Assembly: GCA_004764695.1 (NCBI GenBank)
Contig: SMSO01000031.1
Span: 494,600 to 558,599 of the forward strand
Length of the DNA stretch: 64,000 bases
Origin: Schizochytrium sp. TIO01
Lineage: Eukaryota; Sar; Bigyra; Thraustochytrida; Thraustochytriidae
Direction: 5' to 3'
In this document: one piece after another, positions 1-64,000 of the stretch
Position numbering within the stretch: the stretch's first letter is position 1
Layout: each line of letters begins with the position of its first letter
Translations under genes and position numbers: made by a program
The notes under the pieces: generated by a model
Databases searched by the model: none
Told to the model about the DNA's origin: nothing
The model's input: the letters and a program-made list of their open reading frames with translations, nothing else

Positions 1-1
1 G

Positions 2-2479
2 GCGCGCGGAAGACGTGCGCGTGAGGTATCTCGCGAGGAACCTCTTACTCCTGGTCTGCATGGCAGAGACGATGAGATGGACCGATTGGAGGTGGATGAT
101 GATCGCGGCTCTATGGGTGAGTTTTCCTCTCCTGAGGATTTGAATGGTGGTACAACTGGCAGCAATACTTACGATGATAGGTTTAACGTCGATGCGGGAC
201 ATGATGAATTTCGGCATCAACAGCCAGGACACCAGGCTCACATGCTTAATGCGTTACCGGCAGGTTTGCAGAACGTCCCTCCTCTGCGAGGTTTTAGATT
301 CAATCAAGCTCGTCCCTTGGCCAACCAGGAATTGGGCAGAGACCCCTTTGGAGCTATTGGCCATGGTGATGATGATGATGATGATGACGTGGATATTGAG
401 GGTGCTGGACTTTACTCCGTTTCATCAATTAGACCAGAACCCATTTTATTCAACGAACTGAATGAATTACCAATTGAGGATGGACCAACGTTTGCGATTT
501 TTAGGGATGCAGGTGGAGATGGAAGACTGTTGCAAGGGGGATTAGGGGAATTAAATAGAACGCAGAGGCCCCCTATCCGAAAGTTGCATCGGCCGTTCCG
601 TGCGAGTTGGGGTGCCAATGGGAGACTTGTTTTTGCTAAGGGTTCTCGGGTACAGTTGATGAAGGTGAATGTGGATGATCCTACACCTAGCGATGGCGAG
701 CGTATTCGTATTGTTATGGACGCCTGCAAGATGCATGTAGCAAATACAAGGGCCATTCAAAACGAGGAAGATGACGATATGAGACGTGTAGAGCATTCTG
801 CAAATTGTGTACTTGCCACAGCGGTTGATAACCTTCTGGGGCACGCGCAGCCTTCTCCAAGCTTCGGTGCCAGCAGTACAGAAGTAGAAGTGAAGGTTTG
901 GTCTTTGATTAAGAACTCCTGGTTTGTTGGAGGACCTTGTGTTCCCGACCCAAGCATTGCCGAGTCAGTCGAGATGACCTGGGAGTCATGGTATGAAGCC
1001 CTTCCTCGTCGCAGTGAAACTGCTGTTTGCAACCAGAGGCGTATTAGGGATGAGTGGCTTGATAGTCATGATACATGGCTTAAAGAACATCTGACAAACG
1101 AAGCTCCTGAGTATCTTGGCGACGTGGCTGGTGCTTTGAGTTTGAAGTGCATTGAGCAGGCCAGCGACCTGGCTATAGAAAGGGGAGACTTTCGTCTTGC
1201 AACGCTCATTAGTCAAGCTGCAGGAGATTGTAAGGTTCGTGATCTGTTGCGCAGACAGCTTGAGCTATGGACTGAAAATGGTGCAATCTCTCACATTGAC
1301 GATGAACTTGTGAATATATACCAAATGCTGGCCGGTAATGTTCAGGAGGAGCAGCGCAAGAAACCTTGGCTACGCGCTCTTGCCCTGAACTCATGGTATG
1401 CGCATGACCCCCTTGCTAACCTTGCTCAAGGCATGGGAACCTATCAGTCTGCCTTTATGGCTGGATATGCTCCTTCTCCACGCCCAACTTGGTACAGCCA
1501 GAAGCATGACTGTACCAATTGTTTTGATACTGTGTATCAAGTCCTTCAATTAGCTTGCAGTCCAAACACTCATCCAATGGCTGATGTTCTGAACCCACGC
1601 GGCTACTCTGGAAACATGCTTACATATGGAATGTCGTGGACTTTGTGGCACATTTTGAAAAGTTTTGGAGTTTTTGGAGGAATGCTTTCTTCCCTGCAAG
1701 AGCACCAGCTTGGAATGAACTATATCCTTGAGCTTGAAGCTAAGGGTTCTTGGACTTGGGCTGTTGCAGTTGCCATGTTTCTTCCTGAACCTGCAAAACG
1801 TGAAGAAGCAGCACGCGCTTTACTCGATAGGCATTTTTCTGCATCATCGGAAACAAGCATCTTTTTTCAAGAGTTAGGCATTCCACAAACCTGGATAGCC
1901 TACAGCGCTGCATTTCGCCAGGGTTACTCTGCGAATATCGGCGTTGATGCTTTTGAAAGCCGTTGCGCCGAGGCGGAGAGTTATGGCCTGGCTGGTGATC
2001 TTGCGCGGCGTTGCCAGGTAATTGATGAACACTTGGCTACTCCTGCAATCCTTAACGGTAATACTTCTCTTCTTTATAGAATGCTGAGGCCCGATGAGGA
2101 ATATATTCAACATACTGCTGTGACAACGCGTGCAAGGTGGGCTTGCCGATGCTTGGTTTATCTTGAGTATGCTTGTCTTCGTGAAAGGTTGAGGAACATT
2201 GAGGAGGACGACATTTTTGACTTCAGGGACAGCTGTCGCAAATTACAGATGGACTTGATCGCGCTGCAAAGTAACCGTACAATCGCGTTGCACTCCGCCC
2301 TTGCTGCGGAGATTGGCACGTGGTTACAGTTAAGAGCTACTGAAATTCTCCGGAGTACAGGTACAGATCACTCCACAGATCCACGCGATTATGAAGCTCC
2401 TCTATTGGTGCCTGCTCATGAGACGGTTTTGCGTACTGCTGTTGCTCGCCTCACTGTTTCTTTTATCGAATCATTTTAA
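2..2479 (+). CDS. Nup96-type nucleoporin, C-terminal part (5' end outside window)
   Basis: This is a scaffold nucleoporin of the Nup96 type, the product made C-terminal to the Nup98 autoproteolytic site in many eukaryotes and a member of the Y-complex of the nuclear pore. The frame is open to the left edge with no stop, so the window starts inside the gene; the first in-frame ATG is at 77 but is probably internal. An acidic, disordered N-terminal stretch includes a run of seven aspartates near 370-390. It is followed by the motif RPFRASWGANGRLVF, typical of the start of the folded Nup96 region. The alpha-solenoid then contains ATLISQAAGDCKVRDLLRRQ, the hallmark helix pair of the family. The end of the protein is helical with a normal TAA stop. 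Family assignment is by motif recognition; whether Nup98 lies directly upstream cannot be seen. Confidence 0.85.
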   Translation, partial: ARGRRAREVSREEPLTPGLHGRDDEMDRLEVDDDRGSMGEFSSPEDLNGGTTGSNTYDDRFNVDAGHDEFRHQQPGHQAHMLNALPAGLQNVPPLRGFRFNQARPLANQELGRDPFGAIGHGDDDDDDDVDIEGAGLYSVSSIRPEPILFNELNELPIEDGPTFAIFRDAGGDGRLLQGGLGELNRTQRPPIRKLHRPFRASWGANGRLVFAKGSRVQLMKVNVDDPTPSDGERIRIVMDACKMHVANTRAIQNEEDDDMRRVEHSANCVLATAVDNLLGHAQPSPSFGASSTEVEVKVWSLIKNSWFVGGPCVPDPSIAESVEMTWESWYEALPRRSETAVCNQRRIRDEWLDSHDTWLKEHLTNEAPEYLGDVAGALSLKCIEQASDLAIERGDFRLATLISQAAGDCKVRDLLRRQLELWTENGAISHIDDELVNIYQMLAGNVQEEQRKKPWLRALALNSWYAHDPLANLAQGMGTYQSAFMAGYAPSPRPTWYSQKHDCTNCFDTVYQVLQLACSPNTHPMADVLNPRGYSGNMLTYGMSWTLWHILKSFGVFGGMLSSLQEHQLGMNYILELEAKGSWTWAVAVAMFLPEPAKREEAARALLDRHFSASSETSIFFQELGIPQTWIAYSAAFRQGYSANIGVDAFESRCAEAESYGLAGDLARRCQVIDEHLATPAILNGNTSLLYRMLRPDEEYIQHTAVTTRARWACRCLVYLEYACLRERLRNIEEDDIFDFRDSCRKLQMDLIALQSNRTIALHSALAAEIGTWLQLRATEILRSTGTDHSTDPRDYEAPLLVPAHETVLRTAVARLTVSFIESF

Positions 2480-4211
2480 ATATCCTGTTTCCTCGTGCAC
2501 TTTATATGCTCACTAAAAACAATAACCGGTTTCTGTGCATATCCGTGCAACACCTTCCCTCACTCTTCACCCTTCCCTTTCTTTGCTAGCTTTTAAAAAA
2601 CTTAAAACAAATTTATCATTTGCAGCTATTGAGCATTCTATCACCGCCTCCAACTAGATGTGTTCTAGTGCACCTGTTTCCAGTCTCTAAATAGTAGTAA
2701 TGCAAAACGTGAGTAGATGTTTTGATGGGTGAATCCTGACTACTCTTATTTCTCTCCACTTTTACGGAGCCTGAATGTAATATATTGCTGCACTCGAGCT
2801 GGTCATATGCGCGAGGAGCACACTGTTATTATCCAAAGTCTTTTGATGAGCGCTGGCAAACAATCAAAGTATCTTACTAGTTGACAGCTTCTGCAGCATC
2901 AGTGCTACCATTTTTGAGTTCTTCTAGTCTTTTCTTGATATTAGATGATGAGCGGTAGCTTCTAGAAGCCCATACTTTGTACTTAGATCGGTTAAAGTCA
3001 GGCTACATGTCGTTCTGAGGTCCACGGCAATTATTTTAATTCTTATAGAATGTAGAATTTTACGCAGAATTTGGGACTGCAGACTGTACGAGTATATTTT
3101 GCTTGGAAACTCAATTCAATCTACCTATATACCATTTCATCAAGTCTGAGCTCGTTGAATCTGAAGAATGTTAGCATCAAACAATATGAAACATGTCGCG
3201 ATGGAAGGAAGGGCAAAGATGAAGAAAGTGCCGTAGTTCTTATTTCCTTTGAAGAAACCAAGGAGACGATAAAATACCCTCATTCTGGCAAAATCAGTCA
3301 AGGTGGTGCACCTAAATAGTGCTCGCGCGAAGTAAAACGAAAATTTTTGTACTACCACGGTATCCTACATTCTCTGTACTTTAACACGGAATAGGCCCTA
3401 CACTGTTTATTGTACCTACCTACCATCTCCAACTAAGTACTGATAGTCTACATTTATTTACCTACTAGGGTTTGAAAGAAAGAAAGAAAGAAAGAAGAAT
3501 TGACTGCTGATGAGTGGGAAGGAGTGAAACAATGAAGAAATCAACGGGTGTTTAGCAGTGTTTGCAATATAATCGAGAAATCAACTCAAGAGAGAGAGCT
3601 CAAGTTGATCGAGAGAGGCACCAAAGGCTCTCGCGTTTAATGCTATATAATTGACTCATGCGGTTTGGGATCAGGCAGTCTGGGGCGAACAGACAAATGA
3701 TTCAAACAAGCAAACAAAGACGCACGCAAACAAACAAACAGACACACAGACAAACAGCTTTAATCGAACAACCATTCACAAAACAAAACAAAGCAAAAAG
3801 AAAGAAGTAAAAAGAAATTCAATTTTGAAACAGACAAAATAAAAGAAATAAAAAGAACAACGATGATGGATTCTCAGAGAGACCCTGAAGCAAGCAACTT
3901 AGGTAGGTACTCCTATGTTGACGGTACGTAAGTAGCTAAGTAAAGCAGAAGCTGAGTTCATAGGTTAGGTTAAGTATGATGATGCGTAGCAGTACTAGCG
4001 TAGTACGTAGCCAGCACTAGGCATTCCTATTTAGAGAGGAGCTGTGCCTAATACTAGCTATATAGGTAGGCACTATTTGAACAGTAGGGAGGTAGAAGAA
4101 AGAAAAGAAAAAGAAAGAAAGCAAGAATGACAAGGCAGGGTAAGGCAAGGCAAGGCGAGGCAAGAAGAAGCAACAAGTGACGAGAGCGACAGCAAAACGA
4201 GAGAGCGCGCC
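2480..4211. other. Intergenic spacer, Nup96 3' side to CH-SAM-Arp gene
   Basis: About 1.7 kb with no convincing coding sequence. The first part is AT-rich, as expected for a 3' UTR. A short GAAA tetranucleotide run lies at about 3474-3495. From 3640 the + strand becomes strongly purine-rich with many CAAA/CAGA tetramers. TAGGTAGG/CTACTAC-type tetramers are frequent between 3890 and 4080. A polypurine tract (about 4085-4170, GAAA then GGCAAGGC repeats) lies directly before the next start codon and is probably its 5' UTR or proximal promoter. Confidence 0.6.
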
Positions 4212-7200
4212 ATGGACGCGGACGTTTTGCGCTCACAGCTGAGGAAGTCTCTGGGGTCTTCCAAAAGGTTTCAAGGAGTGGCTCTTCGTCACGACGACGA
4301 GTCCAGCGAAGATGATGACGACAAGCACGGAGACGAAACCAGTAGCGTAGAGAGCAGCGCTGAAGACGAAGACGAAGACGAAGAGGAAGGCGAGGAAGAG
4401 GAAGAGGAAGAGGAAGACGACGATGAAGATGACGACGATGAGAATGAAGATGACGATGACGAAGATGATGAAGTGTCAGATACGTCAGACTCGCAAAAGA
4501 GCTCCCGTGGACCAACTGCATCATCGCCATCGTCATTATCATCGGCCTCAGCATCAGGTAAGATGATGGGTATGACGTCAAAATCGAACTCATCAGACTC
4601 ACTAGGAGCCCAAATCAAGTCTCTGGGCAATGCTAAACGTACTTCTGCGTCTCATGGGGCTCGAAGAGATCATGAGATGCTCCGAGAAACGGATGATGAT
4701 GATGAGAATTCGGACGGCAGTTCTGACGAAGAGCACATGGGAGCCACAACCACATCGGAGAAACACGCGCTCAGAAGTCTAGCAAATGGCGCAGGCGAAG
4801 GTTCCGAAGATAGTACAGCTGCAGAGGGAAACAATATGAGTCATGCCTCAGTTCTAGACGCCTGGTCGAGGCAGATTGAAGAAACTATGGGCCATCGCGC
4901 TACGCCTAAACCTCGGCGCCGAAACCGCATGACAAGCGATGACTTTGAAGACGACCTTGACGACGACGAAGACGAGTCTGCCTTCAATGTACAATACTCT
5001 AAAGCACATGCCTTGCCAGCCAGCGCTAGTGAGCGTCCACCAACAGCTGAAGGTCAAGAAGGTGCTGACGAATTTATTCCTGGTGCACAATCTCGAGAGG
5101 ATCTTGAAAACCTGGGTAAAACATTCATTCGTGTGAAAGCTGAAACCGGGGTGTGGCTTGACCGCGTACTTGGGACTTCAATGTTTGAAACTGGAAGTAA
5201 TATTGATGCTACTGACACAGGAACTCTGTACCAAGTCCTTAAATCTGGCGTTGTTCTCTGTCGCATAGCAAATGCCATTCTCCCTGGGTGCATTACATCC
5301 TTTACAAGTGATTTCTCAAAGGAAACGCCATACATGCAGCCACTTAGCGAACGGGAAAATATAAAAAAATTCATTCGGGCCTGTCACGACGCAATGAGCA
5401 TTCCTGATTCGCTGCTTTTTGATGTTGGAGACCTGCACAACATGCAAAATATCCCAAAGGTAATTCTATCTTTGCGTGCTGTTGCTGAGTATGCTCGAAA
5501 ATTCCTTCATTCTGCTCCTGAAGTACATTGGCGGAAACTTGATGATGTTCCTTTAATGCACGATGAAGACGCTGTGCTCATGGCATCTTCGGAAATGTCG
5601 AAGATGGATAGCGCGACGGTACACCACATGTACGCGGTGGATTCTGCAGCGAAGGATTCACCAGTTAAAAGCAATCGTTCCCCAGAAGAACAGAACTTTG
5701 AAGACCGCAAGCGAAATATCCAGAAAAACCTTGTTTTATCAACCCTCACACTCCAGCAGCAAGCACAGTCGCAATATATGCAACGTCCTCATTCGGCGCG
5801 GTCTGGCGGCTCTTACTCACCCGCATCCTCTTCAACGTCGCGGCCAACACCTGTATCAGCGTCAAACCTTGCAGATGAGCACGATCAGCGTGCCGGAGTG
5901 GAGACAGCGTCACTAGGTGATGCAAATAACCTTCACGTAGGTGAGCAGTCCGTTGAGAGCTGGTTAGCCTCCCTGGGCCTATCCATATACTTTGGTGCGT
6001 TCGTTGAAGATGGCTGGGATGAGCTATCAACAGTGGCTCTCATGCATGCTAGTGATTTAAGGGATGTTGGAGTTCGGAAGAAGGGCCATGTTCGTAAGCT
6101 GGAGAGGGCTATTAAACAACTTAAAGGTGGCCTTAGTGCAACTTCGGGGCGAGAATCTCCAATGTCCGGAAGCATGCGTAGCTCTCGGGCTGGATTTCGC
6201 AGCCCGCCAGCTTCCCCAGAGCGCACAAGCCGAATTCCTAAGTCCCCTCGTGGGGGGTTTGCTACTCAACTCAATCTTGGTGCGATGCGGGGTCACAGCC
6301 TGCATTCTATGGATCGGCAAGAGCTCTATAACAAGGACAAGACTTGGGCAGAGTGTCGAACTCGAGCAAATGTAACACAGGACTTAGACGATGCGAAGGC
6401 GATATGGAAAGATTTGCACGACATTAGAGCCGACATGGAGCGACATGAAAGGTCGTTGGCGCGTCCTGAAGAAGCTAAACGCTCCATGCGGCACCTCCTT
6501 ACTTTAACCGAAGACCTGGTGCGCTCTCTTATGCCCTTTGACGCACCAATTGTAATCGACATAGGCTGGGACTCGATAAAATGTGGCTATGTTTTTAGCA
6601 AGACTCCTGTCCTTCTCCCATCGATTGTAGGCAAGTTTGAGCATGCACAAAACAGCATGGTCCGCACGACGCAGTCATCTACAATGTCAGTGGGGCGTGA
6701 TGTGTTCGATGAGTGCGGCAAGTCTCTCCAGGCGGGTGGGTCTCGCTCGAGCAGCTATACAGGTGACCAGGGAAGCTTCGTTGTACGTCATGCTATTCAT
6801 CGGGGTATTGATTCAATTGTTGACCCTCAGGTTGTAGAATGGGATGACATGGAAAAAATTCTTCAGCACATGTACAGGGACATCCTGCAGACCAAGGCCG
6901 AACATCATCCTGTTTTAATTATTGAGCCTTGCCGAAGGTGGGGGTCAGCTGAACGAAATCGATTGATGGAGATTCTTACAAACATATTCAAAGTTCCGGC
7001 AGTATACTTTACACCCGCAGCTCCGCTGGTTGCGTACAAGGCTTCTCAGAAAAGTTGCGTTGTACTAGATATGGGCGAATCGCGATCAACGGCTAGCGTT
7101 GTCTTCAATAACAGGTTAGTGAAGAATGCAGTTGTTCACTCACCAATTGGTGGTTTGCAGCTTACAGAATTGATGATGCAATCCCTCACCCAGGATGGAT

Positions 7201-8606
7201 ACGACTTTAAGTCGGTGTTCGAAGCCCAGAACCCAGCTCGCTTTTCGTCAACACGACACTTTATGGAACAAGAGATGGCCCGCGAGATAAAGGACCGCGT
7301 TTGCGTTATATCGAATGGTTACGAAGAGTACTGTGTTACTGCGGAGAACCTGCCTGATATTCTTGGAGCTTATCTTCCACGCGTCACCCGGGGCGCGCCT
7401 TACCTCAATGTTAGTGAGGCCCGTGTGCAGGTTCCCGAGGCTCTCTTCTCTCCTGATTTGGTTCGACGTGATCAGTTTTATAATGGCGGTAGTCTTCAAC
7501 ACATTATAAAGGCCGCTTTGGACCTCTGTACCGAGTCAATTGTGGCTGCTGCCTCAGAAACTGTGCTCATTTGCGGAGGCACGGGCAACCTTCGAGGTCT
7601 TGCTGGTCGCTTGCAGAAGGAGCTAAATGAAATGTTTGCACATGAATCTCGAAAACCTCCACAAGTAATCCTCGCTACGGAGGATGATCTCACTGACAGT
7701 GTTGAAAACCCCATTTTCACAGCCTGGCAGGGTGGCTGCATGCTAGCGTTGCAGCACGATTTTCAGATGCGGTGGATTGCGCGTGAGGCTTTTCTAGAAC
7801 AAGGCGATGAGGTGTTTACAAAATCCTCCATTGCAGAGGGCACTGGCCCATTCCCGTTGTATAGTCCTGACACAGCTTTATATAAGGCAAATAGAGCAGT
7901 GCACTCAATGCGGGAGTTACTATCAGTTTTGGGGAAAGGGTCAGCATCCTCAAGTCAACCTCAAGAAGGGTCCTCACTCTACGATGGACATCATCAACCA
8001 CGAGGTGAGGATCTTCGAGGAAGGCAGCAGAACTATCAAGACCAGCAGCAACAACCAAAGATTGATATGCACCAGGTGCAATCTCATCAGTCTCAAGGAC
8101 GATCAATGGCGCATCGGGCCAAATCTCCTATGAGTAGCTCACGTATCAAGTCTCCACGCTCTGTTCGCTCGCCACATACAGGCTTAACTGTCGATTCTAG
8201 AGTTAACACGAAATACGATGATGAGAGTTACAGTGAATATCTCTCGCCCCGTTCGTTGAAGAGCATGATTCAAGACGTGGCCGTTTATCTGGAGCAGCAT
8301 AAATGTTCTGAAGGCCTTGTCCTTGATGTAAAAATGCATCTTTTTGAGCAGTATTCTCGCGTTCCACCTCGCAGGCGTCTTTCCGTTGAAGATATTTTAC
8401 TTTCGTTGCCAAAAGAATTGAGGGACCGCCTTGCAAAGTTTGTTTCCATGAGCAATCTCGAAGTTGAACAACAGGGGCGGCGGTCACCCATGAGTTCTCG
8501 CAATGGTATCATCAGCAATCTTCTTCATGCCAATAGTGGTGGGGAAAGCGATGACTTCGATGATGACGATGACGACGGCGAGGAGTACTTTGCTATGGCA
8601 ATTTAA
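4212..8606 (+). CDS. CH-SAM-actin-related fusion protein with C-linker-like tail
   Basis: A 1464-residue protein with an unusual domain order. Residues about 30-95 are almost uninterrupted Glu/Asp, followed by a disordered Ser-rich region. A calponin-homology domain spans about 304-430 (VLKSGVVLCRIANAILPG; DLHNMQNIPKVI). A SAM domain lies at about 580-640 (VESWLASLGLSIYFGAF). An actin fold runs from about 777 to 1200: phosphate-1 loop IDIGWDSIKCGY, phosphate-2 region VVLDMGESRS, adenosine motif ETVLICGGTGNLRGLAGRLQ, and an actin-like end WQGGCMLALQHDFQ. The DxGDG of actin reads DMGES, so nucleotide hydrolysis may be altered. Ser-Pro/basic clusters flank the Arp domain. The tail at about 1350-1416 resembles the C-linker of cyclic-nucleotide-gated channels. 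The start ATG sits in a strong context (GCGCCATGG). Inference: a cytoskeletal or cortical scaffold; it fits no standard Arp class. Confidence 0.9.
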   Translation: MDADVLRSQLRKSLGSSKRFQGVALRHDDESSEDDDDKHGDETSSVESSAEDEDEDEEEGEEEEEEEEDDDEDDDDENEDDDDEDDEVSDTSDSQKSSRGPTASSPSSLSSASASGKMMGMTSKSNSSDSLGAQIKSLGNAKRTSASHGARRDHEMLRETDDDDENSDGSSDEEHMGATTTSEKHALRSLANGAGEGSEDSTAAEGNNMSHASVLDAWSRQIEETMGHRATPKPRRRNRMTSDDFEDDLDDDEDESAFNVQYSKAHALPASASERPPTAEGQEGADEFIPGAQSREDLENLGKTFIRVKAETGVWLDRVLGTSMFETGSNIDATDTGTLYQVLKSGVVLCRIANAILPGCITSFTSDFSKETPYMQPLSERENIKKFIRACHDAMSIPDSLLFDVGDLHNMQNIPKVILSLRAVAEYARKFLHSAPEVHWRKLDDVPLMHDEDAVLMASSEMSKMDSATVHHMYAVDSAAKDSPVKSNRSPEEQNFEDRKRNIQKNLVLSTLTLQQQAQSQYMQRPHSARSGGSYSPASSSTSRPTPVSASNLADEHDQRAGVETASLGDANNLHVGEQSVESWLASLGLSIYFGAFVEDGWDELSTVALMHASDLRDVGVRKKGHVRKLERAIKQLKGGLSATSGRESPMSGSMRSSRAGFRSPPASPERTSRIPKSPRGGFATQLNLGAMRGHSLHSMDRQELYNKDKTWAECRTRANVTQDLDDAKAIWKDLHDIRADMERHERSLARPEEAKRSMRHLLTLTEDLVRSLMPFDAPIVIDIGWDSIKCGYVFSKTPVLLPSIVGKFEHAQNSMVRTTQSSTMSVGRDVFDECGKSLQAGGSRSSSYTGDQGSFVVRHAIHRGIDSIVDPQVVEWDDMEKILQHMYRDILQTKAEHHPVLIIEPCRRWGSAERNRLMEILTNIFKVPAVYFTPAAPLVAYKASQKSCVVLDMGESRSTASVVFNNRLVKNAVVHSPIGGLQLTELMMQSLTQDGYDFKSVFEAQNPARFSSTRHFMEQEMAREIKDRVCVISNGYEEYCVTAENLPDILGAYLPRVTRGAPYLNVSEARVQVPEALFSPDLVRRDQFYNGGSLQHIIKAALDLCTESIVAAASETVLICGGTGNLRGLAGRLQKELNEMFAHESRKPPQVILATEDDLTDSVENPIFTAWQGGCMLALQHDFQMRWIAREAFLEQGDEVFTKSSIAEGTGPFPLYSPDTALYKANRAVHSMRELLSVLGKGSASSSQPQEGSSLYDGHHQPRGEDLRGRQQNYQDQQQQPKIDMHQVQSHQSQGRSMAHRAKSPMSSSRIKSPRSVRSPHTGLTVDSRVNTKYDDESYSEYLSPRSLKSMIQDVAVYLEQHKCSEGLVLDVKMHLFEQYSRVPPRRRLSVEDILLSLPKELRDRLAKFVSMSNLEVEQQGRRSPMSSRNGIISNLLHANSGGESDDFDDDDDDGEEYFAMAI

Positions 8607-9400
8607 TCACTTTCTACGTGGGTGTTTGTGAAAGGCTCCGCAATAATTCATCTCTCATTTTCATAGTTTTCAGTATTCATACCATGGCATAATCAAATCA
8701 AAGAGAGATAGAGGTCATTTTTAGGATTGAAACTCTTAACACGTTATTGTATTCGTGAGTAAACCGACTAGGATAAACTTTATCTTTGCTTTACTAAAAA
8801 ATAAAAAGGATATTTAAATCCTACTATTGACTACCTGCTTGGTTTCAATAATTGTTGATGGTTGAGAAAAGTGACATCTCATGCAGGTAAGTCTGGCAAT
8901 GAACAAACCTCCTAGGAGTTGAATTAATATTGCAGAATGTACAAAGTTGCAGAGGTTGGAGCTCTTCACACAGTACTTGTTGCGCTTGATGTCGTTTGGT
9001 AGGTAGACACCTTAATGGGGTCTAGATTTGCAAAAGAATGTTTTTGGTGATACATTAGGTACCTTGTGACTCTCATCGTTACAGATAGTATTAAATTAAT
9101 TTGGGCACCACCTCCTTACTTTACAAATATTAGCTGACCTACCAACTAACTAAGTACCTAGCCTAGCCTCGTAGTAGTATTCTTTCGAGGTAGGATAGCT
9201 AGCTACGATTGCAAAGACTTCTAACTTGAAGCAAAAGAAGAAGGACCGGCGCTGGTAGTTACCTCCTTACGCACCTACTACTTGATGGTAGGTAGTCCAG
9301 CTAGTGAGAGTAGGCACAGAAGAAGGAGGAGGAGGAGACTCGAAGAAAGAAAGATGCAAAACCAAGCATCTCTTAAGAGATCTAGTCGTACTCTCATTGG

Positions 9401-9445
<45 letters not shown>

Positions 9446-9619
9446 GTAGATAGATAGATAGAGACAGAGGGAAGAGGACGTGTTTTAGAGAGGATAAGGG
9501 TGGTAGGTAGGTAGGTAGGTAGGTAGGTAGGTAAGTAAGTAAGTAAGTAAGAAGAAACTTTGCAAGCAAGCAAACAAACTCACAAGGCAAAGGCAAAGGC
9601 AAGTAGAAAGCAAGAAAAG
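8607..9619. repeat. Spacer upstream of HIS6 with GATA and GTAG microsatellites
   Basis: This 1-kb spacer is AT-rich for its first half. A GATA tetranucleotide array covers 9401-9462 with one GGTA interruption. A GTAG array changing into AAGT covers 9502-9552. These arrays end about 70 bases before the HIS6 start codon and so lie in its promoter or 5' UTR. No other gene is visible. Confidence 0.8.
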
Positions 9620-10537
9620 ATGAAGTTTCGTCCTTGCATCGACCTCCACGAAGGCTGCGTGAAGCAGATTGTGGGTGGCACTCTCACCGACGACGCCGAC
9701 CAAGCGCCTGAGACCAACTTCACTACAGACCGCTCTGCCGGTCAGTTTGCAGAGCTCTACAGGGATGACTTTCTCAGGGGCGGCCATGTGATCATGCTGG
9801 GCAAAGGTAACGAAGAGCCTGCTTTGGAGGCCCTTCGTGCCTACCCTGGCGGTCTTCAAGTTGGAGGAGGCATCACTCCAGAGAACGCCTCGAAGTATCT
9901 TGAAGCAGGGGCCTCACACGTTATCGTGACTTCCTATGTTTTTCGGGATGGATCCATTGACTTTGAAAGGCTCAAGCAACTTGAAGATGCTGTGGGAAAA
10001 GAGCGTCTGGTGTTAGATTTGAGCTGCAGGAGGCGCGGAAGCGAGTCTTCTCCCAAGTACTATGTAGTCACGGACCGCTGGCAAAAGTTTACAGACTTTG
10101 AGATTTCTGCGGAAAACATCGCGCTGCTTGCGGAGCACTGCGACGAATTCCTTGTGCATGGCGTAGATGTGGAGGGCAAACGCGTTGGTATCATCGGCGA
10201 ACTCGTAGATATGCTTGGCCAGTGGTCACCCATCCCTGTGACGTACGCAGGTGGTGCTCGCAGTTTTGAAGATCTTGAACTCGTCAAGCTCCTCGGCAGA
10301 GGACGCGTGGACCTCACCATTGGCAGTGCTCTGGATATTTTTGGAGGTTCTCTTTCCTACGACTCTGTAGTCAAGTGGCACTATGCAAACAAGCACGGTG
10401 ATGAGGAGAACCTTGCCGATATTACTGATGCTAAGGAACGTATGCTCTGCATGGCCGCTCGTGCCGCATTGGAGGCTGATCGTGCTGCCAATTCTGCAAA
10501 CATTTCTTTCCGCAATATCCTGAGAATGACCATGTAA
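9620..10537 (+). CDS. HIS6: Phosphoribosylformimino-AICAR ribotide isomerase (HIS6 type)
   Basis: This enzyme catalyses the ring-opening Amadori isomerisation of ProFAR to PRFAR, the fourth step of histidine biosynthesis, in the cytosol. It is a single TIM barrel of 305 residues, the normal length for the eukaryotic form. Diagnostic segments are the N-terminal FRPCIDLHEGCVKQIVGGT, the central YYVVTDRWQKFTD and EFLVHGVDVEGKRVGI, and the C-terminal PVTYAGGARSFEDL followed by VDLTIGSALDIFGG. The catalytic Asp of the first strand (CIDLH) is present. The ATG at 9620 was chosen because homology starts there; the frame is open 20 codons upstream but is repetitive. Presence of the gene implies histidine prototrophy, at least for this step. 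There is no sign of introns or damage. Confidence 0.96.
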   Translation: MKFRPCIDLHEGCVKQIVGGTLTDDADQAPETNFTTDRSAGQFAELYRDDFLRGGHVIMLGKGNEEPALEALRAYPGGLQVGGGITPENASKYLEAGASHVIVTSYVFRDGSIDFERLKQLEDAVGKERLVLDLSCRRRGSESSPKYYVVTDRWQKFTDFEISAENIALLAEHCDEFLVHGVDVEGKRVGIIGELVDMLGQWSPIPVTYAGGARSFEDLELVKLLGRGRVDLTIGSALDIFGGSLSYDSVVKWHYANKHGDEENLADITDAKERMLCMAARAALEADRAANSANISFRNILRMTM

Positions 10538-11015
10538 GATGAAGATAGCATGGTAGAGACCCTTTCACATTTCATTTACCATAAATTATCTTTGCCTTTT
10601 GAAAAAATTTAAAAAATACATTTAACAAAGGTATGCTTTTGACCTTGTAGTAGAACTGCCTCGAGATAGTTTGATCTTAAATCAATACCAGTACAGGATA
10701 GGCGATCAACGCACACCTAAGTTTATGACGAGATCATGGTTAGCTATCTGGCCTTATTGTGTGTATAAGTTTGTTTCTAAATATTTGAAAGGAAACCCAT
10801 CATCAAATCAGAAGAAGAAGATGAATGAATAAAACGATGATATGAACAAGAGGATGAAAAACGCAAAAAATGACGAAAGCATAACTTTTTTGTTTTTGAA
10901 AAGGTTGTTTGACCTGAATTATTTTGCTTCAAGACGGAATATGGGATACATCGGCACAGACTCATATAACCAAATTCTTGTCGGAGCTATTGTTGCTGAT
11001 ACAATATTAACATCT
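10538..11015. other. Spacer between convergent HIS6 and GPDH genes
   Basis: About 480 bases between the stop codons of two convergent genes. It is AT-rich and holds the two 3' UTRs. No gene is seen. Confidence 0.6.
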
Positions 11016-12968
11016 TTAAAGAATGCATTGCTTGCCAATGTGCCCAATTTCAACTTCACTGAGCGGGGTTACATGAGTTTCCGTGGAAAGTGGGCGAGTC
11101 ATCATAGCAGTCACTACAAACTCCTCCGGTTTCAAGCGGCCAGAAAGAATATTATTGACAGTTCGGAAAATAGGCAAATGAAGGTTGCACTCTTCAGTAA
11201 AAGCGACGGCCACCTTGGCAGTCGGGACACCCTCTACGGTGGTAGACGAGAGAATATCTTCAAGAGATTCACCCTTAACAAGGCGAATGCCACATGAGCG
11301 GTTGCGACTAAGATCACCAAATGCAGTGAGCATCAAATCACCGATTCCAGATAGGCCAGCAATTGTCTCCGGCTTACCGCCCATCGCAATGGCCAGAGAT
11401 GTAAGCTCGGCACTAGAGCGGGTGACGTATGCAGACATGGTATTGATGCCAAAGCCAAGGCCTTCAATAAGTCCAGCACCAATGGCCAAGGGATTCTTGA
11501 GAGCTCCACCCAATTCGACGCCAACGGTATCTTGGGAAGTATAAATGCGGAAAGATGTTGATGACATCAATCGTTGGATCTTAACGGCGTCTGCGAGTTG
11601 CTTTGAAGCAACTACGACCGAAGTGGGCTGCTCGGCCATAATTTCTTTTGCAAAGGAAGGCCCAGAAAGAACCGCAAACGGTTGTGGGCGACCGAACGCA
11701 TCAAGCATGGCTTTGGATAACAGACTTTTACTTGCCAAATGTAAACCCTTCGCAGTAGAGCAGTAAATCACATTAGGAGGGATGCGGTCGCGGTTCTCCA
11801 AGATCCAATCCGGGGAGCGCTGTGCGGGAAGGGCGTGAATAATAAGCTCGGTGCCAGCAAGAGCTTCATCAAGGTCAACGGTAGCAGAAACATTGCTGGG
11901 CAACTCAAGCCCAGGGAGGTAGTGGTCGTTGCGACGAGTCAATTTAATTTCGCGGGCGACCTCTCGCCGGCGTACGTAAATTACAACATTGTGGCCGTTG
12001 CGAGCAGCAGCAGCAGCCATGGCAGTACCATAAGCGCCTCCACCAATGACAGTAATCTTTACGGACTTTTGCGTAGTGTTTGGCCCAAGGTTGAGTTGTT
12101 GCCAGATCTGTGTCGTGAGCTGGTCACGGGAATCATGTGTAAGGCCAGAAACAGTAAAGTCTGCCGGATCAGCATGTGAGCTAGACTTGAAATGACCACG
12201 AAGCATGCGCTCATGTGCAGTTGTAGCTCCCTTGTGTTTTCCCTTGCGCCAGTTCTGGTATTGGGCTCGGTAAACGCTAAGGACATCAGCAAAGGCATCT
12301 ACGTCATCATTGCGACGGTATCTGTCGATTTCGGCATCGCGAGCAAGGACAGCTTTGGCGGTCTCAACGAAGCTTCGGGGTTTTCGCTCGATCTCTGTTG
12401 AGCTCTCAGCAACACGCTGCTTGGGCTCACTGTAATACGACATGAGCGTGGTATTTCCGGCATGGTGTTTTTGTTGCGCTTGAGCCGAAGATGCTCCTTG
12501 AGATTCGCCCTGAGCATCTTTCGGTGGTTCTTCACTGCTAGCACGGCTCTCATCGACGACTGAGGCGACCTGAGCAGCATCAGTTGTAGAACTCAGAGCC
12601 TGAGCTGAGGCCAATGGTGGAGGAGTGCTTGCAGTGCTGCTGCCACCGTACTGACGTCCTGGGCGTTTGTAAACTCGTCTTTGTGGCGTTGTGCGGCGTT
12701 CATCCTCATCGATGCCACTAGAGTCATCTTGCTGCAGCGGAAATGCCCGTGCAGGGTAGGCAGACACTTGCTGTTCTTTGGCAAGCTGTTGAGAGAGTTT
12801 TGCGATATGGAAAGCAAGAGCAGCTGTATCTTCTTGCGTAAAGGCCCGCCCGTGTCGGTTTTCCCTTGCTCTTTGTGTCATTAGAACGCTGGTAAGCATA
12901 CCCAGAGAGGCCCCTGCGGTTAGAAAGGCCATGGCCAAAAGCACGGTTTTCCCTCCATCATCTGTCAT
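11016..12968 (-). CDS. NAD-dependent glycerol-3-phosphate dehydrogenase with long membrane-anchored N-terminus
   Basis: The C-terminal half (residues about 300-640) is a GpsA-type glycerol-3-phosphate dehydrogenase that interconverts dihydroxyacetone phosphate and glycerol-3-phosphate, the backbone of glycerolipids. Evidence is the Rossmann motif VIGGGAYGTAMA (glycines from residue 309), the substrate-domain segments STAKGLH and VLSGPSFAKEI, GVELGGALKNPLAIGAG with its catalytic lysine, and LSGIGDLMLTAFGDLSRNR. The first 300 residues are not part of the enzyme: residues about 8-30 form one hydrophobic segment (TVLLAMAFLTAGASLGML), followed by a Ser/Ala/Gln-rich linker and a basic helical stretch near VLSVYRAQYQNWRKGKHKG. 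Bacterial GpsA is about 330-340 residues, so the extension nearly doubles the length. It may tether the enzyme to a membrane, or be an organelle-targeting region. The ATG at 12968 is the first in frame. Confidence 0.93.
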   Translation of the reverse strand: MTDDGGKTVLLAMAFLTAGASLGMLTSVLMTQRARENRHGRAFTQEDTAALAFHIAKLSQQLAKEQQVSAYPARAFPLQQDDSSGIDEDERRTTPQRRVYKRPGRQYGGSSTASTPPPLASAQALSSTTDAAQVASVVDESRASSEEPPKDAQGESQGASSAQAQQKHHAGNTTLMSYYSEPKQRVAESSTEIERKPRSFVETAKAVLARDAEIDRYRRNDDVDAFADVLSVYRAQYQNWRKGKHKGATTAHERMLRGHFKSSSHADPADFTVSGLTHDSRDQLTTQIWQQLNLGPNTTQKSVKITVIGGGAYGTAMAAAAARNGHNVVIYVRRREVAREIKLTRRNDHYLPGLELPSNVSATVDLDEALAGTELIIHALPAQRSPDWILENRDRIPPNVIYCSTAKGLHLASKSLLSKAMLDAFGRPQPFAVLSGPSFAKEIMAEQPTSVVVASKQLADAVKIQRLMSSTSFRIYTSQDTVGVELGGALKNPLAIGAGLIEGLGFGINTMSAYVTRSSAELTSLAIAMGGKPETIAGLSGIGDLMLTAFGDLSRNRSCGIRLVKGESLEDILSSTTVEGVPTAKVAVAFTEECNLHLPIFRTVNNILSGRLKPEEFVVTAMMTRPLSTETHVTPLSEVEIGHIGKQCIL

Positions 12969-13511
<543 letters not shown>

Positions 13512-13530
13512 TAGCTAGCTGGCTAGCCAG

Positions 13531-14324
13531 ACCTGGAAAAGGTATGTTCTAGTCTTCACCTACAAGGCCAAGCGACCTTGCTTGTCTCTATTCAGGTCTG
13601 ATGGGCCAAGGCACCCGAGTTGGCTAAGCAAACTTCTTGGGCTTTCCTTGGCCGCCCTTAACTCTTTTGTCATATTTTTATAATATAAGAAATAAAAATA
13701 AAAATAAGAATAAAAGAAAAAACCATCATCAAAATTCAAATAATAATTCAAACCAGGAAAAGCTTGAAAGTTTCTTGGGTTGGCTACTACCCCATAGTCA
13801 AAACTATGTAGCAGGTGCTACCTGAAAGGATTCTCTTCCTTTCAGGGTCAATTTTTGCGTACCTACCACTTCGACACAAATCTCTTTTTTTATTAAAACT
13901 CAAGCCAAAACAATATGGTGAGGTTCTGTCGTAGAAAGGACATACATTCGTTCCTACATAGCTGTCTAGCTATAGTTGGCTAGGTACTGCTAGTAAGTAG
14001 CGACCTCTCTCTCTCTCGTGGGTACGTAGGTAGCTCCTACCGCATCTTAGAGACCTTACTCGCTTGAGAGGTCTTTGCTTGAAAGGCTTCCTTTCTCTCG
14101 GTATTACGTAGTAGCTGTCCAAAACTACAGCATGATTTCGTATGAGGTAGACTACTACTTCGAAGCCAAATGAAGCAGATCGAAAAGTGGAGAACCAGGC
14201 GAGCTAGGAAGGTATGCCCATCGCTGCATTGCGAGCAGACTTCTTCGTGGGAGGAGCCAGTGTGAGCTAGTTCTGCCACTATGAGCTAGTTCTGAGCAAG
14301 CCGCGCCATGAGATGGTATCGATC
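13531..14324. other. Gene-free spacer
   Basis: AT-rich sequence with a short inverted pair CTGAAAGGATTC...GAATCCTTTCAG-like around 13820-13845 and several CTAC/GTAG tetramers near 13860-14040. No gene is supported. Confidence 0.5.
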
Positions 14325-14527
14325 GATCTATCTATTTATCTATTTATTTATCTATTTATTTATCTATTTATTTATCTATTTATTTATCTATTTATTTATC
14401 TATTTATTTATCTATTTATTTATCTATTTATTTATCTATTTATTTATCTATTTATTTATCTATTTATTTATCTATTTATTTATCTATTTATTTATCTATT
14501 TATTTATCTATTTATTTATCTATCTAA
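14325..14527. repeat. 12-bp tandem array (TATCTATTTATT)
   Basis: About 200 bases composed of a 12-bp unit TATCTATTTATT repeated roughly 16 times with almost no variation. It is a second-order repeat built from TATC and TATT tetramers. Open frames through it code only for monotonous Tyr/Leu/Phe/Ile and are artefacts. Confidence 0.97.
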
Positions 14528-15080
14528 CTGTCTATCAACACTTGTTTATGCGCGCACACACGTATGAACGAGCGAGCGCATAGCTGACGTAGGCGTCTGC
14601 CTAAGAGTGCCTACTGCCTGCTACTGGAGTAGTTAGGTAAGGAGGGAGCAATGCAATGCCACGAGACCTACTTACGAGGGCCCCTACCCTCCTAGGTAGG
14701 GAGGTCTTACTGTCTTCGTGAGGCTCTTTTCCGAGTTTTTAGTCTTCGTCTGAGGATGGAAACATTTGTTTGTCGAACCGAGAGAAAGGAACGTAAGAGA
14801 GAAAGAGAGAGAGAGAGAGCGAAGCAGCAGAAGGGCCAAATTCTGCAATGCGGAGAGAACGAGCAGGTTGCGGCCCAACACTGATTGAAGGCTCAACCAA
14901 TCGGCCAACTGACCAATGAGGTCACGCAGGCAAGGCGTCTCATGCAGGCAAGGCGTCTCATGCAGGCAAGCAAGCAAGTATCTTGTCCTGCCTTCTATTC
15001 TATCCTCATCAGAAAGAGACTGTTCCACCATTCACTGCGTTACTAAGTGACTAAAGCTCAGGCGCACTTCAACGAGGGAC
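14528..15080. other. Gene-free spacer with short direct repeat
   Basis: Contains a GA-rich run near 14790-14820 and an 18-base direct repeat CAGGCAAGGCGTCTCATG, two full copies plus a partial one, at about 14937-14978. No gene is supported. Confidence 0.5.
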
Positions 15081-15162
15081 TGACTGATCGGTTGATTAAT
15101 TGATTGATCGATGGATCGATTAATTGACTGATTAACAGAGTGAGTCAGTGATCGATTGGTAC

Positions 15163-15200
<38 letters not shown>

Positions 15201-15236
15201 CGATTGGTACATTGATTGATTGATTGATTGATTGAT
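15081..15236. repeat. GATT array with GGTACATT interruptions
   Basis: About 155 bases of GATT tetramers. The block GATCGATTGGTACATTGATT occurs twice about 48 bases apart, giving a higher-order repeat. A related array on the opposite strand lies at 31575-31709. Confidence 0.93.
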
Positions 15237-18200
15237 GTGGATGGAGCAAAGCGTCCCATTTGAGGCTGGCTATCAATTGAACCTGAGGGAACGTGCTGCT
15301 AGGCAGGTCTTATTATAGGCAGACACAGGGAAAGTTGGTTTTGCTTCGTAATTGTAGGTGCCCAAAGCAGGCACCTCTAGAGAGGTAGGCAGTAGTAGGT
15401 TGACAGGTGACAAGGCTGCAAAAGAAATGAGTTTGGAGAGCTCCATCTCCGAGACTCATTGTTTTAGTTTGATAAATAGCAGAGCTTGATTCAATTATTT
15501 GCTGTTGAGTTCCTTGGTAAAGTTTCCACTGTTGATGCAGTAGCAACTTGTGGGGTGAAAGCTGTTTCAGTGTCTCGAAGGGCCGAGAAAGTCCAAGGCT
15601 CAGATCCATTGACTTGGCAGGAAACGCAAGATCCCCAGGTAATGCAGTGTCAGTGAAGCGTAATATCGAAAGTATTGATTTTATTTATTATCATAATAAA
15701 TTAAAAGAAAAGCTTTAAGACAAAAAACTCTTTTTTTAAATTAAAATGATACAGGCCACTTACTTCGTAGATGGCAAATTGCACCTGATGGTGATGGCGA
15801 CTCGGAGGATACAATTATCTCCTCCTCGCGCGGTTCTTGAGTTTCCGCCCAGTTACGAGGGCAAACCCACTTGAAGAACTAACTGGGCATGCGTGTTATT
15901 AATCAGACCTCCTTAGAAGCCAGAAGCTTTATGCAAGTGCTTTCTCTTACTGCTACGCCACCGGTGAAGATCCAAGCAAACGCCAAAAACGCGTTCTGCC
16001 CCCTAGTTTAGTAAAGCTTTCGATTAGCAACCGAAAGCCCAAAGGTTCAAATGCAAGCTCGATCCCCTCATAAGTTAGCTAGCTAGCACTCTCACTATCT
16101 GCCGTTGGGGAGAACTCAAGAAGGCACAGCGTATGTGTGTATGTATGTATGTATGCTCATACGGTCCCAGGATGACAAGCAATCCAAGTCCAAGAGCTCA
16201 GGATGAGCAAGCATTTCGAAACAACATGAAGGAAGAGCGAGAGTGCTGGGACCACAGATGGATGGCGATAAGACTCCTTGGAGGGAGGCAGCTCGTCAAG
16301 TTTCGCGAAACTAGGGAAAGAACATCCACTCGAGAAGACCAAGCAAGCTTCATGAAGTGTCGCGAGAACTCGAAGGGGTGTAAGGTTGTCAAAGCAGCAA
16401 GCAAGTTGATAGCCTGCTACTACAGTCCGTCGGAAGCCATCACGGCGGAGTCAACCTGCAGAGTTGGCAAATTCGTTGAGCGAGAAACTCTTTCGGGCCA
16501 AGTTTGGAGGGCTAGGGAGAAAGGACTTTCCTGATTAAAGTTCGAGTGACTAGACTTCGAGTAGCTAAGCACCCTCGAGCCTATCTTTTCCTCAAAGTCA
16601 ACCAGTTATTCGGGAGGGATGTGGACATCCGCAAACACAACTTAAGCATTCACGCTGATTACGCTCGTGAGGATGGGTCTCGCCGAAATAAATACGACTG
16701 TCAGAAACTAAGTAAAGCTTCATTCTCTCCACGATCAGAGGTTAGTTAGTAGGTAGTTTGATATTTGGGGCTCTCAAATATGGTCAATCTCGTATTTCTA
16801 ATTTGCAAAGTTGTGACAAGTTTATTGACTGCAGTTGCATGACCATCGAATACACGGGGAGATTTAGTATTGCTTCGCATGGAACGGCAAGTAAATGAAA
16901 TCTCTTTTTCGTGACTTCTTGTCAATGTGCACCTTTATGACTTCACTTTTGATCTGATACTGTCATGAAAGGTATAGTATTGAAAGTAAATAAATGAATA
17001 AATAAATAAATAATAAATAATTAAATCCTGAAGATTCGAATGTTTTTGCTTGTTTAGTCACCTGGCATACTTTACGACACTCCTAGTTTCCAAAGCCCAT
17101 TAAGATGTCTTAAATTTATTGTCGCATTTGAGTGTTGCTTCTCATAGAACTTGGAGGCTGGCAGTATTAATGCGAAATCTCCTTCTGCTTAAGTTTTTAC
17201 CTTTCTAGATTAGCAGTATTCGATGGATTCCAAGAAACTGAACTTTCCTTTTTTTTTTTTTTCTTTCTTTCTTTCTTTGTTTTAAAGCTTCTAATAGTAG
17301 TAGTAGATGGATGAATGATATAAAAGTATTGGAAAGAAAGACTTAATATTTCAATCGCATCCTTCGATTGCGTAGTCGAGAAAGAAATCCTTTTCATTGA
17401 TGACGTCGAGATGGTAGTACCTAAGCAGTTGCATACTACTACCTACTATATGTGTGTACCCATCTCTACAGACGCTCTAGTTCTATCCACAACCTGGGCG
17501 CTCGTAAACACATAGATAGACAGGTATTAGGAAATATTAGCTTTCTTGAGAAGCAACATGATGATGACTCCAATCAATGATTTCTTGTCAGGACTTACCA
17601 GCACGCGGAAATTGATCAAATATCAGAGATACAGCACATCAGAAGCTTCTGCGCCTGCAAGCTCGTAGGAGGAGGCGCAGAAAAACAAACAAAGCAAACA
17701 AACAAAAAGCACGTTGCCCACACCAATGAAACCAACTATGACACTAGCACTCCACAGTATACCAGGTTATTCCTGCAGTAGACACATTATTTTGGACCCA
17801 TGATTTATCGAATCAAGGCGAGAATCGAAGCTTAATAAAAACTCGACCTTCTTCGAACGGGTATTAAATTGTTTGGTCGCAGAGTGTTTCTACGGATGTT
17901 TTTTCAGAGTTTATACCCTTATCAAAATCATACTTTGTCATCCAAGCTGCATCGTGCCCTTAAAATGCCTAAAAGTCACTCTAGATAGGTACTCTACCAA
18001 TAATTTTACTCAGGAGAAAACTTAAATATTTCACAATTGAAGTATGCTATGCATATTTAGGCCAGAGCAGACAGTAGGTAGTCCGGTGAATGTTAACAAA
18101 CGCAAGCAGGCTTTCTGATCTCCAACGATGCTATGAACCAACACACTCGCGCTCCTGCCCTATTATTTGACCTGGTAGGACTGAATTATGTTACTAACCG

Positions 18201-20392
18201 AGCTGACTTGTTCGATGTGGTTTCGCATCGAATCTAAGTACGAGTGAGCCTTGTGCAGACCTGCCAGTTTCTGGAGAGTCGACCTTGTGGAGTTGCTGTA
18301 GAAGCATGTCAAGGCCAAAATAGAACACATCTAAATAGATCCCAATGTTACTTCACGTTTTCTGGGAGTAAAATGTACGAACATATCCTTATTCAATGAT
18401 GCAAACTTGATGTGAGTCTTACTATCTGGAAATAAAGCTAAACTTGCAGCCTTTCTGTTTCATACAAATTGCTCTCTCAAGGCTAAAAGACATGCATGAC
18501 AACCTTTGTTTTATTACCCAGAAATACGCCTACGCATTTTATTCTTACCCGCAAGAACACCGATACTACCTCGGTGGAGCAATCAGATGTTTAATTTCGC
18601 CACCTCGCGATCCTACTTATCACAATATAGGCATACAACGAAGACAGAACATAGAATATGATCGAAATTTGAAGATCAAAAGATCAAAACCATAGTCAGA
18701 AATTGTAAGAAAGAACTCTTCAACTGCTGGAACCCTCCCAATCCAGCTCTTCTATTTTCCATAGTGCATAGTGCGGTCCTTCTGTCGGTAGAACACACCT
18801 AGACGTGGCATGACACGGGTTCTTTTGGGGAGATACTTGTCGGAGGTTGCTGTATTACATTGTATCAACATTTTGTACAAGAAGCAAGAAGAACCGGGAG
18901 CACACGAAGGGCTTCAGGTATTTTGATATTTGCCAAAACCCATGCAATCTGGGTTCCTTTTCTAGAACTCAAAGGGTGGTCGGAGTTTTCTTTAATGGGA
19001 GACACCTCTTGCTGAAATGCCCCGTAAGACATGTTCAATTTGTTCATGTAGATAGGAGGAACTATTGGTGAACTGTGCAGTTATTTGCTACCAGGGTTTC
19101 CTAGTGAATGTTTGTTGTCTCACTGAAGTATCACCTGCAATGAAAATATAATTCGAGCTTTTTAAAGTGAAGAAGTTGAGGGCTCCGATACTCGAACTTA
19201 AACGTGAAACTAAACCGCAGGTAGCATCCATGTGTTAAGAGAAATATTACCTTTTGCATGAGAGCGTTGCTGTGGTCTAAATCAATGTGTGTGCGAAGGT
19301 TGCATTCAGAAGGATTCTTTCGAACCATGAACTCATGATGGGTGATATGTTTTGACTCGGCAGTGTTTTAAAGCAAGCAAGCAAGCAAGCAAGCGAAAGA
19401 ATTGATTGATTAGAGAAGTCTCTGACTAGTGGGGGTGTATCCTGGAGATGCATGTATATTTCTTCTAGTAGATCGAAAGTACTCGGGTACGTACGTAGGT
19501 AGGTAGAATATAAGGTGCTTCATTGGTGATGGTGGTAAAAGGTCCAGCGCCATACACTGAAGCGGGGCTTCATGGCAGATAAGTATAGATAGTGTAGAAT
19601 GGCACGTGCATATAGGAGTTACATAAGCCGAGACTAGAAGCCCGCTGTGTCATGATGGCTGCTTATTACTATTTAAGTGGTGAACTTCGGATATGCATAC
19701 AGTTTCCACAAAATGACGCATACTACCTCTAGAGGTAGTGCGGCACTGGTTGGAGCAAACTTCCTCTGCACTAAGACCAATCTCTCGTCCAATAAGCGAA
19801 AAATTAGATCCACCCGACGAAGGGGGGGGGGTGGGGCGGGGCTAGCTTCTTGGTTGCTCAAGCAGCCACCTAGTCTGTCCTCGATTCAGATATTTGTCTA
19901 GTATCTGGTAGGTTGAATGAAGTATGTAGGTACGTACTATGGAGGTATGGAAGGTGACACTTTAGAAATGGAAGGGCAGCACTCCTAATACATACTAGAT
20001 TATGATATACGTGTACTATGTATCTACTACTGTTAGTAGTAGAACCAGGGACCAGACCTCCATGACCGATTGGTCGATGACACTCATTATCACTGGAGGC
20101 CGCACCAGATTCATGCTACATAGAGCGATATAAAATGTGATGGAGTGAATTAGCTATCAAAGAATCACGATCGCTCGATTGCTTCATAGATCCTATGAAG
20201 ATTAAAAAATGGTTTGAAGTACCCTACCTAGGCTCCTCTATAATGTCGAGCATTTTTTCTGTGCAATCATTGGTCTGGTTGGGTAGGTAGGTACCCTAGC
20301 TATCTATAAAAACATGTATTGTACGTAGTACGGTACTAGCATCAGAATTAAGGAATCACGATTACCGAAGTCTGTCACTTGTTGTTCACAAA
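15237..20392. other. Long gene-poor spacer
   Basis: About 5 kb in which every open frame is short (at most about 130 codons) and of biased, non-homologous composition. Visible items are a TGTA run at 16130-16155, a poly-T/TTTC tract at 17246-17280, an AATA/AAAT-rich patch near 16990-17020, a CAAG run at 19372-19394, a G-rich tract at 19820-19840 and many TAGGTAG/CTACTAC tetramers (17440, 19490, 19920, 20030, 20280). The segment 16133-16534 has the longest open frame but no recognisable protein features. Confidence 0.5.
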
Positions 20393-20479
20393 ATGCCATC
20401 GACAAGTTCGCTTGGCAGCAATGCGAAGACTCATCGCGGCAACCTTGCGGCGCCAAGGCACCGGGGATCTGGACAGTGA
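20393..20479 (+). promoter_or_regulatory. Possible uORF overlapping the next start codon
   Basis: An ATG at 20393 opens a 28-codon frame ending in TGA at 20477-20479, overlapping the presumed start of the PAH-like gene at 20421 in another frame. If the mRNA begins upstream, this could limit initiation at 20421. The alternative is that the annotated gene start is wrong. Confidence 0.3.
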
Positions 20480-21800
20480 AGATCACGAGCTCACCAGTAG
20501 GGAAAGTAGAGTCGAGGTTAGTGGAGAAGATGTTGCGCAGGAGGAACTGGAAACAGGCCCAGCTCATAGTAAGGGGTCCCACGAAAGGAAAAAACCAATT
20601 GTAGTCTTGAAGCAGATCATAAGAAGACCTTCGAGTGTACGACGACGGAGCCAGAGGTCTTCATCAAAGGGGAGTCAAGGTTGCAGGGAAATTGCCCAGC
20701 AGTTACTGCAAGAAGACGACGATGAAACTGAGTTTGAGGGAGTTAGAAGCTCTCGTCGTTTGAGCAGTCAGTCTAACCAAGACATGATTGCCACAGAATC
20801 AAGACTCGATGCAGTGTTTGGTAACAGCTTGCAACGAGAGGAGGCAGGGCATTCCAAGATGCCTCGTCGAAGCAGGGCGAGATGCACCAGTTCGAGGAGA
20901 AATTTACAGTCTGCGAAGTTTGTTTCTTTGCCCTCGGATCACGAGCCGCCGCGGCTCTTGCAAACTGCTGGACTTCTGCAGCTCATCAACTTCCACGATC
21001 GAATGCGGGAAGTTGCAGGTGAAGACTCCTTCGATAAATACTTGGACTACCTTGCACAAGCCCGAACTCAGGGCGAACTTCGCAAAAATGTCTACCTCCT
21101 TCTCCGCAATCATGTGGAGCTCTTGGAGGACTTCGAGGCTTGTCTCGGTAACCCTTCACCTAGCTACCGGGGCCACTCCCCAAAGGGCAGCTTCTCACAC
21201 TCCAGCGGGGAGGACCATTTCAGTGGAGATGACTTGGGTGCCAGCCTTTCTCTGCTTCAGTATAATACAGCTTCTGCAATGGAAGGTTTAGAACAGCTCG
21301 CACATGTCGGCGGGATTAGCACTCCACTGAGCTCGGTTCTTACACCTGGTATGGGGCTAGGTAGCGATACCGGGAGCCAGACTGATCGTGAAGCTGAAGA
21401 TCAGTTTCCTGATGGGGATGATTTTGATGACGATCTTTCTCAAGGTCGTGCTAGGGGAACTCGGTATACTATGAGAACTCAGATGACGTATATGTCGCAA
21501 TGTGCTGAAGATGTAATGGAGCTCGAAGATTTGCTAGCAGAATTTCGGGAGGCTCTTGTAGACGAAGTTGATGCGTATGCTGATATGCTGGATATTCTAG
21601 ACGACCTTCAAACGGGTAGGATCTCTCGTGAGCTATGTCTTCAAGCCATTGAAGAGCGCCTAGAGGGTGTTCATGACGAAATGTTGCCCGAAGTTACCCC
21701 TCTTGTTGATGCTGTTTTACGACACCAAGTTGAGGTGCTTGAGGAACTCTCAGTTTACGAAGACACAGATGACGTCCCACCCCCACCCCCTCCACCTTGA
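20421..21800 (+). CDS. Helical protein with PAH/harmonin-N-like repeats
   Basis: Function unknown. The 459-residue product begins with a basic, Ser/Arg-rich disordered region. A helical segment then reads LLQLINFHDRMREVAG...FDKYLDYLAQARTQGELRK...VYLLLRNHVELLEDFEACL (nt about 20965-21150). This has the helix pattern of a paired amphipathic helix (PAH) domain of Sin3 or the related harmonin-N-like fold. A second segment near the end (AYADMLDILDDLQTGRISRE, nt about 21570-21640) has a similar pattern. The frame ends in a run of prolines. A possible in-frame intron (21774-21953) would replace the proline tail with a hydrophobic C-terminus ending at 22175; its donor, GTCCCA, is weak. The start at 20421 is the first in-frame ATG. 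It could be a transcriptional corepressor-type scaffold, but this is inference. Confidence 0.6.
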   Translation: MRRLIAATLRRQGTGDLDSEDHELTSRESRVEVSGEDVAQEELETGPAHSKGSHERKKPIVVLKQIIRRPSSVRRRSQRSSSKGSQGCREIAQQLLQEDDDETEFEGVRSSRRLSSQSNQDMIATESRLDAVFGNSLQREEAGHSKMPRRSRARCTSSRRNLQSAKFVSLPSDHEPPRLLQTAGLLQLINFHDRMREVAGEDSFDKYLDYLAQARTQGELRKNVYLLLRNHVELLEDFEACLGNPSPSYRGHSPKGSFSHSSGEDHFSGDDLGASLSLLQYNTASAMEGLEQLAHVGGISTPLSSVLTPGMGLGSDTGSQTDREAEDQFPDGDDFDDDLSQGRARGTRYTMRTQMTYMSQCAEDVMELEDLLAEFREALVDEVDAYADMLDILDDLQTGRISRELCLQAIEERLEGVHDEMLPEVTPLVDAVLRHQVEVLEELSVYEDTDDVPPPPPPP

Positions 21801-22440
21801 GTTTCTTGATGTGTTTTTTATGCGAAGTTCATAAAAGCGATCTACTTTAAGCAGGGGGTTGTTTCCTCGGACTTGCAAATTATCATGAGCATGAGCATAG
21901 CGAGATAATTATGAGCCTCCTATGCCCTTACATTTGTCTATCTGACTTTGCAGGAACAGGAATTGTATCAAATGATAAATTTTCTTGTGCAGCACATGGG
22001 TTCTAAAAGGTTTGTTCTCTCCATGCGCATCTTAATGTTTCTTTTGTTTTGTATTTTTTTAATTTTCTATGTTATGTTGTGGATATTTGTGCACTCGATA
22101 TTGAGAGGAATTGTATACTTTGTCCAAATAATATGGGCTCAGTATAAAAATAAAGAAAGCTCGTTTTCGTCTTAAATGTTTTTCAAACTGTTACTGGTAG
22201 AGATACCTAGGTAGTTATTAGTCTCTGAGCTGGTAGTAATAGAAGTTTTATGGAGAGGCATACATACATACATTTCTCTACCTTAGTATGGGTAGTTAAT
22301 GTATATGGTAGAAGAGAAACTCCCGTTCCGTGGTTTGTGAAAGCGTCAAAAACCAATTTAATTCTCCTTCACTTCTTTCACAAACGTTCTCGCCTTGAAG
22401 GCATTCGCTGTTCTGTTGCTAGGTCCAAGACCAAACAAAC
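21801..22440. other. Spacer with possible alternative 3' exon
   Basis: The interval 21954-22175 is open and codes for a strongly hydrophobic stretch (ILMFLLFCIFLIFYVMLWIF) preceded by the acceptor-like sequence TTTGCAG. It is either a C-terminal membrane-anchor exon of the gene ending at 21800 or AT-rich noise. The remainder up to 22440 is the presumed promoter of the Pol kappa gene and holds nothing recognisable. Confidence 0.3.
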
Positions 22441-24612
22441 ATGACATCGTCCTCAGAGCCTGGTCCACTATGTACGCAAGAGCTGCACACCAAGAAAAGT
22501 AGGGCCGAAGAAATCAGCAAGACTAGCGACAGCAGTGCCAAGGATTCCGGAGAGACCGACTCAGACCCGAGGGGCTCAGATTTTGCGCACCTCTTCGTTT
22601 TTGCAAATGAAAAGGCAGGGAATGACAAAGGTGGATAAAGATCGCGTGAACCAAGTTGTCTTTGAAATGAGCAAGGGGTCTGAACACTTCAGGGAGGCAC
22701 AACGGCGAGATGAGAGAACCCAAATTGAAGTGCGGAAACTTCGTGAAAAACTAAGCCGAATGCTCGAGTCAGACCTTGCACCTGTACGCTATCGCGTAGA
22801 TGAGCGTGTTGGAAAGCTTTTACAAGAAAGAGATTTAACTCGCATTTACTGTGTTGTAGACATGGACTGCTTTTTTGCGGCTGTAGAAATGAGGGACGAT
22901 CCGAGTCTCGCCCGGAAACCGATGGCTGTCGGAGGCATGTCAATGATCTCAACCACAAACTATCTCGCACGAGAGTATGGTGTTCGCTCTGCAATGCCTG
23001 GATTCATTGCTAAGAAGCTCTGCCCAGACCTCGTATTTGTTAAGAGCAACTTTGACAAATATCGGCAAGCCTCCGCTGAAGTTCGTGAAGTATTCAAAGA
23101 ATACGACCCGGACCACCATGCAGGTAGCCTTGACGAGGCCTACATGGACATCACAGATTATGTAGATGATCGTCTATCTGAAACTGACAAGAGAGACCAA
23201 GCTAAACGTATGGAGTATGCAGCGAAGGTTGTGCATGAAATGAGACAGAAAGTTGCAGATCGTACTAAGCTCACTTGTTCTGCTGGAATTGCGTGTACAA
23301 CAATGCTTGCTAAAATTGGATCAGACAGAAATAAACCCAATGGACAATGTGTGATCCCTTGGGAACCTAAGAAAATGCTTGATTTTGTTCGAGAACTAGC
23401 TATTCGCAAGGTACCTGGTATAGGCAAGGTCACAGAAAAGAAACTCAAGGACGCCTTGGATATTAATTCGGTGCAAGATCTATGGGAGAAGAGATATCTA
23501 TGCGCATATTTACTATCAAAAATTCAAGCAGATTATTTGTTAAGGGTAACTCTTTGCTGTACAGAGTCGTCCTCACGTCGTGATGAGCCTCGAGGTCGTC
23601 AATCCATGGGGATGGAGCGAACCTTCAGTGTAGGCACCAGCAGCCCACAAGAACTTTTCGATACATGCCAAGATATTTGTGGAAAGTTGGCGAATCGATG
23701 TGTAGAGAAAAAAATCTATGGTTATTGTGTGACTTTGAAAATTAAAAAGAGCTCCTTTGAAGTATTTACTCGACAAAAAATGCTTCCAAATGCGGTGCCG
23801 CGCTTGGCTGATGGTTCAGACCTCTTTCCACACGCTCATGAGCTTCTCTCAAAAGAGATGCCATGTAAATTACGGCTTATGGGGATTAAGATCTCAAAAC
23901 TGAGTGCAGCTGGTCCACAAAGTTGCTCCACCAATCAGGTAGCAACGAAAACGTTGCAAGGCTCAATAATGCAGTCTTTTCAAGCAGCTAAGGAAAGACA
24001 CAGTCGACCAGATTCACCTTCTGCAAACTCTGCAACACCTATGCAGTGCCCTCTTTGCGAGCAAACACTTGATGGTCTCTCTCCACTTGAAGCTAACAAG
24101 CACGCGGAGGACTGCCTTACTGGGTGCAGTTATAGGAGCAATGAACCAACTTTCGAAAGTGTCACATCAAACAAAGGGCAACCGAAAATAACCACAGTAC
24201 TGAAAAATGCGTCTAAAAAGAGAGAATATGAAGAGGCGTCTCAACAAGGGCACGGCAAAAAACGACTCCTCTTGAATCGAAGAAAAAACGATCTAATTCC
24301 GCAAAGCTTCAAAGCTTTTGGAAAGCCAATTTGGGAACCCAAAGAGATCGTAGTCAGCATTACCCTAATGCATCTTCACGTGCTCATACAGATGCTGATG
24401 CGGTTATTGTAATTCAGGCAGATGATAACAACTGCACTGAGAGCACTAAAGATAACGAGATCGAAGAAGTTGACGAGATCGAAATTGTCGAGCCACACGC
24501 AGGTTGCCCAGACCGCCAAGGACCTCGCTGCCCGGCTTGTGGAAAACTTTTTGATGTATCCTGTTCTAACAACGAGGTAAATCAGCATCTGGACGCTTGT
24601 CTCATGAAATGA
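22441..24612 (+). CDS. POLK: DNA polymerase kappa (Y family), frame interrupted near both ends
   Basis: A translesion polymerase of the DinB/kappa branch that extends past bulky DNA lesions in the nucleus. The core (22607-24300) shows the kappa N-clasp (MTKVDKDRVNQVVFEMSKGS), palm motif VVDMDCFFAAVEMRDDP with a metal-binding Asp, NFDKYR, the SLDEAYMDIT acidic pair, SAGIACTTMLAKIGSD and IRKVPGIGKVTEKKL. A first UBZ finger (CPLCEQ...NKHAEDC) lies at about 24045-24120. A second (CPACGKLFDV...NQHLDACL) lies at about 24530-24603 in a different frame. The N-terminal 60 codons from the ATG at 22441 are also in a different frame, shifting at about 22618-22622. The segment KAG just before the shift and MTKVDKD just after it align with the known kappa N-terminus, so both frames look real. 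Thus the gene needs one skipped base near 22620 and a compensating shift between about 24300 and 24390. Either the assembly has indels or the gene is damaged. Confidence 0.9.
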
Positions 24613-24934
24613 TGTGTAAATTGCAATATCTATATGTCTCATACGTATTTAACTGATACCATCTCTCTGCTTGTTACTAGCAGAGCGCCAGATGACGAGA
24701 GAAGGCCATGGGAATACATAACACTCAAGTTCCTCGCATAATAAACCATTCGTGGGTTTGGTTAACATTGAGTTGTTACTTTTGGGGTAACAGATTCTCA
24801 TAAAGTAGTTTATTAAAAGCCATTTCAGCATAAAACTCGCATGGCTTTGGTTTTTTCGACCATTCCTAAACAGTCACAATATCTAGTAATTTGAATTACA
24901 GAACTTTCTGGCATGAGCCTTTGAATCCGTCTCT
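24613..24934. other. Short spacer between convergent genes
   Basis: About 320 bases between the Pol kappa stop and the stop of the minus-strand gene beginning at 25489. AT-rich 3' UTR sequence only. Confidence 0.6.
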
Positions 24935-25489
24935 TCAGAGCAACTGCAGGCGTCCCGACTTTCCCTTGGCCCGTCCGCGTTTGCTCGGACCCGCAGATGG
25001 AGCACTACGTTCAGAGTAGGCCACGCCTCGCTGGCGTGCCTTATCTTTACGAGCGCGTGCTTTCTTCGAGAGATTCTTCTGGTTCCCAGCTTTGCCAGCT
25101 TTGCCGCCGGACGACTTGATCGCTGCTCCACTAAGAGAATATTTCGTATCTCCAAGATCACCAGCGCGCTCTTGTGTTGAGTGCACTCTGAGAGCAAACT
25201 GGTCAATTACAGAAAGACCTTTTCCGAAGTTTTCTCGGGAGGTGCTCACGCCTTCATTGTCTTCGAGAAGGCTTTTAGGCCGCACAGGAACTGAGTCGAG
25301 GGCGTCGAACAATGAGGATGCCATGCCGTCAAATTTACGGGCATCTTTGAGTCGTTGCAGTTCCTCAACACGCTGTTCAGCCGCAGACTTCACCGGAGCT
25401 TTCAATGCAGGGCTCCCACCACTTGCTTTTGAGTCTGTCGCAGAGGTCCTAGCGAGTCCACGACTCAGTTCGTCGAGAGCGGATTCCAT
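24935..25489 (-). CDS. Small basic, probably nuclear/nucleolar protein, unknown
   Basis: A 184-residue protein that I do not recognise. It starts with a short helical segment (MESALDELSRGLART), has a charged coiled segment (EQRVEELQRLKDARKFDGM) and a middle part (LSVIDQFALRVHSTQE). It ends with a strongly basic tail (NLSKKARARKDKARQRGVAY, then SKRGRAKGKSG). The tail is reminiscent of small ribosome-biogenesis factors such as Alb1, which is a weak resemblance only. The frame is open upstream to about 25600, but the ATG at 25489 begins a plausible amphipathic helix and was preferred. There is no signal peptide, membrane segment or known motif. Confidence 0.65.
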   Translation of the reverse strand: MESALDELSRGLARTSATDSKASGGSPALKAPVKSAAEQRVEELQRLKDARKFDGMASSLFDALDSVPVRPKSLLEDNEGVSTSRENFGKGLSVIDQFALRVHSTQERAGDLGDTKYSLSGAAIKSSGGKAGKAGNQKNLSKKARARKDKARQRGVAYSERSAPSAGPSKRGRAKGKSGRLQLL

Positions 25490-26560
25490 GATCGACGAAG
25501 AATAGCCAACTAACTCTCCGCCAACCCTTCTGTGGCTCAAAAGCGTACTTGCTTTTTGATACAAGTACCAGTGATGTAGAATTGGATGCTGCCGCCGCAA
25601 TGATCACACAAAGGACTGGCTGGTGAATGATTGATTGACCGACTGAATATGTGCTTATCGCCAAGGTGTTTAATTGTTTCGCTCCGCCACGAACCACTCA
25701 GCTTGTGTCTTTTCCTTATTCTTTCTTGTTTATAATCATAGAGTTTCATCTATACCCCCGTTACTAGTAGAAAGGTATTGGTCCTATTAGTAGATACCTA
25801 CAGTGGGCAAAGGACTGGGTTCTCTGAAACAGATATATTTATTAGAAAATAAAAATTAAATGCGTGAGACCAAAGTCAATGATTGTTCCTGAAAGATGCG
25901 CATATTCTTATTCTTAAACAGGATGCCATAATTTTACTGTAAAGCGCTGCCGATATCTTTGAATTCACTACAGAAGTCCTCTTCCCATTCTCCAGGTATG
26001 AGATGATAGACCAAACAACTCTGGCTCAAACTTTCCGCTCTTAATTTTGGCCCAACATCGCTGTTACAGTTTTTTGTCTTCTTACCACGAGTACTATGAT
26101 CAAACAGAGAATTTAATTGATCAAGTCAACTGTGCAAATTGTAGAATAACAACAGTTTGGAAACGTGCTTTTGATGATATCAAAAGCAACGAGGTCGCTG
26201 ATTAGCAAGTTAGAAAATCAAACACGACGGTATCACACCTCGCTGCATGGCAAGTACGCTACATTGCCTTTGCGAAGCAAGTCGAGACCTATTCCTTAAA
26301 TGAGCTACAACTTTCAAAAGGTCAATAATGCAGCTCCTCGGTTTAAGAATATTTCAAGCTGTAATAGACATATATATCAAAAGCAGTTTTTGATTTACCG
26401 ATTTATGAAATTCACATTTGCAGGCAAAAAGATGGTAGAGCATTACACCTGAATAAAATTGTTGAAGAAGGAAGGTAAATGGCACAAAAAATGATCATAA
26501 GAACAAAGTAGTGTATAGTATCTATAAAACCACAATTTAATGACAGCACAATAGGAGTGT
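25490..26560. other. Spacer with no visible gene
   Basis: About 1.07 kb between two minus-strand genes, AT-rich throughout. It should contain the promoter of the gene starting at 25489 and the 3' UTR of the CFAP97-like gene. Nothing further is recognised. Confidence 0.5.
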
Positions 26561-27304
26561 CTACGCAAGGGGTTCAAGAGACCTCGCATCAGGTGGCGAG
26601 CCAAGGGCTCGAAAATCCGCATAACTTGATGATCCATGACCCCCACCAAGAGATTTATCAAGCTTTTCTCTAGATTGTCGCTGGTATTCAGAATCTAACG
26701 AAGGGATCAATCCGGATCTTGAGCGATCACCCATTTGTTTACCCCCGGAGGCTGTTCGTCCACCACCCGAACCACTTCGTTGGTTTTTACGTTTACTCTT
26801 TTTATTGTTATTGTTGTTACTGCTGCTGCTGCTGCTACCTCCATGCACGGGATACTCGCAGATGTTTTTGACATATTGCTCTTGCAATTTTCGTTCTTCT
26901 TCCCACTGCGCATGATTGTAGTAAGGCTGTCTCTCCTGAATACGTCTCAAGATTTTCTGATTTTCTTCAGTAATTCGCTGCAATTCTTTTTTGCGGAAGG
27001 TTTTGTTAAGGCTCTTCACTTTGCTTGCTGCTTCACTCTTATTGTCAAGGGCCTTTTGTGACATTATGTAAGACATTTTCTCTAGTAAGAGTTTGTTCTC
27101 ACGTTCAATTTTGAGAAATCGCTCCTCCATTTGCGCTTCCCTCTTCTTGTTATTTGTCAAGTGTGAGGGCTTCTTCGGTGGTTTGTTGTCAATAGCCGGG
27201 CGCATTGTCTTCAAGCGCTCCCGATGCGCCTTTTGGCGCTGTTCGATTTGTTTCGCATATAGAAATTTATTAGAACACGGGTTCGCAGCGCGTCCTCGAA
27301 ACAT
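26561..27304 (-). CDS. CFAP97/hemingway family axonemal protein (CFAP97D-like)
   Basis: A 247-residue protein with the conserved hemingway core in its first half: HRERLKTMRPAIDNKPPKKP, then SHLTNNKKREAQMEERFLKI, then ERENKLLLEKMSYIM. In animals the family is tied to motile cilia and sperm flagella, and CFAP97D1 has the same short architecture. After the core come a helical, charged region (KELQRITEENQKILRRIQ) and a Ser/Asn/Lys-rich low-complexity tail ending in a Gly/Ser-rich segment. The start used is the ATG at 27304 (MFRGRAAN); the frame is open a further 21 codons but has no ATG there. Its presence indicates an organism with a flagellate stage, such as a zoospore. The family is reliable; the exact orthologue is not. 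Confidence 0.85.
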   Translation of the reverse strand: MFRGRAANPCSNKFLYAKQIEQRQKAHRERLKTMRPAIDNKPPKKPSHLTNNKKREAQMEERFLKIERENKLLLEKMSYIMSQKALDNKSEAASKVKSLNKTFRKKELQRITEENQKILRRIQERQPYYNHAQWEEERKLQEQYVKNICEYPVHGGSSSSSSNNNNNKKSKRKNQRSGSGGGRTASGGKQMGDRSRSGLIPSLDSEYQRQSREKLDKSLGGGHGSSSYADFRALGSPPDARSLEPLA

Positions 27305-29103
27305 GATGATGAACCTTACTTCGTTAAGTCTACGACTGGGTTTCCCAACTCGTTTTTTACGTGACAAAGTTTGGGTGTTAAGCTGGGCAGACTTAGACTA
27401 AATAAAGTCCCTGCCAGCTCCTGATTCTGCACCGCTCTGCCTTGCACTCTCCTCAATGACAATACGTGATTTCGAATGTGTAGGGGTATGCCTTGAATAA
27501 AGACACGGGGCAGCAGCTGCGCTGTGCGGTGCCTCGTAATTACCTTGAACGAGGCGCCAAGCTCTAATGTTTTGACGCGAATAATTGCAAGGGTGTCTGG
27601 TTCAAGCTTGCGCTTTCCCTCGCAGCCAGCGTTGTGTTGTAAATTTACAGTAGCAGCCTGACTTATCTACAGAGCTAGCGTCCACTCAGAACGTTTATGT
27701 TCTTATCAACTGTACTTCGATTCTCTTTTCTGAATATTTTAAAGCTTGATTTTCTTATTTGGAGTTCTCGTTTCTACCCTTCACTATTGGTATATATATA
27801 TATATATATAAATATGCATATATATATATTGTTTGTGCTCTTTTTATAAATCTTTGAAGTGGCGACCAAAATCAAACATAATAGAGCAAAACAGACTATG
27901 TAATAGACCTGAAGAATAATAGGAAAAAATCGATTTTGTTCGAACTTTTACCAGCTTCTGCCTTTGTTAATTCTCTTCATCCTTGTCTTTTCGGATGAGA
28001 GGTCATTCCTTTATAAATTGCAGAGACGAGAGGGTGTGTACTAGTATGTCGCTTAACGGATCTTTTCTTGGTAAAGGATAACTTAGCCTACTACTAGTAG
28101 TTTTTTTGTTTTTTTTCCTTAGTACGGAAGAAATGAAAATATGTACCTGTCACGTGAGTATTTCAACGCCTACGAATTAACAGCTAGTTTGAGCCAGAAC
28201 ACATGGAAAGGTTAAAAAGAACTTTGTATGTGTGCACTACAAATTTCAATTTCCAGTTAAGCAAGCGCGAACGCCTGCAACAGCTTTATTTTTAGAGTTA
28301 AATAACTTCAAAGTTTGCTTTTTTTCTTTTTTGCTTTTTTAAAATTGTTTTTTCTTTCTTTCTTCTTCTTCTTAAAAATACAATAATAATAATAATAATC
28401 AATAATGAATTTTACTTAAACAATAATAATAAGGAACTTTTAATTTTCTAATAAAGAAAGTATCATGATATGATATGCCTGACACTAAAAAACAAACAAA
28501 CAAACAAACAAAAACAACAACTAGATTGCAAGATCTTTGGGTATTCTGAAAAGCAAGAAGGGTTGTGTGAGGCGGGGGATATTGTACCCTTATTTTAGTT
28601 AGCACAACAGAACGCCAAAAATTATGTTTTAAATCATAGGAGCTACCACTGATCGAACGATTTGTACACAAGTCTTGTAATGACAGAGAAACAGTAGCAC
28701 TTTAAAGCAGTCGTGTGGTCACTATCATTATGTGTGCAAATATGCTTGCATCTGCACGAAAGAGTCAAATTCGAGCAAGTTAAGCAAAGGAAAAATGATA
28801 AATCTTTAATGTAATAAATGTATGAAACATCTTTTAAAAGCACCGGCTACCTTACCTGGTAGACCTACTAAACTGAATGAATGATACAAAGTTCCCTGGG
28901 CAGATAGATATTTACTCACTGATTTAATAGATGATTTGTTTATTTTTTTTAAAGAAAAAAAAGCGCAGAGAACTCTAAAAAAGTAGAAGCTTTATGTATG
29001 AAGAAAATAGACTAGACAACTAGACAAACTATATAAGAATTCAAAATTGAGAAACAAAGGTTTCTTGACGATTAGGTGCCAGAAAAGGAATTTCAAGATG
29101 CAA
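27305..29103. repeat. AT-rich spacer with TA, AAT and AAAC microsatellites
   Basis: About 1.8 kb with no gene. It contains a TA dinucleotide run at about 27791-27829 interrupted by AATATGC, T-rich tracts near 28100 and 28320-28370, an AAT run at 28380-28400 and an AAAC run at 28490-28512. Confidence 0.7.
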
Positions 29104-30273
29104 TTAAATCACAGGTTTTGCTGTATTTTGGAAAGACTTCTTAAACAGGAAACCATCATTCGCAAACAAACATCGGTAAGCAATGTTCCGTGCAGTGCGT
29201 TCCAGCAAAGTTTCCGAGGTTCGAAACCAACCAATGTACTTTGAAGCATTAATAATTTGCGAAGTCACAGGCTCGCGAATTTTGTAGTAGCGTGCCAAAG
29301 CAGCATCAATATTGTCAGGGTCCTCAGCAAGAAGGCGGGCGAGACAAGTAGCATCTTGAATAGCCTGATTAGCTCCCTGTCCCATAAATGGGGTAGCAGC
29401 ATGAGCAGCGTCACCCATTAGAACCACTCGGTCGTTAACCCAATTCACTGCTTTTGGAGGTGTGTGGTAGAGCCCAAAATGCATGGCACGTGATGCATAA
29501 CGAGTGATTTCACTTGTAGATTCATGAATATGATCGGTGGCTGCCCAATCACTGTCACAAGGTGGCTTTTTAGCTCTGTAAGCATAACCAAGAGTCCACT
29601 CACGTTTACTTCCGCAAGCAAAAGCTGTTTGGCACGTCCCTTTCCCAATTGTTTCGGTAATTGATCCCTCCTCAAAGCGCCCGTCACCATATTGCTTAAT
29701 ATGTGAATCAGGGATGACGCAGTAATACATGGAAAGTCCAGAGTATTGACGTTCCCATGTTTTGTCGAACAGTTCGCATTTCACTTGGCTTTTGATGCCG
29801 TCAGCTCCAATCAAAAGATCAAACGGTATGCTCTCCTTTTGGGTGTGGACGATTCGTGCATCTTGGTCTACCTTGACAACACGCTTGCCGCACTCGACGG
29901 TCCCCTTTGGCAAAGTATGGTACAAAAGCATTTGCAATTCATCGCGCATGAACTGGGCCATACTTGGTGGGTCGCCCACAAGATCTGTTGCAGAGACTGA
30001 GCGAAAGACAGTTCCGTCATCAAACAGCGTGCGGAACCGCAATGGAGTGACGCCAATCTTGTCGATCTTGTCAGCAAGGACTGGGATGTTGCGTAAACAT
30101 TGAAGCCCACCAGATAACGTAAAGCCTGCTCCCAGTTTGGGGCGCAGAACTGGCACCGCCTCAAGAACTCGAACATGTACTCTATCTCCCATGCGGTGGA
30201 GAAGCTCATGCGCCATGGCAAGCCCACCGGTGCCTGCTCCGGCCACGACAACTCGAAGTGGTTTCGACGACAT
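29104..30273 (-). CDS. FAD-dependent monooxygenase (UbiH / zeaxanthin-epoxidase-like family)
   Basis: A 389-residue group A flavoprotein monooxygenase, which would use NAD(P)H, FAD and oxygen to hydroxylate or epoxidise a substrate that cannot be named from sequence. Motifs are the N-terminal dinucleotide fold VVVAGAGTGGLAMAHEL, the DG motif LLIGADGIKS, and the GD motif VVLMGDAAHAATPFMGQGAN where FAD ribityl phosphate is bound. The order and spacing fit the aromatic hydroxylase / zeaxanthin epoxidase fold. The ATG at 30273 (MSSKPLRVVVAG) places the Rossmann fold right at the N-terminus, so no signal or transit peptide is seen. The frame is open 15 codons further without an ATG. Candidate roles include carotenoid, quinone or salicylate-type oxidation. 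Confidence 0.9.
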   Translation of the reverse strand: MSSKPLRVVVAGAGTGGLAMAHELLHRMGDRVHVRVLEAVPVLRPKLGAGFTLSGGLQCLRNIPVLADKIDKIGVTPLRFRTLFDDGTVFRSVSATDLVGDPPSMAQFMRDELQMLLYHTLPKGTVECGKRVVKVDQDARIVHTQKESIPFDLLIGADGIKSQVKCELFDKTWERQYSGLSMYYCVIPDSHIKQYGDGRFEEGSITETIGKGTCQTAFACGSKREWTLGYAYRAKKPPCDSDWAATDHIHESTSEITRYASRAMHFGLYHTPPKAVNWVNDRVVLMGDAAHAATPFMGQGANQAIQDATCLARLLAEDPDNIDAALARYYKIREPVTSQIINASKYIGWFRTSETLLERTARNIAYRCLFANDGFLFKKSFQNTAKPVI

Positions 30274-31574
30274 GATCAATATCTGATTATTGCCTGTTGT
30301 TTCCCTTTGCACAGTCACCGCAAGAAGCCTCTTTGACCCAGAGGTGGAAGACGCAACAGTGTCACGAGAGACGCGGTGACGCCGCCACCACCACCTGAGA
30401 TGGTGACGACGATGAGTGCAGTGTTCTCCTGAGCCTCTTCACCCTTGCGTGCCGTCGTCGGCGTTTGCGGCTTTGCAGTCGCGTGCGCAGCCACAAAGTT
30501 TAATTGTTTATGTATTCAAAAGCTTTCTTTCTTTATTTGTTTCATTTCTTCCCTTGATTGATCGATTGTATTTACATTTAATTTTTCTTTCAAAGCTAGA
30601 TACCCTACCTACTAGGTACCTCCTACTACCTACCTACCACCTGCCTACTATCGATAGTTAGCATACTCATACTCACTCCTATCCGACTTAGTCCTCTGAC
30701 AGGGGTAAACAAAAACTCTAATGGCAAAGTCCCTCGTATCGACTATACGTACTCTAGTAGGCACTACTCAGAGGTATAGGACCAGCCAGTCTGATAATTA
30801 ATGCCTGCGCACACACAGTTACCGATCAAGAGCTCCTTCAGTCTTGAGACTGAGTGTTTTAAGAAGATGCTTGAACGAGCTCCTTCCCATCTTCAAAGCT
30901 GCTCTCAACTTGAAGTCGCGGCCCCTGCTTTGAGAGTGAGGTCATCCATTTGCACCATGTTTTACTACTCCATAAAATCCCGAAGAACGAGCGCTTGGAG
31001 GACTACCTTGATCGAAGAAGACCTCACGGTTCATTCGAGGGCCTTTATCGCCGTCTCAGCTCTCCATGGGAAATTTCACGCCAAACGTATCAAAATCGAA
31101 GTGCTCATTCCATAGTCGATGAACAACTCCATTTCTGCTTCTGCGCAACACCAGAGGCGAAGACAAATAAATAAATCCCTTCTGCTCGGAGAAGAGGCGA
31201 ACAGGCGTCAGTGACTTCGATGACTGGAACTGGACGAAAACAAGGACACCATCAGTAACGTGAGACACTCGCAGGTGCAGGGGTCCTCGACTTACCTCCT
31301 CGCGTGCGAGATCTCCTCCGTTAACTCAATCCTTTTGAACTCGGAGTCAGCACAAGCCCAAGCAGAGCCTTCCTTCGCCTTCGATTGATTGATAGACCCG
31401 AAGTCATCACCACATTTAGGCTCACGCATCATCACAGGAATCTCTACTCTACTACTGCTAGCTAGTGGCAATTATAACGATGATGATGAGGAGGATGATA
31501 GTACTCAAATAGTGATAGCCAGTCTCAGTCTAAGAGTCACAGAGATCTTTTTAAGCAAGTCAAATTATTAAAAG
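30274..31574. other. Spacer upstream of the FAD monooxygenase
   Basis: About 1.3 kb with no supported gene. It includes presumed promoter sequence for the minus-strand monooxygenase, followed by ACCTACC/CTACTAC tetramer clusters at 30600-30660. Two overlapping open frames at 30801-31174 have no recognisable protein character. Confidence 0.4.
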
Positions 31575-31596
31575 CAATCAATACATCAATCAGTAC

Positions 31597-31628
<32 letters not shown>

Positions 31629-31709
31629 GTACATCAATCAGTACATCAATCAGTACATCAATCAGTACATCAATCAGTACATCAATCAATCAATCAATCA
31701 ATCAATCAG
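31575..31709. repeat. ATCA array with regularly spaced CAGTACAT units
   Basis: About 135 bases of ATCA tetramers. In the middle it becomes a 12-bp unit ATCAATCAGTAC repeated several times. It mirrors, on the other strand, the GATT/GGTACATT array at 15081-15236. A short GAGT run follows at 31784-31810. Confidence 0.93.
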
Positions 31710-34276
31710 CAGCAGTGTTCGAGAGATGAGGTCCTCTTGAGAGAACAAAACAAAAACAAAGGGTGTGTGTTGAGTGGGAGTGATGAGTGAGTGAGTGAGT
31801 GAGTGAGTGTGCTTGAAGCACAGAATAGATAGATACCGTGGCGAGCAATGCAGATCAGTGCTTGACGCGGCGAGTAAGTTTCCAGACCCGCTTGCGTTCT
31901 TTCTCCGCCTAAGCGTTGAGTCTGTATTCGATCTCTGATTAAGCACTGCAAATTCAGTAGAGGTACATATCCTCAACCTCTCAGCATTCGACACAGAGAC
32001 AGACCCGAGTCACTTTTCTTTTCTTTCCCGTTGGTTCTATTCTGCAAACTCTGCCGCATGGAAAGACGAAACGACATCTGGGTTTTACTGCAAGGCAAGG
32101 CTCTTCATTCTTCCACCAGGTAGTGAAAAGCAAGCAAGCAAGCAGCGGTAGCTAGCTAGTATGAATCGAGAGCTGGAGGCAGTGGTTCTGGCGGAGACAT
32201 GACGGAGAGATTGCGCTGCGTTGACTACTACTGCTGCCGAGATCCAAATTTGCGGAATTCAGTTCTAGTTGACCACTGTTGTCGTCAACACAACTTCGAA
32301 AGAGAAGAGGTAGATTAAGGTTTTTGTTTGTTTCTCTGTTTCTTTAGACTACTGCTAGTGGTTATCACTATCACCTCTAGAGTAATGGAAGGATGAATAA
32401 AATAAAATAAAGTAACAAATATGCAAATATGAGGGACTTTTTTTCTTTTTTTTTTTTCAAATTTAAATAACAATGATAAATTAATAATAATAAAATAACT
32501 CTTTAGAAATAAAATATTGCTTTTCAAATTTCCTAGCGCATTGATGTGGACTACCTACTACTAACAGGAGTGTACAAAATCCCTTGACTAAAGTTGTACC
32601 TGCTAGTAGTACTAGGATCCAAATTTGCAAGAAATGACTGCTAGGTGTAATCTACCTAACTCTACTTGTAGCGGGTGCATTCTTCATCTTTACAATTTTA
32701 ATTACTATGTACATACAGCAACAAAGAAGCACACGACATATATAACTGTGCATCCCAGTAGAACTTTAAAAAGGTATATGATCTAGTTGTTCTCTAGCTA
32801 GATGTGGTGGAATCAATACGTTATATTTAGAGAAGGGTCTCGCTGTTGTGTTTTTATGTTTTATGTTTGTTTGTTTGCTTACTTGCTTGCTTGCTTTTTT
32901 TTTCCTTTTTTTTTTTGAATTTAGATACTACGTACCTGCTTCTTCGTTATTTTCCCTTGCGATTTTAAAGAAAATAGAGAAATAGCTTATAAAAGGCTGC
33001 AGATTCCATAACGGGACCTTTTGCCGTGCTTATTTGTCAGCTGTATGCGTATTCGCCCCCAGAAAGTATGTGATCCAAACCCAATTCTGAAACCCCTCTC
33101 TTGACTGTCTGTTATTATCGATCAATCGATAAATTCGGAGTTGTGTGTCATATTGAAGTCCTTCAAGTAACCAAAGCTGTTTGAGTTCTGTAACAGCAAT
33201 GGTTTGTACCAGCATTATATCTTTCATCTGAAGACAATTCTAGTTTGGACTGTTTAATTAACTGAAGAAGTCAGATAAGTTCTGCGTATGAAGAAAAACG
33301 AAAGAGAAAAGGTTGAGGTGGCGATCTTCAGTACTTTCTATATCTCTTTTCAGGGAGTTTCTTGTTATAGTTAAACATATTTGCTGTACTCATTCTATTC
33401 TGCAAGCACTTGTTTGAATTTAACAAAGTAGAGCCGGTTCATAAAATCTGGTTGAAAGAAAATAAAGATAATAATAAACATTGCCGGACTGTAGCACATA
33501 CGCGCTGTTTTTGTTACCAGTTTTTTCCTTTTAAATATTCTATGCAAATAGAATATCCAAGGAAGCATTTCAGAATCAAATTATATGTTTCTCTCAAAGT
33601 ACAAAGTAAACCAAATTAAGTTTTTAACATCAATATATGTGTATTTGTTAATCTTGCGATTATTATAAACCAAAACACGTGTACGAGAGCTGATTGAAAG
33701 GTCGCCCCTCTAATACTTATTTTCATCTCTTGTCAGAGAGAATCTTCAGATTCATTTCTCCAGCTAGATCCTATCTCTTCGTCACCTTTTTCTTGCATAA
33801 TATCTATCGTCATACGATTGTTTTCAACACTCGGCAAACCATTCTACTTTATGCACTAGTTGGAGAACTGAAGTGCTCGTACTGATGTGCTGTCTTACTA
33901 GTGACTTATGTATCCATATTGACCAACATATTGACCAACATGTTGACTGTCATGTCACTTTTAGCGCATGCTTCTGGAGTATTACTCAGCGATGGAGGCA
34001 ACCCAACTGCTCTGGACGCTAACTATATTCGAAAGATTCTGCTATAATAAATTATTGTAAAGGCAGGCACCTAGGTGCCTATGTGACCCTATCACTCTCA
34101 CGACTTATAGGCTATTATCAGCTGTGATGTGTAGTACTCAGTTTTTTAATAGTATCTTTTTGCTTTGCGAGTAAAAATATGCGACCCTCTTTATTCAATG
34201 TTATTAGTAATGAGGGAGAGAAAGAAAATGTAAAACCAAATTCCCTTCACAACCTTAAAATATATCGTGCTTCGGC
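31710..34276. other. AT-rich spacer before the ABC transporter
   Basis: About 2.5 kb without a supported gene. It shows poly-T/poly-A tracts near 32430-32460 and 32890-32925, a CTTG/GCTT run around 32875-32895, and a run of repeated TTGACCAACAT units at 33925-33950. All open frames are short and AT-biased. Confidence 0.5.
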
Positions 34277-36380
34277 ATGAGCTCTGCGCTATCCGCGTGG
34301 TGGGCTGTGGCGCAGCTTTACTGGCTGGAGACCACGCCTGCCAAGCCTACAGTAGAAGGATCAAGACAAGAAAGTAAAAGCAAACAAGCAGACTCTGAGT
34401 TAAATAACACCAAGGGCATTTCTCCTGGGTCCGCCCTCACTCACCATGACCGGACTTCGGCGTCTTTGGCAACTATAACAGCACCAAGCCAACCGACTGT
34501 GCGACCTCGTGCGAGTGCATGGCTGCGCCTTGCCGCTGTGTTGCTGTTGCAAGTGTTACGAGGCAAAACTGGAACTCTTGTAGCCGCTTCGACGCGACAG
34601 GTCCTTGCAGCCGCAGGAACCGCAAAAGTTGAAAACGGCACTCTTACAGAAGCTGTTGCTCCTTCTTTTTCTCTCTCCACTAGATGCAGTGTACAAATAT
34701 GTTCTCAGAGGGCTTCGTGTGGACTGGTCAAACAATTTGACAAATCGTTTATTGCGCGATTACGTAGAATTAGCCTGTGCTCGACTATCTAAGCCAGCAA
34801 TATCTTCCTCGTCTTCTTCTCTGTTGCCGTCTGACGCGAGGCAGGATGATATTGACCCCAACATTGACCAACATGTAGCCGAAGGTGTAGAAAAATTTGT
34901 CGACCTAAGTCTGGACCTCTTCCTCGAATCTGTTCAAGCAGGAATTCATTTGTACTTTTTCACCGGTATGCTGGCCGAATTTTCGCCATATCTAGCCAGC
35001 ACTACTAAACGTCTCGCCCTTCTGGGAACTGTAGCAACCCTGACAATTGGACGGCGCTTGCCCGAACTTTATCGTAACGAACGAGAGGCTGTTAATGATT
35101 TCCGCTACGCTCTTACAAGAGGTCTCGAAAATGCAGAGTCGATCGCGTTTTACGACGGCGCAGCCCAAGAAGTGGAAACCTTGCGTATTCGAAACGATAT
35201 CAAGCAGGAATGCGGATGGGTTCGCAAAGCACAACGCGACTTTGTGCAAACTTTCTCTAGCACCTATCGCAAGATTGCAGGTCTCGTTCCATTTTATATG
35301 CTTGCTGTTTCTACACTGCCCGGGGAGCACCATCAGAGTAACGACAGTAGTGTTATCAGCGCTCTTGCTGAGCCCCATGGTCACAGTCACGCCTCAACTC
35401 ACGGCCACAGCCATGACCACAGTCATAGTCACAGCCATGGCGGACCTGCTACTGCTGAAGATGAGGGAGTTACTAGTGAGGCATCCAAACAGCTTGCAAT
35501 TGTGATGCAGGCCGCTGATGCTTTCGACGAGGTTTTGTTTCATTTGATGATACTTGCCGAAAATATCAACGACTTTTCCCGTTTAAAGGCTGTTTCTGAA
35601 CAACTGAGTGACATGCTGCAGTTTATTGAAGATCAGGATAACTCTCAAAATACCACTGGCAGCAGCGTATCTGAGATCTCCCTGGCCGAGGTTTCTCCAC
35701 CTGCACATGCATCTGACGGGAAAACGAGCGTGTGGCTTGTGTTAGATAACCTAACAATCCGCTTCAACCATCGCGTTCTTATACAATCACTAAGCTTGTC
35801 TCTAACAAATCACCATTGCCTCCTTATTACTGGAGGTAGCGGATTTGGTAAGACTACCCTCCTGCGCTGCATCCAGGGTTTAGTTAAGCATGGGGAAGGA
35901 CATATCATTCGCCCAAGCAAAGATGACATTTTGTTTATTCCTCAACAGCCGTACATGCCACTGGGTACATTGCGAGAACAACTATTTTATCCTCTGCCAA
36001 GAGATCAAGTCCCTCTGGACCGAGACCTTGAAGCAAGACGTCTACTTCATGTGGTTGGTTTAGGCTACCTAGAGCAGCGTTATACTCTTGGGCTTGACAC
36101 CGTTTCAAGGTGGGCTGATGAGCTTTCTGTAGGTGAGCAGCAACGCATCGCCTTTTGTCGGATTGCACTAAACAAACCCCGGTTCGTATTTTTGGACGAA
36201 GCCACTTCAGCACTCGATGCTGCTGCTGAAGAGAAAGTTCATGCTCTTTTGGCATCGTCTTGTGAAGCCTACGTTAGTGTTGGCCATCGTGCCACCCTCG
36301 AGAGATTTCATTCTCATAAATTACATTTGCATGGTTCGGGGGCTTGGGAAATGACAGAACTTTTCTCGCATAAAGACTAG
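34277..36380 (+). CDS. Half ABC transporter, ABCD/SbmA-BacA-like, with His-rich loop; frame discontinuity
   Basis: A membrane half-transporter with one transmembrane domain and one ATPase domain. ABCD proteins move fatty acyl-CoAs or related substrates into peroxisomes or plastids; bacterial relatives carry peptides or vitamins. The ATPase shows Walker A (GGSGFGKTT), Q-loop region IPQQPYMPLGTLREQL, signature LSVGEQQR, Walker B (RFVFLDEATSALD) and the switch His (SVGHR). The ABCD membrane region is clear at LRVDWSNNLTNRLLRDYV and GLVPFYMLAV. Between the last membrane helices lies a His-rich segment (HGHSHDHSHSHSH, about 35377-35445). The first 110-120 codons, from the ATG at 34277, are in another frame. 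The rest has no in-frame ATG before the membrane domain, so the two must join near 34580-34660. Either one base is extra, or a 70-base intron (34580 GT to 34649 AG, acceptor CTCTTACAG) is removed. The unspliced reading keeps the family spacing better. Confidence 0.85.
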
Positions 36381-36782
36381 TAACTTAGGAAGAAGTTTTC
36401 TGCTCCTTTTTATTCTGAACAGTCCACGTATTTCTCTCTTTCGTTTTCCCGCTGCTTGAATGCATTTTCACCTCTCCTCTCTACACGGTTTTCAAAATAA
36501 GACATTTGAATTGAAGAGAATTTAAGTATAGGGCGCATATTTGAAGTCAACTTGAATTGTGCCAATCCCTGTCATAATCGAACCAGGCGGCCAGAGAAAG
36601 TACGCATGTTACCCTACTGCAACATGTATTGCATGTGAACAATATTGTTTCTAAGTGTCTTGTTGTCCTGGTATATTGTTCGAAGGAGTTCTTTTTATCT
36701 TTCCAGGCGTATTGACGTGAAACGCTAGAATGTCTTGTTTCGATCACCATGTGGTAACCAAAGCAACGCACGCTTCCAATCT
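36381..36782. other. Spacer between convergent transporter and OTU-like fragment
   Basis: About 400 bases of 3' flanking sequence with no gene. Confidence 0.5.
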
Positions 36783-37109
36783 TCAGGTTTCCGACTTGAA
36801 ATTCAACAGCAAAGCATAATGCTCGCAGCAGCATGCTGTGCTGTGTTGTGTTTTTTTCTTCGTTAGAAGAGAGGAATGAAAATGGTTTTTGTTTTCTGTG
36901 AAGAGCACGACGGGCCTGATGCCGAATCGTTTTTCGAGGCCGATGAGCGCCATGTGGTCACCCCAGTAGGCGTTGGTTCTGATTCTGTCGCGCAGGACCT
37001 GCAGATCCACTAGGTTTCTCGCCCATCTTGCTGCGTCTGGGTCTCCCTCTGCGACGGCTTGGTAGAACTCGAGGTTTTCCTGTTTTGCGCTGGCTGCGAC
37101 GACTGCCAT
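36783..37109 (-). CDS. OTU-like cysteine protease C-terminal fragment (tentative)
   Basis: A 108-residue frame starting at an ATG. Its central part (LRDRIRTNAYWGDHMALIGL, then EKRFGIRPVVLF) resembles the segment of OTU-type deubiquitinases following the catalytic Cys helix. A near-terminal EHYALLLNF could supply the catalytic His. The N-terminal Asp/Cys part of an OTU domain is absent, so this is a truncated gene, a terminal exon or a remnant. It lies on the same strand and just downstream of the Crinkler-like kinase, and could derive from the same composite gene. Identification rests on motif shape only. Confidence 0.35.
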   Translation of the reverse strand: MAVVAASAKQENLEFYQAVAEGDPDAARWARNLVDLQVLRDRIRTNAYWGDHMALIGLEKRFGIRPVVLFTENKNHFHSSLLTKKKTQHSTACCCEHYALLLNFKSET

Positions 37110-37463
37110 CTTCTCTGGTTCTGTCTTTTATTTTCGTTTTACTCCAAGAAAATAAAGTGGCTTGGGTACGCTGCATACAGCTATTTTCTTTTAATTTTAA
37201 TTTTAAAATGTAAAAGCTTTTTTCGGCGGCACGCCCTCATTGTTTGTAATTCGTGTCCAAACTGACAAACTGGCTACCTACTACACAATTCCAAACTAAC
37301 AGTTCCTCGTATCAAACCAGAATTCCTTACTTACTTAGTTTGGAAAACAAAATGTATAGAAGTGATAAACATAACAAGATTGATTTTAGTTATTTGTTGA
37401 TTAACTATTTTAAATTTCAGATGTCGCCGTTCTGTCAAGGAATCTAAACAGTCTGTTGAAGTG
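37110..37463. other. Spacer between kinase and OTU-like fragment
   Basis: About 350 bases, AT-rich, with no gene. Short open frames here are antisense or shifted copies of the OTU-like region. Confidence 0.5.
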
Positions 37464-38228
37464 TCACACGTCCTTATTCATTTCATCCTTAGATGCATCT
37501 ATTTTCGACATACCAAAGTCAATAATACGAACTTCACCCACATGATTCAGTACAAAATTTCTCAGTGCGATATCCCTATGAGCTACGTTCAGAGAATGCA
37601 CTGCATCAAGGGCAGCACGAGCTTTGGCCATCGTTTCAACAGTAATCTCCTCCATCGGTAAATCATCAAGACACCTACCTTCAAAGGTAAGTGCGATAAT
37701 GAAGTCATTAAACATATGAGAACCACCATACAGATAGAACGGGACAAAGGTTCCCCAGATGGGACGCAAAACCTCGTACACATCCATCTCATTTTGAGAG
37801 ACTTGAAACCCAAGAGCAGCATTCTTAGCTTCGGCCTCCTCCTTACTAAGATATTCACCCCTAACAGGTTTTTGCGAATTTAGAACCTTGACGATAGTAT
37901 CAACTCCATTCGTCGTCACTCGCATCATGCCACCAAACTGGCCATGTGAAGACCGGTAAATAGTGTCATGAACGCCTCCGTAGTACTCGAACTGATCTTG
38001 AGGGAAAGGCAGCATTTCACGGAGTTTTCGAAAAGCTTCGATGCTCCTACGAAACCCTCTCTGAGAATGAACCTCCGTTTCCTTACTATTGGAACCATCT
38101 AATGTATCAGAAACACCATCCTCACAATCTTCCTTTCCACCTTTTCTACTGTTACCATTACGGTTAGATCCCCCCTTCTTCGATTTTGATTTTGATGGAA
38201 GTGTTTGAGTCCGACGAATCAAGACCAT
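37464..38228 (-). CDS. Crinkler/FunK1-like protein kinase domain
   Basis: A 254-residue protein with a small kinase fold of the kind found in oomycete Crinkler-type effectors and fungal FunK1 kinases. It begins with a basic Ser/Lys/Gly-rich segment. The N-lobe contains VDTIVKVLN, whose Lys would contact ATP. The middle has GTFVPFYLYGG and ALTFEGRCLDDLP. The catalytic loop reads VAHRDIALRNFVL and the metal-binding motif VRIIDFGMSKI; both key Asp residues and the Asn are intact. The frame ends 13 residues after the DFG-equivalent, so the C-lobe is short. Related coding segments directly upstream (38275-39410) are broken into different frames, so this is probably the surviving 3' part of a larger gene. 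Confidence 0.65.
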   Translation of the reverse strand: MVLIRRTQTLPSKSKSKKGGSNRNGNSRKGGKEDCEDGVSDTLDGSNSKETEVHSQRGFRRSIEAFRKLREMLPFPQDQFEYYGGVHDTIYRSSHGQFGGMMRVTTNGVDTIVKVLNSQKPVRGEYLSKEEAEAKNAALGFQVSQNEMDVYEVLRPIWGTFVPFYLYGGSHMFNDFIIALTFEGRCLDDLPMEEITVETMAKARAALDAVHSLNVAHRDIALRNFVLNHVGEVRIIDFGMSKIDASKDEMNKDV

Positions 38229-38274
38229 AGAATTGTGCTAGTTCATTGTACACGTCCAACCAAGATTGAAGCAT

Positions 38275-39410
38275 TTAATCTGAAGGAATCTCCCCTGTTT
38301 CGAGAAGCATGTCCTTCGATAATTGCAGCCGACAACCTTTGTCCAGCACGGTTTCGAGAAGACATGCATAGGCATACCGCGTGCTATTTTCGGGCCCGAC
38401 TCCGTCAAACTTAAAACACCTTGAGATATGCAACCTGTTATTCTCGTCGAGTTTCAGAAACCAAGTATGTGTCCAAAGTGCTTAGTACGCCATACATAGT
38501 CATCGTACGAATTATGTAAACATAAATCTGTATAATCGTATAGCGATACTGTTCAGTGCGGTTTTTGCGGGTATCTCGTTCTGCATGATCCCAATAATCG
38601 ATCAAATTTTCATAGGGCATTTTCAGCTTAGTTTTATCGTAGTTCACCTTCTTGACCCAATCTTTTTGTCAGAGCTCAATCTCAGCTTCAGAGTCCTTAG
38701 GAGGTTTGCAGTTGTCTTCATCCTCGTTTATCTCTTTTGTTTTTTTAATGTGTCTAGTTCTTCAAACTGCTCGGCGAGAAAAGGAAATGTGCGTGGGTTC
38801 TTGTGTTCGTGGGGCAGCAGTGGATATTCATCTAGAGCGTTAGGACAACCAAACACTTCAGACACTTGGATAGGGCTTGATTTTTTAACAATAATTGTCC
38901 ACAAAGCATCGACGCGAAAAAAAGGTTCACGATACTCTAGGGAACAATTCAGTGTTTGCCTAGGATCATCATCTATAAACTGGCCACTGTAAGCTATTGC
39001 AAAGTTTGTTGCGAACGTCTAATTGATGAGCTTTCCAAGGATCGTGTAGTATGAACTTGTTGAGTTTTAAACGTTATTTCTTTCACCAAGACTTGGAGGT
39101 CTTCAGACACTAGTTTGGTTGCTAGTCCAACTTCTTCGTCAAAAGTACTCCATGGGACAAGCTCTCCAGGTGTCATAGAAATTTTAGATTGTGCGCCTAC
39201 CCTGGCAGCAGGCTTCCCATTTGGTGCGCGGGATCGAAGTTGACTTTCCGACATACTATATCCCTCTGCGCCCTGACTTTTCATAGAGGAGCGCAGAGAT
39301 GATAACGCGTTTAGGTAGGTTGATGATGCCACCCCATCGTCCAATATAGGATTATCCAATAGAGCATCAACTATTTTGACATCCTTATTGTCTTGCCGTC
39401 TGTCTGGCCA
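38275..39410 (-). pseudogene. Decayed 5' part of the Crinkler-like kinase gene
   Basis: Four successive minus-strand segments look coding but lie in different frames, are split by stops and lack an ATG. In order they are: about 39410-38994 (contains WSTFDEEVGLATKLVSEDLQ), 38991-38728 (contains LEYREPFFRVDALWTIIVKK and FPFLAEQFEELDTL), 38680-38438 (contains MPYENLIDYWDHAERDTRK and MYGVLSTLDTYL), and 38434-38275 (contains NNRLHISRCFKFDG and YAYACLLETVL). The third has the pattern seen before the kinase in FunK1/Crinkler proteins, where a region like yGvLtT precedes a stretch like L.is..f. Together with the intact kinase frame these would make a single protein of over 600 residues. Interpreted as a degenerating effector-like or mobile-type gene; unrecognised short introns could explain some, but not obviously all, breaks. 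Confidence 0.5.
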
Positions 39411-40797
39411 TCACAAAATTATTACATTTCAACATTTCTCTCAATTAAGGACCAACTCCAGACGGAGATTGGCGTTTGCAAGAAATATCCCTCACAAATA
39501 TTTAAAGCTCAGTGGATAGACTGTAGACACAGAAAATGAGTTGTGGGGGAAACTAGAAATTAATGCAATTTAGAGAACAGGGATGTGAAGCAGTGTGGTC
39601 AAGGGGGAGCAATTGCATCTATTGGAGAGAGATACCACACATCAACACTTGCCAAAAAAACTTTGTTTTCAATCATTCAGCTTCCCTCCTACCTCTTTCT
39701 TATTATGCTTATCCACTCTTGATGGACAATCCAAAGCAGCGTACTGTCTAGCCAGTTATGTGTTTTTGTTATTTGTTTTTTAAAATCATGGCCGCGTGCT
39801 TGAAAGAACCTACCTAATAGACTTGCAAGCTGTGGCGTCATCTCGAAATGGTACCTATGAGAGCCGTGGCTCAGTCTTTTGTTAGAAGCCAGCGCAACTA
39901 GAACTAAAATATTACATCTCTTGAAATTGTGCGCTATTTCTGCCTTTTCAATTTTACAAACCTTCATACCGCTTGGTGTGGAATAAACGTGGTTTTCACT
40001 AAACACCTTAAACATTTTGCATGTAGCATGCGCGAGTCACTGCACGACCACCATCATTAATTCATGCTATCATAATTTCGCTTAATATCGTGAGCGTTGG
40101 CAATCTCATGATATAAAGTAATGCCTTCGGACTGGGTAATGGCGTACTACAGCTATAGGCAACCTGGTGCACTCCCAGTACTAGTGCGATTTATGATTTA
40201 GCTTGGGCTTTTCTTTTGCCCAGGTTGGAAAACATTGTTCGGTGGGTATCGATAGATACCATTTTGTACATTTAATTTTTAATTTGTTTTTAATTTTAAA
40301 ATAATAACTTCCAGTTGCGAGTCAAGTTGAAAGAAAAAAAATGATTGTTTATTTTTTATGTCTGGCAAGTGGGCACTGAATGAATACCTTTACCCAATGA
40401 AAAGGAAGCTTTATCCGGCGGCACAAATTGATCTAAGTAGCGTGCTTCAAGTTTACACGTAACAAGTTATTCAAGGTTGCAGGCAATGCTGGTTTCTTCT
40501 TCTTTGAGCTCTGTTGCAAGCAAGCCCTTGGAGGCAGAAGGAACTTGAGGACTGCCAAATTTCGTACCTGAGCACTCCTAACAAGTCAGATAGTACCTTC
40601 TACCTGCACGTGCCAGTGTCGCTTGTGAGGAGATGGCAGAATAAGTAGTTCAAAATAGCCTCAGCACGTTTCCAGTCTCGATAGTTGTGCCTTCCTTTTT
40701 TGCGATTCCGTTGATCACCAAAATTGCCACAATGGTCATGGAAGTTTATCTCACTCCGAGTCGGCAGAAGTATAGATGGTTCAGAAGAAGCGCCTAC
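39411..40797. other. Gene-free spacer
   Basis: About 1.4 kb, AT-rich, with poly-A/T patches near 40260-40350. No gene is supported. Confidence 0.5.
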
Positions 40798-41316
40798 CTA
40801 CCTAGGCATGCATTTCTTTGCGAAAGCTCGACACGGATTTTCTGCTATGCTTTGTTCATATGAAAAGAACTTCGAGCTCGCCGCCGCCGCCGCTGCTTCG
40901 GGTTTTCGATTGGTCCTCTCGATTGCTAAACTCCGCGTCTCTTCCGAGTCCGAAATCGACTGTTGCAGAAGCATAAGTCTTTCACCCGATTGACGCTGGA
41001 CAGTCTCTTTGCAAGAGTTGAGCCATTGGATCATGAACTGGTGAGCCATTCGATGGCTCCATAGTTACGCGGAGACTTGGCTCGTTGCACGTGGGCTCTC
41101 TGGCAAAGTATCACGCTGGCTGCTCTTCCAGAGCTGCGACGGCCCAGAGGCGTTTTCGAGCTCCGGCCTGATTGCTCTAGCCGGTTTGCAGCGAGCAGGC
41201 AGACGTTGGCTTTGCTGCGCTGGACGCTCGCCAGCCAGAGCTGCCAATAGCGCGGCCTTTGCAGCAGCAGCATTCATTCCCAGTGATTTACCCTCGCGGC
41301 ATTGATGCTTGCTCAT
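40798..41316 (-). CDS. Possible small gene in two frames (hypothetical)
   Basis: Two neighbouring minus-strand frames, 41316-41065 (83 codons, Ala/Gln/Arg-rich) and 41049-40798 (83 codons, with a Ser/Glu-rich middle and an alanine run), each start with ATG and have higher GC than the surrounding spacer. They may be a small gene with an intron or frame break, or chance frames in a GC-rich island. No family is recognised. Confidence 0.2.
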
Positions 41317-41345
41317 TGATGCTTGCTCATTGATGCTTGCTCATA
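41299..41345. repeat. 14-bp tandem repeat (ATTGATGCTTGCTC)
   Basis: Three near-perfect copies of a 14-bp unit, just upstream of the ATG at 41316 on the minus strand. Confidence 0.85.
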
Positions 41346-43307
41346 GGTAGCCAATGCTTGCAAGTCTGGAGGAGTGAACACGCATGCATCATTGTGATTT
41401 GGCAACGAGTTGGTCCTTGCTGTTCGAGTTGCTGTTCGAGCAAGAGAGAGCGTGCATAAATTGATAGATAGATCAATGATTGATGGATAGATCAAAGATT
41501 GATGGATAGATAGATCACCTGCCTTCGGGTCTCCGCTAGCTACTTGACGACTGACTTTGGAGAGATTGAGATGCGACTGACTGACTCATCGATCGCCTAT
41601 AATTACACTTCCTTCCTCTTCGATGAAAGACACGCAGACAAACAAGCAGCAAAGAGATCGCAAACAAACAAACAAACAAGCGAACGAACGAACGAACAAA
41701 CAAACAAACAAACAAGCAGACAAGCAGACAAGCAGACAAGCAAACAGACTGACTGACAGACTGACTGAGAGACTGACTGAGAGACTGACTGAGAGAGAGA
41801 GAGAGAAAGGAGCTCTCTCAGAGTCAGTTGGTGAGTGTCGGTCGTTGTGGTCTGAGTCGCACCGAGTTGGAGTTTTGCTTCACCGGCACCTTCATACGGC
41901 AGAGCATGAGCATGAAATCGCACAAAGCAGCTTTCACAGAGAGAAGTCGAGAGTGAGTCAGATCTAAAGTTCCTCGCTCACGTGAGGAAGAGCATCACTC
42001 ATTCTCTGTCTTCAGTAGTTCTGCAGAAAGAGCCGTGATCTGATCATGGGCGATAGCGCTCAATAGACGTGGATGGCACGACAGAACCATGCATGACATC
42101 ATTCATGTGTCATGCATGGGATGTCATGGGATGTCTGTCATGTGCTGTCATGGCATGGCTTGACACGGACCAGGTAGCAGTGGGCAGAGCTGAGCAAAGC
42201 AGAGCAGAGCAGAGCAAAGAAGCGGGGAACAAACGAACCAGCAGGAAGTAGAAAAGAAGCGAATGAGCAATCAAGCTAGCATTCGAAGAAAATTATGCAG
42301 GACTGGAGAGGAACCAGGAACTGGCTAGAAGTCACTAGGAGTCCCTCCTTGCCCAGCGGGCGGGTAGGCGCCGCTAGGGAAGAGCTACGAGGTGTCTAGT
42401 AGGTAGTTAGTCACTTAGTCACTTAGTCAGTCACTTAGTCAGTTAGTTAGTCAGTTAGTTAGTTAGGTAAAGGTACTCTTTTGGGCTACGAAAAGGAACA
42501 AACAAATATCTTTTCAAGGGAGAACTGCCCAACCGACTGGCTGCTCGAGAATCAGCTGTGCCCGCCTGGCTGCCTGGCTGGCTGCCTGGCTGCCTTCAGC
42601 GGTGTCATCGGCTCGTCGTCGCCAGCATCTCCACCAGCCGTGGCTCATCGGAGCGAGCGAGCTCCCTCGAGCAGCCAGCCAGGTAGGTAGGTCCCTGCGC
42701 CGCTTGGGACGACTTGAGCCCAAAGGTCTCCAAAGCCGGACCCTCTACTGTTATGCAGGAGGGAGGTGGTAGTAGCAGCTCGCTAGCGCGAACAGTAGGA
42801 GCGGCCTCCGTAGGGGGTGCTAGGCGGCGGCTATGGTCGCCAGTGTCGAGTAAAAGTATCCTTGGACACCTCAGCTCTGTCTGAGGGAGGAGAGAACTTC
42901 CAGGACCCCTTTCGAGAGTGAGGTAGTTCCTCTTCTGTGTCTAGACAGGTCTGCGTCTGCGAGGCTTTGGGATACAGTCACCAAGAGCCTGAATCAAGTG
43001 AGGTCGCGAACCTCAGGTCGCGAACGTAGACAGGGGTGGAGGTGGCAGTAAGCAGGGGATAGTAGCTGGGATCGCCCGCCTTGTGCAGACAGTTCCTGAT
43101 TGTACTGGCGAACTCGCCTCAGGGTCGAAGCCAAAGCCAAAGCCAAAGCAAAGCCAAAGCCAAAGCCGCTCGCTCTAAACAGGAACGAGGAGCCCGAGCT
43201 ATCTGATCCAGTTCCACAACCGCGCGCCTGACCTCAACGCCAGGGGAGCCCAATAAGCAGCGAGCGGTGCCAGTGCTGCCTGAGCTTGCTTCTTTTATTA
43301 CCTCACC
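41346..43307. repeat. Spacer with AAAC, GACT and TTAGTCA tetramer arrays
   Basis: About 2 kb upstream of the LRR-NEL gene. It contains AAAC/GAAC/CAGA tetramers at 41665-41745, GACTGACT passing into GAGA at 41745-41815, an AGAGC run at 42190-42215 and TTAGTCAC/TTAGTTAG repeats at 42405-42467. GCCTGGCT repeats (42555-42595) and AAAGCC repeats (43132-43168) follow. The GC content rises toward the next gene. No coding sequence is supported. Confidence 0.6.
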
Positions 43308-46232
43308 ATGCCTTCGCATCCCAACGAAAGTGGTGACGACGAGGAGTCCCTCGACCCTCGGCGACTGTCTACGATTCGCCGTCAACGGTCGCGTGGACTC
43401 CGAAGCGCTGCATCGGCAATGACCTCTTCATCGAGGTTATCTGCATCGCCCTCCTCTTCGACAACGCCAGCACCCGCATCTTCCTCGAGGTCTCGCACGT
43501 CAAACCTACACCAACAGATTCTCCAGCGACAACACCAGCGAGAACTGGAGCTCCAGCGACGCCAGGAGCTTGAGGGTGATCATCAAAGTATTCGGAGAGA
43601 TATTGAGGATAGGTTTTCACGTTCTGCAAATAGCTCTGCCATGCTCCGAAATGCAATCCCGTCAGCTTCGTCCAACTCTGCCAGTGCAACTATGCGAAGC
43701 GCCACTACATTACGAAGAAGCTCTTCAGATGCTATCGAGGGCTCCGACAGCTCTGCTGCGTCTCACTCGTCTCGAGATTCTGAGGAAAGCCCGCCTCCAC
43801 GTCGCTCCATGCGAAGATCTGCGCGTTTACACGTTGCAGAAGCCTCCAGAACGCTCTTGCAGGTTTTGGGCCCTGTTCTGAGAGCCCAGGCATACAGAAA
43901 CGAACGAGAGGCACTTCGAGGTGAGCTTGAGAGAGCCCTTGGCGTGAACTCGCATGATGACGACGACGACGATGTATTTCTTGGTCTGCATAGACCCGAG
44001 GACGACTGGGATGAAGACACACGCAAAATCATGCGAGGTTTGGACTCAGAAGTGGTGAAAGAACTCGGGAGATTTTCGCTTTCTGTCGACAACATTGGAC
44101 GACTTGTCGTGGAACCTAATTTTCGCTACGAGGTGCAGCTTGCAGCAGCTAGCATAGAGCCTAGAGCTAGAGTGCTCAGACTTTCCAAGATCACAGCCGA
44201 TAGCATCCCCCCATTGGTGTTACGCAACGTCGCTCTCTTCCTACGAAATTGTCCAATGCTACTTACACTACCAGACAACATGCGTATCGAAGGTAGTCTC
44301 ATCATTGATCTCTGTCCGAGACTTACCTCATTAGGGAATGGTTTCGAGCTCACGTCTGGCGCCTGGTCTACAGAGGCGTTTACGCACCTCAGAAGCGAAC
44401 TCCGTCACGCAAGACCGCGAGCTTCCTGGGAAAACCTCCTGTGGGCAGGTATTGACTCAGTTAAACGGGCTGAGGAGCTCTCTGATCGCAAGTGGTACGA
44501 AATCACATCAAGGCGCAGGAGCACACTCACGGATGCACCTTTGCCCTCTGAGTTCCGCGTCAGAAAACCGGACATCATTACCCCTTCGTCAGCACTCAAA
44601 GGACTCCCTAATTCTGTTGATGGGTTTGCAGAGATTGATTGCCGTAAATGTAACTCTCTTGCAATACTTCCTGATATGCTATGTGTGGATGGAGACGCCA
44701 ATTTCCAGTGGTGCTCGTCCGTTACAGAGCTGCCCGCTATTGTAGAGATTGGCGGAAATCTTGATCTCAGTTCCTGTAAAGCTCTACAGACGCTTCCCCA
44801 TAATATTCATGTCGCAGGAGACCTTGTGCTTCGACAAGCAACAAGCTTGAGAGGCCTTCCCGACGTCCTCGAAGTTGGCGGAGACCTTAAATGTGGCGGC
44901 CTGCGTAGTCTTCAAACGCTTGGACAACAGCTAATTGTTCACGGGAGTCTTGACTGCAGTGCTTCACGTTCGCTCGAGTACCTTCCCGAGATCCTTATTG
45001 TGGAAAACGATCTCAATTGCTCTTCATGCATGAACCTCGTTGCGTTGCCGTCTGAACTATCAGTCGGTGGTGATGTATATCTTGAACGGTGTGAAAAAAT
45101 TGATTCTCTGCCAAGCGAGATGCTTGGCTGGCCTGCACGTGAAGATGGAGAGCCGCATGACGTATTCCTCGGCAATTCTGGTCTGAGTGTAACTTCGCTC
45201 GAATGGCTCCGTAATGTCGAAGCGCCGTTTCTACGTTTTCATGTCTCTCTCCGTGCTAACCGACGCAATGAAGAGGCTGTAGATGTACCTCCATTTCCTA
45301 ATTTCACACAGGCAGTATCTTTCTGGCTTCAGTATGCTGCCACAGAGCAAGGTGACCCAATAAGTTTGGATTTCACAGCTGAAGATGTATCAAAGGCTGT
45401 CGATGACGCAAGTAAGCATGGCGTGCTGGTATTTTTGTCACGCTTGCGAGGAGCTAAAGAATTCTTACTCACGGAAATGCGACCACGTCTGGCTTGTCGT
45501 GTGTTGGAAGTCCTTGAGATCCTTGTCACTGACGAAGTAGCTCGGGAGGAAATTATTTTGCGCATGGTTGATAGTACTGATGCGTGTGATGACAAACCTA
45601 TTTGGGCCTTAAATCAAATGCATCTGCAGGTGGAGACAGCTCGAGCACGGGGGAGTGAAGCGAAGCTACGCAGCTTAGCACGACGCGTCATGAATTTGCA
45701 AGTTGTTCACGAGCACGCCATGGCAAAGTGCAACTCCCTGGGCTATGTGGACGATGTTTGTGTCTACCTACGGTTTGAAATTGCACTTATGGATGACTTA
45801 AACCTGCCGGTTTCTGCATTAGCTATGCACTTTCCCAAGTTCATGGAAATCAAAGATCGCGAGTTGGATGCAGCCCGGCAGGAAGCCCTTGCCATCACTG
45901 ATGAGCAAGTGGAAGCCTTTCTCGTCACTTGGCCAGAGTGGCAACGGTTCCAGCGTGAGGAGATTGCTGCTGACATACGCTGGGATGAGCTTCCAGAGAT
46001 GCGAGCTATGTCTCTTCGACGCAGTCTTCGTGACCTCTTTGGTTCAAAGGTTAAAGATCCAGTTATCTTTCGTGGCAAACAGTGGAGTATGAATGACTTG
46101 TTGCGTCATTGGGTTGCCCACGGGGTCGACTTTAACAATGTTCCAGTTACTGCAGAAGAGATCCTCTCCGGACTTTCACGACCCAAGAATTCGCGTGTGT
46201 CGCGCAAATTCTGGTCCTTCTATATTGAATAA
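43308..46232 (+). CDS. LRR protein with NEL-type (IpaH/SspH-like) E3 ubiquitin ligase domain
   Basis: A 974-residue protein with a Ser/Arg/Gln-rich N-terminus followed by leucine-rich repeats at about residues 300-345 and 435-640. The repeats are of the short LPX type with a recurring V.GDL pattern (for example LQTLPHNIHVAGDLVL). The C-terminal part, from about residue 660, matches the Novel E3 Ligase (NEL) domain of bacterial effectors. The active-site motif CxD is C760-D761-D762 in DSTDACDDKPIWAL, followed by the NEL-like helices LRSLARRVMNLQVVHEHAM, YVDDVCVYLRFEIALMDDL and ITDEQVEAFLVTWPEWQRF. In bacteria NEL proteins are secreted into host cells and transfer ubiquitin through the Cys. No secretion signal is evident here. 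The gene is intronless, in a CACCATG start context, next to ordinary eukaryotic genes. Origin by horizontal transfer from bacteria is inference. Confidence 0.85.
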   Translation: MPSHPNESGDDEESLDPRRLSTIRRQRSRGLRSAASAMTSSSRLSASPSSSTTPAPASSSRSRTSNLHQQILQRQHQRELELQRRQELEGDHQSIRRDIEDRFSRSANSSAMLRNAIPSASSNSASATMRSATTLRRSSSDAIEGSDSSAASHSSRDSEESPPPRRSMRRSARLHVAEASRTLLQVLGPVLRAQAYRNEREALRGELERALGVNSHDDDDDDVFLGLHRPEDDWDEDTRKIMRGLDSEVVKELGRFSLSVDNIGRLVVEPNFRYEVQLAAASIEPRARVLRLSKITADSIPPLVLRNVALFLRNCPMLLTLPDNMRIEGSLIIDLCPRLTSLGNGFELTSGAWSTEAFTHLRSELRHARPRASWENLLWAGIDSVKRAEELSDRKWYEITSRRRSTLTDAPLPSEFRVRKPDIITPSSALKGLPNSVDGFAEIDCRKCNSLAILPDMLCVDGDANFQWCSSVTELPAIVEIGGNLDLSSCKALQTLPHNIHVAGDLVLRQATSLRGLPDVLEVGGDLKCGGLRSLQTLGQQLIVHGSLDCSASRSLEYLPEILIVENDLNCSSCMNLVALPSELSVGGDVYLERCEKIDSLPSEMLGWPAREDGEPHDVFLGNSGLSVTSLEWLRNVEAPFLRFHVSLRANRRNEEAVDVPPFPNFTQAVSFWLQYAATEQGDPISLDFTAEDVSKAVDDASKHGVLVFLSRLRGAKEFLLTEMRPRLACRVLEVLEILVTDEVAREEIILRMVDSTDACDDKPIWALNQMHLQVETARARGSEAKLRSLARRVMNLQVVHEHAMAKCNSLGYVDDVCVYLRFEIALMDDLNLPVSALAMHFPKFMEIKDRELDAARQEALAITDEQVEAFLVTWPEWQRFQREEIAADIRWDELPEMRAMSLRRSLRDLFGSKVKDPVIFRGKQWSMNDLLRHWVAHGVDFNNVPVTAEEILSGLSRPKNSRVSRKFWSFYIE

Positions 46233-47881
46233 TACAAGATTCCAAACCAGCTCGAAAAGGCGAATATGCAAAGTCTATGTTTTCGATCAGGCTTCTTAAT
46301 TGTGTCTGGTATACGATGCCCCTAAATCTCATGGAGTAGCCATGCAAAGTGCTATCAACAGCCCGGGTGTTTTGATTTCGACTTATGTTCATTACATTCT
46401 CATGGGGGGTCAAAATTGATGTACAGAGTCTCAAATCCAGTGTGCATCTTTTAGCATCGCCGGGAATCCTCTACCTCCTAATTTGTCTAACCCCGCGCAA
46501 AATAATTACACTAGTCCAAACATTGCACTCATAGATGAGAGCTTCCCCAAGCGAAATTGCCACTTGGATATTTGTCCGGTGGAACGATAGTTTGAAATTG
46601 GGCTTGATATGACGTTACTGAAGGTCCATTCGTTCGTGCATTCTTTGTGACCTGAAGATCAAGCGATTCATTCGGTACAAAGGCTCTATTTATAAAAAGC
46701 AAAATGTTAGTCTGCTATAATAAGAGTCACCGTACAAACTTTCATGCGAGCTGTCACAAAGTGCCTCGAAGAGCGTAGCTTTCATATTCGTGACACTCAA
46801 TGCGATTCCATCTGAAAAAGATGGAGTTTATAAGACTTAGAGTTAATATCTTCATTATTCTCATTGAGGCTGCATCACCAGGTTCTTATGGTGTTGCCCT
46901 AGCTGATCATTAATTGTACAAACAAGGTTATTTTCTTTATTCCTCGTGAGTTTAGATAATGCGATTTCAAGGAATAGCCTCTAAGCAACTCCTATACTTC
47001 TTCTCCTCCTTACTTAGTTTCAAATTGCCTGCTACTCTGTAATTAATACCCCTGCTGCAATCTCTTTTTGATAATTATTGGAAAGTATCGCCAGACTGAG
47101 GCATGGTATAGAACGCATAAAAGAACTTATGGAACCTCCTTGCATATGTTGCACGTACTAATCAAAATACCCAGAATCAATTGACTGGTTCTCCGCGGAT
47201 CTTGGCAGTTTTTACACATCATCCATTCAACCATCCATCTATCTGATCTGTCATTGGGCTCTGGAAAAAAACAAAAACTATTAGGATATAGCAGCAGGTT
47301 CTATAGCATCATCTAGTTTACCTTCTCGGCTCCATTCATCCTTATGGAGTGACTGACAAATCACCTGCTACTAAAAAGAGCTCCTGCAAAAGCCAAGGTT
47401 TGATCTAGTTACCGAGTGAATGTGTCACCTAGTTACTTAGCTCATTGATTTGATTCATTTCCAGGTCCAGTAGCATATGTCTATAGGTTTGACTACAAGT
47501 TGCAAATAGGACGAAGCAGCACCAACCAATCACTGGGTAAGAGAGAACGGGCACGTAAAAGAGAGTTTTAAAAGCAATAGTGAAGGGCTAAGTGTTTATA
47601 ATCGTAGCCCTTTGGAACGAAAAGAACAGTCTACACCTACCTATGTTTTCAGAAAGGTATTTTGAAGTAATAGTGGGTATAGAGAATATCATAGGGTAGA
47701 GAAGTGGTGAATCAGTGGCTTTGAATGAAATGGATAAATGAGTGGAAACGAAGTCGTGAATGTGGAGCGAGCGACTCGCAACAAACCCCGATTAACCAAC
47801 CAATCGTTCAACCGACTGGGTTGATCGGTTGGTTAGACCCACAATACCGCCAGTTTAGTTTCTGCGAGGGCAACTTTCACA
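46233..47881. promoter_or_regulatory. Spacer upstream of NVL with a strong inverted repeat
   Basis: About 1.65 kb with no gene. At 47794-47834 an imperfect inverted repeat (AACCAACCAATC...GATCGGTTGGTT) can form a long stem about 50 bases before the NVL start codon, in its presumed 5' UTR or proximal promoter. The rest is AT-rich sequence with no recognised signals. Confidence 0.6.
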
Positions 47882-50488
47882 ATGGGCAAGCGTCGGCGGC
47901 CTCAGGCGTCGGCTGTTGGCCCTCTCCGCGGAGATTCGCTCCTCGTAAACCGCATCAATGCACTTCTGGATGGAGCAGAAGTCGACTCTGAGGGCGAAGG
48001 ATCTAAGCTCACCTCAGACAAGGCCTACGAACTCCTTGTACAAAAGCACAGAGAGTACGCCCGCAAGTCGGAAAAGGCTATTAAACAACTCCTCAGTTCC
48101 ATCATCATCGACCGTCGTCAAGCTTCGAACTCCACGAAGTCTACCTCTGGAGATCCAAGCGGTGCCGATGCTGACGATGCCGAGGTCTCAAGCGACTCCG
48201 AAGCCGAGGCTGATGTTCCTGACATGCACAACATGCTAAACGGTGGGCTTTATGCTGCCAACCGCAAGAAGTCCCGTCTTGAAGCTGTAGCAGCTGCTGC
48301 CGATAAAAAACAACAGCAGCAGCAAACTCCAGGAAAGCGTCAACCTCTTAAAGGTCGAAGCAAGAGCAATCAACAGATGCGCTCCATGTTCAAAAACGCT
48401 GGTAACTCTGATTCGTTTGGCGTACAAGCGCAGCGACCCGGAGTTCGTTTCAAAGATATGGGCGGTATTGATAACTGTATCAAAGACATCCGTGAACTTT
48501 GTGCATATCCTTTGGTTCATCCAGAGCTTTATGCTCACCTCGGCGTTGAACCCCCTCGAGGCGTGCTCTTGCATGGACCTCCTGGTTCTGGTAAGACCAT
48601 GCTTGCTCGTGCTATTGCGGGTGAATTAGATGTTGCCTTCTACTCAGTATCTGCCCCTGAGATTGTCAGTGGCATGAGTGGTGAGAGTGAGCAAAAATTG
48701 CGGGGCCTCTTCGAGGCGGCACGTGCTAATGCGCCTGCAATCATCTTTATCGACGAAATTGATGCTATCACTGGTAAGCGCGACTCGAGTAGCCGTGGCA
48801 TGGAACGCCGCATTGTTGCCCAGTTGCTTACATGCATGGATTCGATTGGTCACAACTCTGAAGCTGATGCAACTGAAGATGCTGAGGACAGTGCAGAAGA
48901 TGACTCGAAGTCTAGTGCGGTTTTAGTTATTGGTGCTACAAACCGCCCCGACTCTCTTGATCCTGCTTTGCGTCGCGCAGGTCGCTTCGATCGAGAGATT
49001 GCCATGGGTATTCCTGATACGCCGTCACGTTGCAAAATTCTTCAATGTCTATCTACGAAGATGAGACTTGAAGGTGATTTTGATTTTGAGGAAATTGCTC
49101 GCCTGACACCTGGTTTTGTTGGTGCTGATCTTGATGCTCTTTGCAAAGAGGCAGCCGTTATTTCCGTAAACCGTGTATTTCACTCACTCGGCGCCGATAA
49201 TGACCCCGTTCGTTCTGTTGATACAATGCGGGAACCATTTTCTCAAGAACAGCTTGATCCTGTTTTCATGAAAATGGACGATTTTTTGGAAGCTGTTGGC
49301 AAAGTCCAGCCTAGCGCGAAGCGTGAAGGTTTCGCAACTGTACCTTCAGTAACATGGGATGATATTGGTTCTTTGGGCGATGTAAGTATAATTTGGTATT
49401 TTAAGGGTGTAGAGAAAGTGTGGTTGGGTGTATACGGGCGCTATTTTCTCCTTAATTCAGTATCCACTGTGCAGTGAGGATCCAAAACAGTCGTTTGAAG
49501 TTCTGTGAAACTATTTTTACCTCCTACTCATTCTGAGCACTTTGTGGTGTACATCGAATTGAGTTGAGAGAAGTAGCGAATTCGTGTTCAAAGGTTGGGT
49601 AGTGGTTTGAGTTAACACTCAGATCGTGAACAATATGACTAACTTCTTTAATCTATACTTATAAACAACAGATTCCGGGAAGAGCTTAGCATGGCAATTA
49701 CAGAGCCTATTCGTCACCCGGAGCGCTTCCGTGCTATGGGCCTTACTGCTCCCATGGGTGTATTGTTGTATGGCCCTCCTGGTTGTGGTAAAACATTGAC
49801 TGCCAAGGCTATTGCTAATAGTAGTGGCTCGAACTTCATTTCGGTGAAGGGTCCAGAACTACTCAATAAATACGTTGGTGAGTCAGAACGTGCCGTTCGC
49901 CAGGTGTTCTCTCGTGCACGCACTTCGGCTCCTTGTGTTGTATTCTTTGATGAACTCGATGCTCTGTGCCCTCGACGTGGCTCTGACGGAAGCAACGGTG
50001 TGAGTGAACGCGTTGTTAACCAATTGCTTACTGAGATGGATGGTTTGGAGGAACGCCGTGAGGTCTTTGTTATTGCGGCTACTAACCGTCCTGATATAAT
50101 TGACCCTGCAATTCTCCGTCCTGGCCGTCTCGACAAGCTTCTTTATGTCCCTCTTCCTACTCCTAAGGATCGTGTCGATATCCTCAAAACATGTGCTCGC
50201 AAGACTCCAATTGATTCTTCAGTTGATCTTGAATCAATTGGTGTTTCGCCTCTGCTTGAGCGCTTCTCAGGTGCTGACTTGAATGCTCTTGTAAAGGAAG
50301 CTGCTATGAATGCTCTGAGGCGCATGCGTCACGAGGAAACTATCGACTCAAGCTCTGCTTGCATTGTAACTCCTCCTGATTTTGAAAAGGCTATGGGATC
50401 TATCCGGCCATCTATTTCCGAGAAGGATCAGCTTCTCTATCGGTCTATGGAAAGCTCTCCTTTGGGAGACACTGTAAACATCAAGTAA
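47882..50488 (+). CDS. NVL: NVL-type AAA ATPase (nuclear VCP-like / Rix7), one intron
   Basis: A type II AAA+ ATPase needed in the nucleolus for late 60S ribosome maturation. After a basic Lys/Arg N-terminus (MGKRRRPQA) and an acidic linker, the first AAA domain carries GPPGSGKT and [10 protein letters not shown], with [20 protein letters not shown] leading in. The second, beginning [11 protein letters not shown], carries GPPGCGKT and [10 protein letters not shown], with the Arg-finger region [19 protein letters not shown]. Exon 1 ends at 49381 at a consensus donor (GAT|GTAAGT). Exon 2 begins after the acceptor AACAACAG at 49671. Joining these leaves exon 2 one base out of frame: the conserved IREEL is obtained only if one base of ATTCCGGG is dropped. 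The indel or splice position should be checked. Expected to act as a hexamer. Confidence 0.95.
49382..49671 (+). other. Spliceosomal intron in NVL
   Basis: A 290-base interval bounded by GTAAGT and an A-rich stretch ending ACAACAG. It interrupts the strand following [11 protein letters not shown], where the protein family is continuous. A second, in-frame ATG occurs at 49691, but starting there would lose the first AAA domain. Confidence 0.85.
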
Positions 50489-51592
50489 GGGTTCATGTTA
50501 TTCTGGACATGTTATCCTGTCTTGATTATTATGTAGAAAAACATTGCATGTAATAATGAATATGTATGTATACCTTTTACCCTTCTTTCTGTCTGATGCC
50601 CCACATATTTCACATTACTGGTTTGAATCTGGTTTAAATGTTTGCTATCCTTGTTACCTATTACTTTTGTGTGAGAAGATTTTTCATGTGGAAGATTACT
50701 TGAGTATCGGCTGATTACTACTTCTTGGCATGAGGATATTACAAAATGCTTGTTGCATGTTGATTAAGTTGTTTAACTTCCGTGCAATCCGTTTCACTAC
50801 GAGGCATAGTATGCTGACTAGGGTGTTAGGAAGATGTTGAATGACCAGGTATTGTAGCTTTGCTTTTGCTTGAGTTTTAGCCCAAGAGAAAGGATTGATA
50901 GTAACAGCCTCTGACTTCTGAGAGTACAGTTTGTTAGTTTAAAACTTTAAAAAGGCCGTTTGATGACGGTGGCTAGGTCTGTCGTTGGCTTCGCACTACT
51001 AAAGGGCTTACAAATTAAATACAGGAGAGTAATGGTTATGTAGATTAGCGGTGGACATTGAGATGGGTTTCCCAGACCCCAAAGATCTCTCTGCAAATAG
51101 AATTTGTATCAGATCTCGCACTTATGTGGTCATCACATATCACCAAAGACCTTAACACATATACCTCTTTGCGGTATGATTTTCGTCATTACAAAGTGCA
51201 CACGAGCAGTAAATCGAACCAGGAATCAGCTTTTCTTCCTCACTAAGCTGCATGTTCAATTGCGTTGCTCGCTGTTTCTCTTCATAGGAAAACAAACCAA
51301 GAACTAAAGAAAGATCTAACATTACACGTAAAGAAGAAGTTTTCACAAAGCCCATCCCTCCATTGCAGTCTTCAATGTTGGGGGTCCTCTTCAAGATCAT
51401 CTCCGACGAGGCCATAGAACCTAGATGAACGACTTCAATATTGCTGCTGATTCATTGTAAATTCTTTCTTCTACTTTCCGTTTGTAGGAAAAAATAAAAG
51501 AAAAAGAAGAGGAAACTGTCTCTAGGCAGTGTTATATATGTAACCCCTGAGCCCAACTTAATTTTGATGGCAGAACCAATATTTTATGAGGC
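50489..51592. other. Spacer between convergent NVL and RNF114-like genes
   Basis: About 1.1 kb between the two stop codons, AT-rich 3' flanking sequence. An 87-codon frame at 51152-51415 (minus) has no recognisable homology. Confidence 0.5.
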
Positions 51593-52381
51593 TCATCGTT
51601 GTTGCAACGATTGCTTCAAGACAGCCTGGAGAATGGCATCCTCGTCGTCCGCTTCCTGGTAATCCACGTACTCGTCATACGTGAACCTGTGCCTCAGTCG
51701 AATGTGGTTCACGATATCTCTCGACACATAGTTTGGGTCTCCCCAAGGCATGGACACACAAACAGGGCATACTGCAGAGCACGTGCTGTTTCTATGTGCG
51801 GTCTCAAAGTGGTTACAGAGATCCTTTCCGTCCATGTTGGCTGCTTCACAATCCGGAAATGGGCACTTAAATGTACTGCGATTCGGCATCTGCGGTGCCA
51901 AAGGATTAGCCTGCTGTTGGGCTCTACGGACTGCCTCCTGTGTAGCTCTTCGTTCGGCCTCACAAAAGTCTTTGTGCTTTCGCAAAGCAGTAGCAGCCAT
52001 CTCCATGCCGCAAGATGGGCATTGAACGAAACGCATTGAGAGCGCATGTGCTGCAGCGTAGTCCGTTTCTACCTCTGCTACAGCTTGGCGGCACAGCGGA
52101 CAGCGGAGAGCGGCGCTCGAGGCAGCTCCAGCAGCCGCTTCAGCCGTAGCGGACAGAGATGAGTTGGAGGCGGATTGAACCGGGCTCAAAGATGGCGCTG
52201 GCGCTGAATGAGAAGATAGTGAAGCAGGGGCAGAGGGGGAAACATCGGACACGGCTTGGCCAGCGCCCACTGCGAAACCTAGGCACGAGCGGCAGAACCC
52301 GTGGCCGCAAGGCCTCAATCGCACAGGATCCTCAAGAACCTCAAGGCAGATGGCACAGTCGACATTAAGCATGCTGCTCAT
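51593..52381 (-). CDS. RNF114/RNF125/RNF138/RNF166-family RING E3 ligase
   Basis: A 262-residue ubiquitin ligase. The N-terminal RING has CAICLEVLEDPVRLRPCGHGF followed by CRSC and, after an insertion of nearly 60 Ala/Ser/Pro-rich residues, CPLC; the usual gap there is much shorter. A C2HC-type finger (CPSCGMEM...HKDFC) and a second zinc finger (CPFPDC...HFETAH) follow. The terminal block CPVCVSMPWGDPNYVSRDIV, then HIRLRHRFTYDEYVDY, and a UIM-like end (DDEDAILQAVLKQSL) are the signature of this family. In animals these proteins ubiquitinate immune and cell-cycle regulators and bind ubiquitin through the UIM. Start ATG at 52381 places the RING directly at the N-terminus. Confidence 0.92.
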   Translation of the reverse strand: MSSMLNVDCAICLEVLEDPVRLRPCGHGFCRSCLGFAVGAGQAVSDVSPSAPASLSSHSAPAPSLSPVQSASNSSLSATAEAAAGAASSAALRCPLCRQAVAEVETDYAAAHALSMRFVQCPSCGMEMAATALRKHKDFCEAERRATQEAVRRAQQQANPLAPQMPNRSTFKCPFPDCEAANMDGKDLCNHFETAHRNSTCSAVCPVCVSMPWGDPNYVSRDIVNHIRLRHRFTYDEYVDYQEADDEDAILQAVLKQSLQQR

Positions 52382-52956
52382 TTTGAATGCTACACACGAT
52401 CGGTCCTGTACTTAGCTGCTCACCGCTCCGCTTGTCTGCCTGCGTGCGAGCTCGCGGACCGGGCTTATGTTGGATTGCCTATACGCTTTATCGAGTGCTA
52501 CCTCGTTGATCTGAATCAAATCGAGGGATTGAGAGAGAGTTTTTATTCATTTCATTTATGAATGAATTCAGGAGAACCAAATAGATTAAGAAAAGAACTC
52601 TTGACTCAAGCACAAACAAATAAGAGCAGTATTCATAGCTAGGTATTTGGTAGTAGCCTAGCTAGCTTTTTTTACTAGCTAGACGTTGTTTACAAACAAC
52701 GTGATGTGAATAAGCTCAAGCCTCAACGTCAAGCAAAGGCGGGGAAATTTAGGCACAGATTCTGCGCTCTTTTTCACTGAAAATCCAGGGGAAATATATG
52801 GATGATGATGGCTTTCTCCTTAGTACTAGTACCCTCTACATACCCGTTATTTAGATATTCTCAACTTGAATACATACTATCTTGAAAATAGAAGGACTGT
52901 TGAGGCAAGCTGGTAGACAGAATGACAATGATAGAGAGTATTTTATAAAATTGATT
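52382..52956. other. Spacer upstream of the RNF114-like gene
   Basis: About 575 bases with no gene, presumably the promoter of the RING gene on the minus strand. Confidence 0.4.
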
Positions 52957-53433
52957 TCATCTATTATAGATGAAAGTAATCCTTTCTGTATGGAATTGTC
53001 CATTATTAAGGTAAAGTCCTTGTGCCAGAATGAAAGCGATTAGAGAGCCAAAGTGACAAGCTATAATAGACTCAATGCAAGTGCGTGAAATTACTTTTGC
53101 TGTGAGAGCCGCCCACACAATAGCATGCGTCATAATGAGATTATCATTGAAGACTGCATCTCGGCTCACGGCTAGACGATTCGTGAGTCGGTCCAAAATT
53201 AGATTAGTACTACAATTGTACTCCCGGGTTGGTCCGAGGCACATAGTAGCCTCTTGTACAATTGGTGATGGACTTTGGTTATCAACTTTGCCATTTAGGA
53301 TCTGACGTGTAGATGCAAGTTGATCTGCACAGAGATGGGAGAAATAAATAGAATTTGTATTCTCAAATAAGTGAATGCACATTTGCTTTTGAATATATTG
53401 AAAGGTTGCAAAGATTTCCTTCGATGTTAACAT
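52957..53433 (-). CDS. Hypothetical protein, 158 codons
   Basis: An intact frame with an ATG start, coding for 158 residues of non-repetitive composition with a moderately hydrophobic C-terminal half (IIACHFGSLIAFILAQGLYL). No family or motif is recognised, and the region is AT-rich like the spacers. It may be a real small gene, a decayed remnant or chance. Confidence 0.22.
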   Translation of the reverse strand: MLTSKEIFATFQYIQKQMCIHLFENTNSIYFSHLCADQLASTRQILNGKVDNQSPSPIVQEATMCLGPTREYNCSTNLILDRLTNRLAVSRDAVFNDNLIMTHAIVWAALTAKVISRTCIESIIACHFGSLIAFILAQGLYLNNGQFHTERITFIYNR

Positions 53434-55034
53434 TATCCAGTGAGCTTCTCAAGACCATCTATAAATTTTATGACCCAACTCTACAATGGTAACTAATCTC
53501 ATAGATTAGTACTAGGTGTATCCTGTTCAATGTGAGAGAGGGGCTTAATCTCTCTTGAAAGTAAAGTTTTATTGTGATACGAGTAGTACTATACGATCTT
53601 TGGAGCTTCGTTAATTTGTCTGACCGTGTAACAAACGTAAACTGCTCTATAGCAGCTTTGTCAGCAACAATTAAGTTTACTGCTAGCTACATATTCTCGA
53701 AGTCATGTACTCACAACTATGTATGAGTCTTCTCGGTAGTCGATACCCATGTAGTTATCTGTCAAATCGAAGAAGTGGCACGGATCCCTAAAAGACACAT
53801 ACATGATACAATTGAACCAATGCTGATTATATCAATATCATCTCTGTGTAATTGAGTGGATTGCATGCTACTCATTTTAGAGGCCTGACAGGAAATCATC
53901 ACCCATTCTGGAGTGTATTTTATGATTTATACACGCCCTTCAGATTCCTGAACTGCCATTAAAATAAGATAGGGAAAGCTGAAAAGAAAACCTACTACTA
54001 GACGCTCCAAGTTACCTCTTTCAGTTCAGATAACTTCAAAGTTCGAGAACTTTAACTTGAAACGGAAAAAAAAACAGGTAAAAGTTCGATGTTGGTAAGT
54101 CACTAGTGAAGAATCATGAAATTTTGATATTCGAACTCTCAGGATCCGGTTGACTCCGAACCTCCTCCCCTGCTTCCACTATGAAGCATAACAGGTAATT
54201 TGGGGATAAGGAAAGTATTAAAGTGTTCCATTTGTTTTCTGCTGAAGATGTTTGAGGTACCCAATATGGTGGTGGTCTTGCTAAAAAGCTACGAAGCCCT
54301 CCTGTTCATCCGTAATAGCTCTTTCTACTACTTGCCAGAAGTAGGTTTGTAACCAAATGACTCATTGTAGTTAGATTAGTCAGTGCAGAAAAAGGATCTT
54401 TTATTATGATGGTGAAGTGCTATGCAATATGATCTCAAAAGCCAGTTTCACATACACTACTTTTCTACTCTTTCCAATTTGTCGCATGCTATGTGCATTT
54501 TGGGACTTTACACACCTATTGTAGCTGGTAGCTAGTAAAAACGATACAACGGAGTGTGAGGCAGCTTACTAATAAACAAATAGTTACTAAGATCTTCTTA
54601 GTGTACTACAGTTGCTCACTTTGAAACATCGTAAAGTTATTGCAAAGCCCAAAGTGGTACCTGACAATCGCGCGTACAACATATTCTGGAGCTGGCTCAC
54701 AAATGGGATTCAAGGGATGTTGCGGCAAACCCCATTTGTTGCTCAACCTTTGTCAAAGGCCACTCCGTAGCAGCAGGCGAGGCTGTCAACCATCTACCAC
54801 ATCAAACTAAGTTTTCTCGCTCGCCTTCTCTTGAGACACACGTTTCCTTGAGCACGAAGCAAAGTAAGCAAAACCAGGGAAGAAGACAACCCTCAAAAGA
54901 CTTCCTTTGGAGGCTAACGCCAATCTAGGAGTTTGATAAGCTATTCCGCTTGCGTTTGCTCTTCCCTTGTTCGGAGCGGCAACAAGAAGAAAGCTTCTCG
55001 GTAGTTCTACGTGACCAAATTGATGCACTGAGAG
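53434..55034. other. Spacer before the TIR-like/TPR gene
   Basis: About 1.6 kb of AT-rich sequence without a supported gene. The last 250 bases before the ATG at 55035 have higher GC, consistent with a proximal promoter or 5' UTR. Confidence 0.5.
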
Positions 55035-56921
55035 ATGGGCTCTTGTATGAGCAAGGGCGGTCAGCCCATGGGCAAGCAAGCCAATGATGCTCATAAGTCA
55101 AACGGTTTTGGCGCATTGACTCATTACACCATGGTAGACATGGAGTCCTTAGAACCTTTGTTTGATTTTAGCTTGGAAAAAAACCTGCCTGAAGTTCCTG
55201 TGGAGGAGCAAGGTTTAAGCCTTGAGTTCCTGCGAGAATTTATAGCTGAGTATGGGCTAGATCATGGGTCCACCGCTACCACAGCTCATGTTTGCAGTGA
55301 AGTAGTGATAAAGACTACCGTTGAGCGAGGTTGTACACTGGTGGAGATGGTGCGGCCTGATCTTCGTGGACGTGTAACCCATTTCATATCTCATCCCTGG
55401 GATAACCTCTTTAAATACACAGTCTCGGCGCTCATGGAGGCTTGTGAAGCATGGGAGGCTGAGACGGGTCAAAAGGCGTATGTCTGGCTGGACGTGTTTG
55501 CTATAAACCAGCATAAGATGCAACGCCAAGAATATACTAAAGAAGATATTGGCGACATGCTTCACCGTGCAGTGAATGTCGCCCAGGCAACCCTTGCATG
55601 TCTATATCCTTGGCGGGAGCCTTTGTATATTGGACGAGCGTGGTGCTTATATGAGGCACATGAAGCAATTCTTAGGTCACAACAGGTTCGTAGACCATCT
55701 TATCTCAATCAGAAAAGTTGGTCGCAACGATCGTCGCATGTTCCGCGTCATGAACTACGCTTTATTCTTTCACCGGATGCGAGAGAGGAGTTTGAGCAAG
55801 AGGCTCTTTCTAAAGAGTTTGATACGGTTTTACAAGCTCTCGCAAACATCGACGTTCTTCGTGCAGATGCTTTCAAGAAGGAAGATAAAGAAATGATTCT
55901 TAACTCCATTGAAAATACGGAAGGTGGATCAGCAGCACTGAATCAGAGGGTCGCTCTTAGTCTTCGCAAGTGGCTTGTAGAAAGTGCAAGGGTAATTGTT
56001 GAGCGACGCAAGCGTACACATATGAACTCAGCCAAGCTTTCCCAGATTCTTGTTAATTTCGGGCGCCTCTTGGGTGATCAAGCTCAAAGCGCGAAGGAAC
56101 AACAAGAAGCGGAAGATCTGTTCAGGGAAGCATTGAGTATTGACAAAAGCATTCTAGCTCTTCATCAAAATGATCCACAAAGCACTGTTCTTGTTCAGTT
56201 GCAGAATGTTGCTCGCGATCATTTTATGCTTGGGTTATGCCTTTATGATCAAGGCCGCTTTGCAGATAGCTTAGAACGCCTTGAAAGTGCCATTTCCTAC
56301 TATCGCGAAGCTGGGGATCAAAATGAAGGGGCACCTCAAGACTCCCTTTATGTTGCACGTGTTCTCACTCGCATGGGTCCTGCCCAAATGAAGCTCCAGC
56401 GGTGGGATGAGGCCACCAATACCTTGCGCTCTGCAGCACATATTTTTGAGGGCTGTAAGGAAGATGGAGCAGAGTTTGCAGAGTGTCTGGGCTTTCTTGC
56501 TTATGTTCTCTCCAGGGCTCCTGAACACGAAGAATACCCAGGAGAGTCGTCTGATATTCGTCACCGTGTCCTTGAATTGCGTGTCAACGTTCAAGGCGAG
56601 AATCATCCAGATGTAGCTATGGCTTTGCGTGAGCTTGCTTCGCAGGAGCAGGCCGCGGGTAATTTACAGGGAGCTATCGAGTACCTCAAACGCGCTCTCG
56701 CAATATATTGCAAGGTATATGGTAACGACCATAGCAAAACCCAGCACGTCCGACGAAAAATACTGGTTATATCTGCAGCCCAATCAAGGGCCAGTAAACG
56801 AATGAATCGTTTATCAAAAGATTTAGTGCAAGATGATCGTAAGGATTCCCTTCCGCCAACGGAATACTCAAATCTGCGATTTCTTCCTGAAGGTCTATCA
56901 TCTCGTAATCTTCAAACATGA
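55035..56921 (+). CDS. Lipid-anchored TIR-like domain protein with TPR repeats
   Basis: A 628-residue protein of unassigned function. It starts MGSCMSKGG, a classic N-myristoylation (Gly2) plus palmitoylation (Cys4) signal, so membrane attachment is likely. Residues about 110-210 form a TIR-like fold: THFISHPWDNLFKYTVSALM, then AYVWLDVFAINQH, then LHRAVNVAQATLACLYPW, and GRAWCLYEAH with the WCL-E signature; the Glu is residue 207, where TIR NADases have their catalytic Glu. From about 330 to 590 there are kinesin-light-chain-like TPRs (for example LGLCLYDQGRFADSLERLES, GNLQGAIEYLKRALAIY). Such proteins are often mis-labelled nephrocystin-3 or kinesin light chain. The layout (effector-like domain plus TPR ligand-binding array) recalls immune receptors without the ATPase. 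That role is inference; enzymatic activity is unproven. Confidence 0.7.
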   Translation: MGSCMSKGGQPMGKQANDAHKSNGFGALTHYTMVDMESLEPLFDFSLEKNLPEVPVEEQGLSLEFLREFIAEYGLDHGSTATTAHVCSEVVIKTTVERGCTLVEMVRPDLRGRVTHFISHPWDNLFKYTVSALMEACEAWEAETGQKAYVWLDVFAINQHKMQRQEYTKEDIGDMLHRAVNVAQATLACLYPWREPLYIGRAWCLYEAHEAILRSQQVRRPSYLNQKSWSQRSSHVPRHELRFILSPDAREEFEQEALSKEFDTVLQALANIDVLRADAFKKEDKEMILNSIENTEGGSAALNQRVALSLRKWLVESARVIVERRKRTHMNSAKLSQILVNFGRLLGDQAQSAKEQQEAEDLFREALSIDKSILALHQNDPQSTVLVQLQNVARDHFMLGLCLYDQGRFADSLERLESAISYYREAGDQNEGAPQDSLYVARVLTRMGPAQMKLQRWDEATNTLRSAAHIFEGCKEDGAEFAECLGFLAYVLSRAPEHEEYPGESSDIRHRVLELRVNVQGENHPDVAMALRELASQEQAAGNLQGAIEYLKRALAIYCKVYGNDHSKTQHVRRKILVISAAQSRASKRMNRLSKDLVQDDRKDSLPPTEYSNLRFLPEGLSSRNLQT

Positions 56922-57413
56922 ACTCCCAACGAAATCAAAAGGAAACAAGATTGACATTCTAAACATTTTTATTCTCTAGTGCAATCCTCTCGATCTTGAT
57001 AGTAGACCTGAACTGACTGCGAAGCTAGACAGCATAGATCTGCTCTACTCCCGTAATACGTGCTAATTTTAATTTCTTTATAATCAAACTTATGCAAAAT
57101 ACCTCGCGCACCTAAAGCTCAGCTATGTATATTTAAAAAGACGTATCAAATTTATCGATCGTAAGAAATTTAGTTTTTATCTTATTTAATTCAAAGACAG
57201 AGTAAGGAAGTGGAAAGTCAAAATGATTTATCATCAGCCAACTTTCTCTTAGTCTAGATGTTCATAAGTACTCTATCTTTGGTGGTACATGAAGAAGTCT
57301 GTTAAGCCCCTGGGAGATACCATCTATACCTTGTAGGTTCCTTTCATTAAAGCAGGCCGGAAACTGTAACAGACTAGCATTTTTGCTTCAACTACGTTTT
57401 TCAGAACGTACAT
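56922..57413. other. Spacer between convergent TIR-like and lipase genes
   Basis: About 490 bases of AT-rich 3' flanking sequence. No gene. Confidence 0.5.
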
Positions 57414-59144
57414 TCAAGGCTCAGGGCAAGGAAGGGCTCGAAGTACTCCAAAAACACGCTGAAAGAAGTTCCTCTGGTCTGACGTGCTGTCAGGGAAAGG
57501 AACCACAGAAAAATGGTCATGTCGCTCATTCATAAGCACAGTATACTGCCCTGGTGCAAAGGGTGCTTTGCGAGAAGCCAGTTCCTCCTCACTGAGGGTA
57601 AAGTGGCTCTCAAATTGGGCATACGCATTACACAGACCATCGCCGCCACTTTCAATATAATTCTCTACAGAGAATGCCTCATGGTGGCGCTTTTCTTCAA
57701 ACTGAAGAGTGTAAGAAGAAGCAAAAACCCGGTTGGCGAGGTGATAGACCCAGAAGTCCCTTAAAAAGAGTGTCCCGCGATACCAAATTGAATGTTTTTC
57801 GTTTGACAGAGAATCTGATAGTTGTGCGTTATCTCTGGTTGGGTCCGTCTTGACTTCAGCAATGAGAACCTCATTAGCTTCTCTATCACTCAACTTTCGC
57901 TCAATTGCGGGGCTATCTCCTCCAGAGGAGGTTTCCTCATCATCTATGTCAGAGTCAGACGCAGAGATGGAAGCCGAAGACAAGGAGGTTACTGAGGGTG
58001 GGCGAAGCAGTTTTTGGGTGTTGTGGATCAGAGAATAATCAAGCAGGCCCTTTTTGTTTGCAACGAAATTGAATTCGATGTGATTTGGATCGTCCTCAAC
58101 GGCTTTAGCGATTCGCTCGTTCCATTCCAGTGCAGCTTGGATGGTCATATCATGAGCTGCGTTATCTCGCGCGCAAACTGCAGGGGTTCCACCACCGTTG
58201 TGTCCACCAAGAAGACTGTAGATAAAGAATCGCAGACCGCCGCTTTCCACGTTCCACTGAGACATACCAAAGTCAAAAAATTGGTCAAGTTTTGTCTTAT
58301 GACAAAAGAGTTCATAGAAATGTACAGTCATACCTAGCATATACCCGGGGCTGAATCTACGTACGGGCTTGCAGTCGGTATGATCCTCTGCAGCTCCTAG
58401 CTGATACGTTAGGAGCGAACCTTTGAGAGGCGAACTGAGTGTCGTGGTGCTACGAACCCATGCAGCAGAGGTCCCAATGCCCCAGAAATCTGTAGCGACT
58501 AAGTACTTGAAAGCTCGTACCGTGTTGCCGCCAAAACTGTGCCCTACAATGTGGATTGGGTTCTTCGCAGACCACGTGCTATATGCTGGCAAATCTTGAC
58601 TGAAATCTTTTCCAAACCTGTCATGACCTGCCTCATGCGAGTGTTTTTCGCCGTAGTCCACGCGAATCCCGAGTAACTGCGCGAAGATCTCGCAAGCTCG
58701 ATCATGAGCGCTTCCAACGCAAGACACGGGCATGACAATCACAGGAGATGATTCAGTGGACTGCTTGGCCGCTTCTCCCCAGTACATTTCGCACCATCTC
58801 GCATTATTTGGGCCCAAGAAGCCGCTCACTAGCACGATAGGGCAATTCGAAGAGGAATCAGCGTCATTATACTCCTTGGGTTCTTGAGACACGAGCTTCT
58901 GGTCTATCATGAAGTCATCATCCATAGAGCCAATTGAGGCACGGGGAGATGAAGAGGTTGTAGAACAAGAGGAGGATTTGGACAATGGAATGCTTGAGCT
59001 GTCACTGGAGTGATGACTTGGCTGAGATGAGCATGAGGAAATACTTGCAGCATCACCACCACTGTCACGCTTTCTATCTACGGAGGATGAACCTGGCTCA
59101 GCCGTCGATGAAGGCGAAGAAGAGAGGTAGCTGTAGACACCCAT
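57414..59144 (-). CDS. Lipase, bacterial family I.5-like (copy 2)
   Basis: A 576-residue alpha/beta hydrolase resembling the large staphylococcal and Geobacillus lipases. After a Ser-rich N-terminus come CPIVLVSGFLGPN with the oxyanion-hole region, RWCEMYWGEA, SCVGSAHDRACEIFAQLLG, VDYGEKHSHEAGHDRFGKDF and the nucleophile elbow HIVGHSFGGNTVRAF. The conserved STTTLSSPLKGS follows. The catalytic Asp is likely in ESGGDGLCNAY and His in NERHDHFSVVPF. Residues about 380-430 form an acidic Ser-rich insertion lacking in the second copy. The frame extends to 59177, but only via a GTG; the first ATG is at 59144. There is no signal peptide, so the enzyme is probably intracellular and may act on triacylglycerol or another ester. 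The neighbouring gene at 61120-62484 is its paralogue. Confidence 0.88.
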   Translation of the reverse strand: MGVYSYLSSSPSSTAEPGSSSVDRKRDSGGDAASISSCSSQPSHHSSDSSSIPLSKSSSCSTTSSSPRASIGSMDDDFMIDQKLVSQEPKEYNDADSSSNCPIVLVSGFLGPNNARWCEMYWGEAAKQSTESSPVIVMPVSCVGSAHDRACEIFAQLLGIRVDYGEKHSHEAGHDRFGKDFSQDLPAYSTWSAKNPIHIVGHSFGGNTVRAFKYLVATDFWGIGTSAAWVRSTTTLSSPLKGSLLTYQLGAAEDHTDCKPVRRFSPGYMLGMTVHFYELFCHKTKLDQFFDFGMSQWNVESGGLRFFIYSLLGGHNGGGTPAVCARDNAAHDMTIQAALEWNERIAKAVEDDPNHIEFNFVANKKGLLDYSLIHNTQKLLRPPSVTSLSSASISASDSDIDDEETSSGGDSPAIERKLSDREANEVLIAEVKTDPTRDNAQLSDSLSNEKHSIWYRGTLFLRDFWVYHLANRVFASSYTLQFEEKRHHEAFSVENYIESGGDGLCNAYAQFESHFTLSEEELASRKAPFAPGQYTVLMNERHDHFSVVPFPDSTSDQRNFFQRVFGVLRALPCPEP

Positions 59145-61119
59145 CTTGTCCAAGTTGTTGTAATTACAGTCTGCCACGAAACAGGAGAAATGTTGTTGTT
59201 GTTGCTTTTGTCGGTGTTGTCGGTGTTGTCAGTGTTGCTTTTATGGACGGCAATCTATGCCGTGCAACAACGCACTCGGACCAGCAATACAAAGTTTGGC
59301 AGAACTGGCACCTGCAGCACAGAGGAGTGTCACTGCACAACGATCTCAGCCCTTGGCCACGCCAACGAAAACCGCTAGGCCCAGCGTGCCATGAAGTGTT
59401 GATGGCCAAACCCAAAGAACTAGGTATGGTTGCTGAGGACCACTTTCTTTTTATCATCATGATGAGGCTGTGGAATCGTGGACCAACATTGGACTTATAT
59501 TCGCTCTCTTACCATAAAGCGTATCACTCAAGTGTTAAAACAATGGCGTCGCAGTAGGAGTAAATACGTGGTCGATAAGAGGGCTTTTCAAGTGTTCAAG
59601 TAAAAAAAAACGAAAGAGTAAGGCAACAAACAAACAAACAAACAAACAAACAAACAAACAAACAAACAAACAAACAAACAAACAAACAAACAAACAAACA
59701 AACAAACAATCACTGACTGACTCTGTTTCGGTTGCCGATGAAGATAGCTGTCAAACTTAGTGGAGCAGGCGATCTTTCCTGGACCTAAATACAAAGCACT
59801 GCTGCTGAGTGTCAGAACCCATCCCACCGCGTCTTTCCCAACGAACCTCAATGCAACTTCAACTTCTCAACGCCTCGAAGCAGCATGTTGTCAAGAGTCT
59901 TCAGGTTCCTAAGCATTCATTCATTCATTCATTCATTCATTCATTCATTTATTCATTCATTTTATTCATTCATTCATGATCTTAAAAGAAACTACGTAGT
60001 GGGTGCTAGGCCTCGCTATGCTACCGTTTCTACAGTTCACAATAGCCATCCCTTACAGTCTGAAAGCAAAGAGAGAGGAAACAACACCTGCTTCAGTGAG
60101 ATTTTCGCCGCCTTCCTCCCTCTTTGAACTTGTATGAAACGCTGCAAAGCAAACAGCAATTTGCGGGAAGGCTCTCTTCGAGTTGAAAGAAACTCGAGGA
60201 ATCCTTCCTCAGTTCCTCGAATTGCTCAACCAAACCCAACCAACTCCAGCTCAACTCCAATTCCAGTCCCACGAGTCAGCTTCAGCTTCGAAAGAAGACC
60301 AGCAACCTCGACTTGAAGGCAGGCCGGAGAGCAGCGTGATTCCTGGCAGGTCCCACGAGGGCTGTGTGCTTGCCACATGTATGTACGATGGCCCATGTCT
60401 GCGAACTGGTTCTGTGCTAATCGAAGCTCATTGGATGATATATATAGGTGAGTTCGCCTTTGTGGCACCTCTTCGAGAGCTTTCTATTGTCCGCATCGCT
60501 CGTATTGGCGGAAAGCGAAGCTTTATTAGCGGACCATATTGAAATGGCGAACTCAGAGCACTCTCTGAAGATGGTAACACGGGGAATGAGAGAACAACCT
60601 GAACGCGCTGAGATTTCTTTTGGAGGAATAAGATCAAAGGTAATTAGGTGGCAGTAGTACTACTAGTAATAGTGAACCAAAGCACAGACGATGACAATAA
60701 TGTGGACGGTGATGATTAAAAAAAAACAGATGTATCAATGATAGATTCATTCAAGAGGATAAAACTGAACGCAGGAACTCGCGCTGGGATAAGCGTTAGG
60801 TCAAGATCCCTCGTTCTTCGTGTAAGCCTAAGGAGCGAAAACAATGATCGACATTGGTCACTAATCTTCACCTTGCCATGAGCATTTGCTTCAGTGCCAC
60901 GAGGTAATAAATAGTTGAAGACTAAAAGGGAGACGAATCAACAAGTGAACAAACAAAAAAAGTGTAGACTTAGTAGCGCATCGACTTCCCTTCACTGGGG
61001 ACTATTAGCATTTGTTTTACGTGGGAAGCAGAAAAGGGCTCTCATGATAAGCCGCATTTGTTGCATATTATTGTACTAGGGCGCGCTAAAATCGACCAAG
61101 ATTAATGTAACGAAAGAAA
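59145..61119. repeat. Spacer between the two lipases with CAAA and CATT arrays
   Basis: About 2 kb. A CAAA/AAAC array of about 85 bases lies at 59625-59709 and a CATT array at 59913-59977. A GTTGTC/GTTGTT trinucleotide-like patch lies at 59190-59240. Open frames are short and artefactual or antisense. No gene is supported. Confidence 0.7.
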
Positions 61120-62484
61120 TTAGACGCGAAGACCACGAAGGCTTGTAAAAAGTTGCTGGAAAAACATACGTTGGTCTGAAGTGCTATCCGGAAAAGGAAC
61201 AATCGAAAAGTGGCTGTGGTGTTCGCTCATGAGCACAGTGTATTGGCCTGGAGCTAGACGGTCTTTCTGAGGTACAAGCTCCTCCTCACGCAGCACATGC
61301 TCACTTTGGTATTGCGAATGTACATTACAAAGCCCGTCTGTACCACTTTCGAGGAAAGTTTTGACACAAATGGCTTCCGAGTGATGCTTTTTTTCAAAAG
61401 CAAGCGCATATGATAGGGAATGTGCATACCGTGCAGCCATATGTAAGCCCAAATCTCGCATGAAGACCAAAGCACGCCAAGATCTTGACTCATTCACTAC
61501 TACTGTATCTTCGGCAACCTGCTCAAGTTCCGGTTCCAAGTTTTTGACTTCTACGTCAGTTCTGAGTTGGTAGCAGGCTCTTCCATCCTGTGGATTCGGG
61601 TCCGAGTAAGACTCATTGATTCTGCCATCGCGTTGCCAAAGTCGTGCGATTGGATTAACGTGAAGAAGGTCCCTTGTGTTGGCTACAAAATTGAACTCAA
61701 AGTGCTGAGAACCTGCACTTTTGGGCAGAGAGCCTAATCGATCCAACCATTCGAGTGCATCTTGGATTGTCAGGTCTTGTGATGCATTATCCCGAGCTTG
61801 CGCTGCGGTAGTACAACCATGAGCGACGCTTTTGAAAAATTGTTTCCACCCAGCTCGCTCAAGTCCCCAATGCCGCATTCCGATGTCTAAATATTGGTCG
61901 AGTCCAGTTTTGCGGCAAACGAGTTCGTAGGCGTGCATACCAAGTCCAACAAAGTTAACCACGCTGAAGAAGCGAACTGGCATTTTTGTGCAATGGCTTT
62001 CTTTATGCCCCATTTTATATGTCAAGAGAGACCCATGTAGAGGGGAGCACAGTGTAGTAGTGCTACGAACCCAAGCAGCTGAGGTGCCAACATTGAAGAA
62101 GTCGATGGCAACCAAATATCTAAAAGCGCGTACTGTGTTGCCGCCAAAACTGTGGCCCACGAGGTGGATTGGACGCTCCGCAGACCATTCAGGAAACATT
62201 GCTTGTCCTGTGTAATCTGTGCCAAATTGGTCGTGGCCGAATTTCTCTGAATGGGCTTTCCCGTAGTCAACTTTACAACCCCGAAGTTGTGCAAACATCT
62301 CGCATGCGCGGTCATGTGCGCTTCCGAGACTAGCCACAGGTAGTGCAAGTACCGGGGACGCTTTTGTGCCTAACTTCATCGCTTCTCCCCAATACATTTC
62401 ACACCAGCTTGAATTTGTTGGACCAAAGATCCCACTTATCACAACAATGGGGCAGTCTTCGCTTGTTTTCTCGCGTACAGACAT
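61120..62484 (-). CDS. Lipase, bacterial family I.5-like (copy 1)
   Basis: A 454-residue alpha/beta hydrolase and tandem paralogue of the gene at 57414-59144, with the same motif order: CPIVVISGIFGPTN, WCEMYWGEA, VASLGSAHDRACEMFAQL, VDYGKAHSEKFGHDQFGTDY, HLVGHSFGGNTVRAF (nucleophile Ser), STTTLCSPLHGS, ESGTDGLCNVHSQ and SEHHSHFSIVPF (likely catalytic Asp and His). Both copies end in the shared segment PDSTSDQR.FFQ. It lacks the long Ser-rich N-terminus and the acidic insertion of copy 2. The ATG at 62484 is the first in frame; the longer frame begins with a GTG. No signal peptide is seen. The pair arose by tandem duplication, judging by shared architecture and adjacency. Confidence 0.88.
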   Translation of the reverse strand: MSVREKTSEDCPIVVISGIFGPTNSSWCEMYWGEAMKLGTKASPVLALPVASLGSAHDRACEMFAQLRGCKVDYGKAHSEKFGHDQFGTDYTGQAMFPEWSAERPIHLVGHSFGGNTVRAFRYLVAIDFFNVGTSAAWVRSTTTLCSPLHGSLLTYKMGHKESHCTKMPVRFFSVVNFVGLGMHAYELVCRKTGLDQYLDIGMRHWGLERAGWKQFFKSVAHGCTTAAQARDNASQDLTIQDALEWLDRLGSLPKSAGSQHFEFNFVANTRDLLHVNPIARLWQRDGRINESYSDPNPQDGRACYQLRTDVEVKNLEPELEQVAEDTVVVNESRSWRALVFMRDLGLHMAARYAHSLSYALAFEKKHHSEAICVKTFLESGTDGLCNVHSQYQSEHVLREEELVPQKDRLAPGQYTVLMSEHHSHFSIVPFPDSTSDQRMFFQQLFTSLRGLRV

Positions 62485-64000
62485 TTTCTTGGTTATCACC
62501 TTTCCTACACTCCTCTATTGTTGTCTCGGCTATTCTGATTGTCCGTTCTATTCGTCCCTGTTGTCACCTCGTGTGCGATGATCTTCTCTACGTGCCCGCG
62601 TTCAAGTTCTGCTCGATACTTCTTGTACGAAAGACCTCCAAAAATCAATTGCCCAATCTCCACCTTACAACTCGTCGTCAAACAATAGGTGTCGTCTACC
62701 TGCGAATTAAGGCACTCACTTCCTGCCAAGTTTACTGCATCGACTAATCACAAAAAAGAGTTCCTATCAATCAAATTCCTGAGTACCGAAGACACCAAAG
62801 ACTGGCTCGTGGATTCAAGGCTTAAGAGACTAATCAACTCAAACTGCACAGTTGCCCTTGGGGCTGGTGCTGTGTTTACTCAGGTACGCGATGGGCCCAC
62901 TCTGGGATCCCCAGGCACTGGTACTCTCGTATTTTGTAGCAGTTGGCTAAGTACTCCTCAACTCGGGCTAGACCAGCCCGACGATCACGCACGTTGACCT
63001 GCCTGCGGAGATCAACCAGTTCACAACTGCCTCGAGGCCTCAAGTCAGTCTCCCGAGGGCCTCCGAGCCCCAGAACCCCCCTCGACAGTGCACAAACAGG
63101 TTTTGGCTTTCCTGCTGCATCTCTTGCAGACCCAACGCGCCGACGGGGATTGCGTTGCTGATGTATGTGCTCTTCAAGGTGTTAGTTAGTTATAACTTCT
63201 TCCCTCCATATCACTCACTCTGTAGCGAGCGGTACCCGCAAGCGCCTTCCTAGGGATAGCACTAGCAGAGGCCCTACCGACCTTGGCCGTGAAAAAGAAA
63301 GTCGTCAATGAAAACCTCACTCAACGTTGATTGAAACAGCAATGCTTCGTCGAATTGCCACGTAGAGTACACCGAACTGCTGCTGCTGCTGCTGCTTCAA
63401 CTGCTTCAAGCTGAGGAGCGGCTCGATCTAAGTCTCAGCTGCACTAGCTCTCTCCACAAGCGAGGCACTGGCCGAAGGGAACCAGGAGTAGCACGAGTGA
63501 CATTTCTGTTCGAAGCTGAGAGCTTAAGCTTGGGTGGAAATGGCTGATGTCGCCAGAAGCTAAGCAGGCAAGCAAGCAAGCAAGCTAGCTGGCTCTGCAA
63601 ACCGTACCATCACGGCGTCTGCAAAGTAGGTGGGTACCAGGCAGCGCAAGCGTCACGTCGTCGATTGCAGTCGGTGGCACGGATGATGCTGAGACCCAGC
63701 ACCGCGGGTGATGGAGAAGAACGAAGTGGTCTCCGCTGGTCATCGCAGTAGGACAGACATAGCGGAGACTAGGCTGCGCGTCGACACTCCGTCGTTTCTT
63801 CTGCGAGAACGAACGAGCGAAGGCGCCAAACCCAACAGCAGCCCACGGGCGTCCAAGAAGGGCTGCGACCGTCACCACATGATTGATTCATAACTCATCA
63901 TGACGGGCGTCTCGATCAAGAGCTGCTCTCGAGCCAACTGTCACACGCGAGAGTGAAACGATCGATCGAGAGTGAAGACTAGCTTTTTCAGAGTCCGCTA
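62485..64000. other. Right-hand spacer
   Basis: About 1.5 kb upstream of lipase copy 1, presumably including its promoter. It holds a CTG trinucleotide run at 63377-63397 and a CAAG/CTAG run at 63565-63590. GC-rich open frames (62943-63161, 63585-63878) are short and of no recognised family; the right edge may belong to a gene outside the window. Confidence 0.5.

Follow-up and report, generated by a model that had tools for sequence, protein, structure and literature searches.

The gene described here, in a window of 64,000 nucleotides (the whole stretch of Schizochytrium sp. TIO01 DNA that was analysed), encodes a protein with leucine-rich repeats (LRRs), a NEL ubiquitin ligase domain with conserved catalytic residues, and an additional C-terminal tail. 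It belongs to a family of about 18 NEL genes in this genome. The thraustochytrid-type NELs form a single clade and have the tail in common, and the receptor domains ahead of the NEL have been swapped. Judging from sequence comparison, we put a probability of about three in four on the reading that these are endogenous, thioester-forming NEL E3 ligases, which arose by one transfer of a whole gene, probably from a bacterial donor, and subsequently multiplied and exchanged receptors. The data suggest that a protein of the bacterial effector type was captured long ago and made into the cell's own machinery.

Domain composition of the NEL protein

The gene is a single uninterrupted frame (Table 1). 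The start codon is tentative, because the best-matching models from another strain and from Hondaea start further in. Residues 1-170 have no aligned residues in the Hondaea model. A Pfam scan of residues 241-424 assigned no family. Region 425-609 is 68% identical to the Hondaea protein.

Table 1. Features of the NEL gene and its product, in window coordinates
Feature	Residues	Position	Strand	Remarks
Whole NEL ligase gene	1-974	43308..46232	+	one exon, 974 aa, stop included; start codon tentative
Ser/Arg/Asp-rich low-complexity N-terminus	1-230	43308..43997	+	read from sequence
N-terminal region	241-424	44028..44579	+	71% identity with Hondaea P0002
Eight 21-residue LRR units (LPxxLxVxGDLxLxxCxxLxx), proposed substrate receptor	433-600	44604..45107	+	
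NEL catalytic domain	704-887	45417..45968	+	Pfam E=1.4e-21; 87% identity with Hondaea
Catalytic CxD motif	C760-D761-D762	45585..45593	+	aligned to IpaH-type chains
Equivalent of IpaH9.8 Asp397	D815	45750..45752	+	alignment counted by hand
Extra C-terminal tail (DPV...W...DLLRHW...G.D), putative diverged U-box-like module	888-950	45969..46157	+	tail comparisons pro and contra

A preliminary description, made from the letters of the DNA, had assigned the C-terminal region to the NEL fold and placed a CxD motif at C760-D762. The Pfam NEL profile (PF14496) matches with 77.3 bits against a cut-off of 24, and the exact position of the motif is borne out by an alignment in which C760 and D762 match the CxD residues Cys and Asp in IpaH9.8 and SlrP. 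In a sequence search of the PDB, all 12 chains found at E<=0.1 were IpaH, SlrP or SspH, with IpaH9.8 as the best match (E=4.5e-7). D815 lies 55 residues past C760, a distance that is longer by 5 inserted residues in IpaH9.8. Its counterpart there, Asp397, is named in passages of a review as a second acidic residue important for NEL activity (PMC9320238).

The arrangement of an LRR array followed by a NEL with CxD and second acidic residue is that of the IpaH/SspH/SlrP and NopM effectors (PF14496). In contrast to these, the protein belongs to a paralogous family encoded in a eukaryotic nucleus, without secretion context; it extends past the NEL into a tail, and in some members Armadillo or SPRY domains replace the LRRs. 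Effectors of the IpaH/SspH/SlrP class are encoded by bacteria that carry a type III secretion system (T3SS), whereas this is a eukaryotic nuclear gene.

The LRR units begin at residues 433, 454, 475, 496, 517, 538, 559 and 580, and most of the eight have a V.GDL-like core. The repeats and the V.GDL pattern had been noticed before, but their assignment to the LPX type does not stand: the LRRs of IpaH-type effectors are double-LP repeats of about 20 residues, whereas the units here have 21 residues and a single LP. In the bacterial frames, the commonest LP-LP spacing is 17 (68 of the 77 frames with countable spacings, out of 83 in total), which we read as a 3+17=20-residue repeat. Only 2 of these 77 frames have 21 as their most frequent spacing, yet 21 accounts for 64 of all 612 bacterial spacings. 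Conservation of the receptor sequence carries no information on which substrate is bound.

An expanded family with exchanged receptors

The 64.06 Mb genome contains 19 NEL places. We count them as about 18 genes, since one gene (L024) is broken across two frames and accounts for two adjacent places. The CxD is found in all 18, the window gene and 17/17 others, and the 16 other TIO01 NEL frames that were scanned, a set that leaves aside the split gene, all exceed the Pfam NEL cut-off. The domains ahead of the NEL are LRRs, Armadillo repeats (L009) or SPRY (L010 and L011). TRIM proteins consist of a RING plus SPRY; L010 and L011 resemble them in joining a SPRY receptor to a ligase module, with a NEL where TRIM has the RING, and the likeness is meant as an analogy and not as homology. 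An apparent giant NEL protein of 23,648 aa is an artefact, produced where an open frame continues across a long N run; the gene at this run, L025, is readable only in part.

The thraustochytrid-type NELs form one clade in both trees that were calculated (support 100/100 with 71 rows and 100/99 with 61 rows). Six TIO01 genes pair with Hondaea P0002, P0008, P0009, P0012, P0014 and P0015 at 97-100/81-100 in the 71-row tree, the P0008 pair being weaker in the 61-row tree (93/38). The trees include 16 of the 18 TIO01 genes, without L024 (split) and L025 (cut by N); two near-duplicates were also left out, P0001 and L014 (the gene of L014 is the second one of L013). Transcripts (MMETSP) represent the family relatives P0003, P0027 and P0035 (taxid 1112570 is Thraustochytrium sp. 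LLF1b). Since there are orthologue pairs with Hondaea, the family must be old. The earlier proposal of a captured effector turned endogenous ligase thus keeps its core, a eukaryotic LRR-NEL protein with intact CxD and probable bacterial capture, but what was presented as a lone gene has about 18 paralogues and belongs to an old family.

Two further proteins nest among the thraustochytrid-type NELs in the 61-row tree, the Arm-NEL protein P0031 from Durusdinium trenchii and the SPRY-LRR-NEL protein P0032. Each may be a contaminant or the product of a transfer.

The expansion of the family and the swapped receptors would also be expected if the proteins served in intracellular defence. By analogy with TRIM proteins, the LRR, SPRY or Armadillo domains would sense invaders, such as viruses or intracellular bacteria, and the NEL would mark them. 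Three adjacent NEL genes on contig C24, which suggest local duplication, are in line with this idea, and in 7/7 pairs compared the 200 residues before the NEL have diverged faster than the ligase part. However, ligases of any role commonly diverge faster on the receptor side, and the window gene keeps 74% identity over these 200 residues, the highest value of the seven pairs (others 33-58%). Such conservation is no less compatible with a conserved role in the cell than with an arms race. We regard a defence role as rather unlikely.

The C-terminal tail and the nearest relatives

The nearest relatives outside the thraustochytrids are six proteins (P0016 and P0022-P0026), here called the P0016 group. 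They fall on the thraustochytrid side of the tree with a support of 98/97 (71 rows) and 99/99 (61 rows). The 35 bacterial rows lie on the opposite side (98/97) in the 71-row tree, which contains no Salmonella and Shigella sequences; in this unrooted tree the window NEL falls outside the bacterial effector clade. T3SS effectors of the Bradyrhizobium/Pandoraea type are less close than the P0016 group. The label of IpaH/SspH type given in the preliminary description is right for the NEL but not for its closest kin, which is the P0016 group with its U-box-like tail and not an IpaH/SspH/NopM-type protein.

Like the thraustochytrid proteins, the members of the P0016 group have 21-residue LRRs (31/33 counted LP-LP spacings), a NEL and a homologous tail. 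Their identity with the thraustochytrid rows is only about 25-30% in the alignment (range 21-30%), and Pfam scans of P0016, P0023 and P0024 detected neither Armadillo nor SPRY domains. Among the database entries of the group, one is listed for Acer saccharum and another for a Cytophagaceae MAG. A plasmid search with P0023 gave 145 records, all below 60% identity and mostly from Shigella, and a phage search gave one record at 26.6%. A search with P0022 as the query (E<=1e-30) across the class surrounding the Paraburkholderia genome was positive for 1 of 369 genomes, namely the one at its centre. In two scans of viral contigs there were 3 and 27 pattern matches, among which tblastn identified no relatives.

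The tail is present in 14/14 other thraustochytrid-type rows and in 6/6 rows of the P0016 group, and in 0/83 bacterial comparison frames. In the P0016 group, 5/6 tails match the Pfam U-box or NleG families weakly, all below the cut-off (the best U-box score, PF04564, is 17.4 bits for P0022, cut-off 21.4), and are in this sense weakly similar to U-box E3 ligases and to the U-box/RING-like NleG effectors. The thraustochytrid tails, in contrast, have diverged, and none of the eight scanned has a Pfam match. Comparison with five TIO01 U-boxes by hhalign gave 70% and a score of 28.8 for the P0016 tails (against a maximum of 20.3 in 40 column shuffles and 19.2 in 43 real windows), and 41% and a score of 24.6 for the thraustochytrid tails (shuffles 15.8, real windows 16.0). 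When the tails were used as a profile to search the PDB, no U-box was found; the four weak hits (E 0.73-1.6) were all lipase, alpha/beta hydrolase or PETase, which speaks against the U-box reading or marks its limit. No U-box match appeared either when the complete sequences of the window protein, P0016, P0023 and P0024 were scanned against Pfam.

From the sequence comparisons, the ancestor of the tail-bearing NELs may have been a NEL/U-box hybrid. A tentative extension, to which we give rather less than even odds, is that thraustochytrids possess a private class of hybrid E3 enzymes, in which a thioester-forming NEL is combined with a U-box-derived E2-docking module, and which descends, by acquisition of a single gene, from the LRR-NEL-U-box effector of a bacterium, with LRR, Armadillo and SPRY receptors swapped. 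If true, this would be the first catalytic class of ubiquitin ligase in eukaryotes shown to derive from a bacterial effector, as well as the first ligase to unite NEL and U-box chemistries.

On the preferred reading of an endogenous ligase family, the whole LRR-NEL-tail gene would have been transferred once, before this lineage and Hondaea separated, with a P0016-type bacterium as the most likely donor. The family would then have multiplied, and Armadillo or SPRY domains would have taken the place of the LRRs in some members. The opposite direction, with the protist or its relatives as the source and bacteria of the P0016 type as the receivers, appears improbable. The tree is unrooted, the P0016 group is small and includes the maple and metagenome entries, and either side could be the origin of the tail-bearing gene. 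Nevertheless, tail-less NELs occur widely among bacteria (77 of the 79 comparison loci fetched were retained), and the P0016 tails are closer to a full U-box than those of the thraustochytrids.

Catalytic residues and predicted mechanism

In the second alignment, which includes bacterial rows, the Cys and the Asp of the CxD are each present in 61/61 rows, and the D815 equivalent is an Asp in 60/61, the exception being the paralogue L018 with a Glu. The loss of this residue in L018 and the split of L024 might indicate a catalytically dead family that persists only as an LRR scaffold. This is very improbable, since C760 and D762 are invariant in every aligned row and conservation is highest in the NEL in all seven pairs compared.

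The product is predicted to be a NEL-type E3 ubiquitin ligase of the cytosol or nucleus. The LRR array would bind a substrate belonging to the cell itself. Ubiquitin would be accepted by the NEL from a charged E2, forming a thioester with C760 with the help of D762 and D815, and would then be handed from C760 to a lysine of the substrate. When substrate is absent, the LRR side probably restrains the NEL, as in IpaH and SspH, and the tail, as a diverged U-box-like module, probably aids E2 docking or regulation.

Bacteria are not known to have ubiquitin, and NEL-like domains have for this reason been assumed to evolve only against a host. Our searches of the open-licence literature found no paper on eukaryotic NEL proteins, and in passages of a review NEL ligases are treated as a bacterial family that is structurally unlike eukaryotic E3 enzymes (PMC9320238). 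A NEL family that is conserved and expanded in a free-living eukaryote would mean that a hijacking effector domain can become a standing part of the ubiquitin system, and the evolution of such a domain within the host cell would be open to study here. The close relative Aurantiochytrium is already in genetic use (PMC10016063), and the role of the family is therefore testable.

Genomic setting

The possibility of a bacterial contaminant or a misassembly within the window, raised in the preliminary description and suggested by the lack of an intron and by the account of NEL as a bacterial effector domain in a review (PMC9320238), can be dismissed, because the about 18 genes are spread over 9 contigs of 2.3-9.0 Mb and six of them have Hondaea orthologues (P0002 on a contig of 265,701 bases), and also in view of the fusion of NEL to Armadillo and SPRY within the family. 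Over residues 440-974, the protein is 78% identical to its Hondaea fermentalgiana counterpart, and 100% identical to P0001, which comes from another dataset. The description of the gene as placed among ordinary nuclear genes agrees with the eukaryotic neighbours (Nup96, an actin fusion and an AAA ATPase). Its codon use, earlier judged not obviously foreign, lies inside the neighbour ranges, with a GC3 of 0.464 (0.392-0.475 in nine neighbouring ORFs) and an RSCU correlation with the rest of 0.67 (range 0.54-0.80).

The NEL domain in its genomic setting

In the window protein, residues 704-887 match the Pfam NEL profile (PF14496; E=1.4e-21), which bears out the domain that the preliminary description had claimed from the sequence. 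The SlrP, IpaH and SspH2 models of NCBIfam match weakly, far under their cut-offs, and each of the 12 PDB chains matched is an IpaH, SlrP or SspH. The proposed catalytic CxD at C760 and D762 was found to align with that of IpaH9.8 and SlrP. We take the catalytic cysteine of IpaH9.8 to be Cys337, a position that also follows from the CxD motif. On the IpaH9.8 alignment, counted by hand, D815 lies 60 chain residues past the catalytic cysteine (55 query residues and 5 inserted), which equals the distance from Cys337 to Asp397. Excerpts of PMC9320238 describe Asp339 and Asp397 as important for IpaH9.8 activity.

As had been supposed, the composition of the gene is not foreign: its GC3 and codon use fall inside the range of nine neighbouring ORFs. 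The neighbours, among them Nup96 and an AAA ATPase, are the ordinary nuclear genes that had been described. Elsewhere in the window, the CH-SAM-actin frame represents an unusual actin fusion, and two adjoining Lip_C ORFs have the most deviant codon use among the ten ORFs compared.

Features in the window and NEL genes with further domains in the same genome
Feature	Window position	Strand	Basis
NEL ligase candidate	43308-46232	+	single open frame, 974 aa
CH + SAM + full actin domain	4212-8606	+	1464-aa open frame; domain matches
Lip_C ORF	57414-59177	-	match to lipase-like C-terminal domain Lip_C
Lip_C ORF	61120-62499	-	match to lipase-like C-terminal domain Lip_C
L009, NEL + Armadillo			Armadillo above Pfam cut-off
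L010, NEL + SPRY + LRR_6 match			SPRY above Pfam cut-off
L011, NEL + SPRY			SPRY above Pfam cut-off

The NEL family and its relatives

The window gene is a member of a family and no stray gene. PF14496 matches occur at 19 places in the Schizochytrium sp. TIO01 genome (64.06 Mb, 37 contigs); because two adjoining places belong to one gene (L024) split over two frames, there are about 18 NEL genes including the window gene, a lower bound, as this is a large-family count. CxD is kept in all 17 other genes, and all 16 of these that were scanned pass the Pfam NEL cut-off. Three genes on contig C24 (L013, L014 and L022), about 20 kb apart at most, probably arose by local duplication. An intron or a sequence error could explain the frame split of L024, which falls inside the NEL domain, as could decay of this copy. 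At L025 (contig C3), a long stretch of N cuts the NEL gene on its 5' side and also gave rise to a false giant open frame.

Homologues of the window protein come chiefly from Hondaea fermentalgiana and from metagenome sources; the Hondaea entries take their names from disease-resistance proteins, tubulin or importin. Over residues 440-974, the window protein shares 78% identity with its Hondaea partner P0002. Hondaea proteins already carry Pfam's NEL label, so that databases had the domain call before this analysis; a search of open-licence papers brought up none on NEL proteins of eukaryotes. MMETSP transcripts represent other family members: P0003, together with two of Thraustochytrium sp. 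LLF1b, P0027 and P0035.

Constraint and possible mode of action

NEL and the C-terminal tail that follows it are together more conserved than the preceding 200 residues in all seven pairs compared, one with the metagenome protein P0006 and the others with Hondaea (in the window gene, 84% versus 74%; in the other six, 56-82% versus 33-58%), which reflects purifying selection on the ligase part. Identity of the window protein to Hondaea is 87% for NEL, 68% for the LRR region and 75% for the tail, and its receptor side is rather steady as well.

The LRRs would bring in the substrate, C760 would be charged by an E2, and ubiquitin would then be handed to the substrate. By analogy with IpaH and SspH, for which excerpts of PMC9320238 describe a NEL domain restrained by the LRR side until substrate binding, the NEL domain may be held back until the substrate is bound. 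The Armadillo or SPRY members would work in the same way on other substrates. Our best guess is that the window gene product does conserved work within the cell. For the NEL family as a whole, defence is a possible role, of modest probability.

Phylogeny

Two unrooted trees were built, with Salmonella and Shigella sequences omitted. The first (184 NEL columns, tail excluded, 71 rows) has three blocks, namely 35 bacterial rows (98/97), six rows of the P0016 group (85/68) and 30 thraustochytrid-type rows, which form one clade (100/100) on a long stem (1.24). The P0016 group (P0016 and P0022-P0026) consists of LRR-NEL-tail proteins, the nearest outsiders to the thraustochytrid NELs. The second tree (61 rows, ten further proteins added) is concordant (thraustochytrid-type 100/99, P0016 group 91/83), and its single added outsider, P0036, groups on the bacterial side. 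Six genes of the Schizochytrium genome have Hondaea partners in the 71-row tree: P0002, paired with the window gene (100/100), P0014 (100/97), P0012 (99/81), P0008 (97/91, falling to 93/38 in the 61-row tree), P0009 (100/99) and P0015 (100/100). The deep order within the clade is not settled by the trees.

One gain is the simplest reading of these unrooted trees; its direction, probably from a bacterium as the suggested capture would have it, is something we infer.

P0031 (Arm-NEL; filed under the dinoflagellate Durusdinium trenchii) and P0032 (SPRY-LRR-NEL) both nest among the thraustochytrid-type NELs in the 61-row tree, through either assembly contamination or transfer. The database source of P0023 is Acer saccharum (sugar maple), but the protein probably comes from a microbe in the sample.

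The tail and the 21-residue LRRs

The thraustochytrid tail has the form DPV...W...DLLRHW...G.D. Counted as present when the profile match reaches at least position 280 of 289, it occurs in 14/14 other thraustochytrid-type proteins, 6/6 P0016-group proteins and 17 of 18 frames of the Schizochytrium genome (L025 not counted); the one frame without it is the first half of L024, the split gene. It occurs in none of 83 bacterial frames (77 loci, near-copies and fragments included), where the profile reaches 252 at the furthest.

The P0016-group tails are likely of U-box ancestry. In a Pfam search at E<=10, five of the six weakly match U-box (P0022, E=0.0052; P0025, 0.18; P0023, 0.21) or NleG, a U-box-type ligase (P0016, E=0.023; P0023, 0.057; P0026, 0.078, alongside one unrelated family), none at the Pfam cut-off; P0024 has no match at this threshold. 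Against five own-genome U-boxes, hhalign gave 70% and a score of 28.8; the highest control scores were 20.3 among 40 column shuffles and 19.2 among 43 real windows taken from these proteins. For the thraustochytrid tails, the same ancestry is less sure: hhalign gave 41% and 24.6 (best controls of the same kinds and numbers, 15.8 and 16.0), and Pfam matched 0/8 at E<=10. Against a U-box origin, too, a PDB profile search with the tails found no U-box. A putative role of the tail in E2 docking is a guess.

The P0016 group resembles the window protein in the tail and also in its LRRs, with an LP-LP spacing of 21 residues in 31/33 cases (7/7 in the window protein), whereas the bacterial frames lack the tail and mostly have a spacing of 17 (commonest in 68/77, 21 in 2/77; 21 accounts for 64/612 of all bacterial spacings). 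The recurring V.GDL pattern noted earlier is real: the window protein contains two or more copies of the LP..L.V.GDL-type motif, as do 7/17 other own frames, 6/14 other thraustochytrid-type and 4/6 P0016-group proteins, but 0/83 bacterial frames. The 21-residue LRR type is also found apart from NEL, because P0017-P0021 share with the window protein the LRR part alone (28-29% of the query covered, no NEL match).
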